NCBI RefSeq assembly: GCF_000013565.1
Contig: NC_007802.1
Location: 1,984,001 to 2,048,000 of the forward strand
Reading direction: 5' to 3'
Source of the DNA: Jannaschia sp. CCS1
Lineage (GTDB): Bacteria; Pseudomonadota; Alphaproteobacteria; Rhodobacterales; Rhodobacteraceae
DNA length: 64,000 bases
Of this stretch, positions 1 to 64,000 are shown piece after piece. A model generated the notes under the pieces. It was not told the origin of the DNA, made no database searches, and saw nothing but the letters and a program-made list of their open reading frames with translations. The translations under genes and the position numbers were made by a program. The stretch's first letter is position 1. Every line of letters begins with the position of its first letter.

Positions 1-783
1 AAGGGCGGCGTCTGTGCGTTTGTGGACGCCGAACACGCGCTGGACCCGCAATATGCCCGCAAACTTGGTGTGAACCTGGACGAGTTGCTGATTTCGCAGC
101 CCGACACCGGCGAACAGGCCCTGGAGATTGTTGATACGCTGGTGCGCTCTGGCGCGGTGAGCATGGTGGTTGTCGACAGCGTTGCGGCGCTGACACCGAA
201 ATCGGAGCTGGAAGGCGACATGGGCGACAGCTCCGTCGGTGTTCACGCCCGTCTGATGTCCCAGGCCATGCGCAAGCTGACCGGCTCCATCAACCGCTCC
301 GGCTGTATGGTGGTTTTCATCAACCAGATCCGCATGAAGATCGGCGTCATGTTCGGCTCACCCGAGACGACGACTGGCGGCAACGCGCTGAAGTTCTATT
401 CCTCCGTCCGTCTGGACATCCGCCGCATTGGCGCGATCAAAGACCGTGATGAGGTTGTGGGCAACACCACCCGCGTGAAGGTCGTGAAAAACAAGGTCGC
501 ACCGCCGTTCAAACAGGTCGAATTTGACATCATGTATGGCGAAGGTATCTCCAAGAACGGCGAGTTGATCGACATGGGCGTGAAGGCCGGGATCGTTGAG
601 AAATCCGGCAGCTGGTTCTCCTACGGCGATGAACGTGTGGGGCAGGGGCGCGAAAACGCCAAGCAGTTCATGCGTGACAACCCTGCCATCGCCTATGAGA
701 TCGAGGATAAGATCCGCGCGGCCCACGGCCTCGACTTTGATATGGAGAAAGACGACCCGGACATGATCCAGGACGACGATTGA
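1..783 (+). CDS. recA: RecA recombinase, 5' end outside window
   Basis: RecA is the cytosolic ATP-dependent strand-exchange protein of homologous recombination and the SOS co-protease. The reading frame is open from base 1, so the N-terminus and the Walker A loop lie upstream of the window. Visible landmarks are VDAEHALDP, the Walker B stretch [10 protein letters not shown], the L1/L2 DNA-binding region with [13 protein letters not shown] and [10 protein letters not shown], and the acidic tail ending DMIQDDD that is typical of RecA. The last 260 or so codons are present and intact. A hairpin terminator follows about 100 bases after the stop, then alaS; recA followed by alaS is a common order in Alphaproteobacteria. 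Identity is certain. Only the missing 5' end prevents comment on promoter or LexA control. Confidence 0.98.
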
Positions 784-885
784 TCCAATCACGGATGCCA
801 GACGCAGATGCCCGTGGTCCTGGGTGACTGCCGAAGTCTGCACCCCAGACCGGTCCGATCCCGGGCAGAAGAATAGTCCGGAAGA

Positions 886-911
886 GGGTGGCCCGATTGG
901 CCGCCCTTTTT
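886..911 (+). terminator. Rho-independent terminator after recA
   Basis: An 8-bp stem, GGGTGGCC pairing with GGCCGCCC (one G-T wobble), has a 5-base loop and is followed directly by TTTTT. It lies about 100 bases downstream of the recA stop and ends recA transcription before alaS. Confidence 0.85.
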
Positions 912-999
912 CATAGGCAATTCCAAGACGGGCCGTGGACAGGCGGGCGGGGCAGGGTTACATCATGCGCCGCATATCCAGCCACGGGACCGCCGCGCC

Positions 1000-3654
1000 A
1001 TGACCAGCCTCAACGACATCCGCTCCACCTTCCTTGATTACTTCGGGCGGCAGGGGCACGCGGTCGTGCCGTCCAGCCCGCTGGTGCCGCGCAACGATCC
1101 CACATTGATGTTCGTCAATTCCGGTATGGTGCAGTTCAAGAACCTGTTCACGGGGGTCGAGAAACGCGACTATGTGCGCGCCACGTCGTCCCAGAAATGT
1201 GTGCGCGCGGGCGGCAAGCACAACGATCTGGACAATGTCGGCTACACCGCGCGTCACCACACGTTCTTCGAGATGCTCGGAAATTTCAGCTTTGGCGATT
1301 ACTTCAAGGAAGACGCCATTCGCTACGCGTGGGAGCTGATTACCAAGGACTTCGGCCTCGACAAGGCGCGGCTTTACGTGACGGTTTATCACACGGACGA
1401 CGAGGCGTTCGAGATCTGGAAGAAGGTCGGCGTGCCGGAGGATCGGATCATCCGCATCGCGACATCGGACAATTTCTGGCAGATGGGTCCGACGGGTCCT
1501 TGCGGGCCGTGTACCGAGATTTTCTATGACCACGGAGAGCATATCTGGGGTGGCCCTCCGGGCAGCGCGGAGGAAGACGGCGACCGGTTCATCGAGATCT
1601 GGAACATCGTGTTCATGCAGAATGAGCAGTTCGCGGACGGCACCATGGTGCCGCTGGACATGCAGAGCATCGACACCGGCATGGGGTTGGAGCGGATCGG
1701 CGCGCTGCTGCAAGGCTCCCACGACAATTACGACACCGACACGATGCGCGCGCTGATGGAGGCGTCGGCGCACGCGTCCTCCACCGATCTGGACGGCGAT
1801 CAGAACGTGCACCACCGGGTGATCGCGGATCACCTCCGCTCGACGTCGTTCCTGATAGCCGATGGGGTGATGCCGTCCAACGACGGGCGCGGCTATGTGC
1901 TGCGCCGGATCATGCGTCGCGCCATGCGGCACGCGCATCTGTTGGGTGCCAAGGACCCGCTGATGTACCGCCTTGTGCCCGCGCTGGTGAGCCAGATGGG
2001 GCAGGCGTATAGCGAGTTGGGTCAGGCGCAGGCGTTGATCACCGAGACGTTGAAGCTGGAGGAGGAACGGTTCCGCCAGACCTTGGATCGCGGTTTGAAG
2101 CTGTTGGATGATGAGGTTGCCAAGCTGCCCGAAGACGGCAACCTGCCCGGCGCGGCGGCGTTCAAACTCTATGACACTTACGGCTTCCCGCTCGATCTGA
2201 CCCAGGACGCCCTGCGCGAACAGGGTCGTACCGTGGACACCGACGGGTTTGACGCTGCGATGGCCGAGCAGAAGGCCAAGGCGCGGGCGGCCTGGAGCGG
2301 GTCGGGTGACGCGGCGGATGCCACGATCTGGTTCGATATCGCCGAGAAGAATGGCGTGACAGAGTTCCTTGGCTACGACACGGAAGTGGCAGAGGGGCAG
2401 GTGTTGGCGCTGGTCGTGGATGGTGCGCGTGTGGACAAGGTCGCGTCTAACCAGGACGTGATTTTCGTGACCAATCAAACGCCGTTCTACGCGGAATCTG
2501 GTGGCCAGGTGGGCGATAGCGGAACGATCAGAACGGAAACGGGTGTGCTGCACGTCACCGAGACCCGGAAGGTCGCCGGGGTTTTCCTGCATGTCGGGCA
2601 GGTCACTGAGGGCACGATTAAGGTCGGGCAGGGCGCATCGTTGAGCGTTGATCATGAGCGTCGCCGCTATATCTGCGCCAACCACTCGGCCACGCACCTG
2701 CTGAATGAGGCGTTGCGTTGGGCGATTGGCGATAGCGTGGTCCAGCGCGGATCGCTCAATTCCCGCGACAGGTTGCGGTTCGACTTCTCGCACAACAAGC
2801 CAATGACCGCCGACGAGCTTGCGCAGGTTGAGGCCGAGGTGAACGACCTAATCACCCGCAACACGGCCGTGGAAACGCGTGTGATGACACCTGATGACGC
2901 GCGGGCGCTTGGGGCGCAGGCGCTCTTTGGAGAGAAATACGGCGATGAGGTGCGCGTTGTGTCGATGGGCCATCACGCGGGATCGGGCAAGGGGTTGGAC
3001 AAGGATACGTATTCTATCGAATTATGTGGCGGCACCCATGTGAAGCGCACCGGGGATATCGGGCCGTTTGTGATTTTGAGCGAGTCGGCCTCTGCCGCGG
3101 GTGTGCGTCGGATCGAGGCGCTGACCAACCAAACGGCGAGCTTTTACCTGAGCGAACAGAATGAGCGGATGGGGCAGCTGGCAGCGGAGTTGAACACGCA
3201 AGCCGCAGATGTGTTGGACCGTGTGAAGGCCCTGAAAGACGACCGCAAGAAGCTGGAGAACGAAGTGGCGCAGCTGCGCCGCGAGTTGGCCATGGCTGGC
3301 GGGACCAGCGCGCCGGAGGCCGCAAGCGTTAACGGTGTTAACTTTCACGCCCAGGCGCTGAGCGGCGTGACGGGCAAGGACCTGGCCGGGATCGTGGATG
3401 AACACAAAGCGCGGCTTGGCTCCGGTGCTGTGCTGCTGATTGCGGATGCCGGCGGGAAGGCCGCGGTGGCCGCGGGCGTCACGGAAGATCTGACCGACAG
3501 GCTCAGCGCCGTCGATCTGGTGCGCGCCGCCGTGGCCGAGCTGGGGGGCAAAGGTGGCGGTGGTCGTCCTGACTTTGCGCAGGGCGGCGGCAAGGATGCG
3601 GCCAATGCAGAGGCCGCGATTGCGGCGGCGAAAACTGTCATAGAAGGAGTGTAA
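1000..3654 (+). CDS. alaS: Alanyl-tRNA synthetase
   Basis: Class II synthetase of 884 residues that charges tRNA-Ala and edits mis-charged Ser- and Gly-tRNA-Ala; cytosolic and essential. The N-terminal catalytic core is recognisable ([19 protein letters not shown], with the motif 2 and 3 region around residues 60-250). The editing domain carries the zinc/editing motifs NHSATHLL and CGGTHV. A coiled-coil linker near residues 720-770 leads to the C-terminal domain ending in the Gly-rich stretch [15 protein letters not shown], where the family's C-Ala domain normally ends. The length is normal for the family. ATG at 1000 precedes [15 protein letters not shown], the usual start. A small DUF1330 gene follows one base after the stop. 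Confidence 0.99.
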
Positions 3655-3655
3655 G

Positions 3656-3943
3656 ATGCCTCAAGCCTATTGGATTGCCCATGTAACTGTGACCGACGAC
3701 GCGGCCTATTCGAAATACGCTGCACTTGCCACCGATGCGATCACGGCCCATGGCGGGTGTTTTCTGGCGCGCGGGGGCACGTCAATCCAGAAGGAAGGCC
3801 GGGCGCATCCGCGCAACGTTGTGGCGGTTTTCCCCAGCCTGGAGGCGGCCAACGCCTGTTACGAGTCCGCCGCCTATCAGGAGGCGATGACCCACGCCAT
3901 CGGGGCGTCAGAGCGGGACCTTGTGCTGATCGAGGCTCCGTAA
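3656..3943 (+). CDS. DUF1330 domain protein
   Basis: A 95-residue protein of the DUF1330 family (dimeric alpha/beta barrel, ABM-like ferredoxin fold). Visible family features are the opening AYWIAHVTVTD, the central GGCFLARGG turn and the stretch VVAVFPSLEAANACYES that precedes the last helix. No enzymatic activity is established for the family and none is inferred here. Its ATG lies one base after the alaS stop, so it is probably co-transcribed and translationally coupled with alaS. No signal peptide or membrane segment is seen. The family call is firm; the function is unknown. Confidence 0.85.
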   Translation: MPQAYWIAHVTVTDDAAYSKYAALATDAITAHGGCFLARGGTSIQKEGRAHPRNVVAVFPSLEAANACYESAAYQEAMTHAIGASERDLVLIEAP

Positions 3944-3996
3944 GCTCTTGACCCCACGCGCCACGCCCTAACTACCGGTTAACGAATGGGGCGAGC

Positions 3997-5403
3997 ATGA
4001 CGACGATTTATTGGGTGCGGCGGGACTTTCGCCTGTCGGACAATCCGGCGCTGGTGGCGGCCTGCGAACGTGGCGCTGTGGTGCCGCTGTTCATTTGCGA
4101 TGAGGTGATCGAGGGCCACGGGGCAGCGCCGAAGTGGCGGCTTGGCCTTGGCGTGGAGGCGTTCGCCGAGGCGCTGCACGCTGTCGGATCAAAGCTGATC
4201 CTGCGTCGCGGGGACGCTCTGCCGACCCTGCGGGCCGTTATCGCCGATGTCTCTGCCAATGCTGTGCATTGGAACCGGCTCTATGACCCCGACAGCCGCA
4301 AGCGTGATGAAGCGGTGAAAGCCGCGCTGAAAGAGGACGGGGTCGAGGCCATCAGCCACAAGGGGCACGTGCTGTTTGAGCCCTGGACGGTGGAGACGAA
4401 GACGGGCGGCTACTACAAGGTTTACACGCCGTTCTGGAAGATGGTGCGCGACCGTTCGCCGGGGGAGGCCTTGGCCGCGCCCAAAATCCCCGCGCCGGAC
4501 ACTTGGCCTGCGTCCGATGACCTTAGCGACTGGCACCTTGGCAAGGCGATGAACCGGGGCGCGGAGGTTGTCGCCCCGCATCTGAATGTCGGCGAACAGG
4601 CCGCGCAGGGGCGACTTGGCGCGTTCATCGGCAATGGGATCGACGACTATGCGGATGCCCGAGACAACCTGGCGAAGAATGGCACATCGTTGCTGTCTGA
4701 AAACCTCGCCTATGGGGAGATCAGCGCCCGCCAATGCTGGCATGCGGGTCAGCGGGCCATGGCCGACGGGAAGCCGGGCGCGGAGACGTTCTTGAAAGAA
4801 GTGGTCTGGCGCGATTTTGCCTACCATCTGGTGCATCACACGCCCCGCATCACCACCGCCAACTGGCGGGAGGAGTGGGAGGCGTTTCCCTGGAACACCG
4901 ACCCCGACACACCGGAGGTCACGGCTTGGAAGCAGGGCCGCACCGGCATGGCCGTCGTCGATGCCGCGATGCGCGAAATGTACGTGACTGGGCGGATGCA
5001 CAACCGCGCCCGGATGTTGGTGGCGTCCTACCTGACCAAACACCTGATGACCGATTGGAAGATCGGGATGGATTGGTTCGAAGAGTGCCTTGTTGATTGG
5101 GACCCGGCCAGCAACGCGATGGGGTGGCAATGGTCGGCGGGCTCCGGCCCCGACGCGACGCCGTATTTCCGCGTCTTCAATCCTGAAACTCAGGCGGAGA
5201 AGTTCGATAAAGCAGGGCGCTACCGGATGCGCTGGTTGGCAGAAATCACCGGCAAGCCCCAAGATACCGCATCGGCCTATTTCGACGCGGTCCCCCGCGC
5301 CTGGGGCCTTGACCCCACGATGGGCTACCCCAGTGCGCCCATCGTCACAGCCTCCGAGGGCCGCAAACGGGCATTGGATGCCTACGAAAATCGTGGCTTC
5401 TGA
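3997..5403 (+). CDS. phrB: Deoxyribodipyrimidine photolyase (class I / cryptochrome family)
   Basis: A 468-residue flavoprotein that uses blue light to split cyclobutane pyrimidine dimers. The N-terminal antenna-binding Rossmann domain starts IYWVRRDFRLSDNPAL. The C-terminal FAD-binding domain carries the hallmark run RMHNRARMLVASYLTKH, followed by DWDPASNAMGWQW and GPDATPYFRVFNP, as in class I CPD photolyases. Length is standard. ATG at 3997 gives the expected N-terminus. The gene sits between the alaS operon and a cyclopropane-synthase-like gene on the same strand, an arrangement suggesting a stress or light-response neighbourhood. A cryptochrome-type signalling role cannot be excluded from sequence alone, but the close match to photolyase motifs favours repair. 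Confidence 0.95.
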   Translation: MTTIYWVRRDFRLSDNPALVAACERGAVVPLFICDEVIEGHGAAPKWRLGLGVEAFAEALHAVGSKLILRRGDALPTLRAVIADVSANAVHWNRLYDPDSRKRDEAVKAALKEDGVEAISHKGHVLFEPWTVETKTGGYYKVYTPFWKMVRDRSPGEALAAPKIPAPDTWPASDDLSDWHLGKAMNRGAEVVAPHLNVGEQAAQGRLGAFIGNGIDDYADARDNLAKNGTSLLSENLAYGEISARQCWHAGQRAMADGKPGAETFLKEVVWRDFAYHLVHHTPRITTANWREEWEAFPWNTDPDTPEVTAWKQGRTGMAVVDAAMREMYVTGRMHNRARMLVASYLTKHLMTDWKIGMDWFEECLVDWDPASNAMGWQWSAGSGPDATPYFRVFNPETQAEKFDKAGRYRMRWLAEITGKPQDTASAYFDAVPRAWGLDPTMGYPSAPIVTASEGRKRALDAYENRGF

Positions 5404-5499
5404 CGCCAATGTGTCAAAGAAATCTGACAGATCGCACGAATGTGGCTTGCCCAACCGGCACATGGCTTACATGTACGTGACTGGATTAAAGGGAAAATC

Positions 5500-6711
5500 A
5501 TGACTGCACTGACGTCTCTGGAGGGGCAAAAGAACTTGCCCCGCTACTTCAAGGCTGTGTTTGAACAGGCCAAGGGGCTGGAGCATGGACGCATCGACTT
5601 TCGCCTTCCCGATGGGCGTCTGTTCCGGGTGGAGGGCTCCAAACCCGGCCCGGTGGGGGAGCTGGATATCCACAACGTCGACATCTTCGCGCGCCTGATC
5701 CGCGAGGGGGACCTGGGGTTCTGTGACGCCTACCTTGATGAATGGTGGTCCACGCCGGACTTGCAGGCCTTCCTGGACGTGGTCCACGCCGATAACGACG
5801 AGGTCTATGACGGTTTCCTCGGCATGGGGCTGATCCGCGCCTATGAGAAATTCCGCTTCTGGTTGATCCGCAACACCAAGGCGCAGGCGAAGAAGAACAT
5901 CTCGGCCCATTATGATCTGGGCAATGAGTTCTATGGCCTCTGGCTGGACGACACGATGACCTATTCCAGCGCGTTGTTTGAGACGGGACAGGAAAGCCTT
6001 GAGGTGGCGCAGACGGCCAAATATGCCTCCATGGTCGATCAGATGGGGGCCGTGGCGGGTGACCATGTGCTGGAGATCGGCTGCGGGTGGGGCGGCTTCG
6101 CCGAATACGCCGCGAAGGAGCGGGGCATCAAGGTCACGGGCCTGACGATCAGCCAGGAACAGCATGATTATGCGGTCAAGCGCATTGCAGACGCGGGCCT
6201 CACCGACATGGTGGACATCAAACTGCAGGACTACCGTGACGAACAGGGCACATATGACGGCATCGCCTCCATCGAGATGTTTGAGGCCGTCGGAGAGCAA
6301 TATTGGCCCACCTATTTCGACACGCTCCGCAACCGCCTGAAGCCCGGCAAGGCAGCCACGTTGCAGATCATCACTGTGCAGGATCGCCGATGGGACGTCT
6401 ACAGAAAGGGCGTTGATTTCATTCAGAAATATATCTTTCCAGGCGGCATGCTGCCCGCCCCAAAGGTGCTGGCCGAGCAGATTGAACGGGCGGGTCTGAG
6501 CATCGCGCATTCGGTGGAATTTGGCGAAAGCTACTCCCAAACCTGCCGCCGCTGGCACGAGACATTCAACGCCAAATGGGACCAGATCGCAGCCATGGGC
6601 TTTGACGATCGGTTCCGGCGGATGTGGAATTTCTATCTGACCTCTTGCGCGGCCACGTTCCATTTCGGAAACTGTGATGTGACGCAGATCACGGTTCGCA
6701 AACCGGTCTGA
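5500..6711 (+). CDS. Cyclopropane-fatty-acyl-phospholipid synthase family methyltransferase
   Basis: A 403-residue SAM-dependent enzyme of the CFA synthase (Mycolic_acid/CMAS) family, which methylenates or methylates unsaturated acyl chains in membrane phospholipids. The SAM-binding loop LEIGCGWGGFAEYA, followed by VTGLTISQEQHDYA, is textbook for the family, as is HYDLGNEFYGLWLDD upstream of it. The C-terminal region WRWHETF-like (here RRWHETFNAKWDQI) also matches. The ATG at 5500 (MTALTSLEGQ) is preferred over an in-frame upstream start because AAAGGG lies 7-12 bases before it. The stop-to-start gap after phrB is about 100 bases. A related activity, such as the furan-fatty-acid or C-methylation steps known in Alphaproteobacteria, is possible. 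Confidence 0.9.
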   Translation: MTALTSLEGQKNLPRYFKAVFEQAKGLEHGRIDFRLPDGRLFRVEGSKPGPVGELDIHNVDIFARLIREGDLGFCDAYLDEWWSTPDLQAFLDVVHADNDEVYDGFLGMGLIRAYEKFRFWLIRNTKAQAKKNISAHYDLGNEFYGLWLDDTMTYSSALFETGQESLEVAQTAKYASMVDQMGAVAGDHVLEIGCGWGGFAEYAAKERGIKVTGLTISQEQHDYAVKRIADAGLTDMVDIKLQDYRDEQGTYDGIASIEMFEAVGEQYWPTYFDTLRNRLKPGKAATLQIITVQDRRWDVYRKGVDFIQKYIFPGGMLPAPKVLAEQIERAGLSIAHSVEFGESYSQTCRRWHETFNAKWDQIAAMGFDDRFRRMWNFYLTSCAATFHFGNCDVTQITVRKPV

Positions 6712-6769
6712 GGCGGGCGCAGCCCTGTCCGGGCTCGGTCAATGGGCCGAATGAATGAGGGACAGGCAC

Positions 6770-7210
6770 ATGCCCACGGGCGCAAAACTGGTCGGGGCGA
6801 TCCTATTCTTTGGGATCGGCTGGGTGGCCGCGATGCAGGCGAAGCTGACCTTTGAAGAAGGGACGGCGGCCACATATTTCAACATCACCATTGCGATGAT
6901 CGGCTTTTTCAACGGCTGGATGCTGGTCGGCAAGCGCGCGGGCGAGGGGATCGCCTTCGGGGCGGCAAATGGCGTGCGGGCCTCGGCGCAGATCGCGGTT
7001 TTGGGCCTGATTATCTTTGCCCTGCGCACGATGTTCCTGCGCTCCGCCAACCTGCGCTACAGCTCCATCGGGGAAGCGACGACGGAGGCGATGGATCTTC
7101 TAGTGCAATATTCGCTTCAGGCGATGACCGTGCCGATCTGGACCGTCCTGATCGTGGGCGGTTTTGTGGGCGGAATACTGACAGAGCTTGCCGCGAAAGT
7201 CTGGCGGTAG
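6770..7210 (+). CDS. trgA: TrgA family membrane protein
   Basis: A 146-residue integral membrane protein with about four hydrophobic segments, starting MPTGAKLVGAILFFGIGW. It matches the TrgA family first described in Rhodobacter sphaeroides as part of the trgAB tellurite-resistance locus. The biochemical role is unknown. An in-frame ATG 15 bases upstream (6755) is an alternative start. The stop codon abuts the ATG of the trgB-like gene, and cysK follows. This is the same trgA-trgB-cysK order reported for R. sphaeroides, which supports the assignment and the family-level placement of the organism. Confidence 0.8.
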   Translation: MPTGAKLVGAILFFGIGWVAAMQAKLTFEEGTAATYFNITIAMIGFFNGWMLVGKRAGEGIAFGAANGVRASAQIAVLGLIIFALRTMFLRSANLRYSSIGEATTEAMDLLVQYSLQAMTVPIWTVLIVGGFVGGILTELAAKVWR

Positions 7211-8338
7211 ATGGCCCCAATCTTTCTGTTTGGCACCCTGTGTCACCAGCCCCTGTTGGATCTTGTGGCAGGTATGTCCGTCCGGATGGAGCCTGCGCAT
7301 TTGCCGGGCTACCGCGCGGCTTGGGTCAAGGACGCGTCCTGGCCCATGCTGGAGGTGTGTGCGGATCAACATGCGCAGGGTGCTCTCATCGACCCGGACC
7401 CGGACGCTTTGGCGCGGCTCGACTTTTATGAGGCCTGTTTCGGCTACGCCCGCGCGGGCGTGACTGTGATCCGCGATGGGGCGGAGGTTGCGGCGGAGGC
7501 GTGGTTCCCGTCGACGCAGGCCGGGGTTCCGGGCGCGGATTGGTCGCTACCTGACTGGGCGCGCCGGTATGGCGCGGCGCAGCTGCACGCCGCCACGGAA
7601 GTCATGCGCCAGATGGGGCAACAAGCGCCGGAGGAGGTCGGCCGCAGATTTCCCATCATCCGCGCGCGGGCGGAATCGGTCGTGCGGGCCGGCCAGTGGC
7701 AGCGACCGGGCCATGTGGGGGCGGGGATGACGCGCGCAGATGTCGTGGATCACGGCACGCACCACATTCACGACGGATTTTTCAACACACTTGATGTGCG
7801 GGTCAGCCACAGGCGGTTTGATGGCGGTTTGCAGGGCCCCCTTGACCGATCCGCGTACCGGGTGGTCGATGCCGTCACCGTGCTGCCCTATGATCCGGTA
7901 CGGGACCGGATCCTGTTGATTGAGCAGTTTCGGGTGGGTCCCTATGCCAATGGCGATGCCGCGCCGTGGCTGCTTGAGGCTATCGCAGGCATTCTGGATG
8001 CCGGGGAAACGGCGGAGGCGACGGCCCGACGTGAAGCGCAGGAGGAGGCGAACCTGACCTTGGACGAGCTGCACTTCGTTGCGCGTTACTATCCGACACC
8101 GGGCGGTGTGGCGCAGGTCCTCTTCTCTTATCTGGCGACGGCGGATTTGCCTGATGAGGTCGCGGGCCAGGGCGGCCACGTGAGCGAGGGGGAGGATATT
8201 CTCAGCCACCTTGTGACCTATGATCTCGCCTGCCAGATGCTGCACGACGGCGATATGGCGACCGCGCCTTTGATCCTGTCGATGCAATATCTGATGCTGC
8301 ATCGTGATCGGTTGCGCGCCGCTGCCGGGTTGGGTTGA
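7211..8338 (+). CDS. trgB: TrgB-like protein: GGCT-like domain fused to ADP-ribose-type Nudix hydrolase
   Basis: A 375-residue two-domain protein. Residues 1-110 resemble gamma-glutamylcyclotransferase/AIG2-like folds (opening IFLFGTLCHQPLLDLV). Residues 190-375 are a Nudix domain of the ADP-ribose pyrophosphatase type, with the Nudix box GILDAGETAEATARREAQEE, preceded by an RVGPY stretch and followed by YPTPGGVAQV. The usual Gly after the EE pair is Ala here. Nudix members of this branch hydrolyse ADP-ribose or nucleoside-diphosphate sugars. The gene begins immediately after the trgA stop and precedes cysK, matching the Rhodobacter tellurite-resistance locus. The N-terminal domain assignment is less certain than the Nudix part. 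Confidence 0.82.
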   Translation: MAPIFLFGTLCHQPLLDLVAGMSVRMEPAHLPGYRAAWVKDASWPMLEVCADQHAQGALIDPDPDALARLDFYEACFGYARAGVTVIRDGAEVAAEAWFPSTQAGVPGADWSLPDWARRYGAAQLHAATEVMRQMGQQAPEEVGRRFPIIRARAESVVRAGQWQRPGHVGAGMTRADVVDHGTHHIHDGFFNTLDVRVSHRRFDGGLQGPLDRSAYRVVDAVTVLPYDPVRDRILLIEQFRVGPYANGDAAPWLLEAIAGILDAGETAEATARREAQEEANLTLDELHFVARYYPTPGGVAQVLFSYLATADLPDEVAGQGGHVSEGEDILSHLVTYDLACQMLHDGDMATAPLILSMQYLMLHRDRLRAAAGLG

Positions 8339-8419
8339 GTTCACCCAAGGCGCGGCCTATCCATGCGGTGAGACCTGCGCCGGTTATCCACGCGAGACCA
8401 TCCACGAAGGGCCAATGTC

Positions 8420-9445
8420 ATGACGATCCACTCCGACCTCGCCTCTGCCATCGGGAACACGCCCCTCATTCGCCTGCGTGCGGCGTCGGAGGCGACGGGA
8501 TGCGAGATCCTGGGCAAGGCCGAATTCCTCAACCCCGGCCAATCGGTGAAGGACCGCGCCGCGCTCTTCATCATCCGTGATGCGGTCGCGCGCGGGGATC
8601 TGCGCCCCGGCGGCACCATCGTGGAGGGCACGGCGGGCAACACCGGTATCGGTCTTGCGCTGGTGGGGGCCTCTCTGGGGTTCAAGACGGTGATCGTCAT
8701 CCCCGACACGCAATCCCAGGAAAAGAAGGACATGATCCGCATCGCGGGCGCGGAGTTGATCGAAGTGCCTGCGGTTCCCTATTCGAACCCCAACAACTAC
8801 GTGAAATACTCTGGCCGCTTGGCCGAACGTCTGGCGCAATCCGATCCCAACGGTGCGATCTGGGCCAACCAGTTCGACAATGTCGCCAACCGTCAGGCCC
8901 ATATCGACATGACGGGGCCCGAGATCTGGGAGCAGACGGAGGGCCGCGTGAACGGGTTCACCTGTGCCGTGGGCTCTGGCGGAACGTTGGCGGGCGTCGG
9001 CATGGCCTTGCAGCCCAAGGGTGTAAAGGTGGCGCTGTCTGATCCCGAAGGGTCCGGCCTCTACAAGTTATATACCGGGCAGGAGGCGGGCGGGAATTCC
9101 ATCACTGAAGGGATAGGGCAGGGCCGCATCACCGCTAATCTTGAAGGGTTCACGCCCGATGCCTGCTATAAGATCCCCGACGCAGAGGCCCTGCCTATCG
9201 TCTACGATATCCTCGCCGACGAGGGGCTCTGTCTGGGGGGGTCCTCCGGGATCAACGTGGCGGGCGCGATCCGCATGGCGCGTGAGATGGGGCCGGGCCA
9301 TACCATCGTGACGATCCTGTGTGACTACGGGACGCGGTATCAATCCAAGCTGTTTAACCCCGACTTCCTGCGCGAAAAGGGCCTGCCCGTGCCGCAATGG
9401 ATGGACGCAAAGGGGCGCGACGTCCCGCAGGTCTTCGCGGAATGA
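8420..9445 (+). CDS. cysK: Cysteine synthase A
   Basis: A 341-residue PLP-dependent O-acetylserine sulfhydrylase that makes L-cysteine from O-acetylserine and sulfide. It shows the PLP-lysine motif in the region NPGQSVKDRAA, the substrate loop EGTAGNTGIG, and GSGGTLAGVG for phosphate binding. The C-terminal GGSSGINVAGA is also present. It follows trgB by about 80 bases; cysK next to trgAB is reported in R. sphaeroides tellurite resistance, where cysteine metabolism matters. Its TGA overlaps the ATG of the downstream mechanosensitive channel (ATGA), so the two are translationally coupled. Confidence 0.95.
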   Translation: MTIHSDLASAIGNTPLIRLRAASEATGCEILGKAEFLNPGQSVKDRAALFIIRDAVARGDLRPGGTIVEGTAGNTGIGLALVGASLGFKTVIVIPDTQSQEKKDMIRIAGAELIEVPAVPYSNPNNYVKYSGRLAERLAQSDPNGAIWANQFDNVANRQAHIDMTGPEIWEQTEGRVNGFTCAVGSGGTLAGVGMALQPKGVKVALSDPEGSGLYKLYTGQEAGGNSITEGIGQGRITANLEGFTPDACYKIPDAEALPIVYDILADEGLCLGGSSGINVAGAIRMAREMGPGHTIVTILCDYGTRYQSKLFNPDFLREKGLPVPQWMDAKGRDVPQVFAE

Positions 9446-11832
9446 CGGCTATTGTCGGACGATTGCTGACAGCGCTATTTTTGGCGCTGATACCGGTTAT
9501 GGCCGCTATGCCGGGTGCGGTTGTCGCGCAGACGACGGCCCCCGACGCAGAGATCGACTACGAGGCCTGGGAACGTGAGGCCGCCGCCACGGAAGCGGTG
9601 ATCGAGGGCGCACGGGCGTCGACGTCCTTGCTGGAAACACGCCGTTTGGAACTGGTGCGTTGGCGGGCGCAGTTTCTCGCATCGGATGCCAGCAACGAAG
9701 AGCGGATCGCAACGATCCAAAGCCAGATTGACGCGCTGGGGCCCGGCCCGGCGGACGGAGACGTCGAACCTGACGCAATTGCCGACCGACGGACGGCCCT
9801 GGGAGAGGCGATGACGGCCGCACAAGCGCCGGGCTTGCAGGCCAGAGAGGCGTTCAATCGTGCCAATGGCCTGATCGCCGAGATCGACACGATACTGCTG
9901 GAACGTCAGACGCAACTGTTGTTGGAACGCGACCCTACGCCGCTGAACCCGGCAAATTGGGCCATTGCGATCAACGCGCTGGTAGAGTTTGTGCGCGATC
10001 AGCAGCGGCAGAAAGGCGGACTTCCCCAGGACCCGGACAGTCTTTTGTCGGCTGCCGAAACCTTGCCGCTGCTCATTTTCGCGGTCGTGGTTGGACTGGC
10101 ACTTATCGTCTATGGCCGACCATTTGTGGCGCGATTGGGTGCCCGTTTTTTGGATACGGACCGCCGAAGGGGCCGGACGGCTCTTGGGTTCGCGGTGTCA
10201 TTGGGGCAGCTGCTGCTGCCGTTGGTTGGCTTTCTGGTTATTATCCTGGCGCTGGATCTATCCGGCCTTCTCACCGAAGATCTTGACGCGCTGGCGGTCG
10301 CCGTCGGCGCATTAATCCTGTCCGTCTACATCGCCCTCTGGATCGCTGGTCGGCTTTTTCCAGATCACGAGGAACGCGCCGCAGCCTTTGACATTCAAAT
10401 GCCCGCTCGGTCCCAGGCGCGGCGCACCATCTTGTTTATCGGCGTCTTTGCGGGCCTTGCGGCTTTTGCGGAGGCGGTGGCCGCATTCGATGTCATTCCA
10501 CCCGCCGCGAGAGGCGTGTTTATCCTGCCCGCCTATGCCGGTCTTGCGTGGATGTTCATACGCTTCGGACGGCTGATGCGGGCCGCGCGCGCTGAGGTTG
10601 AGGATGGGGACTCGTCCAATTTCGGCCAGCGGGTCGTGGGCCTCCTGACGCGGGCGCTTACGGTCATCGCCGTCGTCGGCCCGGTGTTGGTCGTGTTCGG
10701 CTATATCAACGCCGCCGAAGCGATCATGTTGCCAACGGTGACGACGCTTCTGATCCTGGGTATTCTGCTCGTGTTGCAATCCGTGATCCGTGATCTTTAC
10801 GCGGTCCTCTTTCGCTCAACGGTTGAAGCGGCGGCAGATGCATTGCTTCCGGTCATCGTAAATTTCTCGCTGTTTGTTTTGGCCACGCCGCTTCTTGCGC
10901 TTGTATGGGGTGTCCGCCCGGAACGGTTGCAGGAAATATACGCCCGTGTGCTGGAGGGGTTCACCCTTGGCGATACGCGGATCACGCCGGGCATTGTGCT
11001 TGCGGTTCTTCTGGTCTTTGCCGCAGGGGTCCTACTGACGCGCATCTTGCAGGGTGCCCTGAAATCCACCGTCTTGCCGCGCACGAAGCTGGATGTGGGC
11101 GCGCGCAATGCCGTCTCAGCAGGCGTTGGCTATGTCGGGATCGCGTTGGCCTGCGTGATTGCCGTGACCAGCGCGGGCATCGACCTGACGGCACTTGGTT
11201 TCGTCGTCGGCGCTCTGTCCGTCGGCATCGGTTTTGGCCTCCAGAACGTCGTCTCCAACTTTGTGTCCGGCATTATCCTCTTGATTGAGCGCCCGATCAG
11301 CGAAGGGGACTGGATCGAGGTCGCGGGCAATATGGGGATCGTCAAGGATATCTCCGTGCGCTCCACCACGATCGAGACCTTCGACAAGACCGACGTGATC
11401 GTGCCCAACGCGGATTTCATCAGCGGGACCGTCACCAACTGGACGCGGGGCAATACCGTGGGCCGGGTGGTGCTGACCGTGGGCGTGGCCTATGGCAACG
11501 ACACGCGCCGGGTGGCTGATCTGCTGATGGAGATCGCCAATGGTCACGACGATGTCGTGAGCTTCCCCGCCCCGGGCGTTGATTTTCTGGGGTTCGGGGC
11601 CGACAGCCTCGACTTCCGGGTCCGGGTAATCCTGCGCGACATCAACCTGTTCGTTACTGTCCAGACCGAGCTTTATCACCGGATAAATGAGACATTTGTG
11701 CGCGAAGGTATCGAAATTCCCTTTGCACAGCGCGATGTCTGGTTGCGCAATCCCGAGACGCTGCAACCACTGCAATCCAAGCCGGAACCACAGCCCCAAG
11801 CCGGGCCTTCCACGCCGCCACAGGAGGCCTAA
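9442..11832 (+). CDS. DUF3772 / MscS-family mechanosensitive channel
   Basis: A 796-residue large MscS-type channel. The start ATG overlaps the cysK stop and yields a cleavable signal peptide (MTAIVGRLLTALFLALIP, cut near AVVAQ). A periplasmic, helical DUF3772-like domain covers about residues 35-210, then roughly ten hydrophobic segments. The pore and MscS core are recognised by GFGLQNVVSNFVSGIILLIE and ERPISEGDWIEV, followed by the beta and C-terminal domains to about residue 770 and a Pro/Gln-rich tail. The family releases solutes on hypo-osmotic shock from the inner membrane. Coupling to cysK is unusual functionally and is probably positional only. Confidence 0.9.
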   Translation: MTAIVGRLLTALFLALIPVMAAMPGAVVAQTTAPDAEIDYEAWEREAAATEAVIEGARASTSLLETRRLELVRWRAQFLASDASNEERIATIQSQIDALGPGPADGDVEPDAIADRRTALGEAMTAAQAPGLQAREAFNRANGLIAEIDTILLERQTQLLLERDPTPLNPANWAIAINALVEFVRDQQRQKGGLPQDPDSLLSAAETLPLLIFAVVVGLALIVYGRPFVARLGARFLDTDRRRGRTALGFAVSLGQLLLPLVGFLVIILALDLSGLLTEDLDALAVAVGALILSVYIALWIAGRLFPDHEERAAAFDIQMPARSQARRTILFIGVFAGLAAFAEAVAAFDVIPPAARGVFILPAYAGLAWMFIRFGRLMRAARAEVEDGDSSNFGQRVVGLLTRALTVIAVVGPVLVVFGYINAAEAIMLPTVTTLLILGILLVLQSVIRDLYAVLFRSTVEAAADALLPVIVNFSLFVLATPLLALVWGVRPERLQEIYARVLEGFTLGDTRITPGIVLAVLLVFAAGVLLTRILQGALKSTVLPRTKLDVGARNAVSAGVGYVGIALACVIAVTSAGIDLTALGFVVGALSVGIGFGLQNVVSNFVSGIILLIERPISEGDWIEVAGNMGIVKDISVRSTTIETFDKTDVIVPNADFISGTVTNWTRGNTVGRVVLTVGVAYGNDTRRVADLLMEIANGHDDVVSFPAPGVDFLGFGADSLDFRVRVILRDINLFVTVQTELYHRINETFVREGIEIPFAQRDVWLRNPETLQPLQSKPEPQPQAGPSTPPQEA

Positions 11833-11837
11833 GCCCC

Positions 11838-12578
11838 ATGACGACCGAGACCTTGTTCCTCAAGGATCCGTATCGCACCTCCGCCACAGCCCGCGTCATT
11901 GGCCAGACGGAGGAGGGCGGCGTGATCCTTGATCGCACCATCTTCTATGCGCGCGGCGGGGGGCAACCCGGTGACAGTGGGGCACTGACCTGGGACGGCC
12001 ATCGCCTGCCTATCGCCACGGCAGTGAAAGGGCCGATCCCCGTTGAAGGGGCGGGTGGTGCGATTGTTCTGATCCCCGCAGAGCCCGCGCCGCTGCCGCC
12101 TGTGGGCGCAGAGGTTGAACAGCAACTCGACTGGGACCGCCGGCTTGGCCACATGCGCATCCACACGGCGTTGCATCTGTTGTCCGTCGTGATCCCTCTG
12201 CCCGTGACCGGCGGGGCCGTGGCCGCCGACAAGGGACGGCTTGATTTCCTGATGCCGCAACCGCCCGAAGACAAGATGATCCTGGAAGGGCAGTTGAATG
12301 CGCTGATCACCCGCGATCTGCCCGTCAGCGTGGAGTGGATCACCGAGAGTCAGTTGAACGCAAACCCAAACCTCGTGAAGACACTGTCTGTCCAGCCGCC
12401 AAGCGGGGCGGGCGAGATCCGTCTGGTGCGTATCGGCGATGAGGCCGCGCCGGTTGATTTGCAGCCCTGCGGCGGGACCCACGTGGCACGGACCTCCGAG
12501 ATCGGGAAACTTGCCATCACCAAGGTGGAGAACAAGGGCAAGCAGAACCGTCGCGTCACAATCGAGTTCGCGTCGTGA
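11838..12578 (+). CDS. Free-standing alanyl-tRNA editing protein (AlaX type)
   Basis: A 246-residue protein homologous to the editing half of alanyl-tRNA synthetase, expected to deacylate Ser-tRNA-Ala or Gly-tRNA-Ala in trans. The second-half motifs are complete: HMRIHTALHLL supplies the HxxxH metal ligands and PCGGTHVARTSEIG supplies Cys and His. The N-terminal part has RTIFYARGGGQPGDSG, also shared with AlaRS. The size fits AlaX-M/L without a C-Ala domain. It starts six bases after the channel gene stop and ends in a GTGA overlap with a small membrane protein. A full alaS with its own editing site is 8 kb upstream, so this is a second line of proofreading. Confidence 0.9.
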   Translation: MTTETLFLKDPYRTSATARVIGQTEEGGVILDRTIFYARGGGQPGDSGALTWDGHRLPIATAVKGPIPVEGAGGAIVLIPAEPAPLPPVGAEVEQQLDWDRRLGHMRIHTALHLLSVVIPLPVTGGAVAADKGRLDFLMPQPPEDKMILEGQLNALITRDLPVSVEWITESQLNANPNLVKTLSVQPPSGAGEIRLVRIGDEAAPVDLQPCGGTHVARTSEIGKLAITKVENKGKQNRRVTIEFAS

Positions 12579-12955
12579 GCCTTTATGGTGCACTTTACAC
12601 CGCCGCGGGCGTGTTCGCGCTGCTGTTGGGGGTGGTGCTTATTCTGATCCCGCAGCTTTACCTGTCGCTATACGTGGCCCTCTACGACCCGGCCATGGCC
12701 TTTCCGGCACAGCGGCTTGGGCCCGCAGTCATTGGCCTTGGCGCGCTGCTGCTCTTGGCCCGGGACCTGCCCGACGGCCCTTTTGCGTCGCGGTTTGCAG
12801 GCCTGTCCGCGCTGGTATGGTTCGCCGTAGCCGCCACGGGCGTTTTCCACTACGCCACCGGCGTGGCGACCTCCGCCATTCTCGTCGCTGCGGCAATTGA
12901 GGTGGCCCTTGGATTGCTGTTCGTGCTGGCGGCCCGCACGAAGCGCGCGACCTGA
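12575..12955 (+). CDS. Small integral membrane protein, unknown function
   Basis: A 126-residue protein with four predicted membrane segments (near residues 5-27, 45-65, 73-93 and 97-120) and no recognisable domain. It begins at GTG overlapping the AlaX stop (GTGA), so it is coupled to that gene and is the last gene of the core operon before the tRNA-Ser. The polarity of loops is simple and no charged catalytic motif is visible. It resembles the many four-helix uncharacterised Rhodobacterales proteins. The gene is likely real given the coupling and clean hydrophobic pattern. Confidence 0.65.
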   Translation: MSLYGALYTAAGVFALLLGVVLILIPQLYLSLYVALYDPAMAFPAQRLGPAVIGLGALLLLARDLPDGPFASRFAGLSALVWFAVAATGVFHYATGVATSAILVAAAIEVALGLLFVLAARTKRAT

Positions 12956-13061
12956 GAAGAGCTGCAGAAATTCGGGCGGGAACGCGCCGTGGCAGGGCGG
13001 TGATTTTTATCAGCAACACCTCTTGCCATGCCGCCCCCATAGCCGTTAAACGCTGCCCCAC

Positions 13062-13151
13062 GGACAGGTGGCCGAGTGGTCGAAGGCGCACGCCTGGAAA
13101 GTGTGTAGGCGGGAGACCGTCTCCAGGGTTCGAATCCCTGTCTGTCCGCCA
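13062..13151 (+). tRNA. tRNA-Ser (GGA anticodon)
   Basis: A class II tRNA of 90 bases including encoded CCA. The acceptor stem GGACAGG pairs with TCTGTCC. The D-arm region is GTGGCCGAGTGG. The anticodon stem CACGC/GTGTG encloses loop CTGGAAA, with anticodon GGA. A long variable arm, GGCGGGAGACCGTCTCC, and T-loop TTCGAATC follow. It is intact and is the insertion target of the downstream integrase element; its 3' end is echoed at 45,226. Confidence 0.97.
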
Positions 13152-13222
13152 TTTCTCTTTCTGTAGTTCTTGCATAACGCTCTGATAGTAGTGTGAAATT
13201 CGGCGTTTTCGCGCTTACGACG
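13138..13222 (+). repeat. attL-like left junction of the integrated element
   Basis: The tRNA 3' end and trailing bases (13138-13158) match 45226-45246 at 19 of 21 positions. A second block of 22 bases (13201-13222, beginning CGGCGTTTTCGC) is identical to 45289-45310. In both copies the two blocks start 63 bases apart, with a diverged middle. This is the expected geometry of duplicated attachment sites, so 13,138 marks the probable left boundary of the element. Confidence 0.75.
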
Positions 13223-13240
13223 TCTCTCGGTCCGCTTGAT

Positions 13241-13274
13241 TTGCTGCACATCTTGCTACACAATTTGCTGCACA
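13241..13274 (+). repeat. Three 12-bp-spaced iterons (probable integrase arm sites, left end)
   Basis: TTGCTGCACA, TTGCTACACA and TTGCTGCACA start at 13241, 13253 and 13265, exactly 12 bases apart. The same iteron series occurs at 45132-45165 near the other end. Short phased repeats between the core site and int are typical arm-type integrase or excisionase binding sites; that role is inferred. Confidence 0.65.
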
Positions 13275-13293
13275 TTCGGGAGTTTTCTCCGCC

Positions 13294-14562
13294 ATGGGCA
13301 TTGCAAAGAGAGGCCGTCTCTATCACCTCCGACGCCGCGTCCCGCGCCGGTATTGCGGGGTTGAGCCGCGCGAAACCGTGTGGATCAGCCTGCACACTGA
13401 CTCTGAGACAGTGGCCATGAGCAAGGCGGACCGCGCATGGAGCCAGATGATTGAGGCTTGGGAAGCACGTTTGGCCGGGAACAGTGACGATGCAGAGGCG
13501 CGATACGAGGCAGCGCGTGACCTGGCTCGGGTTCGAGGCTTTCGGTATCTGGACGTCGGTGCCGTCGCGAAGTTACCTGTAGAAGACGTTGTCGAGCGTG
13601 TGGAAGCAATTCCAGCCACGATGGATCAACTGGACGCCATTGAGGGCGCTGCTCTTCTTGGAGCGGCTCCTGAGCCTTGTACAACGGTCACAAAGACGCT
13701 AGAGCTATACTGGACGCTTGCCCGTGAGAAGACCTTTGGCAAAAGCGAAGACCAACTGCGCCGTTGGGAGGCGCCCCGCAAGAAGGCTATCAAGAACTTC
13801 GTTGCCATCGTCGGCGACAAGGACATCGCCAACATCACCCGCGACGACATGCTGGACTTCCGCCAGCACTGGCTCGACCGGATCGAGGCCGGCGAGGTCA
13901 CGGCGAACTCGGCCAACAAGGACCTGATCCATCTCGGCGACGTGCTTAAGACCGTGAACACGATGAAGCGGTTGGGGCTCATGCTGCCCTTGGGCGAGTT
14001 ATCCTTCAAGCAGGGTGAGGCGCGAACCCGCCCACCGTTCAGCGAAGACTGGATCACAACGCGGTTGCTGGCCCCGGGCGCGCTGGACGGATTGAACGAC
14101 CAAGCGCGCGGCATCTTACTGGGGATGGTGAACACCGGCTATCGCCCATCCGAGGGGGCCGCGTTGACGGCAGACACGATCCGGCTCGATTGCGACGTGC
14201 CGCATATTTCGATTGAAGCTGATGGCCGTCAGCTGAAGTCACACTTCGCCCGGCGGGTGATCCCTCTGGCTGGCGCTTCGTTAGAGGCCTTCAAGCAATT
14301 CCCTGACGGCTTCCCCCGCTACCGCAACAGCGCCAGCCTAAGCGCGGTGGTTAACAAGTTCCTCCGCACCAACGGCCTGCTCGAAACCCCGCGTCACTCA
14401 TTTTACTCGCTCCGGCACTCCTTCGAGGATCGCATGCTCGCCGCCGGGATCGACGACCGGATAAGGCGGGATTTGTTTGGTCATCGATTAGATCGGGAAC
14501 GGTACGGAAAAGGTGCGTCGCTCGAACATGTCGCCGAACTCGTCGGTCGGGTCGCTTTCTGA
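13294..14562 (+). CDS. int: Tyrosine recombinase / phage-type integrase
   Basis: A 422-residue tyrosine integrase that would insert and excise the element at the tRNA-Ser. It has an N-terminal arm-binding region, a core-binding SAM-like domain (about 130-240) and a C-terminal catalytic domain. The catalytic residues are Arg284 in TGYRPSEGAAL, Lys315, Arg374 in YSLRHSFEDR (with Tyr371 where many relatives have His), His397 in LFGHRL and the nucleophile Tyr404 in RERYGKG. All are present, so it looks active. ATG at 13294 lies 20 bases after the iterons. The 3' end overlaps a convergent small gene. Integrases of this size adjacent to tRNA genes are characteristic of genomic islands in Rhodobacterales. 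Confidence 0.92.
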   Translation: MGIAKRGRLYHLRRRVPRRYCGVEPRETVWISLHTDSETVAMSKADRAWSQMIEAWEARLAGNSDDAEARYEAARDLARVRGFRYLDVGAVAKLPVEDVVERVEAIPATMDQLDAIEGAALLGAAPEPCTTVTKTLELYWTLAREKTFGKSEDQLRRWEAPRKKAIKNFVAIVGDKDIANITRDDMLDFRQHWLDRIEAGEVTANSANKDLIHLGDVLKTVNTMKRLGLMLPLGELSFKQGEARTRPPFSEDWITTRLLAPGALDGLNDQARGILLGMVNTGYRPSEGAALTADTIRLDCDVPHISIEADGRQLKSHFARRVIPLAGASLEAFKQFPDGFPRYRNSASLSAVVNKFLRTNGLLETPRHSFYSLRHSFEDRMLAAGIDDRIRRDLFGHRLDRERYGKGASLEHVAELVGRVAF

Positions 14563-14780
14563 GCGAGGAGCGCCCGCGCCCGGCGCTGCGCTTCTGACAT
14601 CCGGTTCTCCTCCTTCACGGTCGCGGCCAACTCCGCTTCCAACCGCTCGAAGACCGGCGCGAACGCCGGGTCCTGCGCCACCAGCTTTGCCACCTTAAGG
14701 AGCGCTGCCTCGATCCGTGCGGCATTGACCGGCTTGGCCGGGCAATTAGGTGGTGGCGAAGGGTGCGGTTGCAGTGTCAT
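14481..14780 (-). CDS. Small hypothetical protein convergent with integrase
   Basis: A possible 99-residue protein beginning MTLQPHPSPPPNCPAKP. A helical, charged central stretch (ALLKVAKLVAQDPAFAPVFE, then a Glu/Lys-rich run) suggests a coiled or helical-bundle fold. No domain is recognised. Its 3' end overlaps the integrase 3' end by 82 bases on the opposite strand. Genes of this size beside island integrases are sometimes excisionase or regulator-like, but no helix-turn-helix is apparent here. The last 25 residues are antisense to the integrase and may be spurious. The helical middle with plausible codon use is the main argument for it being real. Confidence 0.35.
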   Translation of the reverse strand: MTLQPHPSPPPNCPAKPVNAARIEAALLKVAKLVAQDPAFAPVFERLEAELAATVKEENRMSEAQRRARALLAQKATRPTSSATCSSDAPFPYRSRSNR

Positions 14781-15312
14781 GCCGAGCAGCATGGGGCCAA
14801 CGAGGAGCGCTGTGCAGGTGCAACGCGCGTTGGTCGCAGTACAGCCAGCAGCGGCGTAGAAATCGGACGGTTTATCTCTCAAGTGCTCCACACGTGGCGG
14901 CTGCTGACAGGCGAGGGTGGTTCGCTTGTGAGGGTGGTCACATCGACTTCAAGTAAGGCGCGCCTGGGCCATCGGGATGTATCGCAAGATAAAAGGACTG
15001 GCACGGTGGCGTGCCAAGTTGTTGTTGTAATGATAGTTCTTGCGTGCCGGGTCGAAGCCCATGGTGCCCGGAAATCCAGCAACTATCTGATATCGTGATT
15101 AAATCGCAGTGCCGTTAAATCGCTATGCTTGGCAGTTGCCGCACAATTTTTTACCTAACTTCAATAGTTTAGATGGCTGCCTGCCGCACAGTTCCTAGGG
15201 TTGCGGCGCAAAAAACCTCGTAACAACAGATGCTTGAGTGCCAGTTGCGGCACTCCTTTTATCTTGCGCTCCCTTGACGTCCTGTCTCATAGGCCTGTTT
15301 CCGCACCAGAAA
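14781..15312. other. Non-coding stretch between integrase region and DUF3883 gene
   Basis: About 530 bases with no convincing gene. It holds one clear hairpin (15236-15255) listed separately and otherwise only short random frames. Base composition changes along it, consistent with decayed sequence. Confidence 0.5.
15236..15260 (+). terminator. Hairpin followed by T-run
   Basis: A perfect 7-bp inverted repeat, GAGTGCC and GGCACTC, has a 6-base loop and is followed by CTTTT. It is terminator-like for plus-strand transcription, although no plus-strand gene ends just before it; it may shield the convergent DUF3883 gene from read-through of int. Confidence 0.35.
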
Positions 15313-16149
15313 TCAGTGAAAATTTGCCTGAAAGCTCAAAGCCGTCAGCGACACATGTGCGTCCAGCGGGGGCCGCAACTCGAACGCTTTAGGGGCACGC
15401 GCGAAGTTCCAGAGGCGAAACAAACACCACTCATCGCGCCGCTCATCTGCCACGGCAAGCTCATTGCGAGAGATATGAAACGGCGTGCGCTCCCACCCAT
15501 TTGTGGTCTTAACTTCGATCAACCGTTGCCGTCCGTCCGCATCAAAACTGGCAATATCATACCCCGCACCGTCCCCGTCCTTGTCCGAGACCCAGCGAAT
15601 TTGATCCGCCAAGTCCTTGCGCCCGGCTGCCGTCAAACTGTCACGCTCATGCTTCAAGACACGCTCTTCGCCTGCTTTCCCGAGGGCGCGGTTGCGTTCA
15701 TCGCGCGCCGCGACATGAAACTTTCGGGCGATGTGGAGCATCTGCTCAAGCTCCTCTGGCGGCGGCTGATTGGTCAGGGTCGGTGCCGGTCCGACCCAGA
15801 GTTGTGCCGCCTCCGCCATGCCGTTCGCTCGCTTGGGAGTGCGGATCTGAAGCGCGTCAGCGGGATTTAAGACCAGCCGCCGCGCCACTGCGTCAATCAG
15901 GCTTGCCTGAAAGTTGAACGCTGGCTTGTACCCGATGATCCAAGTCTCGCCGAGCCCCTTGAGGACCGCGCTAATGTTCTGGTGTTTGAACTCAACTGCG
16001 CCCTCCGAGCGATTGTTGAGCAGCGGCAAGAGCTGCCGCCGATGCGCCGCCTTGTTATAAGAGTGGCCCGTCAAATCGTCGGCAAGCATCGCGAAGTAAT
16101 CCGCAACGATCAGGTCATTCTCGGCATCTGTCCACGCATGGTTCGACAT
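15313..16149 (-). CDS. DUF3883 (PD-(D/E)XK nuclease-like) protein
   Basis: A 278-residue protein. Residues 1-100 form a helical domain beginning NHAWTDAENDLIVADYFAML, containing KHQNISAVLKGLG and GYKPAFNFQ; this part recurs in restriction-like proteins. Residues 160-265 are a DUF3883 domain with the nuclease-fold signature DKDGDGAGYDIASF followed by LIEVKTT, i.e. the Asp and Glu-x-Lys of the PD-(D/E)XK superfamily. DUF3883 proteins are common in defence islands, next to helicases and NTPases. It is divergent from the NACHT gene across 244 bases, which must hold both promoters. DNA-targeting defence is inferred from fold and neighbours; catalytic activity is not proven. Confidence 0.8.
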   Translation of the reverse strand: MSNHAWTDAENDLIVADYFAMLADDLTGHSYNKAAHRRQLLPLLNNRSEGAVEFKHQNISAVLKGLGETWIIGYKPAFNFQASLIDAVARRLVLNPADALQIRTPKRANGMAEAAQLWVGPAPTLTNQPPPEELEQMLHIARKFHVAARDERNRALGKAGEERVLKHERDSLTAAGRKDLADQIRWVSDKDGDGAGYDIASFDADGRQRLIEVKTTNGWERTPFHISRNELAVADERRDEWCLFRLWNFARAPKAFELRPPLDAHVSLTALSFQANFH

Positions 16150-16393
16150 TGTGCCAGGCTATTGGAGAGACGGGTTGTTGTCACGAAGGGCGGGAAGCAG
16201 TCTTTTGCTGCAGTTGCAAACCCTTTGTCTCTCGCCATCAAAAGCGGTCATTCACTTAAGGCCACTACGGCCTGAATTGCGAGCGCGATCCAGCGATCTT
16301 GAGTACCTTTCAGCGATTTTCGGTTCGGAGGTCTGTATTGCCATCCGAAACCGTGCAACTCTAGCTTGTAAGGTATGAAAAGGTTGGTGCAAT

Positions 16394-18700
16394 ATGACAA
16401 AGAAGGTTGGGTCCGAACTACGTGACACAGTTGCAGGGCTTCTAGAAATAAAATTCTCGGACGTTCGAACTGAAGAACGGCTGACTGCAACCACTGCTGA
16501 TGTCTTCTACATTGACGACTTGTCGACCTTTCCACAAAGAATTGCCGTCGAATGTAAGGATTGGGCCAAGCCTCTTACGTCTTCTGATTTGGCCGAAATC
16601 CACGGTCTCTACCAGCCGTCCTTACAATGTGGTGAGATCGACAAACTTTTGATTATCTCCAATCATGAGCTTGGTATGAGCCCATCGGAGACAGTCAAAC
16701 GGCTTGGAAATATGAGGCATCAGCAGTTCGAAAGTTTCGTACACGGGTTAATGAATTTTCAACTGCTTCTGCAGAATAATCTAGCTGCATTCAAGAACCA
16801 TGAAACGTTCGGAAACTATGTCCAACCAAGGTTGGCAGGTACTGAAAATTCTCTTTTTGGTGCCGTCGAGAAATGGCTAGCTGAACCTGAAAACCCCGTT
16901 TCAATGGTTTATGGTGGCTACGGAGTGGGTAAAACCTCCTTTAGTTTTTTCTTGGCTGACGCTCTTACAAAGAAGTATCGAAGTGGCCAGTTCGGTAGAA
17001 TCCCCATTCGTATCTCACTTGGACACCTATTTACCAAACAGGATTTGAAAGCGCTTGTGTGTTCTGAACTGACTGGTGCCGAAGGGCAGCCTGCAGTTGC
17101 AAACTTCACTTTCGAGCTCTTCCTGCAAATGCTGAGCTCTGGAAGTATTTTTCTTATTTTGGACGGATTCGACGAAATGCGCCATGCGATGTCCATCGAG
17201 GACTTCGCCTATACATTTGAACAGATGTCCGTTTTTTTCCGAGGTAGGTCTAAGGCAATCATCTTGGGTCGCCCGGATGCGTTCTTTGACGAGCAAGAAG
17301 AAACTGATGTCGTAAACGCTCTCTTGTCCAACGCAGAAATCCGTAGTGACGGCCTTCGAAAATTCGAGTTAGATCTCCTCTCGCGCAAGGAAACAGAAGA
17401 GTACATTGAGAACTTTAAAGCAGTAAATGACCTCACAGATGAAGAGCTCATTCTCATAAATGAACTGCAAGACTCAGAGTTTGAAATCCTATCTAGGCCG
17501 GTTCAATTAAGTATGTTCACAAAAGTAACACGGACCTATTCAAAGCGAAGAGATGGACCGCTTACACGTTACAAGTTGTACGAAGAGTTCGTGAAGAGAT
17601 TTACCCACCGAGAAGAGAAAAAGCCTGCAAGGGCACTCTTGAATGGAAACCACAGTTATCAGGTTGGATACAACGATCCGCGATCACAATTCATGCAGAA
17701 TTTGGCATGGTGGATTTCGACTTCGCATCGCGAAAACCGGTTCCTACCAAACGAAATTCCGGTCGCTACTTTGCCTCGGGAATTGAGGCAGGGCCGCAAA
17801 AAAGTTGATGCTATAAGAGAGGCATTGGTCGGATCAATAGCCGAGCACAACATCAAGCAAAAAGAAACAGGTGTAGTTGGCCGAAAAGGGGCAAACTACT
17901 ACTATTTCCCCCACAAGAGTTACATTGAGTTTTTGGTTAGCCAGTACTTTTGCCGCGTACAGTTCAATAAAGAAATGTATCGAGATTTCTTTAAGTTCGC
18001 GAATCCCGAAATGATCTCTTTCGTAAAGGAGGGACCAAACGTCGGAGCGCAGAACATTACGCAAGGCATGCAGCACGTTATTTCTAACGTTCCCAGAGAT
18101 TTAATTACCATTGGTAGTCAGAGCGAGATCTTGCGGGAAAATGCACAGTCGATGATAGGGGGCACACTCACTGACGCAAACCGATTCCTTCTCTATGAAC
18201 TCTTTATCCAGAGCAATGCTGTTGAGGACATTGAAAGACTGCTTTTATTTTCAGTGAACAACTCTAGAGTGAAGAAAAATATTTCTACGGCCTTGAGACT
18301 CAATCGTGACTATTTGTTGAGATTTGGCTCGTCCTCCTACGCCGAGCGTTTGGTTGCAAATAGCCTCTTGGCCTCCTCGCCAGTTCGCATCAAACAAGCA
18401 TCTGAAGATCAATTTATACCCGGTTACATGGATGGTGCTTTCATACCCCAACTTGTTCTGGGCAAATGCTTGCAGCGCAGTAAGTCACTCACGTGGAGAT
18501 TTAGTCCACTCGCACTCAATGAACAGGATGAAGGAAAAACATCATCTGGGTTCAGATGCGAAGATTACGGCCACTCTGGCGTTCAGAAGGGCACTGGTAA
18601 GCTTCTCAAGATCAGGCCAGCGAAGATTTGGGAAGTGTTTTCCAAAGGCAGCACCACTAGCTTCGTCCGGGCAGAAGCAAAGCAGTTTCTTGGACTGTAG
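16394..18700 (+). CDS. Mrr-like nuclease fused to NACHT NTPase (candidate antiphage STAND protein)
   Basis: A 768-residue protein. Residues 1-110 are a restriction-endonuclease-like domain with Asp36 (TADVFYID) and Glu53-x-Lys55 (IAVECKDW), the PD-(D/E)XK core seen in Mrr-type enzymes. The NACHT domain follows: Walker A GGYGVGKT at residues 174-181, and Walker B LILDGFDEM at 254-262 with the NACHT-type Asp-Gly-x-Asp-Glu. The remaining 450 residues are helical and lack obvious TPR or LRR repeats, and would be the sensor. This architecture (nuclease effector, NACHT switch, C-terminal sensor) matches bacterial NACHT/Avs antiphage proteins. Base composition is visibly AT-richer than the flanks, suggesting transfer. 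The last 80 residues are compositionally different and may be read-through into repeat sequence. Confidence 0.85.
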   Translation: MTKKVGSELRDTVAGLLEIKFSDVRTEERLTATTADVFYIDDLSTFPQRIAVECKDWAKPLTSSDLAEIHGLYQPSLQCGEIDKLLIISNHELGMSPSETVKRLGNMRHQQFESFVHGLMNFQLLLQNNLAAFKNHETFGNYVQPRLAGTENSLFGAVEKWLAEPENPVSMVYGGYGVGKTSFSFFLADALTKKYRSGQFGRIPIRISLGHLFTKQDLKALVCSELTGAEGQPAVANFTFELFLQMLSSGSIFLILDGFDEMRHAMSIEDFAYTFEQMSVFFRGRSKAIILGRPDAFFDEQEETDVVNALLSNAEIRSDGLRKFELDLLSRKETEEYIENFKAVNDLTDEELILINELQDSEFEILSRPVQLSMFTKVTRTYSKRRDGPLTRYKLYEEFVKRFTHREEKKPARALLNGNHSYQVGYNDPRSQFMQNLAWWISTSHRENRFLPNEIPVATLPRELRQGRKKVDAIREALVGSIAEHNIKQKETGVVGRKGANYYYFPHKSYIEFLVSQYFCRVQFNKEMYRDFFKFANPEMISFVKEGPNVGAQNITQGMQHVISNVPRDLITIGSQSEILRENAQSMIGGTLTDANRFLLYELFIQSNAVEDIERLLLFSVNNSRVKKNISTALRLNRDYLLRFGSSSYAERLVANSLLASSPVRIKQASEDQFIPGYMDGAFIPQLVLGKCLQRSKSLTWRFSPLALNEQDEGKTSSGFRCEDYGHSGVQKGTGKLLKIRPAKIWEVFSKGSTTSFVRAEAKQFLGL

Positions 18701-18738
18701 CCATGCAACTTCTGCGCACAGCGGGATGTCCGTTTTGT

Positions 18739-18793
18739 CTAGCCGCGCTGCAGCATAAATGCTCTTCGAGCAGTGACAGCTTTGGGCCGAAAT
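18739..18793 (+). repeat. Copy of the interspersed element repeat
   Basis: Contains GCGCTGCAGCATAAATG and, 19 bases later, GACAGCTTTGGGCCGAAA. These two blocks (a GC-rich GCTGCxxTGCAGCA core and a GGGCCGA tail) recur in most intergenic gaps between 18.7 and 45.1 kb. Confidence 0.6.
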
Positions 18794-18809
18794 TGACGCG
18801 ACCAAGGCA

Positions 18810-19718
18810 ATGACAGACACTTGTAAAATGACCGTTCGAACAGTTCATTCTTATTGGATCACAGCCTCTGGCCGCGAAGGTCTCTCGGGTTCGATGGAGG
18901 CCTGCTTTCCCTATTGGAGCTTCACCAAAACCGTAATCGCAATCTGTGCCTTGAAGTTGGTTGAAAGCGGGAAACTCGATTTGGACGCCAAGCTAAACGA
19001 CGAACCGCATACGCTTCGCCAGCTTCTTAACCACACCTCTGGACTTCCAGACTATGGCCAGTTCTCTGAGTACCACTCAGCCGTTGCGGCTAAAGAACTG
19101 CCTTGGACTCGTAGCAAACTCCTAGATGTAGCGCTTGCTAAAGGGATGTTGTTTGAACCGACACAAGGCTGGTCGTACTCCAACATCGGCTACATGTTCG
19201 TGGTCGAGCTAATTGAAACAACGATGGAAAAACCGCTTCGTAAAGTCATCGCCGAAATGGTATGCAAGCCGTTGAGTCTGCTTAGTGTTGAGCTTGCAGA
19301 GACACGCGAACAGTTTGATCGTGTACACTGGGAGGCCGCGACGGACTACGATCCAAAGTGGGTTTATCACGGGTGTCTGATCGGGAATGCACCAGACGCG
19401 GCACGTTTGCTGCACGCACTTATGGTAGATCATCTGTTGCAGCCAGAGACCATGCGTCAGATGCTCGATGCAAGATACCTTGGCGGTGCTATTCCAGACC
19501 GTCCATGGACAGAATGCGGTTATGCACTTGGCCTAATGTCTGGGGCGGTGAAAGGTGCCGGTAAGGCGGTGGGGCACTCTGGTAGTGGACCGTTCAGTGT
19601 GAATGCAGTCTATCATTTCCCAGACGTCAGTGACCCGATCACCGTGGCCTCGTTCACAGACGGGACCGATGAGGCTGTTGCTGAATTTGAAGCAGAGAGG
19701 GTGGCTGAAGGTCAGTAA
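18810..19718 (+). CDS. Serine hydrolase, beta-lactamase class C-like fold
   Basis: A 302-residue protein of the beta-lactamase/D-alanyl-D-alanine carboxypeptidase-like family (Pfam Beta-lactamase). The SxxK catalytic pair is Ser37 and Lys40 in YWSFTKTV; the YxN motif is Tyr123-Ser-Asn125 in WSYSNIGY; an HSG motif (AVGHSGSGPF) replaces KTG near residue 250. There is no signal peptide, so it is probably cytosolic, unlike true AmpC enzymes, and is better read as an esterase or peptidase. Two starts are possible (18810 or 18828); the first few codons fall in repeat-derived sequence. It stands alone between two repeat copies. Substrate unknown. Confidence 0.82.
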   Translation: MTDTCKMTVRTVHSYWITASGREGLSGSMEACFPYWSFTKTVIAICALKLVESGKLDLDAKLNDEPHTLRQLLNHTSGLPDYGQFSEYHSAVAAKELPWTRSKLLDVALAKGMLFEPTQGWSYSNIGYMFVVELIETTMEKPLRKVIAEMVCKPLSLLSVELAETREQFDRVHWEAATDYDPKWVYHGCLIGNAPDAARLLHALMVDHLLQPETMRQMLDARYLGGAIPDRPWTECGYALGLMSGAVKGAGKAVGHSGSGPFSVNAVYHFPDVSDPITVASFTDGTDEAVAEFEAERVAEGQ

Positions 19719-20007
19719 TGGTTTTGTCCCGCACTGCGATCATTGCCACGAAAAAATGCTGCGCAGTGCATGAACATCGGCTTTCAGGAGGCGCATTGGT
19801 TAACCGTGGGGGCGGCTGGAGGTCCGGAATGGGCCGTCCCTGTTAGCGCGTGCTGCTTCTTTGGCGACCATGCTGCGGCCGATCTAATGGCGGGTGAGAG
19901 CCCAACCCGCTAGTTAGTCAGGCTGCAGCGAACGTCTGGTTCTTGAGCTTGTCATTTGTCGCCTTCTATGGATTGCTGCAAGTCCGCGAATTTATGGAGA
20001 AAATAGA
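19719..20007. repeat. Intergenic repeat-bearing region
   Basis: About 290 bases with no gene. It contains AATGCTGCGCAGTGCATG and GGAATGGGCCGTCCC, decayed forms of the two blocks of the element-wide repeat. Confidence 0.45.
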
Positions 20008-20634
20008 ATGATCGACCCTACCGTCTTACTCACCTACTCGTTGATCGTTCTAGGCTTTGTTTTTATCCCCGGTCCCGCGACGCTATTGACCGTCGCACGG
20101 GCTACCACTTCAGGGACAAAAGTTGGCATCGCTACTGGCGCGGGCATTACAGCTGGCGACTTCCTCCACACTATTATGGCAGTTGTCGGGATCTCCGCGA
20201 TCATAGCTGCATCCGCGACGTTGTTCACCATCGTGAAGTATCTCGGCGCGGCCTATCTCGTATATCTTGGTCTGAAGGCATTTTTCGAGAAAACCTCCGT
20301 CGATCTGGGTCAAGGGCGTGTTCCAATCTCTGCGCCTCAAGCGTTCAGACAGGCGATATTGGCGGAAGTTCTTAACCCTAAGACGGCACTCTTCTTTCTC
20401 GCGTTTCTTCCGCAGTTCGTTGCGCCCGAGAAGGGTTTCGTCGTTATCCAGCTGACCACTCTCGGCGTAGTCTTTGCATTGATAGGGTTCTTCAGCACAA
20501 TCTTGTTTGCTGTCGCGGCTGGTGGCCTCGGAAACTTCCTTCGTCGCAATCCAGCAGTTCTAAAATGGCAGGGTAAGGTTGTTGGGAGTATCTACTGCGC
20601 TCTGGGCGTTCGACTGGCACTGCAAGAACGGTAA
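20008..20634 (+). CDS. LysE family exporter
   Basis: A 208-residue inner-membrane transporter of the LysE/RhtB superfamily, which exports amino acids and related small molecules. It has six hydrophobic segments, the family's N-terminal FIPGPATLLTVARAT (the PGP-containing helix 1 motif), GAAYLVYLGLKAF in helix 3, and NPKTALFFLAFLPQF, the highly conserved central motif. Length is standard. GGAG lies 8-12 bases before the ATG at 20008. It is a lone gene between two repeat copies, with no adjacent LysR or Lrp regulator. Substrate cannot be told from sequence. Confidence 0.92.
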   Translation: MIDPTVLLTYSLIVLGFVFIPGPATLLTVARATTSGTKVGIATGAGITAGDFLHTIMAVVGISAIIAASATLFTIVKYLGAAYLVYLGLKAFFEKTSVDLGQGRVPISAPQAFRQAILAEVLNPKTALFFLAFLPQFVAPEKGFVVIQLTTLGVVFALIGFFSTILFAVAAGGLGNFLRRNPAVLKWQGKVVGSIYCALGVRLALQER

Positions 20635-20639
20635 GCAGA

Positions 20640-21015
20640 CATCCGCACAACGGCAGCTTTATCCCGCGTTGCAGCCATCCGGTCAGTCTAAAATGCTGCG
20701 ACCTGTACGAACGGCAGCTTTCGGGAAGAAGGCCTGTTGGGTTTTGCGGCGGTCGAATGGCCGGTTGGGCCGTCCATGAAGGGTTCCAACGCGTCATCCG
20801 GTGGGATGCTGCGTCTGCCCCAACGACCGGAAAGAGCCGAACTTGACTGGTGCTGCACTGAGCGCGAATGGCAGCTTCCGGGGACTGGGCTGCAACTTAA
20901 CCTTTGTTTTCTGTTTAGTCCTAGACCTGCCAGCAGGGGCGCTCAAAGAGGCGCAAAGGAGCTATTGTAACGGTCGAAAGGTTCCAGCGGCACAACGGGA
21001 ATGGCCACTGTCTAA
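20640..21015. repeat. Intergenic region with several decayed repeat copies
   Basis: Roughly 375 bases between the LysE gene and the convergent Asp-box gene. It holds at least two repeat-like segments: GAACGGCAGCTTTCGGG near 20710, and GGTGCTGCACTGAGCGCGAA with CAGCTTCCGGGG near 20850. No coding region is seen. Confidence 0.45.
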
Positions 21016-21021
21016 CAGGCC

Positions 21022-23007
21022 TTACCCACGCCGCCCGACCATAGCCTTTGCGATCTCGACAGCCTGCTCCGACGGTGTGTTCCCCTTGCCGAACTCGACC
21101 TTATCGGCGGCTAGTGCGTCCGAGAACTCCGTCAGAATGGCGGGGTCGTGGGTGCGGCCCATGGCGTAGAGATGCAGCGCGTCGGCTCGCGCGGCGTGGA
21201 AACCCGCAAGGCGCATGTTGTACCGATAAAGTGCCGCAAGCGTTGCGAGGAGGAACAACAGCAAGATGGCCTGCGGCGCCCGTTCGGCAAGGATCTCCCA
21301 CACCGTCTGGCTTTCGGCTTGGCGAAGGTCGACATAGGCGCGGGTGCAGTGTTCGGTGCCCACGCCCTCTGCCTCGTCTGACAGGTCGGCTGTACATACG
21401 CGCATGAACTCCTCGAAATCCTGGCGCCGTTGAGCGAGAGAAAAGCCGCCTGTCCTGATTTCGTCGGCGGAGGCGCGGGCGGATTGAAGGCGGGTTTCGA
21501 GGTCGGCACGACCTTCGATGGTGCCGTCCAGTTCGGCGAGTAAGGCCCCAACGACGGGGTGGTTGCGAACATACTCCGGGAGCCCGGCAATGCCGCTGCG
21601 GTAGGCATTATCGCCGAGGGAGCCGGAGAGAGGTCCGATCGCGGCGAGGGCATCGGCGTAACGGTCGTCGATAATCACAATCGCGCCAAAAAAACCTATC
21701 GCAATCAGTGTCGTACCATCGGGTAGAACGCGGATATCTCTTAGGGTAATATCTTGCCCGGAAGGGCGGGGCGTCCATGTCACGCCGGCATCGGTCGAGC
21801 GTATGACTGCGCCATCTGACCCTACCGCCACCAGGATGCCGCTGTCGGGCAAAACGCTGAAGTTGAACAGATTCCCATCGATGCCGGAGGGGCGGGGCGT
21901 CCATGTCATGCCGGCATCGGTCGAGCGTATGATTCCGCCACTTGATCCCACCGCGATCAGAGTAACGCCGTCGGGCAGCACGCGAGGGACATACAAATCC
22001 GCAATGACGCCGGAGGGGCGGGGCATCCAGGTGCTATCGGTATCGGTAGACCTTATGACGGTGCCGCTCTCTCCTACCCCGACTAAGGTGGTGCTGTCGG
22101 GCAGAATGCCGAGGTTGAACAGATCGGCATCCACGACGGAGGGAAGGAATGTCCAAGTTTCGCCGGCATCGGTCGAGCGTATGACAGTGCCGTCTTCGCC
22201 TACAGCGACCAAGGTGGCGCCGTCCGCCAGAATGCCAAGGTTGTATAGATCAACATCCACGCCGGAGGGGCGGGGCATCCAAGTGTTGCCAGCATCAGTG
22301 GACCGTATGACTGCACCGCTTCGTCCAACAGCGATTAGGGTGGTGCTGTTGGGTAGCACGCGTAAGTCGTACAGACTGTTATTGACGCCGGAAGGGCGGG
22401 ACTGCCAAGTGTTGCCAGCATCAGTGGACCGTATGACGGTGCCGCCCTCTCCCACAGCGACCAGGGTGGTGCTGTCGGGCAGAACACGGAGGTTGAATAG
22501 ATCAATATCCACGCCGGAGCGACGAGGTGTCCAAGTGTTGCCGGCATCGGTGGACCGTATGACGGTGCCGTGCCGCCCCACGGCGACCAAGATAGTACCG
22601 TCGGGCAGACTACGGACGTCATTCAGGTTTACGTCGACGCCAGAGGGGCGAGGAGTTCCGATTCCCTTCAGCTCTTCGGACAGAGCTGTCCATATGCGGT
22701 CCCTTGCCTCATCCATCCGGTCCAACTGCGAGGACAGCGTACCCGCCTCAGCTTCGTAGACGCTGCGTGACGACTCGTTCCATTGGAGGTACAACGGCAG
22801 GCCTACGTAGTACCCGATACCTAGTAGGATAACGGCGATTAGTGCGGCAAAGATGCCCTGGGCGCGGCGCGTGGCATTGTGAGCTCGGCTGCGCTGGTTC
22901 TCGACGAGTGTTGCGAAGGGGAACGGAATATCGGCGGGCGGCGACACCGGGGGCGCGGGCGAGGTGGCGGGTTCTGGCTTGGGATGTATATCGGCGGGCT
23001 GGTTCAT
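21022..23007 (-). CDS. Membrane-anchored Asp-box (YCF48-like) repeat protein
   Basis: A 661-residue protein. Residues 1-50 are Pro-rich and cytosolic, a membrane helix spans about 51-75, and a short coiled region follows. Eight tandem 42-residue repeats (about 121-456) each carry the Asp-box STDAGxTW and a VAVGxxGTVIRS strand, giving a predicted beta-propeller similar to YCF48/BNR domains. A helical region and a second membrane helix (ILLLFLLATLAALYRY) end the protein. Function unknown; beta-propellers of this type bind ligands or partner proteins. ATG at 23007 is preferred because GGAGGAG lies 4-10 bases upstream; an extension by ten residues has no such site. It is a single gene between repeat-bearing gaps. 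Confidence 0.75.
   Translation of the reverse strand: MNQPADIHPKPEPATSPAPPVSPPADIPFPFATLVENQRSRAHNATRRAQGIFAALIAVILLGIGYYVGLPLYLQWNESSRSVYEAEAGTLSSQLDRMDEARDRIWTALSEELKGIGTPRPSGVDVNLNDVRSLPDGTILVAVGRHGTVIRSTDAGNTWTPRRSGVDIDLFNLRVLPDSTTLVAVGEGGTVIRSTDAGNTWQSRPSGVNNSLYDLRVLPNSTTLIAVGRSGAVIRSTDAGNTWMPRPSGVDVDLYNLGILADGATLVAVGEDGTVIRSTDAGETWTFLPSVVDADLFNLGILPDSTTLVGVGESGTVIRSTDTDSTWMPRPSGVIADLYVPRVLPDGVTLIAVGSSGGIIRSTDAGMTWTPRPSGIDGNLFNFSVLPDSGILVAVGSDGAVIRSTDAGVTWTPRPSGQDITLRDIRVLPDGTTLIAIGFFGAIVIIDDRYADALAAIGPLSGSLGDNAYRSGIAGLPEYVRNHPVVGALLAELDGTIEGRADLETRLQSARASADEIRTGGFSLAQRRQDFEEFMRVCTADLSDEAEGVGTEHCTRAYVDLRQAESQTVWEILAERAPQAILLLFLLATLAALYRYNMRLAGFHAARADALHLYAMGRTHDPAILTEFSDALAADKVEFGKGNTPSEQAVEIAKAMVGRRG
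21640..22647 (-). repeat. Eight in-gene 126-bp tandem repeats
   Basis: The gene's DNA repeats with a 126-base period (42 codons), eight units, each encoding PSGVDxDLxNL, LPDxTTLVAVG and STDAGNTW. Neighbouring units are very similar, so expansion or contraction by recombination is likely. Confidence 0.8.
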
Positions 23008-23652
23008 AATCTCCTCCGTATCACGTAGCCGGCACAATGGGATTGAAAACTATGATACGATTGGTCGCTCAAATCTAGATTGCTCTGTCTGGTAGGTCGC
23101 AAATCTAAAGCACGCTTGGTTGTATATTTCTTTAGCGTAAGCGGACGTTGGAATGGGTGCATCGAAAGCTCGCTCCGTCCGCAGATTGCCAGTTCGCCGC
23201 CTGCTCGGTTTCGCGTTCACAGCGAAAGTCCGATATGGTGGGCCGCACTGCAGCGACCGCCCAAGTTTATGAACGGCAAGAATGGGCCGAGAGCGCCTGT
23301 GTCTACCTACCAAACCACGCAGCGGCGCTGCACCGCCGCAAGTCCGCTTTGAGCCCAGACCTACCATCTTCTGCGCAACGACGAATGACGGCTTTCCGAG
23401 TAGCTCTCTCGATACTCATCGCTTAGAGAAAGTCATGAGAGAGCTGTTAGAAGAGATGGTATTGAGAGACATGCCGATCTACTGTTCATGACGAGGTGCG
23501 CGATCTGACGCGCCTCTTGCAAAAGATCATTTTTGAAGGGTAGATATGATTGGCATCCCCTGCATAGAGTAAAATCCGACACTACTCTATTTCAGGCTTG
23601 CCAGATCAGCACTGCTGGGCCTACGGTTGTGAGACATTTATGGGAGGGCAAA
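23008..23652. other. Intergenic region with repeat copy and two inverted repeats
   Basis: About 640 bases. A repeat copy at 23226-23290 includes GGGCCGCACTGCAGCGACC and AAGAATGGGCCGAGAG. A perfect 9-bp inverted repeat, AGCTCTCTC (23402-23410) with GAGAGAGCT (23437-23445), and a GAGGTGCG/CGCGCCTC hairpin (23493-23516) lie upstream of the conflict-system genes and may be regulatory. No credible gene is seen. Confidence 0.45.
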
Positions 23653-23970
23653 GTGGCGAAGGCGGAAAGTTATTTTTTAGATGACGGTACTGAAATTTTC
23701 ATTGAAAATGCACAAGGCTCCGGGATCAAACGCGTATCGATTGGCGGTGACAGTGTAAAGCGCAAAGTTTCAGTAGTTTTGTCCAGCATAGGCCCAACAA
23801 TATCGCAAATTAGGTCTAGTATAACCGCTGGTGAGATGGCTCCAGACGAGATTTCAATAGAATTTGGTGTGCAGCTTTCAACTGAGGTAGGTGTGATTAT
23901 TACTCGGGCATCTAGCGACATTAATTTCAAGGTATCAGCGAAATGGAATATGTCTCAAACTGATGCATAA
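23653..23970 (+). CDS. Trypsin-co-occurring domain 1 (Trypco1 / CU044_2847 family) protein
   Basis: A 105-residue beta-rich protein starting VAKAESYFLDDGTEIFIE, matching the small Trypco1 family that accompanies trypsin-like proteases in bacterial conflict systems. GTG at 23653 is chosen over a start 120 bases upstream because GGGAGGG lies 5-11 bases before it and the extra N-terminal residues look random. The core continues GSGIKRVSIGGD and the C-terminal strand VSAKWNMSQT. Its last eight bases overlap the start of the protease-NTPase gene (ATGCATAA), so the two are translationally coupled. The presumed role is partner or substrate of the protease. Sequence is AT-rich relative to the core. 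Confidence 0.78.
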   Translation: MAKAESYFLDDGTEIFIENAQGSGIKRVSIGGDSVKRKVSVVLSSIGPTISQIRSSITAGEMAPDEISIEFGVQLSTEVGVIITRASSDINFKVSAKWNMSQTDA

Positions 23971-26900
23971 ACCGTCAGTAGAGAGCTCTATTGTCCGAAT
24001 TATTCGCATCAGTGACCAGCAGTGGGTAGGCTGCGGATTCTATGCGAAATTTGGCGACCTGAGCGTGCCGCCCCTAGTTGTTACTTGCGCACACGTAGTT
24101 GCCGATGCGATCGGTGACCCTTCTGTTGCAGAGCAAGCCAGTAGACCAAGCGGAACTTTTAGAATTGACTTCCCCAATTCGCTGCAAAACCGTCAGATTG
24201 AATGCAATGTGGTCGACGCGAAAAACGCTTGGCATCCCGCTACTTCCACCCTGTCGGATCATTCTAGACCATTTGATATCGCCTTCCTTCAACCACCTAG
24301 TCTAGAAATCCCAATCGATATAAAGCCCATAGACATCAAAGTCGATTGCACATTTACCTCGGGACAGAACTTGAATGCGTTTGGTGGTGCCGAAGAAGGC
24401 AACTTAGTCGACGACGAGTTCGGAGAATGGGTGCGCGGTAAACAAGTCCGGCGAATGCACGGACGTTTTCAGTTTAAGTCCAATCCAAGTGAGACACTAA
24501 ACGTCGTTAGAGAAGGCTTCTCTGGCACTCCAATCATCACAGAAAAAAATGATGACGTCATTGGAATGGTAACTGTTGCGGACGAAGGCAAGGGCTTAGC
24601 ATGGTTTCTTCCAGTTCAGACGCTCTTCGAAGCCATTAACGGCGGTCCCGTCGAAGAACCAGAGGAGATAACCGTTGATCCTCGCACCTTTTCCCTTGAT
24701 GACGTTCCTATCGATCTGCACCCACCTTTCGTAGAGACCTACTTCAAAAGAAAATCTGTTCAAGAAACGATCGAGGCCAAATTCGATAATTTTCTATCGA
24801 TAGGAATTTACGGCGGTACAGATTCCGGCAAGACTGGCGAAACATCCATTTTCGTGCAGCGTTTGGTGGAATCTGAGCAACGCCCATGCGTTTGGTTCGT
24901 TTGTTCTGAAACTAGTTCGATTACAGAACTTATTGAAGTTGTATCTGAAGTTCTGGGCGAACACTGCGGCGAGAAGCCGACCTTTAGGCACTTGCTCCGC
25001 GCGCTGCACCAAACGAACTTGTTGTTGATAGTTGACCAGATCAACGCGGTTTCTGAAAGGAACCGACAAGGCTTCTTTGGTCTTCTCGATCTGTGCAGGA
25101 ATAGAAAAAGCACCACTTCTCTTATTTTCATCCTCTCAGATGACCACTCTGCTTACAAGGATGACGCTTCCACAGTTTGTCTGAGTGCAATGTCACGAGA
25201 AGAAGTGGTCGAGATCATTTCACAAGAGGCCGGTCTCCCAGTGGAGGACGTTCAAGATGCTCTTTATGCCGACAGATACCGTTGTTCGGAGGTCTCGCTT
25301 CTTCTTCAAAGAATCGTTGAAGACCCCAGCAGGATTCACGAAATCGCTAAAGAGAATGTTGCGCTTAACGACACTATCTCATCAGAATTCAAACCACACG
25401 AGCGCGCTGTACTTACTGCATTGGCAATGACTGATCAGTATGTCGACAATGACTTTTTCCGAAGAGTCTGCGAAACGATAGGTGTACAAGATTGGCAAGA
25501 CCTTCAAGACCGGTTGTTCGGCTTCGGACTGCTTCGCACTGCGGGCACGCGTAGGATTTTTGTAACCAATTTTGTCCGGGAAAGAATTCGTTCTTCAACT
25601 CCCACGGTGAGTCAAAAACAAGCCGATAAGATTCTTGGTACGGTTTGGTTGGAGAAACACAAAGAACAAGATCAAGGCGAAACGCCCAAATTCGACATTT
25701 CTAGCGACGACATGATCTACTTGGCAATTCGTCACTTTCAGCGCAGCATGAGCGCGGAGCAGATGGTGGAATCGCTAATAAGCGAGCACCGTTGGAATTT
25801 GGCTAGAGCTGGCCACCATCGATATCTCGTTGCGATCCTTGATTTCGAGTTCAAGACAAAGCGGCGAATGCCAATATGGTCCCAGTATCAGTACGTTCAA
25901 AGCCTTGTCGCAACAGGCGAAATAACTTCTGCTTTCTCAGCCATGAAGCGAATTTGTTCGATTTTGCTTACAAGTCGCAATCTGAAGCCAGACTCGCTGA
26001 TGCAGTTATGCACAAGATTTTCTGACGTTCTTCAGAACGCTCGGCACTACGATTTGGCTCAAGAACTACTGGAAACTGCACTACAGGAAATCGACAACTC
26101 CCAGCTGCAAGCTTCAACGCTTCGGATCGCAACATCCCATCTCTTATGGAGTAAGATATATTGTGAGCCTAAAATTGGAATTGCGTACGAACTGATATCA
26201 TTGCGCGAAGAAGCACTGCTGGCGCGAAATGATCTCGCGGTTGCGATTGAGTCCACAAGACTGGGTGTTCTTTACCTAAATCTAAAAATGGCTGATAAGG
26301 CTGCTACCGAACTCCTGCAGGCCGTAAGGTTCTTCCAACATACAGACCAGCGAGGCCTTATTTGGTCACTTGGCCACTATTCAGTGGCTCTAGTGCGAAG
26401 TGATCCACTGAACGTACCCCTTGATGAGTTAGAATGGCTTTGTGAATGCATACAGAAATTCGATCTTCTTAGCGAAGAGACTTACGAGTATTTTCGTCTG
26501 TTTGAGGAGCTACTTCACGGTGAAGAGCTTCAAGAACGAGTTGCCTCCGTAAAAGAAACCGCTCTAGAAGCTTCGAACAACAGAGAACTGAGAGAAGAAG
26601 ATTTAGAATTCGTTTTGGTCTTGCAAGAGTTTCTGAAAGAGAATGGCTTGGACGAACAATCGAAGAAACGACAAGGCACGGCTGATACAGATAACGTGCG
26701 AGGCAAAACTTCGTTTCTTCACTCGGCTCAATTCAAAATGGATTCGCAAGCAAATAAGTCGTTTGTAAGGAACCTTGTAAGTCGTGATCCGGAGGGTGTC
26801 GCTTCAGATCTGTTCGATCGCTACTCCCTCCAACGCATCTTTCGCACACCAATCCTATCTAGTGTGTTGGTCGCCTGCTGCAAAAGGTCTCGCAACGAAG

Positions 26901-27463
26901 AGCTAGTCGACTCCTACGTCGTATCCAACTTAGGCGTGATATTGTCGTCCAGAGACGACGTTAAACTCTTCTTTGCGAGGTTCTTGGAGCAGGTAAAGAA
27001 AGATGCGGAATGCGAAGAATTGCTCGACTCAGTTGGAAAAAAGTCAGGCTTCAACTTCTATAACGTTTCTGCAAACCTGTACTCCAGAAAGAGTTTTGAA
27101 ACTGCGCTCGACTACAACCAAAAAGCACTCACAGCATCCGCAAAAGCCTCTCAAAGGGCGAGAGTCAATAATAACATAGCGGTCTTGATACTTGAGAATG
27201 GCAAATCGGACTTACTTGCAAAGGCTAAGCTCCATATTCAAGAATCCCTCAAAGAGAAATACCGTGGATACAATTGGCCCAATCGAACCAAACTTGCAAT
27301 TGATGTAAATTGTGCCGAAAGCCAAGAGCTTAACCAAATAGTGGCGGGTTATTTCGAACGGTCCGGCGACGACCAAAGGACTGTAAAATACACTTCGCGC
27401 CTAATCATTGATCCTGACCGGCGTATTGAGTTTCTCTCAGCCTGCGACGCAATCCTAGACTAG
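23963..27463 (+). CDS. Trypsin-like protease fused to STAND NTPase with helical-repeat sensor
   Basis: A 1166-residue multidomain protein. Residues 1-225 are a trypsin-fold serine protease with catalytic His44 (TCAHVVAD), Asp105 (PFDIAFL) and Ser187 (EGFSGTP). Residues 275-450 are a P-loop NTPase with Walker A GGTDSGKT (284-291) and Walker B LLLIVDQ with Asp358. A winged-helix-like segment near 480-540 and a long TPR-like helical array (about 600-1150) follow. This order (effector, STAND switch, superstructure-forming repeats) is that of described NTP-dependent conflict systems in which trigger binding to the repeats activates the protease. The coupled Trypco1 gene upstream supports this. There is no signal peptide, so it is intracellular. 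The convergent kinase gene shares its stop region. Confidence 0.88.
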   Translation: MHKPSVESSIVRIIRISDQQWVGCGFYAKFGDLSVPPLVVTCAHVVADAIGDPSVAEQASRPSGTFRIDFPNSLQNRQIECNVVDAKNAWHPATSTLSDHSRPFDIAFLQPPSLEIPIDIKPIDIKVDCTFTSGQNLNAFGGAEEGNLVDDEFGEWVRGKQVRRMHGRFQFKSNPSETLNVVREGFSGTPIITEKNDDVIGMVTVADEGKGLAWFLPVQTLFEAINGGPVEEPEEITVDPRTFSLDDVPIDLHPPFVETYFKRKSVQETIEAKFDNFLSIGIYGGTDSGKTGETSIFVQRLVESEQRPCVWFVCSETSSITELIEVVSEVLGEHCGEKPTFRHLLRALHQTNLLLIVDQINAVSERNRQGFFGLLDLCRNRKSTTSLIFILSDDHSAYKDDASTVCLSAMSREEVVEIISQEAGLPVEDVQDALYADRYRCSEVSLLLQRIVEDPSRIHEIAKENVALNDTISSEFKPHERAVLTALAMTDQYVDNDFFRRVCETIGVQDWQDLQDRLFGFGLLRTAGTRRIFVTNFVRERIRSSTPTVSQKQADKILGTVWLEKHKEQDQGETPKFDISSDDMIYLAIRHFQRSMSAEQMVESLISEHRWNLARAGHHRYLVAILDFEFKTKRRMPIWSQYQYVQSLVATGEITSAFSAMKRICSILLTSRNLKPDSLMQLCTRFSDVLQNARHYDLAQELLETALQEIDNSQLQASTLRIATSHLLWSKIYCEPKIGIAYELISLREEALLARNDLAVAIESTRLGVLYLNLKMADKAATELLQAVRFFQHTDQRGLIWSLGHYSVALVRSDPLNVPLDELEWLCECIQKFDLLSEETYEYFRLFEELLHGEELQERVASVKETALEASNNRELREEDLEFVLVLQEFLKENGLDEQSKKRQGTADTDNVRGKTSFLHSAQFKMDSQANKSFVRNLVSRDPEGVASDLFDRYSLQRIFRTPILSSVLVACCKRSRNEELVDSYVVSNLGVILSSRDDVKLFFARFLEQVKKDAECEELLDSVGKKSGFNFYNVSANLYSRKSFETALDYNQKALTASAKASQRARVNNNIAVLILENGKSDLLAKAKLHIQESLKEKYRGYNWPNRTKLAIDVNCAESQELNQIVAGYFERSGDDQRTVKYTSRLIIDPDRRIEFLSACDAILD

Positions 27464-27969
27464 CTCTGTCGCAACGAACGATATAACTCTGATTCTTCAA
27501 AGTCGCTCGACTTAATTGTTCTTATTTTTCCCAATTTGAGCTTCGCATATCTTTTGTATGCCATATCTATGACCCTCTCTGGTACCAATTGCCATCCAGA
27601 ACGCATTGAGTTTTGTTTGATTGCAACCTGCTTTGGCACCCATCGAAAATCTAGCACGGCAACACCATAATTGTGTTCATTTGCAAGTTTCGCTGGCATT
27701 TTAAAATGCTCTGGAAGCTGGAAGGTAGCGTCTATGATAACTGGTTCTGATCTCTTCATTCGACCTGCAACTTCAAGCTCAACTTCTCGCCACACTTCGT
27801 CTTCTTCAAAAAAACCTCGTTCCTCGACGCCATCAACAACGTAAATTCCGCCGATTTGCGCTCGGATCATGTCTGGGCTTACCACAAGGTGCCATAGGTC
27901 CAATTCCCTTAGCAGGGTAGACTTCCCAACGCCGGGAGCACCGCATGTGAGTATCAAAAGCCGGGGCAC
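27460..27969 (-). CDS. P-loop kinase, polynucleotide-kinase-like (AAA_33)
   Basis: A 169-residue P-loop protein with Walker A GAPGVGKST at residues 10-18, an SPDMIRAQIGG segment resembling the substrate-binding DxxR of T4 Pnk-like kinases, and IIDATFQ as the second acidic motif. Family members phosphorylate 5'-OH nucleic acid ends, or small metabolites. The GTG start at 27969 is supported by GGAGAAGAAA just upstream. It converges on the protease-NTPase gene; the palindrome CTAG supplies the stop codon TAG to both genes. The lone kinase lacks the ligase and phosphatase partners of RNA-repair operons. A defence role is inferred only from its neighbours. Confidence 0.7.
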   Translation of the reverse strand: MPRLLILTCGAPGVGKSTLLRELDLWHLVVSPDMIRAQIGGIYVVDGVEERGFFEEDEVWREVELEVAGRMKRSEPVIIDATFQLPEHFKMPAKLANEHNYGVAVLDFRWVPKQVAIKQNSMRSGWQLVPERVIDMAYKRYAKLKLGKIRTIKSSDFEESELYRSLRQS

Positions 27970-28249
27970 TTTCTTCTCCGCACAAATCTTGTATTGGTTG
28001 GTTTGCCTTCAACCGTATATCATTCAAAAGAAGAGTTGAACGCGGAAACTCTACTTAAGTGGTCGAAAATCGTATAGCGCATAACGTCTTCCCACCCAAT
28101 CAACCCTCCCGTCCCGACAATGCTTCGAACGGTTTTACATTGGGCGAGTAACCGACTGTTATCCCACGGGTACTTCACAGTACATTTTACAAAATAAATC
28201 AGTGAAAACAACGGACTTCTCAGGATTGCAAATCCGCTGAGTAGTGCAT

Positions 28250-28411
28250 GGTGCCAAACCCACAGCAGCGTCAAAGCGGACATTGGGGCAACGGCAGGTT
28301 TGTCCCGCATAGCAGCCATCCCGAAAGTTCGGATGCTGCAAGGTCGATGAACGTCTGCTTTGGGGAAGCTGCGGTGCAGCATCAATGCCGACGGCAAAGG
28401 CCGGTAATGGG
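28250..28411 (+). repeat. Interspersed element repeat next to the IS
   Basis: Contains GGCAGGTTTGTCCCGCA, TCTGCTTTGGGGAAGCTG with CGGTGCAGCATCAATG, and GGCAAAGGCCGGTAATGG, one of the best-preserved copies. The IS inverted repeat begins right after it, so the IS probably inserted at or beside a repeat copy. The 280 bases before this hold no gene. Confidence 0.6.
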
Positions 28412-28425
28412 ATGTACCGGCTGCT
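28412..28425 (+). repeat. IS left subterminal inverted repeat
   Basis: ATGTACCGGCTGCT, the exact reverse complement of 29753-29766. It lies 53 bases before the transposase start. Confidence 0.8.
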
Positions 28426-28477
28426 TCACCCAGCAGGTTAGGCTTGGCCTATTTCACCTGCAGATGGGAGAAGTAGC

Positions 28478-29473
28478 ATGGCGAAGAGTAAGATTGACGA
28501 GTTGATGTCGGTTGGCATCGATATTGGCAAAGACACATTCCATGTCGTGGCATTTGACCCTGATGGGCACCTGGTGATGCGCAAGCGGATCAAGCGGTTG
28601 GCTCTTGTGGCGACCTTCGAGAAGTTGCCGCGTTGTGTGGTGGGTATGGAGGCGTGCCTGAGCGCCCATTTCGTGAGCCGGACGCTTCGCAAGATGGGCT
28701 TCGAGCCTGGGATCATTCCAGCGATCTACGTGAAGCCGTTCATCAAGGGTCAGAAGAACGATTACAATTACGCCGAGGCTATATCTGAGGCAGCGTTACG
28801 CCCTAATCTGCCAGTCGTTCCAGAGAAAAGCCAAGAGCAGCTCGACCTGCAGGCGCTACATCGCGTTCGCTCGCGCCTTGTGTCGCGCCGAACTGCGTCG
28901 ATAAATCAGATCCGCGCTTTCTTGATCGAGCAAGGCATCACGGTGCGCAAAGGTCTGCGCGTCTTGAAGAATTCCTTCGGAAAGATCTTGGATGAGCGCA
29001 AGGACGAGATATCACCGCGCATGCGCACGATCTTGATCGGCCTGTATGGAGATTGGCTTTGGTTAGATGATCGGATTGATACGGTTTCCAAAGAGATCGA
29101 GCAGATCAGTCGAACAGAGGAGAACTGCATCAATGTCATGACGGTGCCTGGCATTGGCCCAATGATCTCAACCGCGATGGTCGCCGCCATCGGGACAGGC
29201 GAAGCTTTCGGGCGAGGACGCGACTTTGCGGCCTGGGTGGGATTGGTGCCCAGGCAATACAGCACCGGAGGACGAACGATCCTCGGACGCATCACCAAAC
29301 GTGGCAGTCGATATTTGCGAATGCTCTTTGTCCAAGCTGCCAAGGTTATCTTGATGCGGACCAATCGATGGCCGGACTTCAGCTTTGGCGATTGGTTGAT
29401 CAAGGCCGCAGAGCGGATGAACCGAAACAAGCTCGCCGTTGCCTTGGCCAACAAATTGGCGCGCATGGCCTAG
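28478..29473 (+). CDS. IS110-family DEDD transposase, C-terminus cut by an amber codon
   Basis: A 331-residue serine/DEDD recombinase-type transposase. The N-terminal RuvC-like domain has Asp in VGIDIGKDTFHV, Glu in VVGMEAC and the Asp pair in QKNDYNYAEAI. The C-terminal Tnp_20-like domain has VMTVPGIGP, WVGLVPRQYSTGGRT and KRGSRYLRML, which contains the conserved Ser. The frame ends LARMA at TAG (29471). Read through, it continues as WSILRHRTAFDAPRDE in the same frame to a TAA at 29534-29536, which is how relatives normally end. So a TGG-to-TAG change has removed about 21 residues. Activity may be reduced or lost. GGGAG lies before the ATG. Confidence 0.93.
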   Translation: MAKSKIDELMSVGIDIGKDTFHVVAFDPDGHLVMRKRIKRLALVATFEKLPRCVVGMEACLSAHFVSRTLRKMGFEPGIIPAIYVKPFIKGQKNDYNYAEAISEAALRPNLPVVPEKSQEQLDLQALHRVRSRLVSRRTASINQIRAFLIEQGITVRKGLRVLKNSFGKILDERKDEISPRMRTILIGLYGDWLWLDDRIDTVSKEIEQISRTEENCINVMTVPGIGPMISTAMVAAIGTGEAFGRGRDFAAWVGLVPRQYSTGGRTILGRITKRGSRYLRMLFVQAAKVILMRTNRWPDFSFGDWLIKAAERMNRNKLAVALANKLARMA

Positions 29474-29536
29474 AGTATTTTGAGACACAGAACGGCGTTT
29501 GATGCGCCAAGGGATGAGGTCGCCATCGGCGTCTAA

Positions 29537-29752
29537 GCCGGATCGACCCAAAGGAGTTCGCGATAGATAGAAAGCATGGAACGGAACAATTACGCCCCCA
29601 GAGTCTGACGGCCCAAACGGTCATCATAGATCTTGCCGGTAATTAGATCACGGTGCGTGCGTAACCCCAACAAGGCCACGGCCCGCGTGCCGACCAACAG
29701 GCCGGATACATATGAGCGACTTCCGAGAACATGCCAGAAATCATTTGCGAAC
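29537..29752 (+). other. IS right-end non-coding region, possible guide RNA locus
   Basis: About 215 bases without a gene between the transposase frame and the right inverted repeat. In IS1111-type elements this position encodes the bridge/seeker RNA that guides insertion. I infer an RNA here from position only and did not fold it. Confidence 0.3.
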
Positions 29753-29766
29753 AGCAGCCGGTACAT
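29753..29766 (+). repeat. IS right subterminal inverted repeat
   Basis: AGCAGCCGGTACAT, exact reverse complement of 28412-28425. The next 120 bases, to the EamA gene, include another repeat fragment (GATGCTGCGGCATCCACGAA near 29856) and no gene. Confidence 0.8.
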
Positions 29767-29891
29767 ACATTTGGGCCGTGTGTGCTCCACGGTGAGGTTA
29801 CTAGGTATGCCGATGCGGCGTTGCCTCCGAAGTCCGGAGAGAGCCCAGATTCACTGATGCTGCGGCATCCACGAACGTCAGCTTTTGCTGT

Positions 29892-30821
29892 TCAGATAGG
29901 GGCAGGTTTGTGGACCGCTACCCCGACCATCACCAAGACTACACCGATAACGTCTATCGCGCTCGGGATTTGGCGCAGCACAATCACGCCGATGATGGTT
30001 GCCGTGGCTGGCAGTAGAGCCAGCAGGAATGCGAAACTGGCACGGGGCAGGCGCGACATGGCGAGTTGGTCGCAGACATAGGGGATCACAGATGAGCAGA
30101 TACCGACACCAATTCCAGCCAAGACCAGCAGGGGTGCGCCGAAAGCTTCCAATGCCTGCAAGAACCCGATTGGCATCACGAAGATGAACGCGGCTGTCAT
30201 CGCCGCGCCAAGTCGCTCTACACCGCCGGATGCACCGCCTTCGGAAATCTTGTGCCCGAGAATGACATAGAGGACGAAGAGTGAACCATTCAGGACAGCC
30301 CAGAAGAGACCTAACAGATCGGACGTGAGGGCTTCGCCATCCGCAGCGAGAAGAGACGGCACGTCGATCAGCAGTGCGACACCGAAGATCGCCACGGCAA
30401 AGGCGAGGTAATTGCGCCCTGTCCGTAAGCCCCAAAGCGCAATACCAATGGTCCCGACGAATTCGATGGCCGCGACCAGTGCAATCGGCAAACGGTCCAA
30501 TGCGAGATAGAAAGAGCTGTTCATGACAGCCAGACAGCCACCGAGTGCCAGAAGCAGGACGCGTTCGCGGTTGGTCGAATTCTTGAATGTACGCCAGGGC
30601 TTTGTGATCGGCGCGAAGACTAAGGCGGCAGAAGCAATGCGAAACCATGCCACCCCCAGCACGCCAACAACAGGGAATAGTAGGACGGCAAAGGCGGGAC
30701 CGAGATAGTGGAAGACGGCAGAGACGCCGAACCACGCGTGCGGTGGGACCGCCTCTGACATGCGGGACATAGCACCAGGGGCGCTGGCGGAGGCGGGGTT
30801 TGTGGGGGCTTGATTCGACAT
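29892..30821 (-). CDS. EamA/DMT family transporter (RhtA-like)
   Basis: A 309-residue inner-membrane exporter of the drug/metabolite transporter superfamily, with ten hydrophobic helices in two EamA halves. The AALWGLRTGRN-like region (here GIALWGLRTGRNYLAFAV) and the second-half SSVIPYVCDQLAMSRLPRA resemble RhtA threonine/homoserine exporters. ATG at 30821 (MSNQAPTNPA) is preferred to an in-frame codon five residues earlier. The gene is divergent from an Lrp-type regulator 47 bases away, a common pairing for amino-acid exporters, so export of an amino acid under Lrp-type control is likely. Substrate not determinable. Confidence 0.88.
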   Translation of the reverse strand: MSNQAPTNPASASAPGAMSRMSEAVPPHAWFGVSAVFHYLGPAFAVLLFPVVGVLGVAWFRIASAALVFAPITKPWRTFKNSTNRERVLLLALGGCLAVMNSSFYLALDRLPIALVAAIEFVGTIGIALWGLRTGRNYLAFAVAIFGVALLIDVPSLLAADGEALTSDLLGLFWAVLNGSLFVLYVILGHKISEGGASGGVERLGAAMTAAFIFVMPIGFLQALEAFGAPLLVLAGIGVGICSSVIPYVCDQLAMSRLPRASFAFLLALLPATATIIGVIVLRQIPSAIDVIGVVLVMVGVAVHKPAPI

Positions 30822-30831
30822 AACGTCATAA

Positions 30832-30847
30832 TGCAAGGTGTTTTGCA
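30832..30847. promoter_or_regulatory. Candidate Lrp-type operator between eamA and lrp genes
   Basis: TGCAA and TTGCA form a perfect 5-bp dyad separated by six bases (GGTGTT), midway in the 47-base divergent gap. Position and symmetry fit an operator for the adjacent Lrp/AsnC protein; this is inference. Confidence 0.4.
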
Positions 30848-30868
30848 GGTATGATATGGAGGTCAGAT

Positions 30869-31372
30869 ATGTCTATCGCGGAATTTAAGGCACAAAAGAA
30901 GGAAATACATCCTTCCAACCTTCGATCCGAAGGTAGTGGTTTAGATAGCATTGATGCTGCGATTTTGCGTGAGCTTTGTGAAGATGCGCGGATTCCGCGT
31001 GCAGAGCTATCTCGGCGAGTGGGCTTGTCAGCGCCAAGCGTTGCTGATCGTGTGCGGCGCTTAGAGGACGTGGGCATCATCGCAGGCTATGGCGCACGCA
31101 TTGATCCAGCCCGCCTTGGCTATGGGTTGACGATCCTAATCCGCGCGCGGCCTTTGCCGGGTGAGATGAGCAACATGATCGAAGCAATTCAGGACACACC
31201 GCAGATCGTCGCCTGTGATCGCGTCTCAGGTGAGGATTGCTTTGTTGCCCGCGCGCATGTTCGAGACGTGGCTGAAATGGAGGCTGTCATTGATCGGATC
31301 GTGCCGTTTGGTGCGACCAACTCATCCATCGTCCAATCGTCACCCGTCGAAGAACGACTGGTTCAGCTTTGA
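30869..31372 (+). CDS. Lrp/AsnC family transcriptional regulator
   Basis: A 167-residue regulator. It has an N-terminal winged helix-turn-helix (LDSIDAAILRELCEDARIPR, then AELSRRVGLSAPSVADRVRR) and a C-terminal RAM ligand-binding domain (GYGLTILIRARPLPG, then ACDRVSGEDCFVARAHV). ATG at 30869 is preferred over 30851 because GGAGGT lies 5-10 bases upstream. It is divergent from the EamA exporter and probably controls it, and itself, in response to an amino acid. The first 30 residues form an unusually long leader before the usual LD start of the family. Confidence 0.92.
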   Translation: MSIAEFKAQKKEIHPSNLRSEGSGLDSIDAAILRELCEDARIPRAELSRRVGLSAPSVADRVRRLEDVGIIAGYGARIDPARLGYGLTILIRARPLPGEMSNMIEAIQDTPQIVACDRVSGEDCFVARAHVRDVAEMEAVIDRIVPFGATNSSIVQSSPVEERLVQL

Positions 31373-31379
31373 TATCAAA

Positions 31380-31612
31380 ACAGTCATTTACCCTGATCCA
31401 GCGAAAGAGCGCTTAGTCCCGCAATGTGTACGTTGGACGAGGCCCGGGGTTCGCGCTTGCGGTGAATGTCCGCAAAGCGGGCTGCAGCCGCAGCGTTCTG
31501 CCTTTGCTCGAAAGGCAGCTTTGGGCCGTTAGCACCGTTGATCTGGCTTTGGACTGCTAAAGGTGCTGCGCTGCATCCGATGACAGCTTAGAGCCCATCT
31601 TTCCATAGTTCT
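31380..31612 (+). repeat. Tandem decayed copies of the interspersed repeat
   Basis: Two units are visible: AAAGGCAGCTTTGGGCCG near 31510, and GGTGCTGCGCTGCATCCG followed by ATGACAGCTTAGAGCCC at 31562-31598. GAATGTCCGCAAAGCGGG near 31464 is a further related block. Confidence 0.6.
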
Positions 31613-31669
31613 GCTTTGCCGCGAATGTCTGCATTTGTATGTTCGAGGTTTCGCGAGCACTGTTGCCCT

Positions 31670-32881
31670 ATGCTACCGGTCGCGTTGAAATCCAAAGAAC
31701 TACGAAAGCTGTTTCTGGCTCAATTACCAGCCGATTTCGCAGATTGGTTGGACTTCGCGGCCATCGGCACGCTTCTGGCGTTCGTCTGGGATGCACCCAG
31801 CTACGCTTACGCTTTTCTTGCCGTCGGCATGGGCGCGCCGTATCTGCTCGTAGGCCCATTTGCTGGCGTGCTTGTTGATCGGTTGCCCATCCGCCGCGTT
31901 CTGTTCTGGAGCAACTTTGGACGCGCGCTCGCCACAGGCGCACTTTTCTTTGCCGACAACTGGGGCGTGTTGATTTGCCTTGTTGCAGTCCGTGCATCCG
32001 TGGACAGCTTCTTTACCCCAGCAAAGCAAGCGGCCATTCAGGCTTTGACCACGGAAGGCGACCGCGCGTCCGCCAATGGTTTGAGCCACGGTACCAATCA
32101 GGCGTCAAAGATCGTCGCCCCCGGTGCTGGAGGGACCTTTCTGATTTGGTTTGCACCTGCTCCAATCTTTATCGTCAACGCGATGATCTCTGTCTCGGCG
32201 GCGGTACTGTGCCTCCGGCTGCAAGATATCGAAAGGAATGAAAACCAACGGAAATCTGAAGGGACAGGGCTTTGGAGCGAAGTCAAGGAGGGGCTCGCTT
32301 ACGTGCGATCGCAGGTCGTTGTCAGGACCGTTTTGCTCATGATGGCAGCCATGTATTTCGCGATGTTCATCTATGACACCTTCATAGCGCCCCTCGCACG
32401 CGGTCTTGATTTTGAACAACAGCATTTGGGGTACGCGCTGGCAGCTGTTGGGGCTGGCGGGGTGTTCGGTGCAATTGTGTTCTCGTTCCTGGCGGAACTC
32501 AAAAAACCGCAAAGGTGGATCGCGGTCGGAACGTTTGTCGGGGGCGCCATGCTCCTGACGCTCGGAATCTTTGATCTCCTGAGCGCATCCATGCCCCTTC
32601 AGGTTTTCATACTTCTCTTCCTAGTTTTGGGACTGACGTCAGCCATGGCCGTGATCCCAGTGCGCATCATCTTGCAAAACACTGTTTCGCCCGACCGGAT
32701 GGGGTCGGTAACGGCACTGAGCGAAGCCGCAAATACTTTGGCGCTGCTGACCGCACCATTTGTGGGCGCATTGCTGGTCAGTCTCTTTTCCGTTGGAGCG
32801 CCTTTCACAGTCGGCGGTTCCATTCTTCTAGTTGCGGCTGTAGTGATTTCGCGCCTCGAGCTTGATCAGTCCAAAAGCTGA
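31670..32881 (+). CDS. Major facilitator superfamily transporter
   Basis: A 403-residue MFS protein with about twelve hydrophobic helices, of the MFS_3 (enterobactin or macrolide exporter-like) type. Visible are the loop 2-3 signature FAGVLVDRLPIRRVLFWSN and, near the middle, FFTPAKQAAIQALT, typical of that branch. ATG at 31670 (MLPVALKSKELRKLF) is preferred: the in-frame extension to 31616 lies in repeat-derived sequence and encodes an atypical Cys-rich leader. It is a lone gene between repeat copies. An efflux role is probable; the substrate is unknown. Confidence 0.85.
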   Translation: MLPVALKSKELRKLFLAQLPADFADWLDFAAIGTLLAFVWDAPSYAYAFLAVGMGAPYLLVGPFAGVLVDRLPIRRVLFWSNFGRALATGALFFADNWGVLICLVAVRASVDSFFTPAKQAAIQALTTEGDRASANGLSHGTNQASKIVAPGAGGTFLIWFAPAPIFIVNAMISVSAAVLCLRLQDIERNENQRKSEGTGLWSEVKEGLAYVRSQVVVRTVLLMMAAMYFAMFIYDTFIAPLARGLDFEQQHLGYALAAVGAGGVFGAIVFSFLAELKKPQRWIAVGTFVGGAMLLTLGIFDLLSASMPLQVFILLFLVLGLTSAMAVIPVRIILQNTVSPDRMGSVTALSEAANTLALLTAPFVGALLVSLFSVGAPFTVGGSILLVAAVVISRLELDQSKS

Positions 32882-33049
32882 CGTGCGGTCACATCTTATG
32901 TCTGTCCGCTTTGTCCCGCATCCAATCCGTATATACGCGTCGCAGCGAGCGGCGATCTTTCCCAATGATGTCACCCGTAGTCCGCGCTGCAAAGGTGTGG
33001 GAAGAGCCCATACCAGCAAATTCTGCGACCTACTCTGATGTTGGCCTAC

Positions 33050-33706
33050 TCAACCTGTCAACGACGCAATATCCGCAGCCAGGTGGTCACTGCGGACAAT
33101 CGAACCGTGACACGGGACTATTGTTGTTGGCGGTAGGTCGGTCAACGTGGATTTGACAAACGCCGAATATGTCCCTTTGTCCTCAATTCCGTAGGTCGGG
33201 AAGGTGCCCAACAGTTCAATCTGCGTACTAATGTCACCCTCTTTTCCCGAAGGCCCCTTGAAGGCATCACATACAACCCAAACCGTGTCTTCACTTGTCA
33301 CACGCGTTAACCAGACTTCGCCTGTCTTCAGCCCCTGTGGCTCAAGGATCTTTGCACCATCCGGCAGCAGGTCGTTCAGCGGTTGCAGCCCTTCAAATGA
33401 CAGGCCAGTCTGTTGCTCAAGGCGTGGCCGCGCCCGTTCGGAACACACGAGCGCGGCACCCGCAAAGGCCTTTGCGTATTCCGAAAGGCCTTTGTTGTGA
33501 TAGTGATTTGGTGCGAGCAGGAATGCGACTTTGCCAAGCTTTGCGAGGCTCGTTCGGGCTGCATCCCCCAAGCCCAGAACCGGACTGTAGAGGCAGAGTG
33601 AGCCGTCGCGCAGCTGCAAAGCGGTGCATCGCAATGTGCCCTTTTGAGCAGACCACAGGCCCCTATGCTGCGGGATCGGGTCAAACCCGGAAAGCGATCT
33701 ATTCAT
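33050..33706 (-). CDS. DUF4336 / metallo-beta-lactamase-fold-like protein
   Basis: A 218-residue protein resembling the DUF4336 branch of the metallo-beta-lactamase fold: YSPVLGL, then a segment around LLAPNHYHNKGLSEY, then VWVVCDAFKG and TTIVPCHGS. The usual HxHxDH cluster is not complete (only NHYHNKG is seen), so metal-dependent catalysis is doubtful. ATG at 33706 overlaps the stop of the upstream membrane gene (ATGA); the longer frame to 33967 merely runs antisense-like through that gene. It is the third gene of a tetR operon on the minus strand. Function unknown. Confidence 0.7.
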   Translation of the reverse strand: MNRSLSGFDPIPQHRGLWSAQKGTLRCTALQLRDGSLCLYSPVLGLGDAARTSLAKLGKVAFLLAPNHYHNKGLSEYAKAFAGAALVCSERARPRLEQQTGLSFEGLQPLNDLLPDGAKILEPQGLKTGEVWLTRVTSEDTVWVVCDAFKGPSGKEGDISTQIELLGTFPTYGIEDKGTYSAFVKSTLTDLPPTTIVPCHGSIVRSDHLAADIASLTG

Positions 33707-34167
33707 GAAAGATCGGTTCCGTCTTTCGCCGTGAACCACCACACTATCAAAGCGGCTACGACCATTTCCAACCACGCCAACGGCAAGGCCAAGGCGAGCA
33801 CGCCGGGTGTCGCCAGGTTCATATTGTATAGCCCGAGCCAGAGGATCACGAACACCGACATCCAGACCCCGGTGCCGTATAGGATGGCGCGCAGCATGGA
33901 TGTCCCGAACACTTTCATTGCCATCCAAGGCAAGAGGGTTGCGGTCACGACCAAGATCGTATCCCACAGGCTCCAGATCAGAAACACGGGCACGTTCATT
34001 GGCGCGACGTCAGGCAGCATGGGAAAGGCGTCACGCATCATGGGCATGACGAATGCGAAGTATCGAAAGACCTCTGATGCGTTGATCCAAAGGAAGTTGA
34101 AGACAAGTGCCATGACGAAAGGCGACAGGCGCCGTGTGCCATTGGGACTGTGCGTGATCGTGCTCAT
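33703..34167 (-). CDS. Hypothetical four-helix membrane protein
   Basis: A 154-residue protein starting MSTITHSPNGTRRLSPF with four clear hydrophobic segments (about residues 17-40, 62-80, 90-115 and 125-147). No known motif is recognised. Both ends overlap neighbours by ATGA (tetR stop upstream, DUF4336 start downstream), which fixes the start at 34167 and implies a tight three-gene operon repressed by its own TetR. It may be a transporter-like partner of the DUF4336 protein, but nothing in the sequence shows this. Confidence 0.72.
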   Translation of the reverse strand: MSTITHSPNGTRRLSPFVMALVFNFLWINASEVFRYFAFVMPMMRDAFPMLPDVAPMNVPVFLIWSLWDTILVVTATLLPWMAMKVFGTSMLRAILYGTGVWMSVFVILWLGLYNMNLATPGVLALALPLAWLEMVVAALIVWWFTAKDGTDLS

Positions 34168-34751
34168 CTTGTGCGTTCCACGAGAAGACTGAGGAAATTT
34201 TCGACGGCGCGGCGCAGGACAGTTGCGTCGCTGACGCTTCGGGATCTGGTCCATAGTCCGTTGGTGAAGATGACCATCACCTCGGCCAGTTCCAGAGCCT
34301 TGTCCTGGTCGAATGCAGGTGCGGTTTGCCGAAGCGCCGCCGCGAAGCCCTGCCGCAAACGGTCGTTGTGTTGATGAACCAAGGCCATGACATCGGCGTC
34401 GTCTGGCGCGACTTCGGTTGCGGAATTGGCTACGAAACACCCCGGTCCGGGGAGCCCCGCCGCTTCGCCGTGCGCGATCTGCGTCTCAAAGTAGGCCGCC
34501 ACGCTGGTCAGATCGGCGCCCGCCGCCTCAACGACTTCGAATGCGGGGGTCACGACGGTTCGCTGATATTGGTCAAGACAGGCGAGGAACATCGCATTCT
34601 TTCCGCCAAACGTCGTGTAAATCCCGTGACGGCTGACCCCTGTCGCCCTGACCAAGTCGTCCATGGACGAGGCATAGAACCCATGAACCCAGAAACGGTG
34701 CAAGGCTCGGTCAGTCAGTTGGCGCGTGGTGAATGAGTTTAGGCGTGGCAT
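34164..34751 (-). CDS. TetR/AcrR family regulator
   Basis: A 195-residue repressor with a typical N-terminal helix-turn-helix (ALHRFWVHGFYASSMDDLVR, then ATGVSRHGIYTTFGGKNAMF) and a helical ligand-binding C-terminal domain including GLPGPGCFVANSATEVAPDD, as in the TetR_C_16 / AcrR-like branch. It is the first gene of the three-gene operon and probably represses it. Upstream, toward 34857, are only 105 bases before the sensor kinase gene ends, so its promoter lies in that gap. Confidence 0.9.
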   Translation of the reverse strand: MPRLNSFTTRQLTDRALHRFWVHGFYASSMDDLVRATGVSRHGIYTTFGGKNAMFLACLDQYQRTVVTPAFEVVEAAGADLTSVAAYFETQIAHGEAAGLPGPGCFVANSATEVAPDDADVMALVHQHNDRLRQGFAAALRQTAPAFDQDKALELAEVMVIFTNGLWTRSRSVSDATVLRRAVENFLSLLVERTR

Positions 34752-34856
34752 GGTGGGATGCGTAGCAGAATAAACGTTCTGCTACAAGTGAGCCTCGCCG
34801 AGAACGCAGCGATCGTCAGCAGTGCCCCGCCGATCAGGCGTTTCGGCGCACAGTCC

Positions 34857-36089
34857 CTACTGCGCGAAAGTCACGGTGATCGCGCTGCCCTCATTTTCTG
34901 AAATGTTCACCCGTCCGCCATGCGCTTGCGCGATCTGCTGCACAAGCGGCAGGCCCAAGCCGTATCCCTCGACGTTTTGCTTGTTACGACCCCGGTAGAA
35001 ACGTTCGAACACTTTTTCGCGGTCGTCAGTCGCAAAGCCTTTGCCTGCATCGCGCACCGATAGCGTCGTCTTCGCCGCGTGCGGCATCACCTCAACCTCG
35101 ATCGGCGGCGCGCCGTGACGCTCGGCGTTCGTGACGAGGTTGCGCACGAGGCGGCGCAGTAGTTCGCGATTGCCACGGATAAGGGCGGGTTGGCCTGCGA
35201 CGGACACGTCTGCATCTGCACACTCCTCTGCCACCAGACCCAAAAGGTCGATGTCGGGTTCCATTTCGATGGGTGCAGCGTCCAGGCGGCTTAGGGTCAG
35301 GATCTCGTCGATCAGGCTATCGAGTTGCCCGATATCGGTTTCCACATGTGCAAGGCGATGGGCCTCCCCCGTCTCGCGAAACATCTCCAACCCGAGGCGG
35401 ATGCGCGACAAAGGGGTCCTTAGTTCGTGGGAGGCATTGGCGAGAAGAACACGATGTGCATCGACCAACGCTTCGATCCTGTCGGCGGCATCATTGAAGC
35501 TGTGGGCCAAGGCGGCAATTTCGTCGCGCCCCTCGATGTGCGCCCGCGTCGACAGATTACCATCTCCAATGCGCTCAACAGCAACCTTCAGCCCCTCCAG
35601 GCGTCCCGTCAACCGACGCACCAGCGGGTAGGACGCAACTGCTACGGCCAGTGCGATTGAACTCAGCACAAGCACGAGCGCACCAACGCCGCCCAAGCCG
35701 GGAAAAGGGACGCGGGCCGCGACCATCCGGCCATCCGGCAGGGTCAGCAGACTTTCCGGACCGTCGTGCCAGTTGAGGTCTTCGACGGTCCAATCGCTTG
35801 TCTCGGGCATTGGCCGTGCAGTGATGAGCGCGCCTTGCGCATCAAACAACGCCAACTCGATGCTCAAATCCGCGCGGACCAGCTCCAGGGCCGAGGCCTG
35901 TTGGCTGACCGGAGCACCGGCGGGAGGCAATGCCTGGGCGACGGCACGTTGAGCCAAGGTGATGGCAGTCGCACTGGGTCGTTCCTCTGGCCCGAGACGA
36001 GAGAACGCGAAGGACGTGGTCAGGACCGTCAAGGTAAGCGCTGCGATGATCGTCAGGTAGATTTGCAGAAAGAGGCGCTGGCGGATCAT
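34857..36089 (-). CDS. Sensor histidine kinase (CpxA-like)
   Basis: A 410-residue two-component sensor kinase. Helix 1 (residues 8-30), a periplasmic sensor domain (31-130) and helix 2 (135-155) precede a HAMP domain. HisKA has the phospho-acceptor His221 in NASHELRTPLSRI. HATPase_c has N-box LVRNLVTNAERHG, G1 VRDAGKGF and G2 GYGLGLPLVQQI. All catalytic boxes are intact. Its ATG overlaps the response-regulator stop (ATGA). With the Spy/CpxP-like gene two genes upstream it forms an envelope-stress module analogous to CpxP-CpxR-CpxA. The signal is presumed periplasmic misfolding or metal, by analogy. Confidence 0.93.
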   Translation of the reverse strand: MIRQRLFLQIYLTIIAALTLTVLTTSFAFSRLGPEERPSATAITLAQRAVAQALPPAGAPVSQQASALELVRADLSIELALFDAQGALITARPMPETSDWTVEDLNWHDGPESLLTLPDGRMVAARVPFPGLGGVGALVLVLSSIALAVAVASYPLVRRLTGRLEGLKVAVERIGDGNLSTRAHIEGRDEIAALAHSFNDAADRIEALVDAHRVLLANASHELRTPLSRIRLGLEMFRETGEAHRLAHVETDIGQLDSLIDEILTLSRLDAAPIEMEPDIDLLGLVAEECADADVSVAGQPALIRGNRELLRRLVRNLVTNAERHGAPPIEVEVMPHAAKTTLSVRDAGKGFATDDREKVFERFYRGRNKQNVEGYGLGLPLVQQIAQAHGGRVNISENEGSAITVTFAQ

Positions 36090-36805
36090 ACGCGGTCCCT
36101 GACGTGTTTATCGCCATCGTGAATACGGGCAAAAACATAGCCCGCGCCGCGGACCGTGATGATCCGCCGTGGGTGTTTGGGGTCGTCCTCGATCTCCGCC
36201 CGGATGCGGGAAACATGTACATCAATGGAACGATCGAAGGCCTCAAGCGCTTCCCCTCTCAATGCGTCCATCAACGCATCACGGCTCAGGACGCGACCCG
36301 CCGCCCGGGCCAGCACCAGCAGGATTTGAAATTGATGGGTGGTCAGATCGCAGGGTCGACCATCCACACGCGCAACCATGGCGCCCGGGTCGATCTGTAA
36401 TCGGCCAAACTGGAGGGGAGTTGAACCTGCATGCGGGGACGTTTGGCCGCGACGCATGACGGCCCGCAAACGCGCCAGCAGTTCGCGCGGCTCGAAAGGC
36501 TTCGGCAGATAGTCATCGGCCCCGATTTCCAACCCGATGATCCGGTCCATCGGGTCGCCTTTGGCCGTGAGCATTATGATCGGCAGCGCGCTTTGGGCTT
36601 TGACATGGCGACAGACTTCCAGGCCGTCGATACCCGGCAGATTGAGATCCAGTATCATCGCCTCGAAACTCTGGCGCCCCTGAAGGCCCAATGCCTTTTC
36701 GCCGGTATCCACACGGGACACATCAAAACCGTTCCCGCCGAGATAGCTTGCGACCATCTCGGCGAGGCGTGTGTCATCTTCGACCAGCAGTATGGCGTCT
36801 GTCAT
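36086..36805 (-). CDS. OmpR-family response regulator (CpxR-like)
   Basis: A 239-residue regulator: receiver domain with acidic pocket Glu9/Asp10/Asp11, phospho-acceptor Asp53 (MILDLNLPG) and Lys82 (LTAKGDP), then a winged-helix effector (SRDALMDALRGEALEAFDRS, ending VRGAGYVF). It is translationally coupled to the kinase gene downstream and separated by 21 bases from the Spy/CpxP-like gene upstream, so the three are one operon on the minus strand. It probably activates that operon; no operator was identified with confidence. Confidence 0.93.
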   Translation of the reverse strand: MTDAILLVEDDTRLAEMVASYLGGNGFDVSRVDTGEKALGLQGRQSFEAMILDLNLPGIDGLEVCRHVKAQSALPIIMLTAKGDPMDRIIGLEIGADDYLPKPFEPRELLARLRAVMRRGQTSPHAGSTPLQFGRLQIDPGAMVARVDGRPCDLTTHQFQILLVLARAAGRVLSRDALMDALRGEALEAFDRSIDVHVSRIRAEIEDDPKHPRRIITVRGAGYVFARIHDGDKHVRDRV

Positions 36806-36826
36806 CGGGTCTCCTTGCAGCGAGGG

Positions 36827-37444
36827 TCAGTCTTCACCGCGGCGACGTTCGCGCATTTCGCGGAAGAATTCTATCCGCTCGGCCGCTGTTTGGCGCTGCT
36901 CGGCGGTCAGAATACCCGCAATCTCTGTCAGGGCCGTCACCATCTCACGGCTGACACGGTCGGCCTCCGCAAGACGTTCTGCGCGGATCGCCTCAAGCGC
37001 TTCGGCGTCAACGTCTTCAGCCAGGAGAAGGCTTTGCAGTTCCGTCGCCGCTTCACGGAACCCATCGGCGAGCGGTCGCATTTCCTGCACAAGCGCCACG
37101 ACAATCTCGGTGATCTGGTCGCGTTGCGCATCTGTTGCGCCCAACTCAATCGCGGCGTGGGCGACGCCCCGCGCGACCATGCGGTCGATTTCTTCCTCGC
37201 TCATGTCCTCGAACGGACTGCCGCGCCCCGGTCCGAACCCGTGGCCATGGCCGGGCCGAAACTGCGCCTCCATGAACTCCGGCGTACCGCCATCGGAAAC
37301 GAACTGGGCAAGGTGCTGCGCCGGACGAGTCTGCGCAATGGCCTGCGCCCCAAGCACGATGCAGGCAGCCGCAGCTATGCCTGCAAACAGACGACCACGG
37401 CCTGTTTTGTACCACTTTTTGTTGCTGTCATTCTGGTCGGTCAT
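36827..37444 (-). CDS. Spy/CpxP-like periplasmic protein (LTXXQ motif)
   Basis: A 205-residue protein with an N-terminal uncleaved or cleaved signal helix (FAGIAAAACIVLGAQAIAQ), a Gly/His-rich segment FRPGHGHGFGPGRG that may bind metal, and an all-helical C-terminal domain ending with LTAEQRQTA, the LTxxQ motif of Spy/CpxP chaperones. In other bacteria such proteins buffer periplasmic misfolding and feed back on CpxA-type kinases. It heads the operon spy-like, regulator, kinase. The His-rich linker suggests copper or zinc sensing, as in CpxP-like or CnrX-like relatives. Confidence 0.82.
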   Translation of the reverse strand: MTDQNDSNKKWYKTGRGRLFAGIAAAACIVLGAQAIAQTRPAQHLAQFVSDGGTPEFMEAQFRPGHGHGFGPGRGSPFEDMSEEEIDRMVARGVAHAAIELGATDAQRDQITEIVVALVQEMRPLADGFREAATELQSLLLAEDVDAEALEAIRAERLAEADRVSREMVTALTEIAGILTAEQRQTAAERIEFFREMRERRRGED

Positions 37445-37604
37445 CAGTTCGCCCCATGGCTGGTAAGTTTCGATGACCCAGACCTATGCGCGCGGTGTTG
37501 CTGACGTTTGTCGTGAACGTAAAGTTCTGTGAAGTCGGTAGCATCAGACCTCGGGACAGTTGCACAAAAGCAGAGAAGGGGCGGACCCGCGCGGTCAGAT
37601 GGTC

Positions 37605-37742
37605 GCCAAGGAGACGCAATTGATCATGACATATGACCCAAATCCGCCATTCGACACTGGTCATTCCGATAAGGCCGGACCGAAACTGGTTGCGATGATC
37701 AAGCATGGTTATGGGCGATGGCCTCAACAAGGCAGGCATTGA
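37605..37742 (+). pseudogene. Possible C-terminal remnant of a DJ-1/PfpI-like protein
   Basis: A short frame reads AKETQLIMTYDPNPPFDTGH and DKAGPKLVAMIKHG, resembling the C-terminal tail of DJ-1/PfpI-type proteins (the YDPQPPFDxG pattern from memory). No N-terminal part is present upstream. The rest of the 335-base gap (37445-37778) shows no gene. Confidence 0.3.
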
Positions 37743-37778
37743 GACCGCCAGAAGAAAACATGGAAGGATGGCCCTCGC

Positions 37779-38078
37779 ATGATCGGACTTCGCCGCGCCG
37801 CCGTGTTTGAAGGATGGACGTTGATCGTGCTCTTTGGTGTTGCCATGCCCCTGAAATATGGGGCGGGCGTCGAACAGGCGACGTCCGTGATGGGACCGAT
37901 CCATGGTCTCGCGTTCATGGTGTTCCTGTGGTTCGTGACCCGGTCTTGGGCGGAAGGCATCATCAACGGCTTCGGAACCGTCCGGCTGGTCCTTGGGGCA
38001 TTTGTACCGGGCGCAGGCTTCATCAATGAACGTTGGCTGCGTCGTCAGTCAGAAGAGGAGGGGCGCGATGCTCTATGA
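37779..38078 (+). CDS. DUF3817 membrane protein
   Basis: A 99-residue protein of the DUF3817 family with three hydrophobic helices. It begins IGLRRAAVFEGWTLIVLFGV and has GPIHGLAFMVFLW, the conserved central motif, then FGTVRLVLGAFVPGAGF. The function of the family is unknown; members sit near transport and haem-related genes. The last 11 bases overlap the next gene's start, indicating co-translation. Confidence 0.82.
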   Translation: MIGLRRAAVFEGWTLIVLFGVAMPLKYGAGVEQATSVMGPIHGLAFMVFLWFVTRSWAEGIINGFGTVRLVLGAFVPGAGFINERWLRRQSEEEGRDAL

Positions 38079-38463
38079 ATTGACCAAAACAGCGCATCTT
38101 GTCTCACTCTTCGTCTGGACCGGCGGCATGGTCGCCGTTGGACTGGCGCTCAGGTATCCGGCAGACGGCTTCCTGAAGCCGCTCAAAACCTATGACCGTG
38201 CCGTCACAACACCCGCCATGATCGCCGCTCTCCTGTTCGGCATTCTACTGGGCATTCAGGGCGGATGGTTCTCGTCCGGATGGCTTGGGATGAAGATCAT
38301 TCTGGTTCTGGTTTTGTCCGGTCTTCATGGCGCGCTGATCGGCAGGTTGCGCAAAGCGATCTGGGAAAGTCCGCGCGAGATCAAACCCGGAGGCAAGATG
38401 TTCCTGCCCATTGGACTGGTTGTTCTGACGCTGATTGTCTTGCTTGTGACGATCAAACCCTGA
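38068..38463 (+). CDS. CopD/HemJ-like membrane protein
   Basis: A 131-residue, four-helix membrane protein. MLYELTKTAHLVSLFVWTGG contains the helix 1 His-containing pattern (K-x-x-H) shared by CopD-type copper proteins and HemJ-like protoporphyrinogen oxidases. GMKIILVLVLSGLHGALIGR supplies a second His helix. ATG at 38068 lies inside the end of the DUF3817 gene. The decayed ccmE follows 20 bases downstream, so the original operon probably dealt with haem or copper in the envelope. Which of the two families it belongs to cannot be settled here. Confidence 0.6.
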   Translation: MLYELTKTAHLVSLFVWTGGMVAVGLALRYPADGFLKPLKTYDRAVTTPAMIAALLFGILLGIQGGWFSSGWLGMKIILVLVLSGLHGALIGRLRKAIWESPREIKPGGKMFLPIGLVVLTLIVLLVTIKP

Positions 38464-38483
38464 CTTTGAGAAGGAGTTGATCC

Positions 38484-38797
38484 ATGGCCTTTGGAGGTCC
38501 CAAAAAGCGAGGGCGCATCCAGATGATCCTGATCGCAACGGCGGACTGGTTGAGGAACGCACGCTGATGCGAGGCGAGGGCAGCACAATCACGTTTCGTG
38601 TGACAGATGGCTGTGGAGCCGTGCCGGTCAGCTACAATGGAATTCTGCGGGACCTTATTGCAAAGGCTCAAGGCATGATTGGCACCAGGCGATTCATCGA
38701 CGGCAACTGTGTGGCGACCGAAATTCTCGCCCGACATGATGAAACCTAAGAGCCCCGCGAGGTTTTAGACGCGCTTTAGGAGCAAGGTGTATATTGA
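38484..38797 (+). pseudogene. ccmE: Decayed ccmE (haem chaperone of cytochrome c maturation)
   Basis: CcmE carries haem on a His to apocytochromes in the periplasm. The start ATG at 38484 gives KKRGRIQMILIATA, the usual N-terminal anchor, but the frame then breaks. From about 38537 the frame one base off continues NGGLVEERTLMRGEG, then VPVSYNGILRDLI and ILARHDET, which contains the haem-binding His. Next TAA stands where Tyr is expected (HDETYxP), followed by EPREVLDAL, TAG and EQGVY. So there is an internal deletion of roughly 40 codons with a frameshift, plus two nonsense codons. The gene cannot make functional CcmE. It belongs with the two upstream membrane genes. Confidence 0.82.
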
Positions 38798-39012
38798 CCC
38801 GCAGAGGGCTGACTGGTCCAGTGTTCGGGTTCTGCTTCCGCGTTGTAGGGCGGCCCTAGAACTTCTGAGAGCGCAAAAACTGACAACAGTAAGTGTCTCA
38901 AACGGCCCGGCCTTGTTTGCGACATATGTCTACCAAGAATTGCCGTGACGACGACGAGGTCTTCTTGGCCAGAAATTTCCGTGACAAGAACGGTCGCGAT
39001 CATTGCCGCGTT

Positions 39013-39543
39013 CTAGGTTGCCGCATCACTCAGGAGCGCGTTCACATCGAGCGGGCGGCGCGCCATCTTCAGCGCTCCCCTTGCATCACGCGGCCAGTCT
39101 TCCGGCACACGGTCGTGGTAGAGCTCGATGCCATTGCCGTCAGGGTCATCCAGATAGACCGCCTCGGAAATCCCGTGATCGGTTGCGCCCGACAGCGGAA
39201 TACCTGCTTCGACAACCCGGCGCACAGCCCCTGCGAGATCGGCGCGGGACGGATAGAGAATGGCGGCGTGATAGAGTCCCGTATGCCCCGGAGCGGGTGG
39301 TTTGCCGCCGCGGCTGGTCCATGTATTCAGGCCGATATGATGGTGGTAGATCGTGCCGTCCTCGCCCGCCATGGGCGCGCCCAGAAACGCCGCATCATCC
39401 CCAATACGCGCCTGCACCTGAAACCCGAGCACGCCACAATAGAACGTAATCGCGCGATTAAGGTCGGCCACGCGCAAATGCACGTGGCCAATGGTGGTTC
39501 CGGCCGGCGCTATATAGGCTGGCTGCTCAGTCGCCCATGTCAT
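39013..39543 (-). CDS. VOC superfamily protein (glyoxalase / extradiol dioxygenase-like)
   Basis: A 176-residue protein with two beta-alpha-beta-beta-beta modules of the vicinal oxygen chelate fold. [20 protein letters not shown] carries the first metal His, [12 protein letters not shown] and [20 protein letters not shown] the second and third (His and Glu). The GNGIELY motif is typical of catechol 2,3-dioxygenase-like members. Its ATG overlaps the azoreductase stop (ATGA), so it is the second gene of a two-gene operon. Both are likely controlled by the divergent LysR gene in response to a quinone or electrophile, an inference from context. Confidence 0.88.
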
Positions 39544-40154
39544 TGCGCTGCCGCTGTCAATTCGCTGTCAAGGGTTGCGATAAAGCCATCCATCGTCGCT
39601 TCGCCCATGTCGACAGCTTTGGCCCCGCCGCCTGCAACGATTGTAACGTTCTCGATTCCGATCACGCCCAGGATCAGTTTGAGATACTGCGGAGCGATCG
39701 CGCGATCCGCGATGGGGGACCCTTCAGAGTAAATGCCGCCCGACGCGATCAGCACAGTCGCCTTCTTGCCGGTGAGAAGACCTTTTCCATCCATGCCCAG
39801 TGTGATGCCCTTGCGGACAATGTGATCAATCCACGCCTTCAGCAGGGCCGGCACGTTGTAATTATAGACCGGCGTACCGATAACGAGCTCATCGGCGTTC
39901 AGCAACTCGGCGACCAGTTCGTCCGACAGGGCCAGTGCCTGCTTCATCGCATCGGTATGTTGATCCGGTGGCGTGAAGTAGGCTTCAAGCCACGGGGCTG
40001 TGACGAACTCCAAACCGGTTCCGGTCAGATCGCGCTGAACGACTGCGCTATCGGCATGGGCGGCTTTCCATTTGGCGACGAATGTCTTGGTTATGTTCCG
40101 AGAGATCGAGGCCGCCCCGCGCGGGCTGGTTTCGACAACAAGAAGTTTGGGCAT
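39540..40154 (-). CDS. azoR: FMN-dependent NADH-azoreductase (AzoR type)
   Basis: A 204-residue flavodoxin-fold quinone/azo reductase. [19 protein letters not shown] binds the FMN phosphate, [19 protein letters not shown] is the conserved isoalloxazine-binding stretch, and [15 protein letters not shown] is the third loop. ATG at 40154 is chosen because upstream in-frame sequence is in the divergent regulatory gap. AzoR enzymes carry out two-electron reduction of quinones and protect against electrophile stress. It is first in an operon with a VOC gene and divergent from a LysR gene 132 bases away. Confidence 0.93.
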
Positions 40155-40286
40155 GTATGGACTCCGATATGTTTGGTTATGCGCGCAACCGAGAGATCGC
40201 GCGCGATTTGCGCCAACATCACGAAGTTCTCTCTTCCGAAAAACTGATAAAAAGGTGATAAAGATCATCATCTGGAGTGATGTTTT
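40155..40286. promoter_or_regulatory. Divergent azoR/lysR control region
   Basis: A 132-base gap. TGATAAA occurs twice as a direct repeat (40245-40251 and 40256-40262, 11 bases apart), followed by GATCATCA. GGAG at 40274-40277 serves the GTG start of the LysR gene. It is a plausible binding site for the LysR protein; no -35/-10 pair was assigned with confidence. Confidence 0.45.
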
Positions 40287-41186
40287 GTGATTGGCAAATT
40301 GACCCTCGATCAATTGCGCGTGCTCGTGGCTGTCGCCGATACCGGCAGCTTTACGGCCGCCAGCCAGGCTGTCGGACGGGCGCAATCGGCGGTAAGTCAG
40401 ATGATGGCCGCGCTGGAAAACGCGCAAGGTGTCCAGCTGTTTGATCGGTCTTCCTACAGGCCCATGCTGACCGAGGCTGGACGTGTTCTGGTTGCCCAAG
40501 CGCGCACGACGCTGGCGGGGGCCTCCCGTTTCGAGGCGATGGCAGAGCATATGCGCAGCGGCGTCGAGGCAGAACTGGCGCTGGCGATTGATCCGCTCGT
40601 GCCAAGTGCACCTTTCATGCAAGGATTGCGTGACCTCAGCGCAAGATATCCTGATCTTTCGGTTTCATTCTCGACAGAAGGGCTTGGTGGATCGCTCCGA
40701 CGTTTGCGGGACGGTTCGGCATCGCTTGGGATTTGCACCTTGCTTCCCACCGTGCCGGATGATGTCGTTGCCTACCCGCTGCTGCAAACCGCCATGACCC
40801 CGGTGGTTGCGGGCAATCATCCGCTTGCCTCACAGGACGGCCCGTTGCAGCGCGGCGATCTGGAGCCGCATGTCCAGCTTGTTCTATCAGATCCCGTTGA
40901 ACCGAGCGGGCCGAATTATGGCCTGACCAGCGCACGTCTCTGGCGGTTTGCCGATCTCAACCGCAGGCTGGATTTCCTGCTCGGGGGCTTTGGGTGGTGT
41001 CGGATGCCAGAGCACCTTGTTGCAGACGCGCTGGCCGACGGGCGATTGGTCGCGCTGGATATCAAAAATGACAATGCGCCGCAGGATGGACTTCCGATTT
41101 ATGCAGCGCATGCGAGGGATAGAGCACTCGGGCCAGCAGGGCGATGGTTTCTCGATGCGATGCGCGAGTGCATGGCGGCCGCATAA
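40287..41186 (+). CDS. LysR family transcriptional regulator
   Basis: A 299-residue LTTR. The N-terminal winged HTH reads [20 protein letters not shown], with [13 protein letters not shown] as the recognition helix. A periplasmic-binding-protein-like effector domain follows from residue 90, with the usual linker. The start is GTG with GGAG nine bases upstream. It is transcribed divergently from azoR-VOC and most likely activates that operon on sensing an aromatic or quinone compound, as AzoR/QorR-type pairs do. The effector is unknown. Confidence 0.93.
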
Positions 41187-41214
41187 TTTCATTTGGTAAC
41201 GGTCGTGCGTGGGT

Positions 41215-41330
41215 GGCGTGGCGATGTCGTTTGGCACGGTTGGCATCGCGAAGGGCGGGTTTGAGCCCATTGTGCCAAATGCTGCAGAGAGCCCCAATGT
41301 CTGAATTGCCTTCGTGTCGGTAACGCGCGG
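41215..41330. repeat. Decayed interspersed repeat
   Basis: GAAGGGCGGGTTTGAGCCC, AAATGCTGCAGAGAGCC and a following AATGTCTGAATTGCC recall the element-wide repeat blocks. There is no gene in the 215 bases before the methyltransferase. Confidence 0.4.
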
Positions 41331-41401
41331 CGATGCCGCCCCATTTCCCGACCAGCAGACGCAATGCTAGCGTGACTTCCAACAATTGGAGGAATCACTC
41401 T

Positions 41402-42187
41402 ATGGGTATGGAATACGACGACGCCGCAGCGGAGCGATTGGAGGCGGTGTACCTTGGTCCGGACGTAGTTTCTCAAAGAGATAACACCCTTCAAAGGATT
41501 TCGGTTCAAGAGGGCGAGCGGGTCTTGGATATTGGAAGCGGCCCCGGCTTTCTCGCGGCTCAAATAGCGGATCAATCAGGACCCGATGGTGAAGTTGTAG
41601 GCATCGATATTTCGGAGCAGATGGTAGACCGCGCAACGCAGCGAAGCGAGCATAGCTGGCTAAGTTATCGTTGCGCAGATGCGACCGAACTCCCGTTTGA
41701 AGACAGTTACTTCGATGTGGTCGTTAGCACCCAAGTTGCTGAATACGTGCCTGATATAGCGAAGTTTTGCAGCGAGGTTTTTCGTGTTCTCAAACCCGGC
41801 GGACGTGCGCTGATCCTTGCGACAGACTGGGAAGGTGTCTGTTGGCACAGTGAATATCCGGGTCGAATGGACAAGGTGCTCAAGGCTTTTGCACCACATT
41901 GCGCCGACAGCAAACTTCCGCGAACGCTTGGCGCGCGCCTTCGAAACGCGGGTTTGATCGTCAATGAGGTGAGCTATTTCTCCATCATTAATACTGACAG
42001 GTACGATGGTTGCTATGGCGAAATGGTGGTGCCCTTCATTGTGGCCTACGTGAACGGGCAAAAAACGGTTCCGGACGATGAGCTGCAGGCTTGGGCAGAG
42101 GAGCAAGCGTCACTCAATGCAAGAGGAGACCACTTCTTCTCGACTGGTCGGTTTAGTTTCTCTGTCAGGAAACCTTCCGAAACCTGA
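41402..42187 (+). CDS. SAM-dependent methyltransferase (class I, Methyltransf_11)
   Basis: A 261-residue methyltransferase with the Rossmann SAM site VLDIGSGPGFLAAQIA (motif I), VVGIDISEQM (motif II), YRCADATELPFED (post-II) and EVFRVLKPGGRALIL (motif III). The best fit is a UbiE/Coq5-type or arsenite-methyltransferase-like small-molecule enzyme, but no Cys cluster for arsenic is seen. ATG at 41402 is preferred because GGAGGA lies about nine bases upstream; the in-frame extension to 41333 encodes an unlikely leader. It stands alone between repeat copies. Substrate unknown. Confidence 0.88.
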   Translation: MGMEYDDAAAERLEAVYLGPDVVSQRDNTLQRISVQEGERVLDIGSGPGFLAAQIADQSGPDGEVVGIDISEQMVDRATQRSEHSWLSYRCADATELPFEDSYFDVVVSTQVAEYVPDIAKFCSEVFRVLKPGGRALILATDWEGVCWHSEYPGRMDKVLKAFAPHCADSKLPRTLGARLRNAGLIVNEVSYFSIINTDRYDGCYGEMVVPFIVAYVNGQKTVPDDELQAWAEEQASLNARGDHFFSTGRFSFSVRKPSET

Positions 42188-42529
42188 AGCGGCCATTGGC
42201 GCAGTCGCAGCGAATTAGCGCTTAGTCCCGCGGAGCAGTCAATGGCGCTGTCAAATTGTTGCACACCTTTGCCAACCTCCGCATCGGGGAAGCTGCGGCG
42301 CGGCACCGTGAGAATAGATCAATGACTGCTTAGGGCCGGAATCGTCTCATCATGGATCAAGTGCTGCTAGCGGCTTCGCGGAGAGGATACACCAGCTGTG
42401 AGCCGTAGGTGAATGCCAAATTCGACGTGGGGAGCAGCGGCTTTGCTTGGTACATCAGTGACCCATGACGTGTGCCGCCTTTTCCGGACATATGGCTTAT
42501 GCTGAAGTGGTTGTTTCCAGATCAAACGG
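42188..42529. repeat. Intergenic region with interspersed repeat copies
   Basis: About 340 bases without a gene. GCGCTTAGTCCCGCGGAGCA near 42220, and GGGGAAGCTGCGGCGCGGCA with ATGACTGCTTAGGGCCGG at 42286-42343, are clear repeat units. Confidence 0.55.
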
Positions 42530-44680
42530 TTACCGAGCTGTTTCTCGGATACAAGCCAGTTGTCTGCGCGCGCCGGGCGTATCCGCTTGCGAACCTTCAA
42601 GCCCAAAGTCTCGCATAAAGGATGCGAAATCGGACAAAGCCACCTCCCGTTCAGGGGCGACAAGCCGGTTTTCCAGGCATCGGCAGAACGGCGCGGAGAG
42701 CGTTGCGTCGATCGCCCAGTACATGCACGCATCGGAGACCCTGATGAACGGCGCGGCTCCGGGAACCGGATCGCTGTATGCAGCCGCGCCCTCAACGCCG
42801 ATACCTGTTCGTGCCAAAGTGGGTGTGTCGCCTGTCAGCGCGACCAGATTTTCGAACAACTGCCGGACCGGCGCGCTGTCACATGGGAAGCTTGTCACTA
42901 GTCGCTGTGCATCTATGGCAAAGCCCGCAACCTGATTGATCGCATCACCCAACGATATGCGACCCGAGAACACCCCGTCCGCAAGAACCAAGCCCTGCTG
43001 TAGGCCTCCCCCGCCAGACTCTGACCTGCGGTGCTGTGCCATCACACCGGCCAGACGCGGGTGAACAGACAACTGGCGGATATTTTCCGAAGCATGCAGT
43101 TGCACCCCAAACCCGTTCAAGATCCGGGTGGTCTCGACGTCCGTGAAAACAACAGCATCGGCGGGAAGATATGAACTGCAGCGCGCGCTGTACGCCATCA
43201 CATAGCCCGCCGTAGAGCGGATGAGAGCCGGGGCCTCCGGCGAGTAAGTCGCAGTCCCGTGGAAAATCGAACGAATAACTGATGGATCGTAGAAATCAGT
43301 CCAGAAACCCGGCGAAAGGTAGACCTGACCACTATCGATGATTTCGCTCGCGCTGGCGCGTGCAGCATCTTGTGCAGCCTGTCTTGCAATGGCTGCTGCA
43401 GCCAAAGCCTCTTGTCGTGCAGCTTCATTGGCCGCTTCGCGCCCCAATAGTTCAGCTTCAGCATCCGCCCAACTGCGCGGCGCATCGGCGTAGCCGGGAC
43501 TCCAGCTTAGTCGTCTATTCGCAGAGTGGTTTCCGGCGATGGAGGGTCGAAAATTCTCCTGAACTACGGCTGTGCCGAACGTGCCGCGTCCTCCCAAACC
43601 ATCCGGAAGCGGATGCCCCAGACGCACGTGAAACAGTGATATTTCAGGAAACTGAAGTCCTGCGTTGCGCGTCAGTTCCGCGATAATCGTTGATCGGTCC
43701 GGGCCTTCCGGGACAACTGTCTGCGCATCTACGGCGTGTATGGCTATCCATGTGCCCGACGTGACAGATCTACTTGCGAGGAAGGCGGTATTGCCTCGGA
43801 TATCGAGCAAGATGGCGTTGTCGACCCCGTGCGTGGCGGCCTCTGCGCGCGCCAGATCGGGGTTGGTGCGCCAGGCGGCAAAGGCGGGGTTTTCGGGCAT
43901 GGACGTCGGAGCGGAAGAAGGCGCAATAGCCTCAAGGGAGGCGAGAAATGCCTCAGCCTGCGCTGCAATACATGCGAGGTCCTGTTCACAAGTCAGGCGG
44001 CCAGCGTGCCAGTTCTCGTTTTGTCCGTGCGCAAGGATTCTTTCATTGCCTGACAGCGCACTCGAGGCCGCAAAATAAGTGTCGGCTACGGTGCGATCCA
44101 GAGTTGATGCCTCCGGATCCCGACAGACCGCCCCATCCGTTGCGGTGGCCGCATTGGTGCAGACAAAAGACGGCAACCCGTCACCCGCCCCGCGCTGGCA
44201 ATGCCCAACCAGCCGTTCGATCAACGGGATAGCTGGGGCGAGGTCAATCTGCAGGTCCTGAGCCTGATCGGTCGCAAGGGTGAGCTGCGCGTCCTCCCCG
44301 ACTTGTCTGAGGTTCGCCATGAACCGGCGTGGGAATTGTATCCGAAGCGGGCCGCGTTCTCCGTTGAAGAACTGCGGAGGACGGAAAACCAGGCTTTGTT
44401 CCGAAGTTTGAAAGAGGATCGGATTGGCGGACGGCGCGATGGCCGGTCCTAGGGTCATATCCGCATTTACGCGCGAGCCCCCTTGCTCGGAGGCGCATCC
44501 GATTGAAAGGACTTCCGTGGCAGTTTCATCCAGCCAAGCCAAGCGTACGCCCTCAGGTGCCCCGCCATACACCCAGGCGGGCTCGCCCGCAGAGTCAGAT
44601 TGCGCATGGGCTGCGCCCGCGGCGGTCGCCAAGACGATCGCACCAAGTGTGCGCCGGGCGATTATGAGCGCTGAATTCAT
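42530..44680 (-). CDS. Large secreted protein with LprI-like N-terminal region
   Basis: A 716-residue protein with a cleavable signal peptide (MNSALIIARRTLGAIVLATA, cut near AHAQ). After about residue 175 there is a DUF1311/LprI-like stretch: CRDPEASTLDRTVADTYFAA followed by paired Cys in TCEQDLACIAAQ. In relatives these are lysozyme-inhibitor-like periplasmic domains. An Ala-rich coiled segment (about 430-470) and a C-terminal region with several Cys (YWAIDATLSAPFCRCLEN) follow. No enzyme motif is recognised. GC-rich, core-like composition contrasts with the AT-rich defence genes. Whether the whole is a single family or a fusion is unclear; the secretion prediction is firm. Confidence 0.7.
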   Translation of the reverse strand: MNSALIIARRTLGAIVLATAAGAAHAQSDSAGEPAWVYGGAPEGVRLAWLDETATEVLSIGCASEQGGSRVNADMTLGPAIAPSANPILFQTSEQSLVFRPPQFFNGERGPLRIQFPRRFMANLRQVGEDAQLTLATDQAQDLQIDLAPAIPLIERLVGHCQRGAGDGLPSFVCTNAATATDGAVCRDPEASTLDRTVADTYFAASSALSGNERILAHGQNENWHAGRLTCEQDLACIAAQAEAFLASLEAIAPSSAPTSMPENPAFAAWRTNPDLARAEAATHGVDNAILLDIRGNTAFLASRSVTSGTWIAIHAVDAQTVVPEGPDRSTIIAELTRNAGLQFPEISLFHVRLGHPLPDGLGGRGTFGTAVVQENFRPSIAGNHSANRRLSWSPGYADAPRSWADAEAELLGREAANEAARQEALAAAAIARQAAQDAARASASEIIDSGQVYLSPGFWTDFYDPSVIRSIFHGTATYSPEAPALIRSTAGYVMAYSARCSSYLPADAVVFTDVETTRILNGFGVQLHASENIRQLSVHPRLAGVMAQHRRSESGGGGLQQGLVLADGVFSGRISLGDAINQVAGFAIDAQRLVTSFPCDSAPVRQLFENLVALTGDTPTLARTGIGVEGAAAYSDPVPGAAPFIRVSDACMYWAIDATLSAPFCRCLENRLVAPEREVALSDFASFMRDFGLEGSQADTPGARRQLACIRETAR

Positions 44681-45131
44681 GTCCTGCTCTCCGTATCAAA
44701 AGAATTTTCACCTAAAAACACGATTTTCCCGATCCATAGTCTGGGTCAAGATCAATGTGTGCCGCGATGCCTGAGCCACGGCCCAACGGCTGCGGCGTAT
44801 TTCGAGGTACATGTGTACCGGGTGATCGAGTTGGTTGAAACCGTTTCTATGCCATTGGATCTGAGCGAAGCTAACTAGCATTGCGCCTTTTCCAAGAGCA
44901 CCGCCGCTGTAGTCGAATGTGAGGCGTCGGCGGCTTGACCCACTCAGTGAACTACCAGCTCTCATTATGCGGCGTACCGAACTGAAGGTCTGCTTTCGGA
45001 AACCTGCGGTGCGACACTAATGCTTGCAGTGAGCGTCCGCTACGGGCCGATTTCTGCCATCAAAAAGGGTGGTGAGCCTCTGTACTCTTGGCTCTAAGAT
45101 TCTTCCATTAACGATGGTTCGTGGGCCCTTT
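44681..45131. repeat. Intergenic region carrying an interspersed repeat copy
   Basis: A good repeat copy is at 44986-45056: GGTCTGCTTTCGGAAACC, GCGGTGCGACACTAATG and GTCCGCTACGGGCCGATT. The rest holds no gene. It is the last copy before the right iterons. Confidence 0.55.
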
Positions 45132-45165
45132 TTGCTGCACAATTTGCTGCACAAAACGCTACACG
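45132..45165 (+). repeat. Three 12-bp-spaced iterons (right end of element)
   Basis: TTGCTGCACA at 45132 and 45144, and the weaker ACGCTACACG at 45156, repeat with exact 12-base spacing, in the same orientation as the left-end series at 13241-13274. They lie about 60 bases before the right attachment-like block. Confidence 0.65.
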
Positions 45166-45225
45166 CCAACTAATATTATTATTAAAAATCAATATCCTAA
45201 GAAACTTTGCTCTCACACCTTCGGA

Positions 45226-45310
45226 CTGTCTGTCTGCCATTTTTCTCGGATCTTCTTTCGCGTAACCACTTATTAATGGGTCGCACGTCGGCGTTTTCGC
45301 GCTTACGACG
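45226..45310 (+). repeat. attR-like right junction of the integrated element
   Basis: 45226-45246 copies the tRNA-Ser 3' end (19 of 21 bases, with TGCC for the tRNA's CGCC). 45289-45310 is identical to 13201-13222. It lacks the T-arm and all upstream tRNA, so it is not a second tRNA gene. Confidence 0.75.
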
Positions 45311-45990
45311 GCTTCAGGCTAAGAGAAGGTCCGGAGGTTGTCACGACGGCGGGTAACGGTCGTTTGCGATTGGCGCGAGGAGTATAGCTGACTTGACGAA
45401 AGCCGGCATTCCACCGGCACCTCCCGAGACGGCGGATTACTTCTTGGATTCACTGTGTTTGCGCAGTGGCAGGGTGGATCTAATACAGCGCAAACCGTCA
45501 GTTGATTTCTCACATTGCAAGCCTGCACCCTGGGTGATCTCGGACCGCATCAGCCGAGAACCTGCCGGTCCGTTCCAGTTCTAAGTTCGTGTCCTTAGCT
45601 GCATTAAATGCTATCGAAAGAGCGGCAGAAAATCGCGACAGGTCCAGTCTTCTCCCAACAGGGAATCGGTGATTTTGTGTGCTTCCGTGAAGCGCAGATA
45701 CTGTGCGTTGGCCCGGAGCGTGTGGTGCGCGAGGCCACGCTCATCCCGGCGCGAATTGCCGAAGGCGATATGATCGAAGCGTGGCATGCTGAACTCCAAT
45801 GACTTAGCTCACCGACGTCATCACGGGTGGATCACGGCGCATCCCGGAACATGGGTCTTTTGGGGAACACTCCGAACACCCTATTTCCGGCCGCGGCCAA
45901 AAAACGGGTGCGTGCCTCAAGAAGAGGTGCTTTCCTCTACGTCAAGCGTGCGGGGGCATGCGGATCTGACCACCAATTCTTGAGACTATC
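45311..45990. other. Non-coding chromosomal flank after the element
   Basis: About 680 bases with only short, mutually antisense frames (for instance around 45608-45802) that match nothing I recognise. Probably decayed sequence and the promoter of the adhesin operon. Confidence 0.4.
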
Positions 45991-47034
45991 GTGACCCAGT
46001 TAAAACCACGGACCACGGTGCTGGCACTGATCGGAGCGGTCTTCGCGGCAAGTTCCGCAAGCGCAGACACCGTGATCAATGACAACCTCGTCGTCATCGG
46101 GAATGCCTGTGTCGGGCAGGATTGCGTCAACAATTATCCCTTCGCGGGCGACCTGTTGGTGATGGAAGAGAATAACGTGCGCATCGCATTCGGTGCCGCC
46201 GGACAGTTCCGGTTGACCGCGAACGACAGTGCCAACGGTGGGCCGAGCGAATTCCGGATTGACGCGATCCAGCCGACCGCAGTTCTCACGGACCAGAGTG
46301 CGATCGCCCAAGGCGGCCTTGTGGCACTTCCCGGCGCAACAATCGACGGCAATGGCAACCTCGTCGTGCCGCTCGACGAGTTGGCAAGCAACGCTAGACT
46401 GACCAATCCGAATGTCTCAGGCGAGGCGACGGTCACCTTCACGCCGGGCCAGACAGTTGTGATACAGGCCGGGGATTTCTCCGCGTTCGGGGGACCAGTT
46501 TTTGATATTACCCCCAATTCTTCTTTGACATCGTTGACCAATCCGGGCGGGATCAGCGCCCAGGTGTCGAACAACCCCGCGCGTCTTGTCTCGTTCAGTG
46601 AAACCGGAAACATGGTCACGCTCGGGATCAACTCCGAAGATGTGGCAGGCGCGATGTCCGTGGGCAGCGCCACCAACCTGCGGCAGGTCACCGGCGTGGC
46701 CGATGCCGTGGCCGCCGATGATGTGATCAACGTCGGCCAATTGATGCGCGCGTTGCCAAGTCTGGGCTTCGACATCGCCGACGAGATCCGGTCCGAGACG
46801 TCTCGGCTGAACGGCGTGTCGGCCACCACCGCCGCGATGAGCGCGCTGCAACCCAACCCCCGCGCGCAGGCGCCCTTGTCGCTTTCGCTGGGGCTCGGCA
46901 CCTACGAGGGAGAGACCGCCGCCGCCATGGGCCTGCTGTGGCGGATGTCGGACACCTCGCACATGCAGTTTTCGGTGGCCGGATCGGATCAGACCACGCC
47001 GCAAACCGCCATATCCTTCAGAATAGTCTGGTAG
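45991..47034 (+). CDS. YadA-anchor-like surface protein 1
   Basis: A 347-residue protein with a signal peptide (TVLALIGAVFAASSASA). The passenger begins DTVINDNLVVIGNACVGQDC, a beta-structured pattern. Near residue 235 it has VTGVADAVAADDVINVGQL, the YadA stalk/head motif. The C-terminal 75 residues, from TTAAMSALQPNPRAQAP to the final aromatic Trp in FRIVW, match a YadA-like trimeric autotransporter anchor. It is therefore probably a short outer-membrane trimeric adhesin. The start is GTG at 45991. The next gene, four bases after its stop, encodes a shorter relative. Binding partner unknown. Confidence 0.72.
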   Translation: MTQLKPRTTVLALIGAVFAASSASADTVINDNLVVIGNACVGQDCVNNYPFAGDLLVMEENNVRIAFGAAGQFRLTANDSANGGPSEFRIDAIQPTAVLTDQSAIAQGGLVALPGATIDGNGNLVVPLDELASNARLTNPNVSGEATVTFTPGQTVVIQAGDFSAFGGPVFDITPNSSLTSLTNPGGISAQVSNNPARLVSFSETGNMVTLGINSEDVAGAMSVGSATNLRQVTGVADAVAADDVINVGQLMRALPSLGFDIADEIRSETSRLNGVSATTAAMSALQPNPRAQAPLSLSLGLGTYEGETAAAMGLLWRMSDTSHMQFSVAGSDQTTPQTAISFRIVW

Positions 47035-47038
47035 CACC

Positions 47039-47818
47039 ATGAAAAAGCTCTCGATCACCCTGTCACTGAGCCTGTCGCTTTCGGCGATGTCCGGAACGCT
47101 GGTTCTCGCCGATCAGGTCATCAACGATGATCTTATTGTCACGCAAAGCGCCTGTGTCGGTCCCAATTGCTTTGACGGGATGGATTTCGGGTTCAGCACC
47201 CTCATCCTCGACGGGCCCAACCCCTCGATCCTGTTTGAAGACAGCAGCTTGTCCGCCTCCTTCCCGACCACGGACTGGCGGGTGGGGGTCGACAATGCCA
47301 CCAACACCTTCGCCATCAGCAATGCGGATACCGGGCAGTCTGTCTTCTCCGTGAACGCCGCCGGGGATGCCATCGCCATCGGTGCCGGTGCGACGCTGAC
47401 GGCGGGCACCGTCAATGTCGGGGGCCTGCGGATCTCCAACGTGGCCGATGGGGTTCAGGCCACAGACGCCGTCACCCTCGGGCAGTTGAATGCGGCGGTG
47501 TCGGCGCTGCCCACGGATTTCGCGGCGATCCAGACCGCGAACGCCGGCAACATCGCGCGCCTCAATGAGCTGTCCGAGGAGATCAATGCCGTAGGTGCCA
47601 TCGGCTCGGCCATGTCGGCCCTTCAACTCAACCCCCGTGGCACCGGCGATCATTTCTTCTCCATCGGGCTCGGCAACTATGAGGGCACGACCGCGCTGGC
47701 GATCGGCAGCTTCCACTTCCTTGCCGATGACCGGGTCTTTGTGAACACCGGCGTGTCGGCGGCCACCAATGGCGTGGGTGGCACGGCGGCGCGGTTGGGC
47801 GTGACCTTTGGTCAGTAG
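47039..47818 (+). CDS. YadA-anchor-like surface protein 2
   Basis: A 259-residue protein with signal peptide MKKLSITLSLSLSLSAMSG. It shares with the preceding protein the N-terminal pattern DQVINDDLIVTQSACVGPNC, the stalk motif ISNVADGVQATDAVTLGQLN, and the C-terminal anchor SAMSALQLNPRGTGDHFFSI to GVTFGQ. The two are probably paralogues from an old duplication, differing in passenger length (about 90 residues less here). Both would insert as 12-stranded trimeric barrels. Its 3' end overlaps the possible start of the IalB-like gene, making a three-gene operon. Confidence 0.72.
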   Translation: MKKLSITLSLSLSLSAMSGTLVLADQVINDDLIVTQSACVGPNCFDGMDFGFSTLILDGPNPSILFEDSSLSASFPTTDWRVGVDNATNTFAISNADTGQSVFSVNAAGDAIAIGAGATLTAGTVNVGGLRISNVADGVQATDAVTLGQLNAAVSALPTDFAAIQTANAGNIARLNELSEEINAVGAIGSAMSALQLNPRGTGDHFFSIGLGNYEGTTALAIGSFHFLADDRVFVNTGVSAATNGVGGTAARLGVTFGQ

Positions 47819-48293
47819 GCCTGCATGGGTGCCGTGCCTTCTGGCGCTGGTCCTCTGTCACATTGCCCCTGCCGCCGCGCAATCGCCGGACCAGTCCACC
47901 GTGTTCGGCGATTGGGAGCGGGTTTGCTCCACCGATGGGGCCTGCGTGTTCTCGCAGGCCAACGCCGATGCAGACACCAACGACATCCGCATGCGCACCG
48001 AGATTTCCCGGGTGTCGGACACGCAGATCCTGATGTCGGTCGTGGTGCCCGACAGCGTGCTGCTGACCGAGGGGCCGTGGTTGACCATCGATGGCATCTA
48101 CGTGGGTGAGTTGAACTACGTCCAATGCCCCGGCGGATGCCTGGCCCGCATCCTGTTCACCGACCAGCAGTTCCGGCTTGTGTCCGGCGGCACGCGCGGC
48201 GTCATCACGGTGACGGCTGGCGGCCAACGCGTGGGGCTTGTCGTCTCCATGGACGGGCTGCAGGACGGCCTCGCGTCGCTCGACGATCTGTGA
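47808..48293 (+). CDS. Invasion-associated locus B (IalB)-like periplasmic protein
   Basis: A secreted protein of about 155-161 residues with signal peptide CLLALVLCHIAPAAAQS. The mature part starts FGDWERVCSTDGACVFSQ, the usual IalB opening with a Cys pair, and has a second pair in YVQCPGGCLARILF. IalB relatives are periplasmic or outer-membrane proteins of unknown mechanism, linked to invasion in Bartonella. The start is uncertain: TTG at 47808, overlapping the previous gene, or GTG at 47829. It belongs to the YadA-like operon. Confidence 0.75.
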   Translation: MVSRPAWVPCLLALVLCHIAPAAAQSPDQSTVFGDWERVCSTDGACVFSQANADADTNDIRMRTEISRVSDTQILMSVVVPDSVLLTEGPWLTIDGIYVGELNYVQCPGGCLARILFTDQQFRLVSGGTRGVITVTAGGQRVGLVVSMDGLQDGLASLDDL

Positions 48294-48777
48294 CCACAGG
48301 TCCCGCTAACGCACTACGTCGAGGCGGACAATCGGGCTGAACGGCGCGCCTGCCTGCTGTCGGATGTCATTTTGGCGCGGACGTCAATTTGGAAGATCGT
48401 GCTGCCGGTCTCTGCACAGCGATCGACAAAAGCAGCGCTGCGGGATCTGACTGTGAGAGGGCAGGGGGCCGAGCTTGCGGTTCAGGTGGGGATCCGTTCG
48501 ATCCATCAAGCTAAGGCGTATCGACAAAGACGAAGCTGCGGAGGGTGGCCGAGTTGCGACTGGTCTCGGCGAAGTGCTCTCTCTTTTTTGCGGTTGCTCC
48601 ATTGCAAACGTGCGACTTTAGGCAATCCAGCGCTAAGTGACCAAGCTGCGCTTGGGAACCGATTGTGTTTCGTCGCACGTGTCGCCACGTTCGCACGCGC
48701 CAAGAGCGTAAACGACGCCTCTTACTGCGCCGCTATCTCACGTGACGTTATCCGAAACCCAACAGAGTTCTGCAAAA
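48294..48777. other. Non-coding stretch
   Basis: About 480 bases between the IalB-like gene and the next membrane protein. Only short random frames; I see no gene, repeat or hairpin worth naming. Confidence 0.4.
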
Positions 48778-49470
48778 ATGACGACCCCTCATACGCGTAA
48801 GGCTTCAATAGAACTAACAACCGACAATACGCAATTATTAGCCAAGCGCATGCGGCAGACGGCGTATGTATTCGCTATCATAAGCCTAATTATACAATTT
48901 CGCTGGATTATAATACCGCGGGACTATCTGTATCTTGTTGACGTCGCGAGCGAGGTCAACTTCTGGACGTGGCTCAACGTTACTTACATGCTTTTTGCAG
49001 CTCAGGTTCTTGCTCTAAGCGCTTGGTTGAGAAGCAGGAAAAAATTGCCAGCCGTCGGTTTGGGATTTGCATCATTGGCACTAGTCCTTTTGTCGATGGA
49101 TGATTTCATGAGCTTTCACGAAAGGCTTGGCCCACTTGGCGTAGAGCTTGGCGGTGGCGATGGATTCTTCAAATTTGCTTGGGTTATACCAGGGTCAATA
49201 GCTGCGCTCATCATCTTGATGGTATTTTTGAATGCTGCGCGCTCCACAGAGCCGAGTGTCCGGCGCGATACATTGACAGGAGTAGCGCTTTTGTTTGGAG
49301 GCGCAATTGGGGTAGAAATGGTGAGTGGTGCAGTGCTGGCAGAAATTGGATACCGACGTCTCTATATTTTGCTCTACCATTTTGAAGAAATCCTTGAGGC
49401 GGTCGGGATTGTCTTTATAGCACGAGCCGGCTTGAGGGATATATTAAGTGTATCCAGTCCGCCGACGTAG
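48778..49470 (+). CDS. Multi-helix membrane protein, unknown function
   Basis: A 230-residue protein with about six hydrophobic helices (near 30-48, 65-87, 93-112, 135-158, 170-190 and 200-218). A conserved-looking charged stretch, SMDDFMSFHERLG, lies in the middle, and FEEILEAVGIVFIARAG near the end; His and Glu in these could bind a metal or cofactor, but no family is recognised. It is AT-rich compared with the adhesin operon and stands alone, flanked by 480- and 500-base gaps, which suggests recent acquisition. ATG at 48778 is preferred to one 36 bases upstream on start-region composition; the choice is weak. Confidence 0.65.
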   Translation: MTTPHTRKASIELTTDNTQLLAKRMRQTAYVFAIISLIIQFRWIIIPRDYLYLVDVASEVNFWTWLNVTYMLFAAQVLALSAWLRSRKKLPAVGLGFASLALVLLSMDDFMSFHERLGPLGVELGGGDGFFKFAWVIPGSIAALIILMVFLNAARSTEPSVRRDTLTGVALLFGGAIGVEMVSGAVLAEIGYRRLYILLYHFEEILEAVGIVFIARAGLRDILSVSSPPT

Positions 49471-49978
49471 TTTAACAGTTGGCGTATGGAGCTTGGTTGC
49501 GGCAACCTTGGCTCTCTAATGGAACGGGATATGGTTTTGCCATGAGCGCAATCGAATGTTAAGTGGCCAAGGGTCGTATTGTGGTTTTGTACAGGCACAT
49601 TCGCGACTATAGTGGCCTTCTTTAACGTTAAGGGCGCCCCGCAAGCAGAGTTTATGGTTCGTTGAGCCATTGCTCGGCCAGACGGAACATGAGCGTGGAT
49701 GCGGAGCGCCTGACTGACTTAATTGACGGCGGCACCCACCGCGTTTTATCGTAGAGCAGCGCTGCCGCAGGCGCCTTGGGTATCAGATATTTCAAGCTGC
49801 TAGGCGGTCGCTGGACGGGTCAGTTGGGCCGAGCATCGCTCAAGAGCGTAAGTTCGCTTGCCGACACCGCGTCTCCAGTATACCTAACTGAGGCTGCCCA
49901 CCCCGATCACGGATGACGAACAACGCTAGTGCCCGCTTGGCTCCGGTTATGTCGACGGCAATTGCCAAGGATTAGACA
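49471..49978. other. Non-coding stretch
   Basis: About 510 bases with no supported gene or structured element. The segment just before the glycosyltransferase must contain its promoter. Confidence 0.4.
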
Positions 49979-51435
49979 ATGACGCAGTACTTCTTCGACA
50001 TAAGCGGCGTCCTCAACTATCTGAGTTATGGTAGCCGCTTCACCGGCATTCAACGGGTTGTCGTGACACTGGCTGATGCCGCGTGCCAAAAAATACCTGC
50101 GGGCCAGGCGTTCATTTCCTATCTCGACCCTAGTAGAGGGCGTTATGTCGCTGTGCCCTACACCAGGTTGGCGGGCGGCCGCCTCACAGACCCGGATCGA
50201 TTGCGGGCGTCGTTTGGTATGCGGCCGCCTCTGAGTGATCGACAAAAACCGTCTCTGAGAAAGTATGACGGCAAGTCTATGCGGGCGCTGTATCACGCCG
50301 TTCGCTTCGATTTGTATGCAAAGCTTGGCCGTGGCAAATATCAACGGGACAAGCAGACGTCGTCCCGTTCACTATCCTCGTCGGCGCTGTTTAATGGTGG
50401 CTGTCCGGACGTACGACCGTTTGAAGAACTGGCGACCGCAAGAGATCACCTGGTTTTGATGGATTCTGTCTGGGGCAATGAGAAAGCTCTCGCCGCTTTT
50501 CAGGCCGCAAAGGACAGCGGTATTGTCGTGCACACTATGCTGCATGACCTCATTCGGTCGTGGCTCCAGAGGTCGTCAAGGATGACATGATCGCAATCTT
50601 TGAGCCATGGCTGAAGGCGTCGCACAGATACACTTCGGCCTATCTGGCGAATTCCCAGTCTACCGGGGATGACCTCTCTGCATTCTTGAGTAAGTATGAA
50701 ATTGACCGGTCGGTGGGCGTTATCTCACTCGCTCAAGCACCGCTGTTCCGTGATGACGAAGACGAGGCCGCAACACGCAAAGCCGATGGAGCGCCACAGT
50801 CGGTCGAACGTGTGTCCATGCCAACCCCACAACGCATTCGCGTGCTCCAGACGCACCCCTACGTTCTTTGCGTCGGCACGTTAGAAGCCCGTAAAAACAT
50901 CTGGAAAATCGCACAAAGTTGGCAACGGCTTGCCAACATCGATGGTCTTTCGCTGCCCAGGCTTGTGTTTGCGGGTCAACCTGGATGGATGATACGTGAT
51001 TTCGAGCGCATGATGGACGCAACCGGATATCTTTCAGGATGGATTGAAACAGTCGAGAGGGCGAGCGATGCTGAGCTTGATGCCCTTTATAAAAACTGTC
51101 TCTTCACGATCAAAGCGAGCTATTACGAGGGTTGGGGTCTGCCAATTGGTGAAAGCCTTGCCTATGGCAAGACCGCCGTTGTCTCGCAGACCAGCTCGAT
51201 GCCGGAAGTCGGTGGTAATATGGTGGAATACTGCGATCCGAATTCGATCGATAGTATCGTGGCTGCCTGTCGAAAACTGATTGATGATCCGGGTCATCGC
51301 AAAACGCTCGAGGCACGGATTTCGGCGGCTTCGCTTCGTCAATGGGGGTCGGTCGCAGATGATCTTCTGGCCGCCCTTGATGCGCATGTCGCAGAGACCC
51401 CAAGAAGTGACATGCAGACGCCCGTGTTGTCGTGA
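49979..51435 (+). pseudogene. Glycosyltransferase family 4, split by a one-base deletion
   Basis: The product should be a GT4 glycosyltransferase of about 480 residues acting on cell-surface polysaccharide. Codons from 49979 run to VVHTMLHDLI and then go out of frame to a stop at 50590. Reading one base over from about 50556 gives VVAPEVVKDDMIAIFE and continues intact to 51435. The site reads CATTCGGTCG; one extra C after 50555 would give LIPVVAPEVV without a break. The C-terminal half has the GT4 donor site YVLCVGTLEARKN and the E-x7-E motif EGWGLPIGES. It could be a true pseudogene, a phase-variable site, or a sequencing error. Confidence 0.82.
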
Positions 51436-51953
51436 GATCCAGTATGATGTAGGTGCGCGGGCCGATCACCACAAAAGCGCGATCTGGCTCCACCCTTTTC
51501 AGACTTGGTCTCATGGATGCAGTGTGACGCAACAGAGGCGCGGACCGCACCGGTTCCCTTTTTGAACGAACAGAACACCGCATTAGGTCCGCCTGGCCCA
51601 ATCGTCGCGATACCGATGAAGAGGGGGACGCCGTCGACTAAAACGAGGCGCTGTGAAATCTCCTGGCCAAGTCGCCGAGCGTCCTCGCGATAACCGTCGC
51701 ACATCGGGGCGTTAAAGCCGCGATGCTGGCCGCTTGATATGCTTGGCGTGTTGATCACACGGGCTGTTGCCTGGCCAAAAAGCTACGGCTCTGCTGCTTC
51801 TCATGATGATCAGATAAGATCGCGGCCAACAACGGCTCCAATGCCGTCTCCTATGTTTCGTTGAAAGCGGGCCGGAATCGTCAGACGTCCACGTCCCCGA
51901 GCGACCCAATCCGTAAAATCTGTGATCGACGCGTGGGTCCACCGCGACATGAC
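51436..51953. other. Non-coding stretch with a possible minus-strand remnant
   Basis: About 520 bases. On the minus strand, 51490-51780 has protein-like reading (GFNAPMCDGYREDARRLG, then LVLVDGVPLFIGIATIG), but no start or full domain; it may be the tail of a lost gene. No other feature is seen. Confidence 0.35.
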
Positions 51954-52406
51954 TCAAGCGGCCCGGTGTGAGATCTCTTTCTGAAGGGTCAGCGCGTGAA
52001 GTGTCTCGAACATTTGCTGGCCACTCAAGCACGAGATATCAAATTCAGTTTCTGTTCCGATCCCACCAAACAGCTCGCTACAGAAGCGGTCAGCCCCCAC
52101 AAAACCCATAGACCACCTTGGAAAGAAGCGTTCCTCCGTGCGGGCGCTGTCTAGCACGGTGACGTTGCGGTGCCTCTCATCCATCTGGATGCGCTCAAAG
52201 GTGTCTTCCACCTCCGTGATCGGGCCTTCCAGGATCTGACCAAACACACCTGCGTTGAAAATGAGGGCACCGGTCACATTGGCGCGGCTATTGTTGAACT
52301 GAGATTTTTTCAGGATCTCGTTCACATGCTGATCTATCTCGTCATGATCGATGTCGGTATTCTGAAAGCTAAAATACACAACGCGAAGAAGGTCCCCGTC
52401 TGTCAT
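51954..52406 (-). CDS. BLUF-domain blue-light photoreceptor
   Basis: A 150-residue protein that is mostly a BLUF domain, which binds FAD and signals blue light. The key residues are present: Tyr11 in RVVYFSF, Asn39 in NNSRANVTGAL, Gln57 in VFGQILEGP, and the terminal WSMGF. Past the domain is a short helical tail ending QKEISHRAA. ATG at 52406 overlaps the stop of the GGDEF-EAL gene (ATGA), and GGAG lies about seven bases upstream. So light sensing is encoded in trans but coupled to cyclic-di-GMP turnover, unlike BLUF-EAL fusions such as BlrP1. Confidence 0.93.
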   Translation of the reverse strand: MTDGDLLRVVYFSFQNTDIDHDEIDQHVNEILKKSQFNNSRANVTGALIFNAGVFGQILEGPITEVEDTFERIQMDERHRNVTVLDSARTEERFFPRWSMGFVGADRFCSELFGGIGTETEFDISCLSGQQMFETLHALTLQKEISHRAA

Positions 52407-54223
52407 GTCGTGTCTCCTTGTATTGCGGGCAAAGGTTTTCTCCCGCCAATCTCGTTCGGTAAAGACGTGAGAAAAGATGTAATGTCGTCGAGCGGGATCG
52501 GACGACCAACCAGATAGCCTTGAATAGATGCGCAACCCTTTGATCGGATGCGTTCCATTTGCTCGTGCGTTTCTACACCTTCGGCCAGTACCGTCATGCC
52601 TAGAGCTGAGCCAAGATGTGCAACGGCCTCCACAATCTGATGGGAACTCTCGTCCGCAAAGGGTTCGCGCACAAAGGATTGGTCGATTTTCACCTTGTCG
52701 AATGGGTACTTGCGCAGGTAATTCAAAGACGAGTAGCCGATGCCAAAGTCATCTAGAGATATCTTGATGCCAAGCCCTTGGAGTTCATTCATACGCGCCA
52801 AAACAGCTTCTTCGTTTGAGAGGAGCGTTGCTTCGGTGATCTCCAGTTCCAATCGATGCGGCTGAAGTTTCGATTTCTGTAGAGCCGTCTGAACGGACAC
52901 CATAAAGCCCTCATCTTCAAATTGTACGGGCGAAATATTGACGGCGACCGCGATGTCCTCTGGCCATCCGGCGGCAGCCTGACATGCCTCGGCCAGCACC
53001 CAGGTCCCAATTTCCACAATTAGGCCAGTTTCTTCCGCAATTTCAATAAATTCAATCGGCGCGATCACTCCGCGAAGCGGGTGGTTCCACCGGACAAGGG
53101 CCTCAAAGCCAGTGATGTCTTGGTCTTGAAAGTTCATCTGCGGTTGGAAAACAACACCAAATTGGCCCAATAAGACGGCCTTACGAAGATCGATCTCTGT
53201 GTCGCGCCGCTGTTGCAACTCGATCAACATCGCATCTTTGAACCAGTGAAAGCGATTGCGGCCAAGACGCTTGCTTTCATACAAGGCGACGTCTGCCCGT
53301 TGCAGCAACTTCTCGGATTCCCGCTCGTTCGGTAGCCGGACGGCCATTCCGATGCTTACGCCTATTGTGACTTGATGGCCTTCAATTAGAAATGGCCTGC
53401 CGATCACCTTGATAATGCGTGCCGCTACGTCTTCGGCCGCGGACTGATCCCAATTAATCAGCAAAATCGCGAACTCATCCCCGCCGATCCGCACAACTAT
53501 GTCGCCTTCCCGCACGGATTTTCGGAGCCGGTCCGCAACTTTGCAAAGCAGTTTGTCTCCAATGGCATGACCGAGCGTATCATTGACCTGCTTGAAGTGA
53601 TCGAGGTCGAGAAAGAGCGCGATCGCGCCACTATCTTCTTGGGCGATAGCCTCAAAACAAGCCTTGAGATACTTTCGGTTCCCTAAACCTGTCAGTTCAT
53701 CTGGTTCAAACATGGGCGCAGATTGCGACAGCTCGGTCGCAGAGCCGGTCAGGATACCGATGCTGCCGCCCGCAGGGTTTGAGGACCAGGCGACATCTGG
53801 TTGTGTCTTTGATACGGCCAATCCGGTCGCCAGAGCAGTCTTGCGTGTTTCAGATATGTCATAAGGTTCCAACGCTGCGTCGAAGACAGCTTGATAGGGC
53901 TGCCCAATGACAGTTCCGGGATCAAGCGATTGCTGGCCAAATGCTGCAAGAAACTCTCTGCTCACGAAGGAGATGTCACCCGAGTCTGACAGGCACACGA
54001 TCCCGACTTGGGCTGTGAGCAATCCGCGGAGAACATGCGCCGGATCACCGACCATCGGGACGTCGATGGACACCGGACCAGTCGACTGATTTTTCTTGGA
54101 ATGATGTCCCAACGCGTCTTTCCTCCCTGTGATGGGTGTTTTGTTACAGCGCGAGATATGAATGTTTGGTTGAAACGTGCTCTGGCTCAGGTCCGATGCG
54201 TCTAAAATGATAAAAGCTTTCAC
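52403..54223 (-). CDS. Dual GGDEF-EAL cyclic-di-GMP protein with PAS-like N-terminus
   Basis: A 606-residue cytosolic protein. A PAS-like sensor covers about residues 60-160. The GGDEF domain (about 175-335) has an intact GGDEF motif at 247-251 and an inhibitory-site RxxD at 238-241 (REGD). The EAL domain (345-600) has EAL at 374-376, the Asn of VNISPVQF, ITEATLL, DDFGIGYSSL and AEGVET, all expected for an active phosphodiesterase. So both cyclase and esterase sites look functional. The start is uncertain: GTG at 54223 or, more conservatively, ATG near 54055 (MVGDPAHVL). The coupled BLUF gene downstream suggests light-dependent switching. Confidence 0.93.
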   Translation of the reverse strand: MKAFIILDASDLSQSTFQPNIHISRCNKTPITGRKDALGHHSKKNQSTGPVSIDVPMVGDPAHVLRGLLTAQVGIVCLSDSGDISFVSREFLAAFGQQSLDPGTVIGQPYQAVFDAALEPYDISETRKTALATGLAVSKTQPDVAWSSNPAGGSIGILTGSATELSQSAPMFEPDELTGLGNRKYLKACFEAIAQEDSGAIALFLDLDHFKQVNDTLGHAIGDKLLCKVADRLRKSVREGDIVVRIGGDEFAILLINWDQSAAEDVAARIIKVIGRPFLIEGHQVTIGVSIGMAVRLPNERESEKLLQRADVALYESKRLGRNRFHWFKDAMLIELQQRRDTEIDLRKAVLLGQFGVVFQPQMNFQDQDITGFEALVRWNHPLRGVIAPIEFIEIAEETGLIVEIGTWVLAEACQAAAGWPEDIAVAVNISPVQFEDEGFMVSVQTALQKSKLQPHRLELEITEATLLSNEEAVLARMNELQGLGIKISLDDFGIGYSSLNYLRKYPFDKVKIDQSFVREPFADESSHQIVEAVAHLGSALGMTVLAEGVETHEQMERIRSKGCASIQGYLVGRPIPLDDITSFLTSLPNEIGGRKPLPAIQGDTT

Positions 54224-54313
54224 GCGGTGCGAAGCAAGTGAACCTGTCGCGCCGAATGACCTGGCGTCCGGCGTGACGGATCCTGCGCGACATGGAAGCG
54301 GCGGTTTCGGCGA

Positions 54314-55042
54314 TTACGGGGTGGAGTCCGGAGTAGATGGCTCCGCAATGTCGTGCGGCGGCCTCGCAGACAACCGCAGGAGCAAGATGTCAGCCCAAAG
54401 CCAAAGCAGATAGCACAGCACCATAAGCAGGGGCATGGCCAAGCCGGCCAGAGCACCATCCGTGGCAGTCACAATGATCGTGACGACAAGCGCGGCGAGT
54501 GACGGTCCTCGGCTCGCAACAACGACAAGCCGAAGAAGCTTGGTAATTTGTGCCCCGCGCCGCGACGCATCAGGTCTTTCGGGCAAGATTGCAGTTCCGA
54601 ATTTGCCGATGATCAGCATCACGCCGCCAGTCAATCCCAACCATGGGTCCCCGACCTGAACAAGCGCGACCGTCAAAACCACTGCCGCAAGACCAGACAG
54701 AGCGTCGCCGACACGCACCATGCGGAGGGCGGCGTTTCCGTGATGTGACCATGCGCGATGATAGACCTCGCCTGACGCTAGAAAGATCAAGACGGCCAGT
54801 GTCAGTGAAGTCGCTGCGGGGCTCCCAAACAGGTACTGAAAGACGACCTCGTTCAATGAGCTGTGTCGCTCCACGGCAATCGACTGGATCACCATACCGC
54901 CGATCAGAGCGACGACGTTCCCAATGTTGTAGAGGCCTCCGGGTCCCTTGGACCGAGCGGCGACGCCATCCCGCATCCTTGCGAAGACGGTACCGGTTTC
55001 GACGGGATCTTGAACGTTTTGCGTGGACAAAAGAGCCTCCAT
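54314..55042 (-). CDS. Multi-helix membrane protein, unknown function
   Basis: A 242-residue protein with about six membrane helices after a soluble N-terminus of 35 residues. Visible segments include LYNIGNVVALIGGMVIQSIA, ATSLTLAVLIFLASGEVYHR and AGLAMPLLMVLCYLLWLWAD. No family motif is recognised. ATG at 55042 is preferred over a TTG one codon upstream. It is divergent from the LuxR gene and precedes the GGDEF-EAL gene on the same strand by 90 bases, so it may share that operon. Confidence 0.62.
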   Translation of the reverse strand: MEALLSTQNVQDPVETGTVFARMRDGVAARSKGPGGLYNIGNVVALIGGMVIQSIAVERHSSLNEVVFQYLFGSPAATSLTLAVLIFLASGEVYHRAWSHHGNAALRMVRVGDALSGLAAVVLTVALVQVGDPWLGLTGGVMLIIGKFGTAILPERPDASRRGAQITKLLRLVVVASRGPSLAALVVTIIVTATDGALAGLAMPLLMVLCYLLWLWADILLLRLSARPPHDIAEPSTPDSTP

Positions 55043-55238
55043 CAAAGGGGATCACATTTTGAAAGTATTTTTTACAAACAACACTTTAAGTGGGGTTTGA
55101 TGTCGGACGTTGATGCAATGTTAGCGAATACTGCTCAGCGTGTAACGCCCGGGAAACGTTCGGTTTTCCGAATCCCAAATCAGTTTTTTGACAATAGTCG
55201 CAAAGAACGTGCGACGCTTTATGCGACCGGGAGGGGAT

Positions 55239-55976
55239 ATGACGTTAGACGAGATCGCGGCGATCGCTCAGAGAAGTAGGACCATGCGCGATGCAATGGT
55301 GCGGATCGCTTCAGAATTTGGCGATGGCCGGATCAAACTTCTCTTCTACGGCTTCTTTGTCCACCTCCATGGACGGGATCGCAGCGACACGCTCGTTTGC
55401 CATACGGCCCCGGACAAGCAGGAAATCGTCGACGCCTTTCTGTCTGCAGGCGGCGCCAATACCGATATTGTGGCGTCAAAGCTGGAGCATATCGTTGAGC
55501 CTTATGCTATCGACATCGTCGCGGAAGCGGACCGCATGCGGCAGACGCGCGACTTTAGGTTGGCCTATATCGACAAGATGCTCAGCTACGATGTGAAGAC
55601 CGCCTGGATATGTCCCATCAATGATCCCTGGGTTGGGGGATATGGCGTCTTGAATCAGTTCTATACTGACCGGTTCGCCGAGCCTGCTATCGCGGTAAGT
55701 CAGCTGAGGGCCTTTGCCCACAAATTCCACGAAGAGGCGAGGCGGCATCGACTTTTGAGCCATGAAATAGGGCTACGTGCATCCCAGATCGAAATTCTGG
55801 CACAGGTTGCCATGGGCAAATCGGCGGATGATCTTGCGGACAAATACAAGGTGACTGCGCGGGCAATCGAAAAGAGGCTTGAACACATTCGCCGAAGACT
55901 TCGGGCTCGGAATACACTTGAGGCGATCTACAAGGCAACAATCTATGGCGTGCTGCCAAGTGGGGGGCACAACTGA
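55239..55976 (+). CDS. LuxR family regulator (LuxR solo)
   Basis: A 245-residue quorum-sensing-type regulator. Residues 1-165 form an autoinducer-binding-like domain. Residues 180-240 are a GerE-type HTH with GLRASQIEILAQVAMGKSAD and ARAIEKRLEHIRRRLRARN. GGAGGG lies 4-9 bases before ATG 55239, so the longer in-frame start at 55188 is rejected. No luxI synthase is near, so it would respond to an external or distant acyl-homoserine lactone or other ligand. It is divergent from the membrane protein gene. Confidence 0.88.
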   Translation: MTLDEIAAIAQRSRTMRDAMVRIASEFGDGRIKLLFYGFFVHLHGRDRSDTLVCHTAPDKQEIVDAFLSAGGANTDIVASKLEHIVEPYAIDIVAEADRMRQTRDFRLAYIDKMLSYDVKTAWICPINDPWVGGYGVLNQFYTDRFAEPAIAVSQLRAFAHKFHEEARRHRLLSHEIGLRASQIEILAQVAMGKSADDLADKYKVTARAIEKRLEHIRRRLRARNTLEAIYKATIYGVLPSGGHN

Positions 55977-56180
55977 AATTGATTGATCGTGCCGGGCGTG
56001 GGCTCCATTCGCCAAATCAGTCGGCGGCGCATTAGTCGTTTCACGTCATCGTTGTCGGCCGATTTGGGCGTGCTCCAATAGCAGAGATTGATCACGTGAC
56101 GAACGCCGCCCAAAGCCGTGAATGGTACGCGAGAGCAGCCACGGGACAAGTCTCCCCGATCACGTCTTAACTCAGGCTCT

Positions 56181-56198
56181 TGACTGATCGATCAGTCA
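56181..56198. promoter_or_regulatory. Perfect palindromic TetR operator
   Basis: TGACTGATCGATCAGTCA is an 18-base perfect palindrome lying 17 bases before the ATG of the TetR gene. Size, symmetry and place are those of a TetR-family autoregulatory operator, which would cover the promoter. Confidence 0.8.
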
Positions 56199-56214
56199 GT
56201 GACCATAATTCTTA

Positions 56215-56865
56215 ATGACGTCACACCCAGCAGCTACTTCGCGCCTTAATGCGCGGGACGGAATTCTGGATGCAGCGGAGCGTGCGTTCTCGGAGCGCGG
56301 GTTTGCCGGGGCGAGTATGAAGTCCATTGCGCAGCAGGCCTCTGTAGCGCAGGGGCTGATCCATTATCATTTCACCTCCAAAGACGATCTCTACGTCGCT
56401 GTGATTGAGCGGCGCGCGGTCTGGATCACGGAGGCCCGCGAAGAGCTGCTAGGCGCGGTCGACCTGTCCCATCCCGACGCGGTCACCGCCATTTTTGAAG
56501 CGTTTTTCCGCCCTCCGTTGGGACCGGAAGGCGGTGGCCGGGTGTTTGCGCGCATCTTCGCGTTGCTCGCCGTGGGCGATGCCAGGGATCAGGAATTGGT
56601 CAAGCGGCTCTACGACCCATCAGCGCTGAAGTTCGTGGAGGCGTTGAGCCGCGCGGGGCAGGGGGCGTCGCGGGAGGATGCGTCCTGGGGCTACTCCATG
56701 GCGCTTGGATTGCTTGTCGGCTCCGTGGGCCGCAATGGCAGGGCGGAGCGGTTGGCGGGATCACCCCAACCGCCCTCGGAGGATGCAGAGGATCTGATCA
56801 CACGGCTGAGCGTCCACGCCACTGGCGGGTTCCGCGCGCTGTGCGCCATGACGGACGACGAATAA
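56215..56865 (+). CDS. TetR family regulator (probable repressor of the TRAP operon)
   Basis: A 216-residue TetR protein. The HTH region reads ILDAAERAFSERGFAGASMK, then SIAQQASVAQGLIHYHFTSK, with the rest a helical ligand-binding domain ending near TGGFRALCAMTDDE. An 18-base perfect palindrome lies between its start and upstream sequence. The TRAP transporter, cyclase, FAH and OsmC genes follow on the same strand, so it likely represses both itself and those genes until the transported substrate, or a catabolite of it, binds. Some TetR members with this neighbourhood regulate aromatic or pyrimidine-like catabolism; the ligand here is unknown. Confidence 0.9.
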   Translation: MTSHPAATSRLNARDGILDAAERAFSERGFAGASMKSIAQQASVAQGLIHYHFTSKDDLYVAVIERRAVWITEAREELLGAVDLSHPDAVTAIFEAFFRPPLGPEGGGRVFARIFALLAVGDARDQELVKRLYDPSALKFVEALSRAGQGASREDASWGYSMALGLLVGSVGRNGRAERLAGSPQPPSEDAEDLITRLSVHATGGFRALCAMTDDE

Positions 56866-56913
56866 AGTAACGGGCCCCGGGAGGGGGCGACTTTACCCAA
56901 GGGAGGAATGGGA

Positions 56914-57969
56914 ATGCGAGGATTTTACGGAGTGATGGCCGCCGCCATCGCGATCACGCCGATGCAGGCGGCAGCGGAGACCTATGACGTCACGGTCGTG
57001 GCGGGCCACCCGCCGGTATTTCGCTGGGTTCGGATGCTGGATGAGGCGTTTTATCCCGCCGTGAACGAAGCCTTGGCAGAGCATGGCCATGAGATGAACT
57101 TCACCGGCCAATATGGCGGGACGCTTGCGGGTGTTGGCGAAGAGCTGGAAGCGATTGAAGTGGGGCTTGCCGAACTGGGCACCTGCGAGTCGCTGTTCGA
57201 CCCGGCAAAACTGGGGCCCCAGAACGTCACCTATTACACGCCCTTCGTCAGCTCGGACGTGCGCCAGGTGGGCGAATTGATGGACCGCCTGCACTCCGAA
57301 GATCCGCGGATGCAGCAGGCATATCTGGACAACGGCAATACCTATCTTGGTGGGCCGATTGTGATTGATGATTACATCCTGATGACGAATTTCCCGGTGC
57401 AAAGCCTGGCAGACCTGGACGGGCGGCGCATCGCAGCCCCCGGGGCCGCCACCAACTGGCTGTCCGGCACGGGCGCGGTTGGCGTCTCGGGCAACCTGAC
57501 GACGTATTACAACGAGCTGCAGACGGGCGTATATGACGGCGTGATCGTCTTCGCCTCTGCCGCGTTGCCTAGCAACTTGGCTGAGGTCGCGCCCTACATT
57601 CTGCGCGCAGGCCTTGGCGCGCAATTCGCCGCTGGCATCTGCGCGAATACCGATTGGTATGAGGGGCTTCCCGTTGAAGTGCAGGAAGCGCTGGTGGCCG
57701 GCACAGAAGTCGCGCGGGACTGGTATCTGGGGGAGTTGGAGGCCGCCGTTGAAACCGCCTTCACCACGATGGAGGCCAACGGCGCGACGATCTTTGATGC
57801 CCCGCAGGAGATGCGCCAGGCCTGGGCCGATGGCATGGAGAACGCGGCCGCTGTCTGGGCTGCCGAATTGGATGGCCGGGGTGAGCCCGGGACCGAGATC
57901 CTGAGCCTCTACATGGATGCGATGCGCGACGCGGGCGCCACGCCCCTACGCGACTGGGACCGCGAATGA
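56914..57969 (+). CDS. TRAP transporter solute-binding protein (DctP type)
   Basis: A 351-residue periplasmic binding protein with signal peptide MRGFYGVMAAAIAITPMQ, cut near AAAE. The DctP-family signatures include LDGRRIAAPGAATNWLSG and a later TTYYNELQTGVYDGVI. Start at 56914 is preferred since GGGAGG is eight bases upstream; the ATG at 56908 lies on top of it. It captures a substrate, most often an organic acid, and delivers it to the DctQM permease encoded immediately downstream. Overlap of its stop with the DctQ start (ATGA) shows tight operon structure. Confidence 0.92.
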   Translation: MRGFYGVMAAAIAITPMQAAAETYDVTVVAGHPPVFRWVRMLDEAFYPAVNEALAEHGHEMNFTGQYGGTLAGVGEELEAIEVGLAELGTCESLFDPAKLGPQNVTYYTPFVSSDVRQVGELMDRLHSEDPRMQQAYLDNGNTYLGGPIVIDDYILMTNFPVQSLADLDGRRIAAPGAATNWLSGTGAVGVSGNLTTYYNELQTGVYDGVIVFASAALPSNLAEVAPYILRAGLGAQFAAGICANTDWYEGLPVEVQEALVAGTEVARDWYLGELEAAVETAFTTMEANGATIFDAPQEMRQAWADGMENAAAVWAAELDGRGEPGTEILSLYMDAMRDAGATPLRDWDRE

Positions 57970-58508
57970 GCGATGCTACAAGTGAAGCGGCGGGAGAGCC
58001 GCTGCCGCTTCGCCTGCTGGATCGGGTGTCGCTGGCGACGAATATTGTCGGCTCCACCCTGATCTTCGGCCTGATGCTTCTGATCGGCTTCGACGTTGCG
58101 GGGCGCAATCTGTTTGGCGCACCCATCTCGGGCGTGCCGGAGATCGTGTCGCTGTCCATTGTTGCCATCGTTTTTCTACAAGCGCCGCAAACCCTGCGCG
58201 CGGGCCGGATGCCGCGTTCTACCGCACTGCTTGATGCCTTGAGCAAGAAGGTTCCGCGTATGGTGACGGTGATGGAGGATCTTTGGGATCTGGTCGGTAT
58301 GGCGGTGCTTGGCACCATCGTCTGGGCCACCTGGCCGAGGCTGCTGCGCGAGTATGAGCGTGGGACGTTCGTGGGCGCGGTTGGTGATTTCACCGCCCCG
58401 ACTTGGCCGATGAAGGCAACAATTGTCGTCGGCGGCGCGCTTTTGGTGCTGCAATTCGCCGGACGGATCTGGCGACGCCACCTTGCGCGGCACGGAGCCC
58501 TCGCATGA
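57966..58508 (+). CDS. dctQ: TRAP transporter small permease (DctQ)
   Basis: A 180-residue inner-membrane subunit with four hydrophobic helices. VSLATNIVGSTLIFGLMLLI and RNLFGAPISGVPEIVSLSI are typical of DctQ proteins, as is the short cytosolic loop after the second helix. ATG overlaps the binding-protein stop, and its own stop overlaps the DctM start. It stabilises DctM in the sodium- or proton-coupled uptake of the substrate. Confidence 0.92.
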   Translation: MSDATSEAAGEPLPLRLLDRVSLATNIVGSTLIFGLMLLIGFDVAGRNLFGAPISGVPEIVSLSIVAIVFLQAPQTLRAGRMPRSTALLDALSKKVPRMVTVMEDLWDLVGMAVLGTIVWATWPRLLREYERGTFVGAVGDFTAPTWPMKATIVVGGALLVLQFAGRIWRRHLARHGALA

Positions 58509-59812
58509 CACCGTTTGATATCGGCCTAATCGTTCTGGCCGCGATGCTGGTCCTTGTTTTGCTGGGGATGACCGTCTCCATCGCGCTGATGGCGTGCTCG
58601 TTCGTGGGCGTCTGGCTGATCCGGGGATCGCCGGACCTGGCGGCAAACCTTATGGCGCTGGCGGCGTCCGACACGATCTCCAGCTACTTCTTTGGCGTGG
58701 TGCCATTGTTCGTGCTGATGGGATTCCTCGTCTCGGAATCCGGCATGGGGCGCGACGCGTTTGATGTGGCCAACCAGATGTTCCGGCGCATTCGAGGCGG
58801 TCTCGGCGTCGGCACCGTGGGGGCCAACGCGATCTTTGCCGCGATCACGGGCGTGTCTATCGCGTCAGCCGCCGTCTTCACGAAGATCGCCGTGCCACAG
58901 ATGATGCGCAACGGCTATTCTCCGCGCTTTGCCACGGGCGTTGTGGCAGGGTCATCGGTGCTCGGGATGCTGATCCCGCCGTCGCTGCTGCTGATCCTCT
59001 ACGGTATCCTGACAGAGCAAAACATCGGCGATTTGTTTATCGCGGGCATCGGGCCGGGCATCCTGCTGGCGCTGGCATTCGGCATCGGCATCGTCGTGAC
59101 AGCCATCTTCGCGCCGCGGACGTTGGGCAACCCCCAGATCCCGGAGGAGGGCGAAATCTCCCGCGCGAATCTGCTCAGGAAGGGCCTGCCGATTGTGGCC
59201 CTGATCGTGCTGGTTCTGGGCGGGATCTATGGCGGCATCTTCACGCCCGTGGAGGCGGGTGGCATCGGCGCGCTTGGCGCACTGGCGTTGGGCATCATGA
59301 AGCGCACGCTCGGCTTGCGTGCATTGGGCCGGGTGCTGGTCGACACGGGGCTGGTGACGGCGGCGATCTGTTTTCTGATCATCGCCGCCCAGATGTATTC
59401 GCGGATGCTGGCGCTGTCAGGTCTTCCGGCAGGCTTTGGGGCCTTCGTGATTGACGCAGAGCTGGGTCTGACAATGGTCCTGCTCCTTTACATCCTTGTC
59501 GTCATTGCCATGGGCATGATGCTCGACAGCTCATCCATCATGCTGATCCTGGTGCCGTTGATGATGCCTGTCATGGTGGGGTTTGACGTCGATCTGATCT
59601 GGTTCGGGATCGTCACGGTCATCGCCGTGGAAATCGGACTGCTGACCCCGCCGTTCGGGATATCAGTCTACGTCATCAAATCCACACTGGATGATCCCTT
59701 CATCACCCTTGGCGACATCTTCATCGGTGCGGCCCCCTTCGCGCTGGCCATGCTGGCGGTGTTGATGCTGGTCGTCGCCTTCCCGGTCATAGCCACCGGA
59801 TTAATCCCCTGA
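58505..59812 (+). CDS. dctM: TRAP transporter large permease (DctM)
   Basis: A 435-residue polytopic membrane protein of about twelve helices, with the repeat pattern characteristic of DctM: GVSIASAAVFTKIAVPQMM, GIGPGILLALAFGIGIV and IFTPVEAGGIGALGAL. It begins MTPFDIGLIVLAAMLVLV at an ATG overlapping the dctQ stop; a longer in-frame start is antisense-like and rejected. It is the actual transport channel. A cyclase gene follows 11 bases later. Confidence 0.93.
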   Translation: MTPFDIGLIVLAAMLVLVLLGMTVSIALMACSFVGVWLIRGSPDLAANLMALAASDTISSYFFGVVPLFVLMGFLVSESGMGRDAFDVANQMFRRIRGGLGVGTVGANAIFAAITGVSIASAAVFTKIAVPQMMRNGYSPRFATGVVAGSSVLGMLIPPSLLLILYGILTEQNIGDLFIAGIGPGILLALAFGIGIVVTAIFAPRTLGNPQIPEEGEISRANLLRKGLPIVALIVLVLGGIYGGIFTPVEAGGIGALGALALGIMKRTLGLRALGRVLVDTGLVTAAICFLIIAAQMYSRMLALSGLPAGFGAFVIDAELGLTMVLLLYILVVIAMGMMLDSSSIMLILVPLMMPVMVGFDVDLIWFGIVTVIAVEIGLLTPPFGISVYVIKSTLDDPFITLGDIFIGAAPFALAMLAVLMLVVAFPVIATGLIP

Positions 59813-59823
59813 AAGGAGCCGTC

Positions 59824-60606
59824 ATGCCGCGCAGATTTATTGATATTTCGGTCGCGCTGGAGGCAGGCATCGCGTCTGATCCGCCGATCATGTTGCCGCA
59901 GATTGACTACTTCACCCATGCCCAGACGGCAGGGCAGGTGGCGTCCTTTTTTCCCGGCCTGACGGAGGCCGATTTGCCCGGCGGGGAAGGGTGGGCGGTT
60001 GAGACGCTGACGGTCTCGACGCATAACGGCACCCATCTGGACGCGCCTTATCACCATCATTCCACCATGGACGGGGGCAAGCCCTCTGCAACCATTGATG
60101 AAGTGCCGCTGGAGTGGTGCCTGCGCCCCGGCGTCAAGCTGGATTTCCGGCATCTGCCCGACGGTTACATCGTTCAGGCCGAGGAGGTGGAGGCCGAACT
60201 GATCCGCATCGGCCACAATCTGCAACCCCTTGATATCGTGGTGATCAACACGTCTGCCGGTGCCCGGTATGGACAGGAGGATTACCTGAATTCCGGCTGC
60301 GGTATGGGGCGGGAGGCGACGCTTTGGCTGCTGGATCGCGGCGTGCGGGTCACCGGCACCGACGCCTGGTCCTGGGATGCACCCTTTGCCCATACGGCCA
60401 AGCGATGGGAACAGGACCGCGATCCGTCGATCATCTGGGAAGGGCATCGCGCGTCGATGACCACCGGGTATTGCCATATGGAGAAGCTGTCCAACCTCGA
60501 AACCCTTCCCGCGACCGGATTCACGATTTCCTGCTTTCCGATCAAGATCAAGCGCGCCTCAGCCGGGTTCACGCGCGCAGTCGCAATTCTGGAGGATGAG
60601 ACATGA
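59824..60606 (+). CDS. Cyclase / kynurenine-formamidase-like hydrolase
   Basis: A 260-residue metal-dependent hydrolase of the cyclase family (Pfam Cyclase), which includes kynurenine formamidase and isatin hydrolase. The zinc/manganese motif H-x-G-T-H-x-D-x-P-x-H is visible in STHNGTHLDAPYHHH. A further catalytic stretch is IVVINTSAGARYGQ. Its substrate is unknown, but it lies between a TRAP transporter and an FAH-family hydrolase, so the pathway probably opens a ring or amide. GGAG lies before the start, and it overlaps the next gene by ATGA. Confidence 0.88.
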   Translation: MPRRFIDISVALEAGIASDPPIMLPQIDYFTHAQTAGQVASFFPGLTEADLPGGEGWAVETLTVSTHNGTHLDAPYHHHSTMDGGKPSATIDEVPLEWCLRPGVKLDFRHLPDGYIVQAEEVEAELIRIGHNLQPLDIVVINTSAGARYGQEDYLNSGCGMGREATLWLLDRGVRVTGTDAWSWDAPFAHTAKRWEQDRDPSIIWEGHRASMTTGYCHMEKLSNLETLPATGFTISCFPIKIKRASAGFTRAVAILEDET

Positions 60607-61520
60607 AGATCGGTACGATCCACTTTCAGGGCCGGGACAGGTTGGTGGCCCGCCTGGACGATGACCAGGTTCTCGACCTGCTGGAGGCCTCAGGCGGCGA
60701 CGTCCATTTCGTCAACACGGTCGCGATGATTGAAGCGGGACCCGCCGCATTGGACAAAGCGCGTGCGGTGCTGGAGGATCCCCCGACGCGCGCAGTGATC
60801 GCCCTGTCGCAGGCCGAGCACCGCGTGCCGCTGCGCCCCGTGCAGTATCGCGATTGCCTTGTGTTTGAGCAGCATCTGATCAACGGGTTCAAGCAGGCCG
60901 AGAAGATGACGGGGCGCCCCTTCGCCATTCCGCCGGTCTGGTACGAGCAGCCGATCTACTACAAGGGCAATCGGATGTCCTTCATTGGCCACGGCCAGAC
61001 GGTGCGATGGCCCGCCTACTCAGACTATCTGGATCTGGAGCTGGAACTGGCGATCATCATCGGGAAGGAGGGCGCTGATATCCCGCGCGAGACGGCCCAT
61101 GAGCATATCTGGGGCTATACCATCCTTAATGATGTTTCCGCCCGGGATGCGCAGATGCGGGAGATGGCGGGACAGCTGGGGCCTGCAAAGGGCAAGGATT
61201 TTGATACAGGCAATATCCTCGGGCCTTGGATCGTGACCGCCGATGAAGTGTCGCATCCGGCCGTTTTGAACATGGATGTGAGCGTGAACGGTGAGCGGTG
61301 GGGTGGTGGCACGTCCGCCGATATGCAGTTCGATTTCGCGCAGATCATCGCACATATCTCCGCGTCTGAGCGGCTATTTCCCGGTGAAGTGATCGGCTCC
61401 GGCACGGTCGGCACTGGCTGTGGGCTGGAGATCGGCAAGCGGCTCAGCGACGGCGATATGATGGATTTGACGATTGAGAAGATCGGAACCCTGACCAACA
61501 CAATCAAGAAAGGGGCCTGA
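60603..61520 (+). CDS. Fumarylacetoacetate hydrolase family protein
   Basis: A 305-residue enzyme of the FAH superfamily, which hydrolyses or hydrates acylpyruvates, or isomerises ring-cleavage products. Visible is the metal-binding pattern Glu-x-Glu in DLELELAIIIG, Asp in NDVSARDAQMRE, and a further motif FDTGNILGPWIVTADE. It overlaps the cyclase gene and precedes OsmC by one base. Together these suggest catabolism of a ring-opened aromatic or ketoacid. The exact reaction cannot be assigned. Confidence 0.9.
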   Translation: MKIGTIHFQGRDRLVARLDDDQVLDLLEASGGDVHFVNTVAMIEAGPAALDKARAVLEDPPTRAVIALSQAEHRVPLRPVQYRDCLVFEQHLINGFKQAEKMTGRPFAIPPVWYEQPIYYKGNRMSFIGHGQTVRWPAYSDYLDLELELAIIIGKEGADIPRETAHEHIWGYTILNDVSARDAQMREMAGQLGPAKGKDFDTGNILGPWIVTADEVSHPAVLNMDVSVNGERWGGGTSADMQFDFAQIIAHISASERLFPGEVIGSGTVGTGCGLEIGKRLSDGDMMDLTIEKIGTLTNTIKKGA

Positions 61521-61521
61521 C

Positions 61522-62022
61522 ATGGCGCTTACCCCAGATCAGATGCCTGACCGCGCCGAAGTGGTCTTCACCTGCAATGGCAAGGCGGTGGGCAAGATGC
61601 GGAACGAGTTGGACGTGGCCATGGTAAAACCGTTCGAGGAGCGGTTTGCGCTGGCCACGGACGAGGGCGCGTTCCATGGCGGGGATGCGTCCGCGCCGCC
61701 CCCGTTGGCGCTGTTCATCGCGGGATTGACCGGCTGCGTCATGACGCAGATCCGGGCCTTTGCGAAACGCCTGAAGGTCACAGTGACCGACTTGGATGTG
61801 GAATGCCGGGTCGTGTGGGACTGGGCCAAAGCAGGGCCAGTCTACGAGACCGGACCAAAGAGCTTTGAGATCGACATCATCCTGCACAGCCCCGACCCGA
61901 TCGAAGCGCAACAGGCGCTGATCGAAGCGGCGAAGAAGGGGTGTTTTCTGGAGCAGACGCTGGGTCAGGCCAATACGATCCGTCACCGTCTGAAAGTCGG
62001 CGATACGTTCATTGACGCGTGA
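61522..62022 (+). CDS. OsmC family protein
   Basis: A 166-residue OsmC/Ohr-like protein. The two redox Cys are present: one in GLTGCVMTQIR and the second in KKGCFLEQTL. OsmC proteins reduce organic hydroperoxides; some members cluster with catabolic operons and modify thiols or acyl-CoA. It is the last gene of the operon, starting one base after the FAH gene stop. No terminator is clear downstream. About 165 bases of non-coding DNA separate it from the convergent GAF gene. Confidence 0.88.
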   Translation: MALTPDQMPDRAEVVFTCNGKAVGKMRNELDVAMVKPFEERFALATDEGAFHGGDASAPPPLALFIAGLTGCVMTQIRAFAKRLKVTVTDLDVECRVVWDWAKAGPVYETGPKSFEIDIILHSPDPIEAQQALIEAAKKGCFLEQTLGQANTIRHRLKVGDTFIDA

Positions 62023-62188
62023 TCGTTCGCGGTGGGTTTGGGGTGCGTTGACGATGGCGTGCACTCGGACATCAGACGACCAAGTGGGGTCTGATCCATC
62101 GCATCCGGGCAATTCATCCGGCCCTCAATAGGGCCCGGAGTATCAAAGATGGCAGCCGAACAACAGACATCGGATGAGATGCTGGCCA

Positions 62189-62695
62189 TCACGTGACATG
62201 AGCCAAGTCCCGGGCCGTGCGCATGGCCCGTGAGGCAGGACTTGCGAGGGTGTCGCAATAGGTGGCGACGCGGTCAGCCGTGAAATGACCCTCCGCGTCC
62301 AGAAGGTTCACGGTTGCCAGCAATGTGCCCTCCTCGAAAATCGGCAAGTTCATCACCGATGCACAGCCAAGCGATCCGATCAACGCGTGATCCGGGAACA
62401 CCGCCGCGATGTCGGCCAGAGTGTTCGCCACAAAACATTCCTTTTGCGCGTGGACGATATCGAACCAGTCGTTGTGAACGATCGGTTTCGTGCCGGATGT
62501 GGGATAAGCCTTTGGCATGTTGGAATAGGCGCGCCGCGCGATGCCTGCGTCCAGGTCGACGGTCATGACGGTCCACAGGCGCACGGGCATCAGCGTATGG
62601 CTCAGCTGGTAGAGGGCCTCAAGCGCCTCGGCCTCCGATGTTACATTGGACAGGTCCTGGGCGAATGTCGCCTGCGCCGTATCTCGTTGCGTCAT
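62189..62695 (-). CDS. GAF-domain protein
   Basis: A 168-residue cytosolic protein that is a single GAF domain (ARRAYSNMPKAYPTSGTKPI, then GSLGCASVMNLPIFEEGTLL and TVNLLDAEGHF). GAF domains bind small ligands, haem or bilins; the Cys in LGCASVMN is at a position where relatives can bind a chromophore or metal, but this cannot be judged. ATG at 62695 is preferred to a start six codons earlier. It lies 15 bases downstream of the ABC ATPase gene and likely shares its transcript, possibly as a sensor. Confidence 0.78.
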   Translation of the reverse strand: MTQRDTAQATFAQDLSNVTSEAEALEALYQLSHTLMPVRLWTVMTVDLDAGIARRAYSNMPKAYPTSGTKPIVHNDWFDIVHAQKECFVANTLADIAAVFPDHALIGSLGCASVMNLPIFEEGTLLATVNLLDAEGHFTADRVATYCDTLASPASRAMRTARDLAHVT

Positions 62696-62709
62696 GGATG
62701 TCTCCTGTC

Positions 62710-63459
62710 TCAACCGGGACCGCCGCTGGCGGCGTAGAGCGTCTGGGAATACGGATCTTCGAAGCTGCCGTCATGGAGCGCGGTGGACGGCGCGATCTCG
62801 ACAATCCGGCCCTTGTTCATCACCGCCATGCGGTCGCACATGAAGCTGACCACGGGCAGATTATGCGTGACCATCAGGTAGGTCAGCCCGCGCTCCGCCC
62901 GCAGGCGTTTGAGCAGGTTCAGGATTTCGGCCTGCACGCTGACATCAAGCGCGCTGGTGGGCTCGTCCAGCAGCATCACCTCCGGCTCCAGCATCAGCGC
63001 GCGGGCAATGGCGACGCGCTGACGTTGGCCGCCTGACATCTGGTGCGGGTAGCGAAACCGGAAGCGCCCATCAAGGCCGACATCCGAGAGCACCTGTTTG
63101 ACCCGGGTATCCTGATCCTTGACGCCATGGATTGCCAGCGGCTCGGACAGGACCGCATCCACGGTCTTGCGGGGATGGAGAGAGCCGAACGGGTCCTGGA
63201 ACACCATCTGGCATCGCCTGGCCAGTGCGCGGTTGGGCCGATGTGGACCAGGCTGGCCAAGGATCTCCATCGTTCCGGTCCATTCCGGCGCTAGGCCACA
63301 CAGCGCCTTGAGAACAGTGGATTTCCCCGATCCGCTTTCGCCCACCAGCGCGAAACTCTCTCCGCGTGCGACGTCAATCGTGACGCCTTGCACGACTCGC
63401 AGACCGTCGTAGGCGATGTCGAGATCTGCCATCGAAATGGCCGGGCCGGGGACCGTCAT
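62710..63459 (-). CDS. ABC transporter ATP-binding protein (DppF/OppF type)
   Basis: A 249-residue ATPase with Walker A GESGSGKST, Q-loop QMVFQDPFGSLHPR, signature MSGGQRQRVAIARAL, Walker B VMLLDEPTSALD and H-loop YLMVTHNL. The QDPFGSLHPR run is typical of the second ATPase of peptide/nickel importers. ATG overlaps the end of the preceding ATPase gene (ATGA). It drives import of peptides or similar solutes by the permease encoded upstream of the window. Confidence 0.93.
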   Translation of the reverse strand: MTVPGPAISMADLDIAYDGLRVVQGVTIDVARGESFALVGESGSGKSTVLKALCGLAPEWTGTMEILGQPGPHRPNRALARRCQMVFQDPFGSLHPRKTVDAVLSEPLAIHGVKDQDTRVKQVLSDVGLDGRFRFRYPHQMSGGQRQRVAIARALMLEPEVMLLDEPTSALDVSVQAEILNLLKRLRAERGLTYLMVTHNLPVVSFMCDRMAVMNKGRIVEIAPSTALHDGSFEDPYSQTLYAASGGPG

Positions 63460-64000
63460 GTCGTGCGCTCCATCACCGGCAATTCGGCGCGCGTCTCATG
63501 CATCTTGGGTACGGCGGCCAGCAGGCCACGGGTGTAGGGATGCGTGGCCTTATGCAGGTCCTTCGCCGCGCAGGTCTCTACCACACGGCCCGAATTCATC
63601 ACCAGAATCCGGTCGCAATAGCGCGCCACCAGCGGCAGATCATGGCTGATCAGGATCAGTCCCATGCCGTCGCTGTTGATGGTATCGCCGCCCACCAGAT
63701 CATTGATCAGCGCCAGAACATCGCCCTGTACGCTGACATCCAGCGCGCTCGTCGGTTCATCCGCGATCAGCAGGCGCGGACGCGGGATCAGCATCATCGC
63801 AATCATCACGCGCTGGCCCATGCCGCCCGACAGCTCATGGGCATACATGCGCGCCACGCGGTCGGGGTCGTTTATGCGCACGGCCTCCAGCATGTCGTGC
63901 ACGCGGGCCTTCAGGTCCTGGCGGGGCAGGCGTTCGTGGGTGCGCAGCGCCTCGGCGATCTGTGCACCGACAGTCATCACCGGGTTCAGGGAATAGCGCG
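63456..64000 (-). CDS. ABC transporter ATP-binding protein (DppD/OppD type), 5' end outside window
   Basis: The C-terminal 180 or so residues of the partner ATPase. ABC signature ELSGGMGQRVMIAMML, Walker B RLLIADEPTSALD and H-loop LILISHDLPLV are visible; Walker A lies beyond the window's right edge. The frame is still open at base 64000, reading RYSLNPVMTVGAQ. The C-terminus has YTRGLLAAVPKM, the usual OppD tail. It overlaps the second ATPase gene and forms with it one importer. Confidence 0.93.
   Translation of the reverse strand, partial: RYSLNPVMTVGAQIAEALRTHERLPRQDLKARVHDMLEAVRINDPDRVARMYAHELSGGMGQRVMIAMMLIPRPRLLIADEPTSALDVSVQGDVLALINDLVGGDTINSDGMGLILISHDLPLVARYCDRILVMNSGRVVETCAAKDLHKATHPYTRGLLAAVPKMHETRAELPVMERTT

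What the first reader, a model, noticed from the sequence alone, without database searches (positions are those of the whole stretch)
23653..27463. Trypco1 plus trypsin/STAND-NTPase conflict system
A small Trypco1-like gene overlaps by eight bases a 1166-residue protein joining an intact serine protease (His44, Asp105, Ser187), a P-loop NTPase (Walker A 284-291) and a helical-repeat array. The architecture is that of computationally described NTP-dependent biological conflict systems, whose trigger and targets are largely untested. It lies in a defence-rich, AT-rich part of a mobile element and is the best candidate for a poorly described system here.
Basis: partly seen in the sequence, partly recalled or inferred. 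Interest (0 to 1): 0.82.

Follow-up and report, generated by a model that had tools for sequence, protein, structure and literature searches.

The report
Protease-armed bacterial immune-sensor gene pair
On a genomic island of a bacterium sits a two-gene unit, a small partner protein and a protease fused to an ATP-driven sensor, of a kind predicted by computation to serve bacterial immunity; the sensor half of this copy resembles nothing else we could find.

Summary
23653-23970 encodes a Trypco1 protein (Pfam E 2e-18). It overlaps by eight bases the 1166-residue gene 23963-27463, whose product has an N-terminal chymotrypsin-fold protease (His44/Asp105/Ser187 invariant in 51 of 51 aligned rows; model matches PDB serine proteases), a P-loop NTPase and a helical array. 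The interpretation (Trypco1 + trypsin-STAND conflict system) is the best supported: of 79 loci fetched with a trypsin motif alone, 63 carry Trypco1, upstream in 55 of 61 scorable pairs and overlapping in 33 of 54; the segment after the trypsin is an nSTAND1 NTPase in 54 of 75. The kind was named by Kaur et al. 2020; the searches made found no experiment on Trypco1. Unusual here: the NTPase-helical part (residues 231-1166) found no sequence relative beyond a weak generic AAA_22 profile hit and a weak collinear profile similarity to nSTAND1. The pair is absent from 12 congeners and from the 389 other genomes sampled in its order, and lies near an integrase at a tRNA-Ser. Most likely mechanism: sensing, ATP-dependent assembly, protease activation, with Trypco1 as protease partner. 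New variant of a known, untested kind; no direct evidence of anti-phage function.

The parts
23653..23970 (+). Trypco1 gene (GTG start, 105 aa)
   Evidence: PF19493 E 2.2e-18, NF041216 E 8.6e-14; aligned with 55 other Trypco1 sequences
23642..23648 (+). ribosome-site-like GGGAGGG before the GTG start
   Evidence: sequence; inference
23963..27463 (+). trypsin-NTPase-helical-array gene (1166 aa), overlapping Trypco1 by eight bases
   Evidence: single copy in the genome
23975..24652 (+). chymotrypsin-fold serine protease domain (about residues 5-230), triad H44 D105 S187
24812..24835 (+). Walker A GGTDSGKT, residues 284-291
   Evidence: AAA_22 E 5e-4
25019..25039 (+). Walker-B-like LLLIVDQ, residues 353-359
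   Evidence: aligns with VDQ of nSTAND1 partners in hhalign
25700..27460 (+). all-helical repeat-like array (about residues 580-1166), presumed sensor
   Evidence: secondary structure of the model, low confidence over most of it; no sequence relative found
13294..14562 (+). tyrosine integrase (context)
   Evidence: Phage_integrase E 1e-7; tRNA-Ser at 13062-13151
45226..45313 (+). att-like diverged repeat of the tRNA-Ser 3' end and its downstream sequence, possible right border of the island (context)
   Evidence: 67 of 91 identical with gaps

Best explanation
A two-gene, island-borne immune/conflict system. The large protein is an NLR-like switch: the C-terminal helical array senses a trigger (phage product or cell damage), the STAND-type P-loop NTPase then assembles in an ATP-dependent way, and the clustered N-terminal serine proteases become active and cleave a target, probably stopping growth or killing the cell. 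Trypco1, encoded just upstream with overlapping reading frames, is a dedicated partner of the protease-bearing protein (restraint, adaptor or substrate). Shown here: the domains, the intact triad and P-loop, the gene overlap, the recurrent Trypco1-trypsin linkage, the island context. Inferred: sensing, oligomerisation, target, outcome and the exact part of Trypco1.
For: Trypco1 over its cut-off. Triad in 51 of 51 rows. Protease fold. 63 of 79 loci chosen by a trypsin motif have a Trypco1 ORF. Of 61 scorable pairs Trypco1 is upstream in 55 and downstream in 6; of the 54 upstream pairs with a usable start codon the median gap is -4 bases, 33 overlap and 46 lie within 30 bases (the start nearest the Trypco1 stop was taken, which favours small gaps). 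Segment after the trypsin, 75 scanned: nSTAND1 54, VMAP-C 8, AAA_35 3, NB-ARC 2, kinase 2. Beside the pairs, the only neighbour families in more than 5 of 75 loci are a MoxR-like one (8 loci) and one in 7 loci, six of them the same, so most pairs look self-contained. NTPase: hhalign collinear over 306 columns with 53 nSTAND1-like partners, score 18.9 against at most 11.6 in 20 shuffles. Island context. Precedents: trypsin-like proteases fused to defence enzymes of Hachiman and AVAST activate a pro-nuclease (PMC12799240, passages); LypABC peptidase and ATPase residues are needed for lysis (PMC13236601, passages).
Against: No functional data. The hhalign probability is only 7.5%. Trypsin_2 and AAA_22 are below the curated cut-offs. 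PADLOC gives only RT-Protease_XI at E 0.0024 for the large protein and nothing for Trypco1. Most of the helical part is modelled with low confidence. 16 of 79 trypsin loci show no Trypco1 ORF, and Trypco1 also occurs away from trypsins.
Confidence: 0.6

Rival explanations
1. Variant of the main reading (not exclusive of it): Trypco1 is the pro-effector. Like the pro-nuclease beside Hachiman/AVAST proteases, it is cleaved by the activated trypsin and a released piece does the damage or signals.
For: Gene order (a separate gene just upstream of a trypsin fused to a defence enzyme) matches the nuclease-protease pairs of PMC12799240 (passages); no other candidate effector is encoded in the unit; Trypco1 has a variable, low-confidence stretch at residues 20-32.
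Against: 105 residues, no enzymatic domain by Pfam or NCBIfam; no PDB match by sequence better than E 0.05 or by fold better than E 1.6, though the model is poor, pLDDT 60.
Confidence: 0.2
2. Variant of the main reading: Trypco1 is an inhibitor or folding partner that keeps the protease off (toxin-antitoxin-like balance).
For: Trypco1 comes first and often overlaps the protease gene; it accompanies the trypsin whether nSTAND1, VMAP, AAA_35, NB-ARC or kinase follows.
Against: Trypco1 also overlaps a CHAT (caspase-like) gene in Arthrobacter plasmid locus L012, and in two class relatives no trypsin match lies in the 3.3-kb loci (L004, L005). Partial correlations did not single out the trypsin (0.21 with trypsin, 0.23 with NTPase).
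Confidence: 0.3
3. The large protein is a regulatory (MalT-like) STAND switch whose protease matures a host factor, with no part in defence.
For: STAND NTPases with helical repeats also act as regulators (recalled; also stated in passing in PMC7159879); no strong defence-database hit.
Against: Rare and island-borne, absent from 12 congeners; the Trypco1-trypsin theme recurs in loci that two papers call putative conflict systems.
Confidence: 0.15

Closest known systems
Trypco1 + trypsin-nSTAND1-propeller pairs of Streptomyces (e.g. NZ_CP108296.1, locus L006)
   Same: Trypco1 gene beside a protein with trypsin, then STAND NTPase, then C-terminal repeats
   Different: NTPase matches nSTAND1 at E 1.6e-79, followed by beta-propeller hits; here no nSTAND1 hit and an all-helical array. 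Identity 26.9% over residues 24-291
Trypco1 + trypsin-VMAP + MoxR systems (e.g. Acaryochloris plasmid, locus L009)
   Same: Trypco1 and the protease domain
   Different: VMAP instead of a STAND NTPase; MoxR and formylglycine-generating-enzyme genes follow, none here
Trypco1 + trypsin-NB-ARC-APAF1_C-WD40 of a Methanosaeta MAG (locus L059)
   Same: protease, apoptosome-type NTPase and repeats in one chain with upstream Trypco1
   Different: strong NB-ARC and WD40; no detectable similarity between its NTPase and the window's (single-sequence comparison)
AVAST and Hachiman nuclease-protease pairs (PMC12799240, passages)
   Same: trypsin-like protease fused to a defence enzyme, with a separate partner gene upstream
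   Different: the partner there is an MBL-fold pro-nuclease, here the non-enzymatic Trypco1
CARD-NLR / LypABC (PMC13236601, passages)
   Same: serine peptidase and NLR-like ATPase in one system
   Different: LypA has an N-terminal CARD-like domain and LypB is a separate NLR-like protein; 'Trypco' does not occur in that main text

Membership tests
Trypco1 (PF19493) | profile match over the curated cut-off | tested here: met
   67.1 against 24.6 bits
Trypco1 / trypsin conflict-system theme (Kaur et al. [quoted passage not shown]
   eight-base overlap; protease fold and triad
Trypco1 / trypsin conflict-system theme (Kaur et al. 2020) | NTPase module in the system | tested here: met
   Walker A and B motifs; AAA_22 E 5e-4, below the curated cut-off
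VMAP ternary system | VMAP, MoxR and vWA components | tested here: not met
   no such Pfam hit among the 28 window proteins scanned
STAND NTPase | STAND profile (NACHT, NB-ARC, nSTAND) over its cut-off | tested here: not met
   NB-ARC 14.7 against 23.5 bits; no NACHT or nSTAND hit
STAND NTPase | collinear P-loop, Walker B and downstream helical part as in known STAND NTPases | tested here: inconclusive
   hhalign over 306 columns, score 18.9 against at most 11.6 in 20 shuffles, but probability 7.5%
S1-type serine protease | His-Asp-Ser triad in a chymotrypsin fold | tested here: met
AVAST / Hachiman nuclease-protease pair | upstream MBL-fold nuclease gene | tested here: not met
   the upstream gene is Trypco1; no MBL-fold Pfam hit among the 28 window proteins scanned
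anti-phage defence system | protection or infection-triggered toxicity | not testable with these tools
   needs an experiment

The most novel reading that the evidence does not exclude
Trypco1 plus trypsin is a portable 'protease fuse' that has been plugged onto unrelated sensors again and again, and this locus shows it on an undescribed STAND-solenoid sensor class: a minimal two-gene inflammasome of a probable Rhodobacterales bacterium in which the protease itself, gated by Trypco1, is the killer.
Probability: 0.3. Interest if true: 0.72.

Novelty: new variant of a known kind. Interest (0 to 1): 0.5.

Why it matters
Since 2020 Trypco1 has been known mainly as a name for a protein that occurs beside trypsin-like peptidases, and the searches made here found no experiment on it. 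A compact two-gene version, in what is probably an alphaproteobacterium rather than an actinomycete or cyanobacterium, is a convenient system in which to ask what Trypco1 does, whether the protease is the effector, and what the sensor sees. The sensor half may represent an undescribed NTPase-solenoid lineage.

Tried and rejected
Genome-contig scan with the single protein: 12 stretches matched, no relative. Viral contigs with Trypco1 and with A1: 13 and 23 stretches, no relative. Phage records: no match. Plasmids: 9 records, all within residues 22-291. Residues 231-1166 against 385 genomes of the class: only the own genome. Full protein against 48 genomes of G887's class: only G887's protease. 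PDB by sequence: best E 0.051 for the Trypco1 profile (a designed helical bundle) and 0.093 for the large protein, both insignificant. Trypco1 model: pLDDT 60, best fold match E 1.6, so its fold is left open.

Idea that Trypco1 co-varies with the protease rather than the NTPase: Trypco1-trypsin against Trypco1-NTPase correlations were 0.78 and 0.20 in 19 non-actinomycete pairs, but 0.75 and 0.74 in 25 actinomycete pairs and 0.70 and 0.44 in all 44; the NTPase rows of the 19 are not all homologous, and among 28 nSTAND1-type pairs the partial correlations are equal, 0.21 and 0.23, reached by 5 and 1 of 1000 permutations. Not established.

Idea that Trypco1 is confined to trypsins: rejected (CHAT neighbour in L012). 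VMAP ternary system: rejected, no VMAP, MoxR or vWA hit. A conserved third gene: the largest neighbour families were in 8 (MoxR-like by eye) and 7 of 75 loci, the rest in 5 or fewer; ORFs under 110 aa were left out. Linking the contig-edge Trypco1 of G148 to a trypsin: that genome has 12 Trypsin_2 matches, one at a contig start, but no link can be shown. Empty-site proof of the island: of four congeners read after the tRNA-Ser, one shares the integrase and three show no island DNA worth the name, but none shows the window's right flank there, so no clean empty site was shown; the right border rests on one diverged repeat.
Full report
What is there. The two genes are at the given coordinates. 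Trypco1 starts at GTG 23653 behind GGGAGGG and ends at 23970; the next ATG is 23963, an eight-base overlap. Pfam Trypco1 E 2.2e-18, over its cut-off; NCBIfam CU044_2847 family E 8.6e-14, over its cut-off.

The large protein. Pfam gives Trypsin_2 at E 4e-4 and AAA_22 at E 5e-4, both below curated cut-offs, so database scores alone would leave it unsure. Two further tests settle the protease. In an alignment with 50 trypsin fragments from fetched loci (50 of the 75 extracted), H44, D105, S187 and glycines 185 and 188 are invariant in 51 of 51 rows. The AlphaFold model made with that alignment is confident over most of residues 11-230 and finds PDB serine proteases (DegQ, Rv3671c, Spl proteases, kallikreins, trypsins) at E down to 6e-8, rmsd about 4-5 A. 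The residue six before Ser187, the usual S1 specificity position, is Val181 by counting in the sequence (the rule is recalled from trypsin), so Arg/Lys specificity is unlikely: inference.

The NTPase has Walker A GGTDSGKT 284-291 and LLLIVDQ 353-359. Against 53 nSTAND1-like modules of other such proteases, hhalign aligns the 325-residue region over 306 columns in register, P-loop on P-loop and VDQ on VDQ, with score 18.9; 20 residue shuffles reach at most 11.6, but the reported probability is only 7.5%. A single-sequence comparison with the NB-ARC of L059 gave nothing (score 2.0). I read it as a strongly diverged STAND NTPase, probable but not proven. Beyond about residue 412 the model is helix after helix; only about 641-730 is modelled well.

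Relatives. A scan of genome contigs with one protease motif gave 192 stretches, 109 confirmed relatives, of which the best 80 (79 distinct loci) were kept: mostly Streptomyces and other actinomycetes and cyanobacteria, with three Gammaproteobacteria, one Anaerolineales, one SAR324 and one Methanosaeta MAG. 63 of the 79 carry a Trypco1 ORF by a profile grown from ten sequences and iterated on these loci; the selection of the loci did not use Trypco1. The 16 without one include contig-edge loci. Of 61 pairs that could be scored, 55 have Trypco1 upstream and 6 downstream; in 54 the gap could be measured: median -4, 33 overlapping, 46 within 30 bases (the start codon nearest the Trypco1 stop was taken, which favours small gaps). 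The segment after the protease was scanned in 74 loci plus the window (one dropped as too short): nSTAND1 54 of 75, VMAP-C 8, AAA_35 3, NB-ARC 2, kinase 2. Of the partner proteins scanned over their whole length, L006, L008, L056 and L059 showed beta-propeller/WD40 hits, while L015, L021 and L038 showed nSTAND1 without a recognised repeat. Trypco1 was present beside examples of each of these fusions. Neighbour families shared by more than 5 of 75 loci were only a MoxR-like one (8 loci) and one in 7 loci, six of them the same.

Rarity and mobility. The large protein is single-copy in its genome. It has no match in 12 congeners or in 389 other genomes sampled in the order (congeners partly included); in 398 genomes of the phylum sample only the own one and a protease-only match in G887 appear, the latter between a Trypco1 ORF and a MoxR-like ORF (MoxR by eye). 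Trypco1 itself occurs in 4 of 385 genomes of the class, the own one included: one other lies at a contig edge (L002), and two have no trypsin match in their 3.3-kb loci. Residues 231-1166 have no relative in the 385 class genomes besides the own nor in the ORFs of the fetched loci (best E 1.1), and the full protein found none over that part in plasmids or phages. G+C of 24-28 kb is 46-48% against about 60-63% in the left 14 kb. A tyrosine integrase lies beside tRNA-Ser; a congener has the same integrase at the same tRNA (83% DNA identity); a diverged copy of the tRNA end and its downstream sequence lies at 45226-45313, suggesting an island of about 32 kb. The host is probably a member of the Rhodobacterales: its alanyl-tRNA synthetase is 73% identical to that on a Pseudorhodobacter plasmid, the best hit; an inference.

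Literature. Kaur et al. 2020 (PMC7159879; passages) named Trypco1 for its co-occurrence with trypsin-like peptidases in VMAP systems, and elsewhere describe STAND NTPases fused to trypsin. PMC10907252 (passages) lists Trypco1 among adapter domains. In the library 'Trypco1' occurs in 2 papers, 'trypsin-co-occurring domain' in 1 and 'CU044_2847' in none; the passages read in those two papers report no experiment on Trypco1. PMC12799240 (passages) shows that trypsin-like proteases in Hachiman and AVAST activate a pro-nuclease after sensing. PMC13236601 (passages) shows that peptidase and ATPase residues of a CARD-NLR-like system are needed for lysis. These make the protease-switch mechanism plausible; they do not test this family.

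Mechanism. Sensor array, NTPase assembly, protease clustering, cleavage. Nothing else in the unit looks like an effector (the next gene, 27460-27969, is on the other strand and matches the P-loop family AAA_33), so either the protease is itself the killer or Trypco1 is its substrate. I give the conflict-system reading 0.6 and leave the role of Trypco1 open, with restraint or adaptor ahead of pro-effector.

Noticed in passing
16394-18700 (+): 768-residue protein with a NACHT match (E 1e-4, below the curated cut-off) and a very weak Mrr-nuclease-like N-terminus (E 0.18): looks like an NLR-type defence gene; no PADLOC hit.
   Followed up: no
15316-16149 (-): Gene with a C-terminal NOV_C domain (E 4e-24), next to the NACHT gene.
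   Followed up: no
13062-14562 and 45226-45313: tRNA-Ser(GGA), integrase and a diverged att-like repeat outline an island of about 32 kb; a similar tRNA-Ser plus downstream stretch (84%) lies elsewhere in the same genome at C2:3578446.
   Followed up: partly
21022-23037 (-): 671-residue protein with YCF48/BNR beta-propeller-like repeats.
   Followed up: no
28478-29473 (+): IS110 transposase; DNA relatives on Sulfitobacter, Thioclava and Tritonibacter plasmids.
   Followed up: partly
L012:3407-6324: Arthrobacter plasmid: the Trypco1 frame overlaps a CHAT (caspase-like) gene rather than a trypsin, so Trypco1 may serve more than one peptidase class.
   Followed up: no
L059:5593-8211: Methanosaeta MAG: Trypco1 plus trypsin-NB-ARC-APAF1 helical domain-WD40, an APAF-1-like chain with a protease at its N-terminus.
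   Followed up: no
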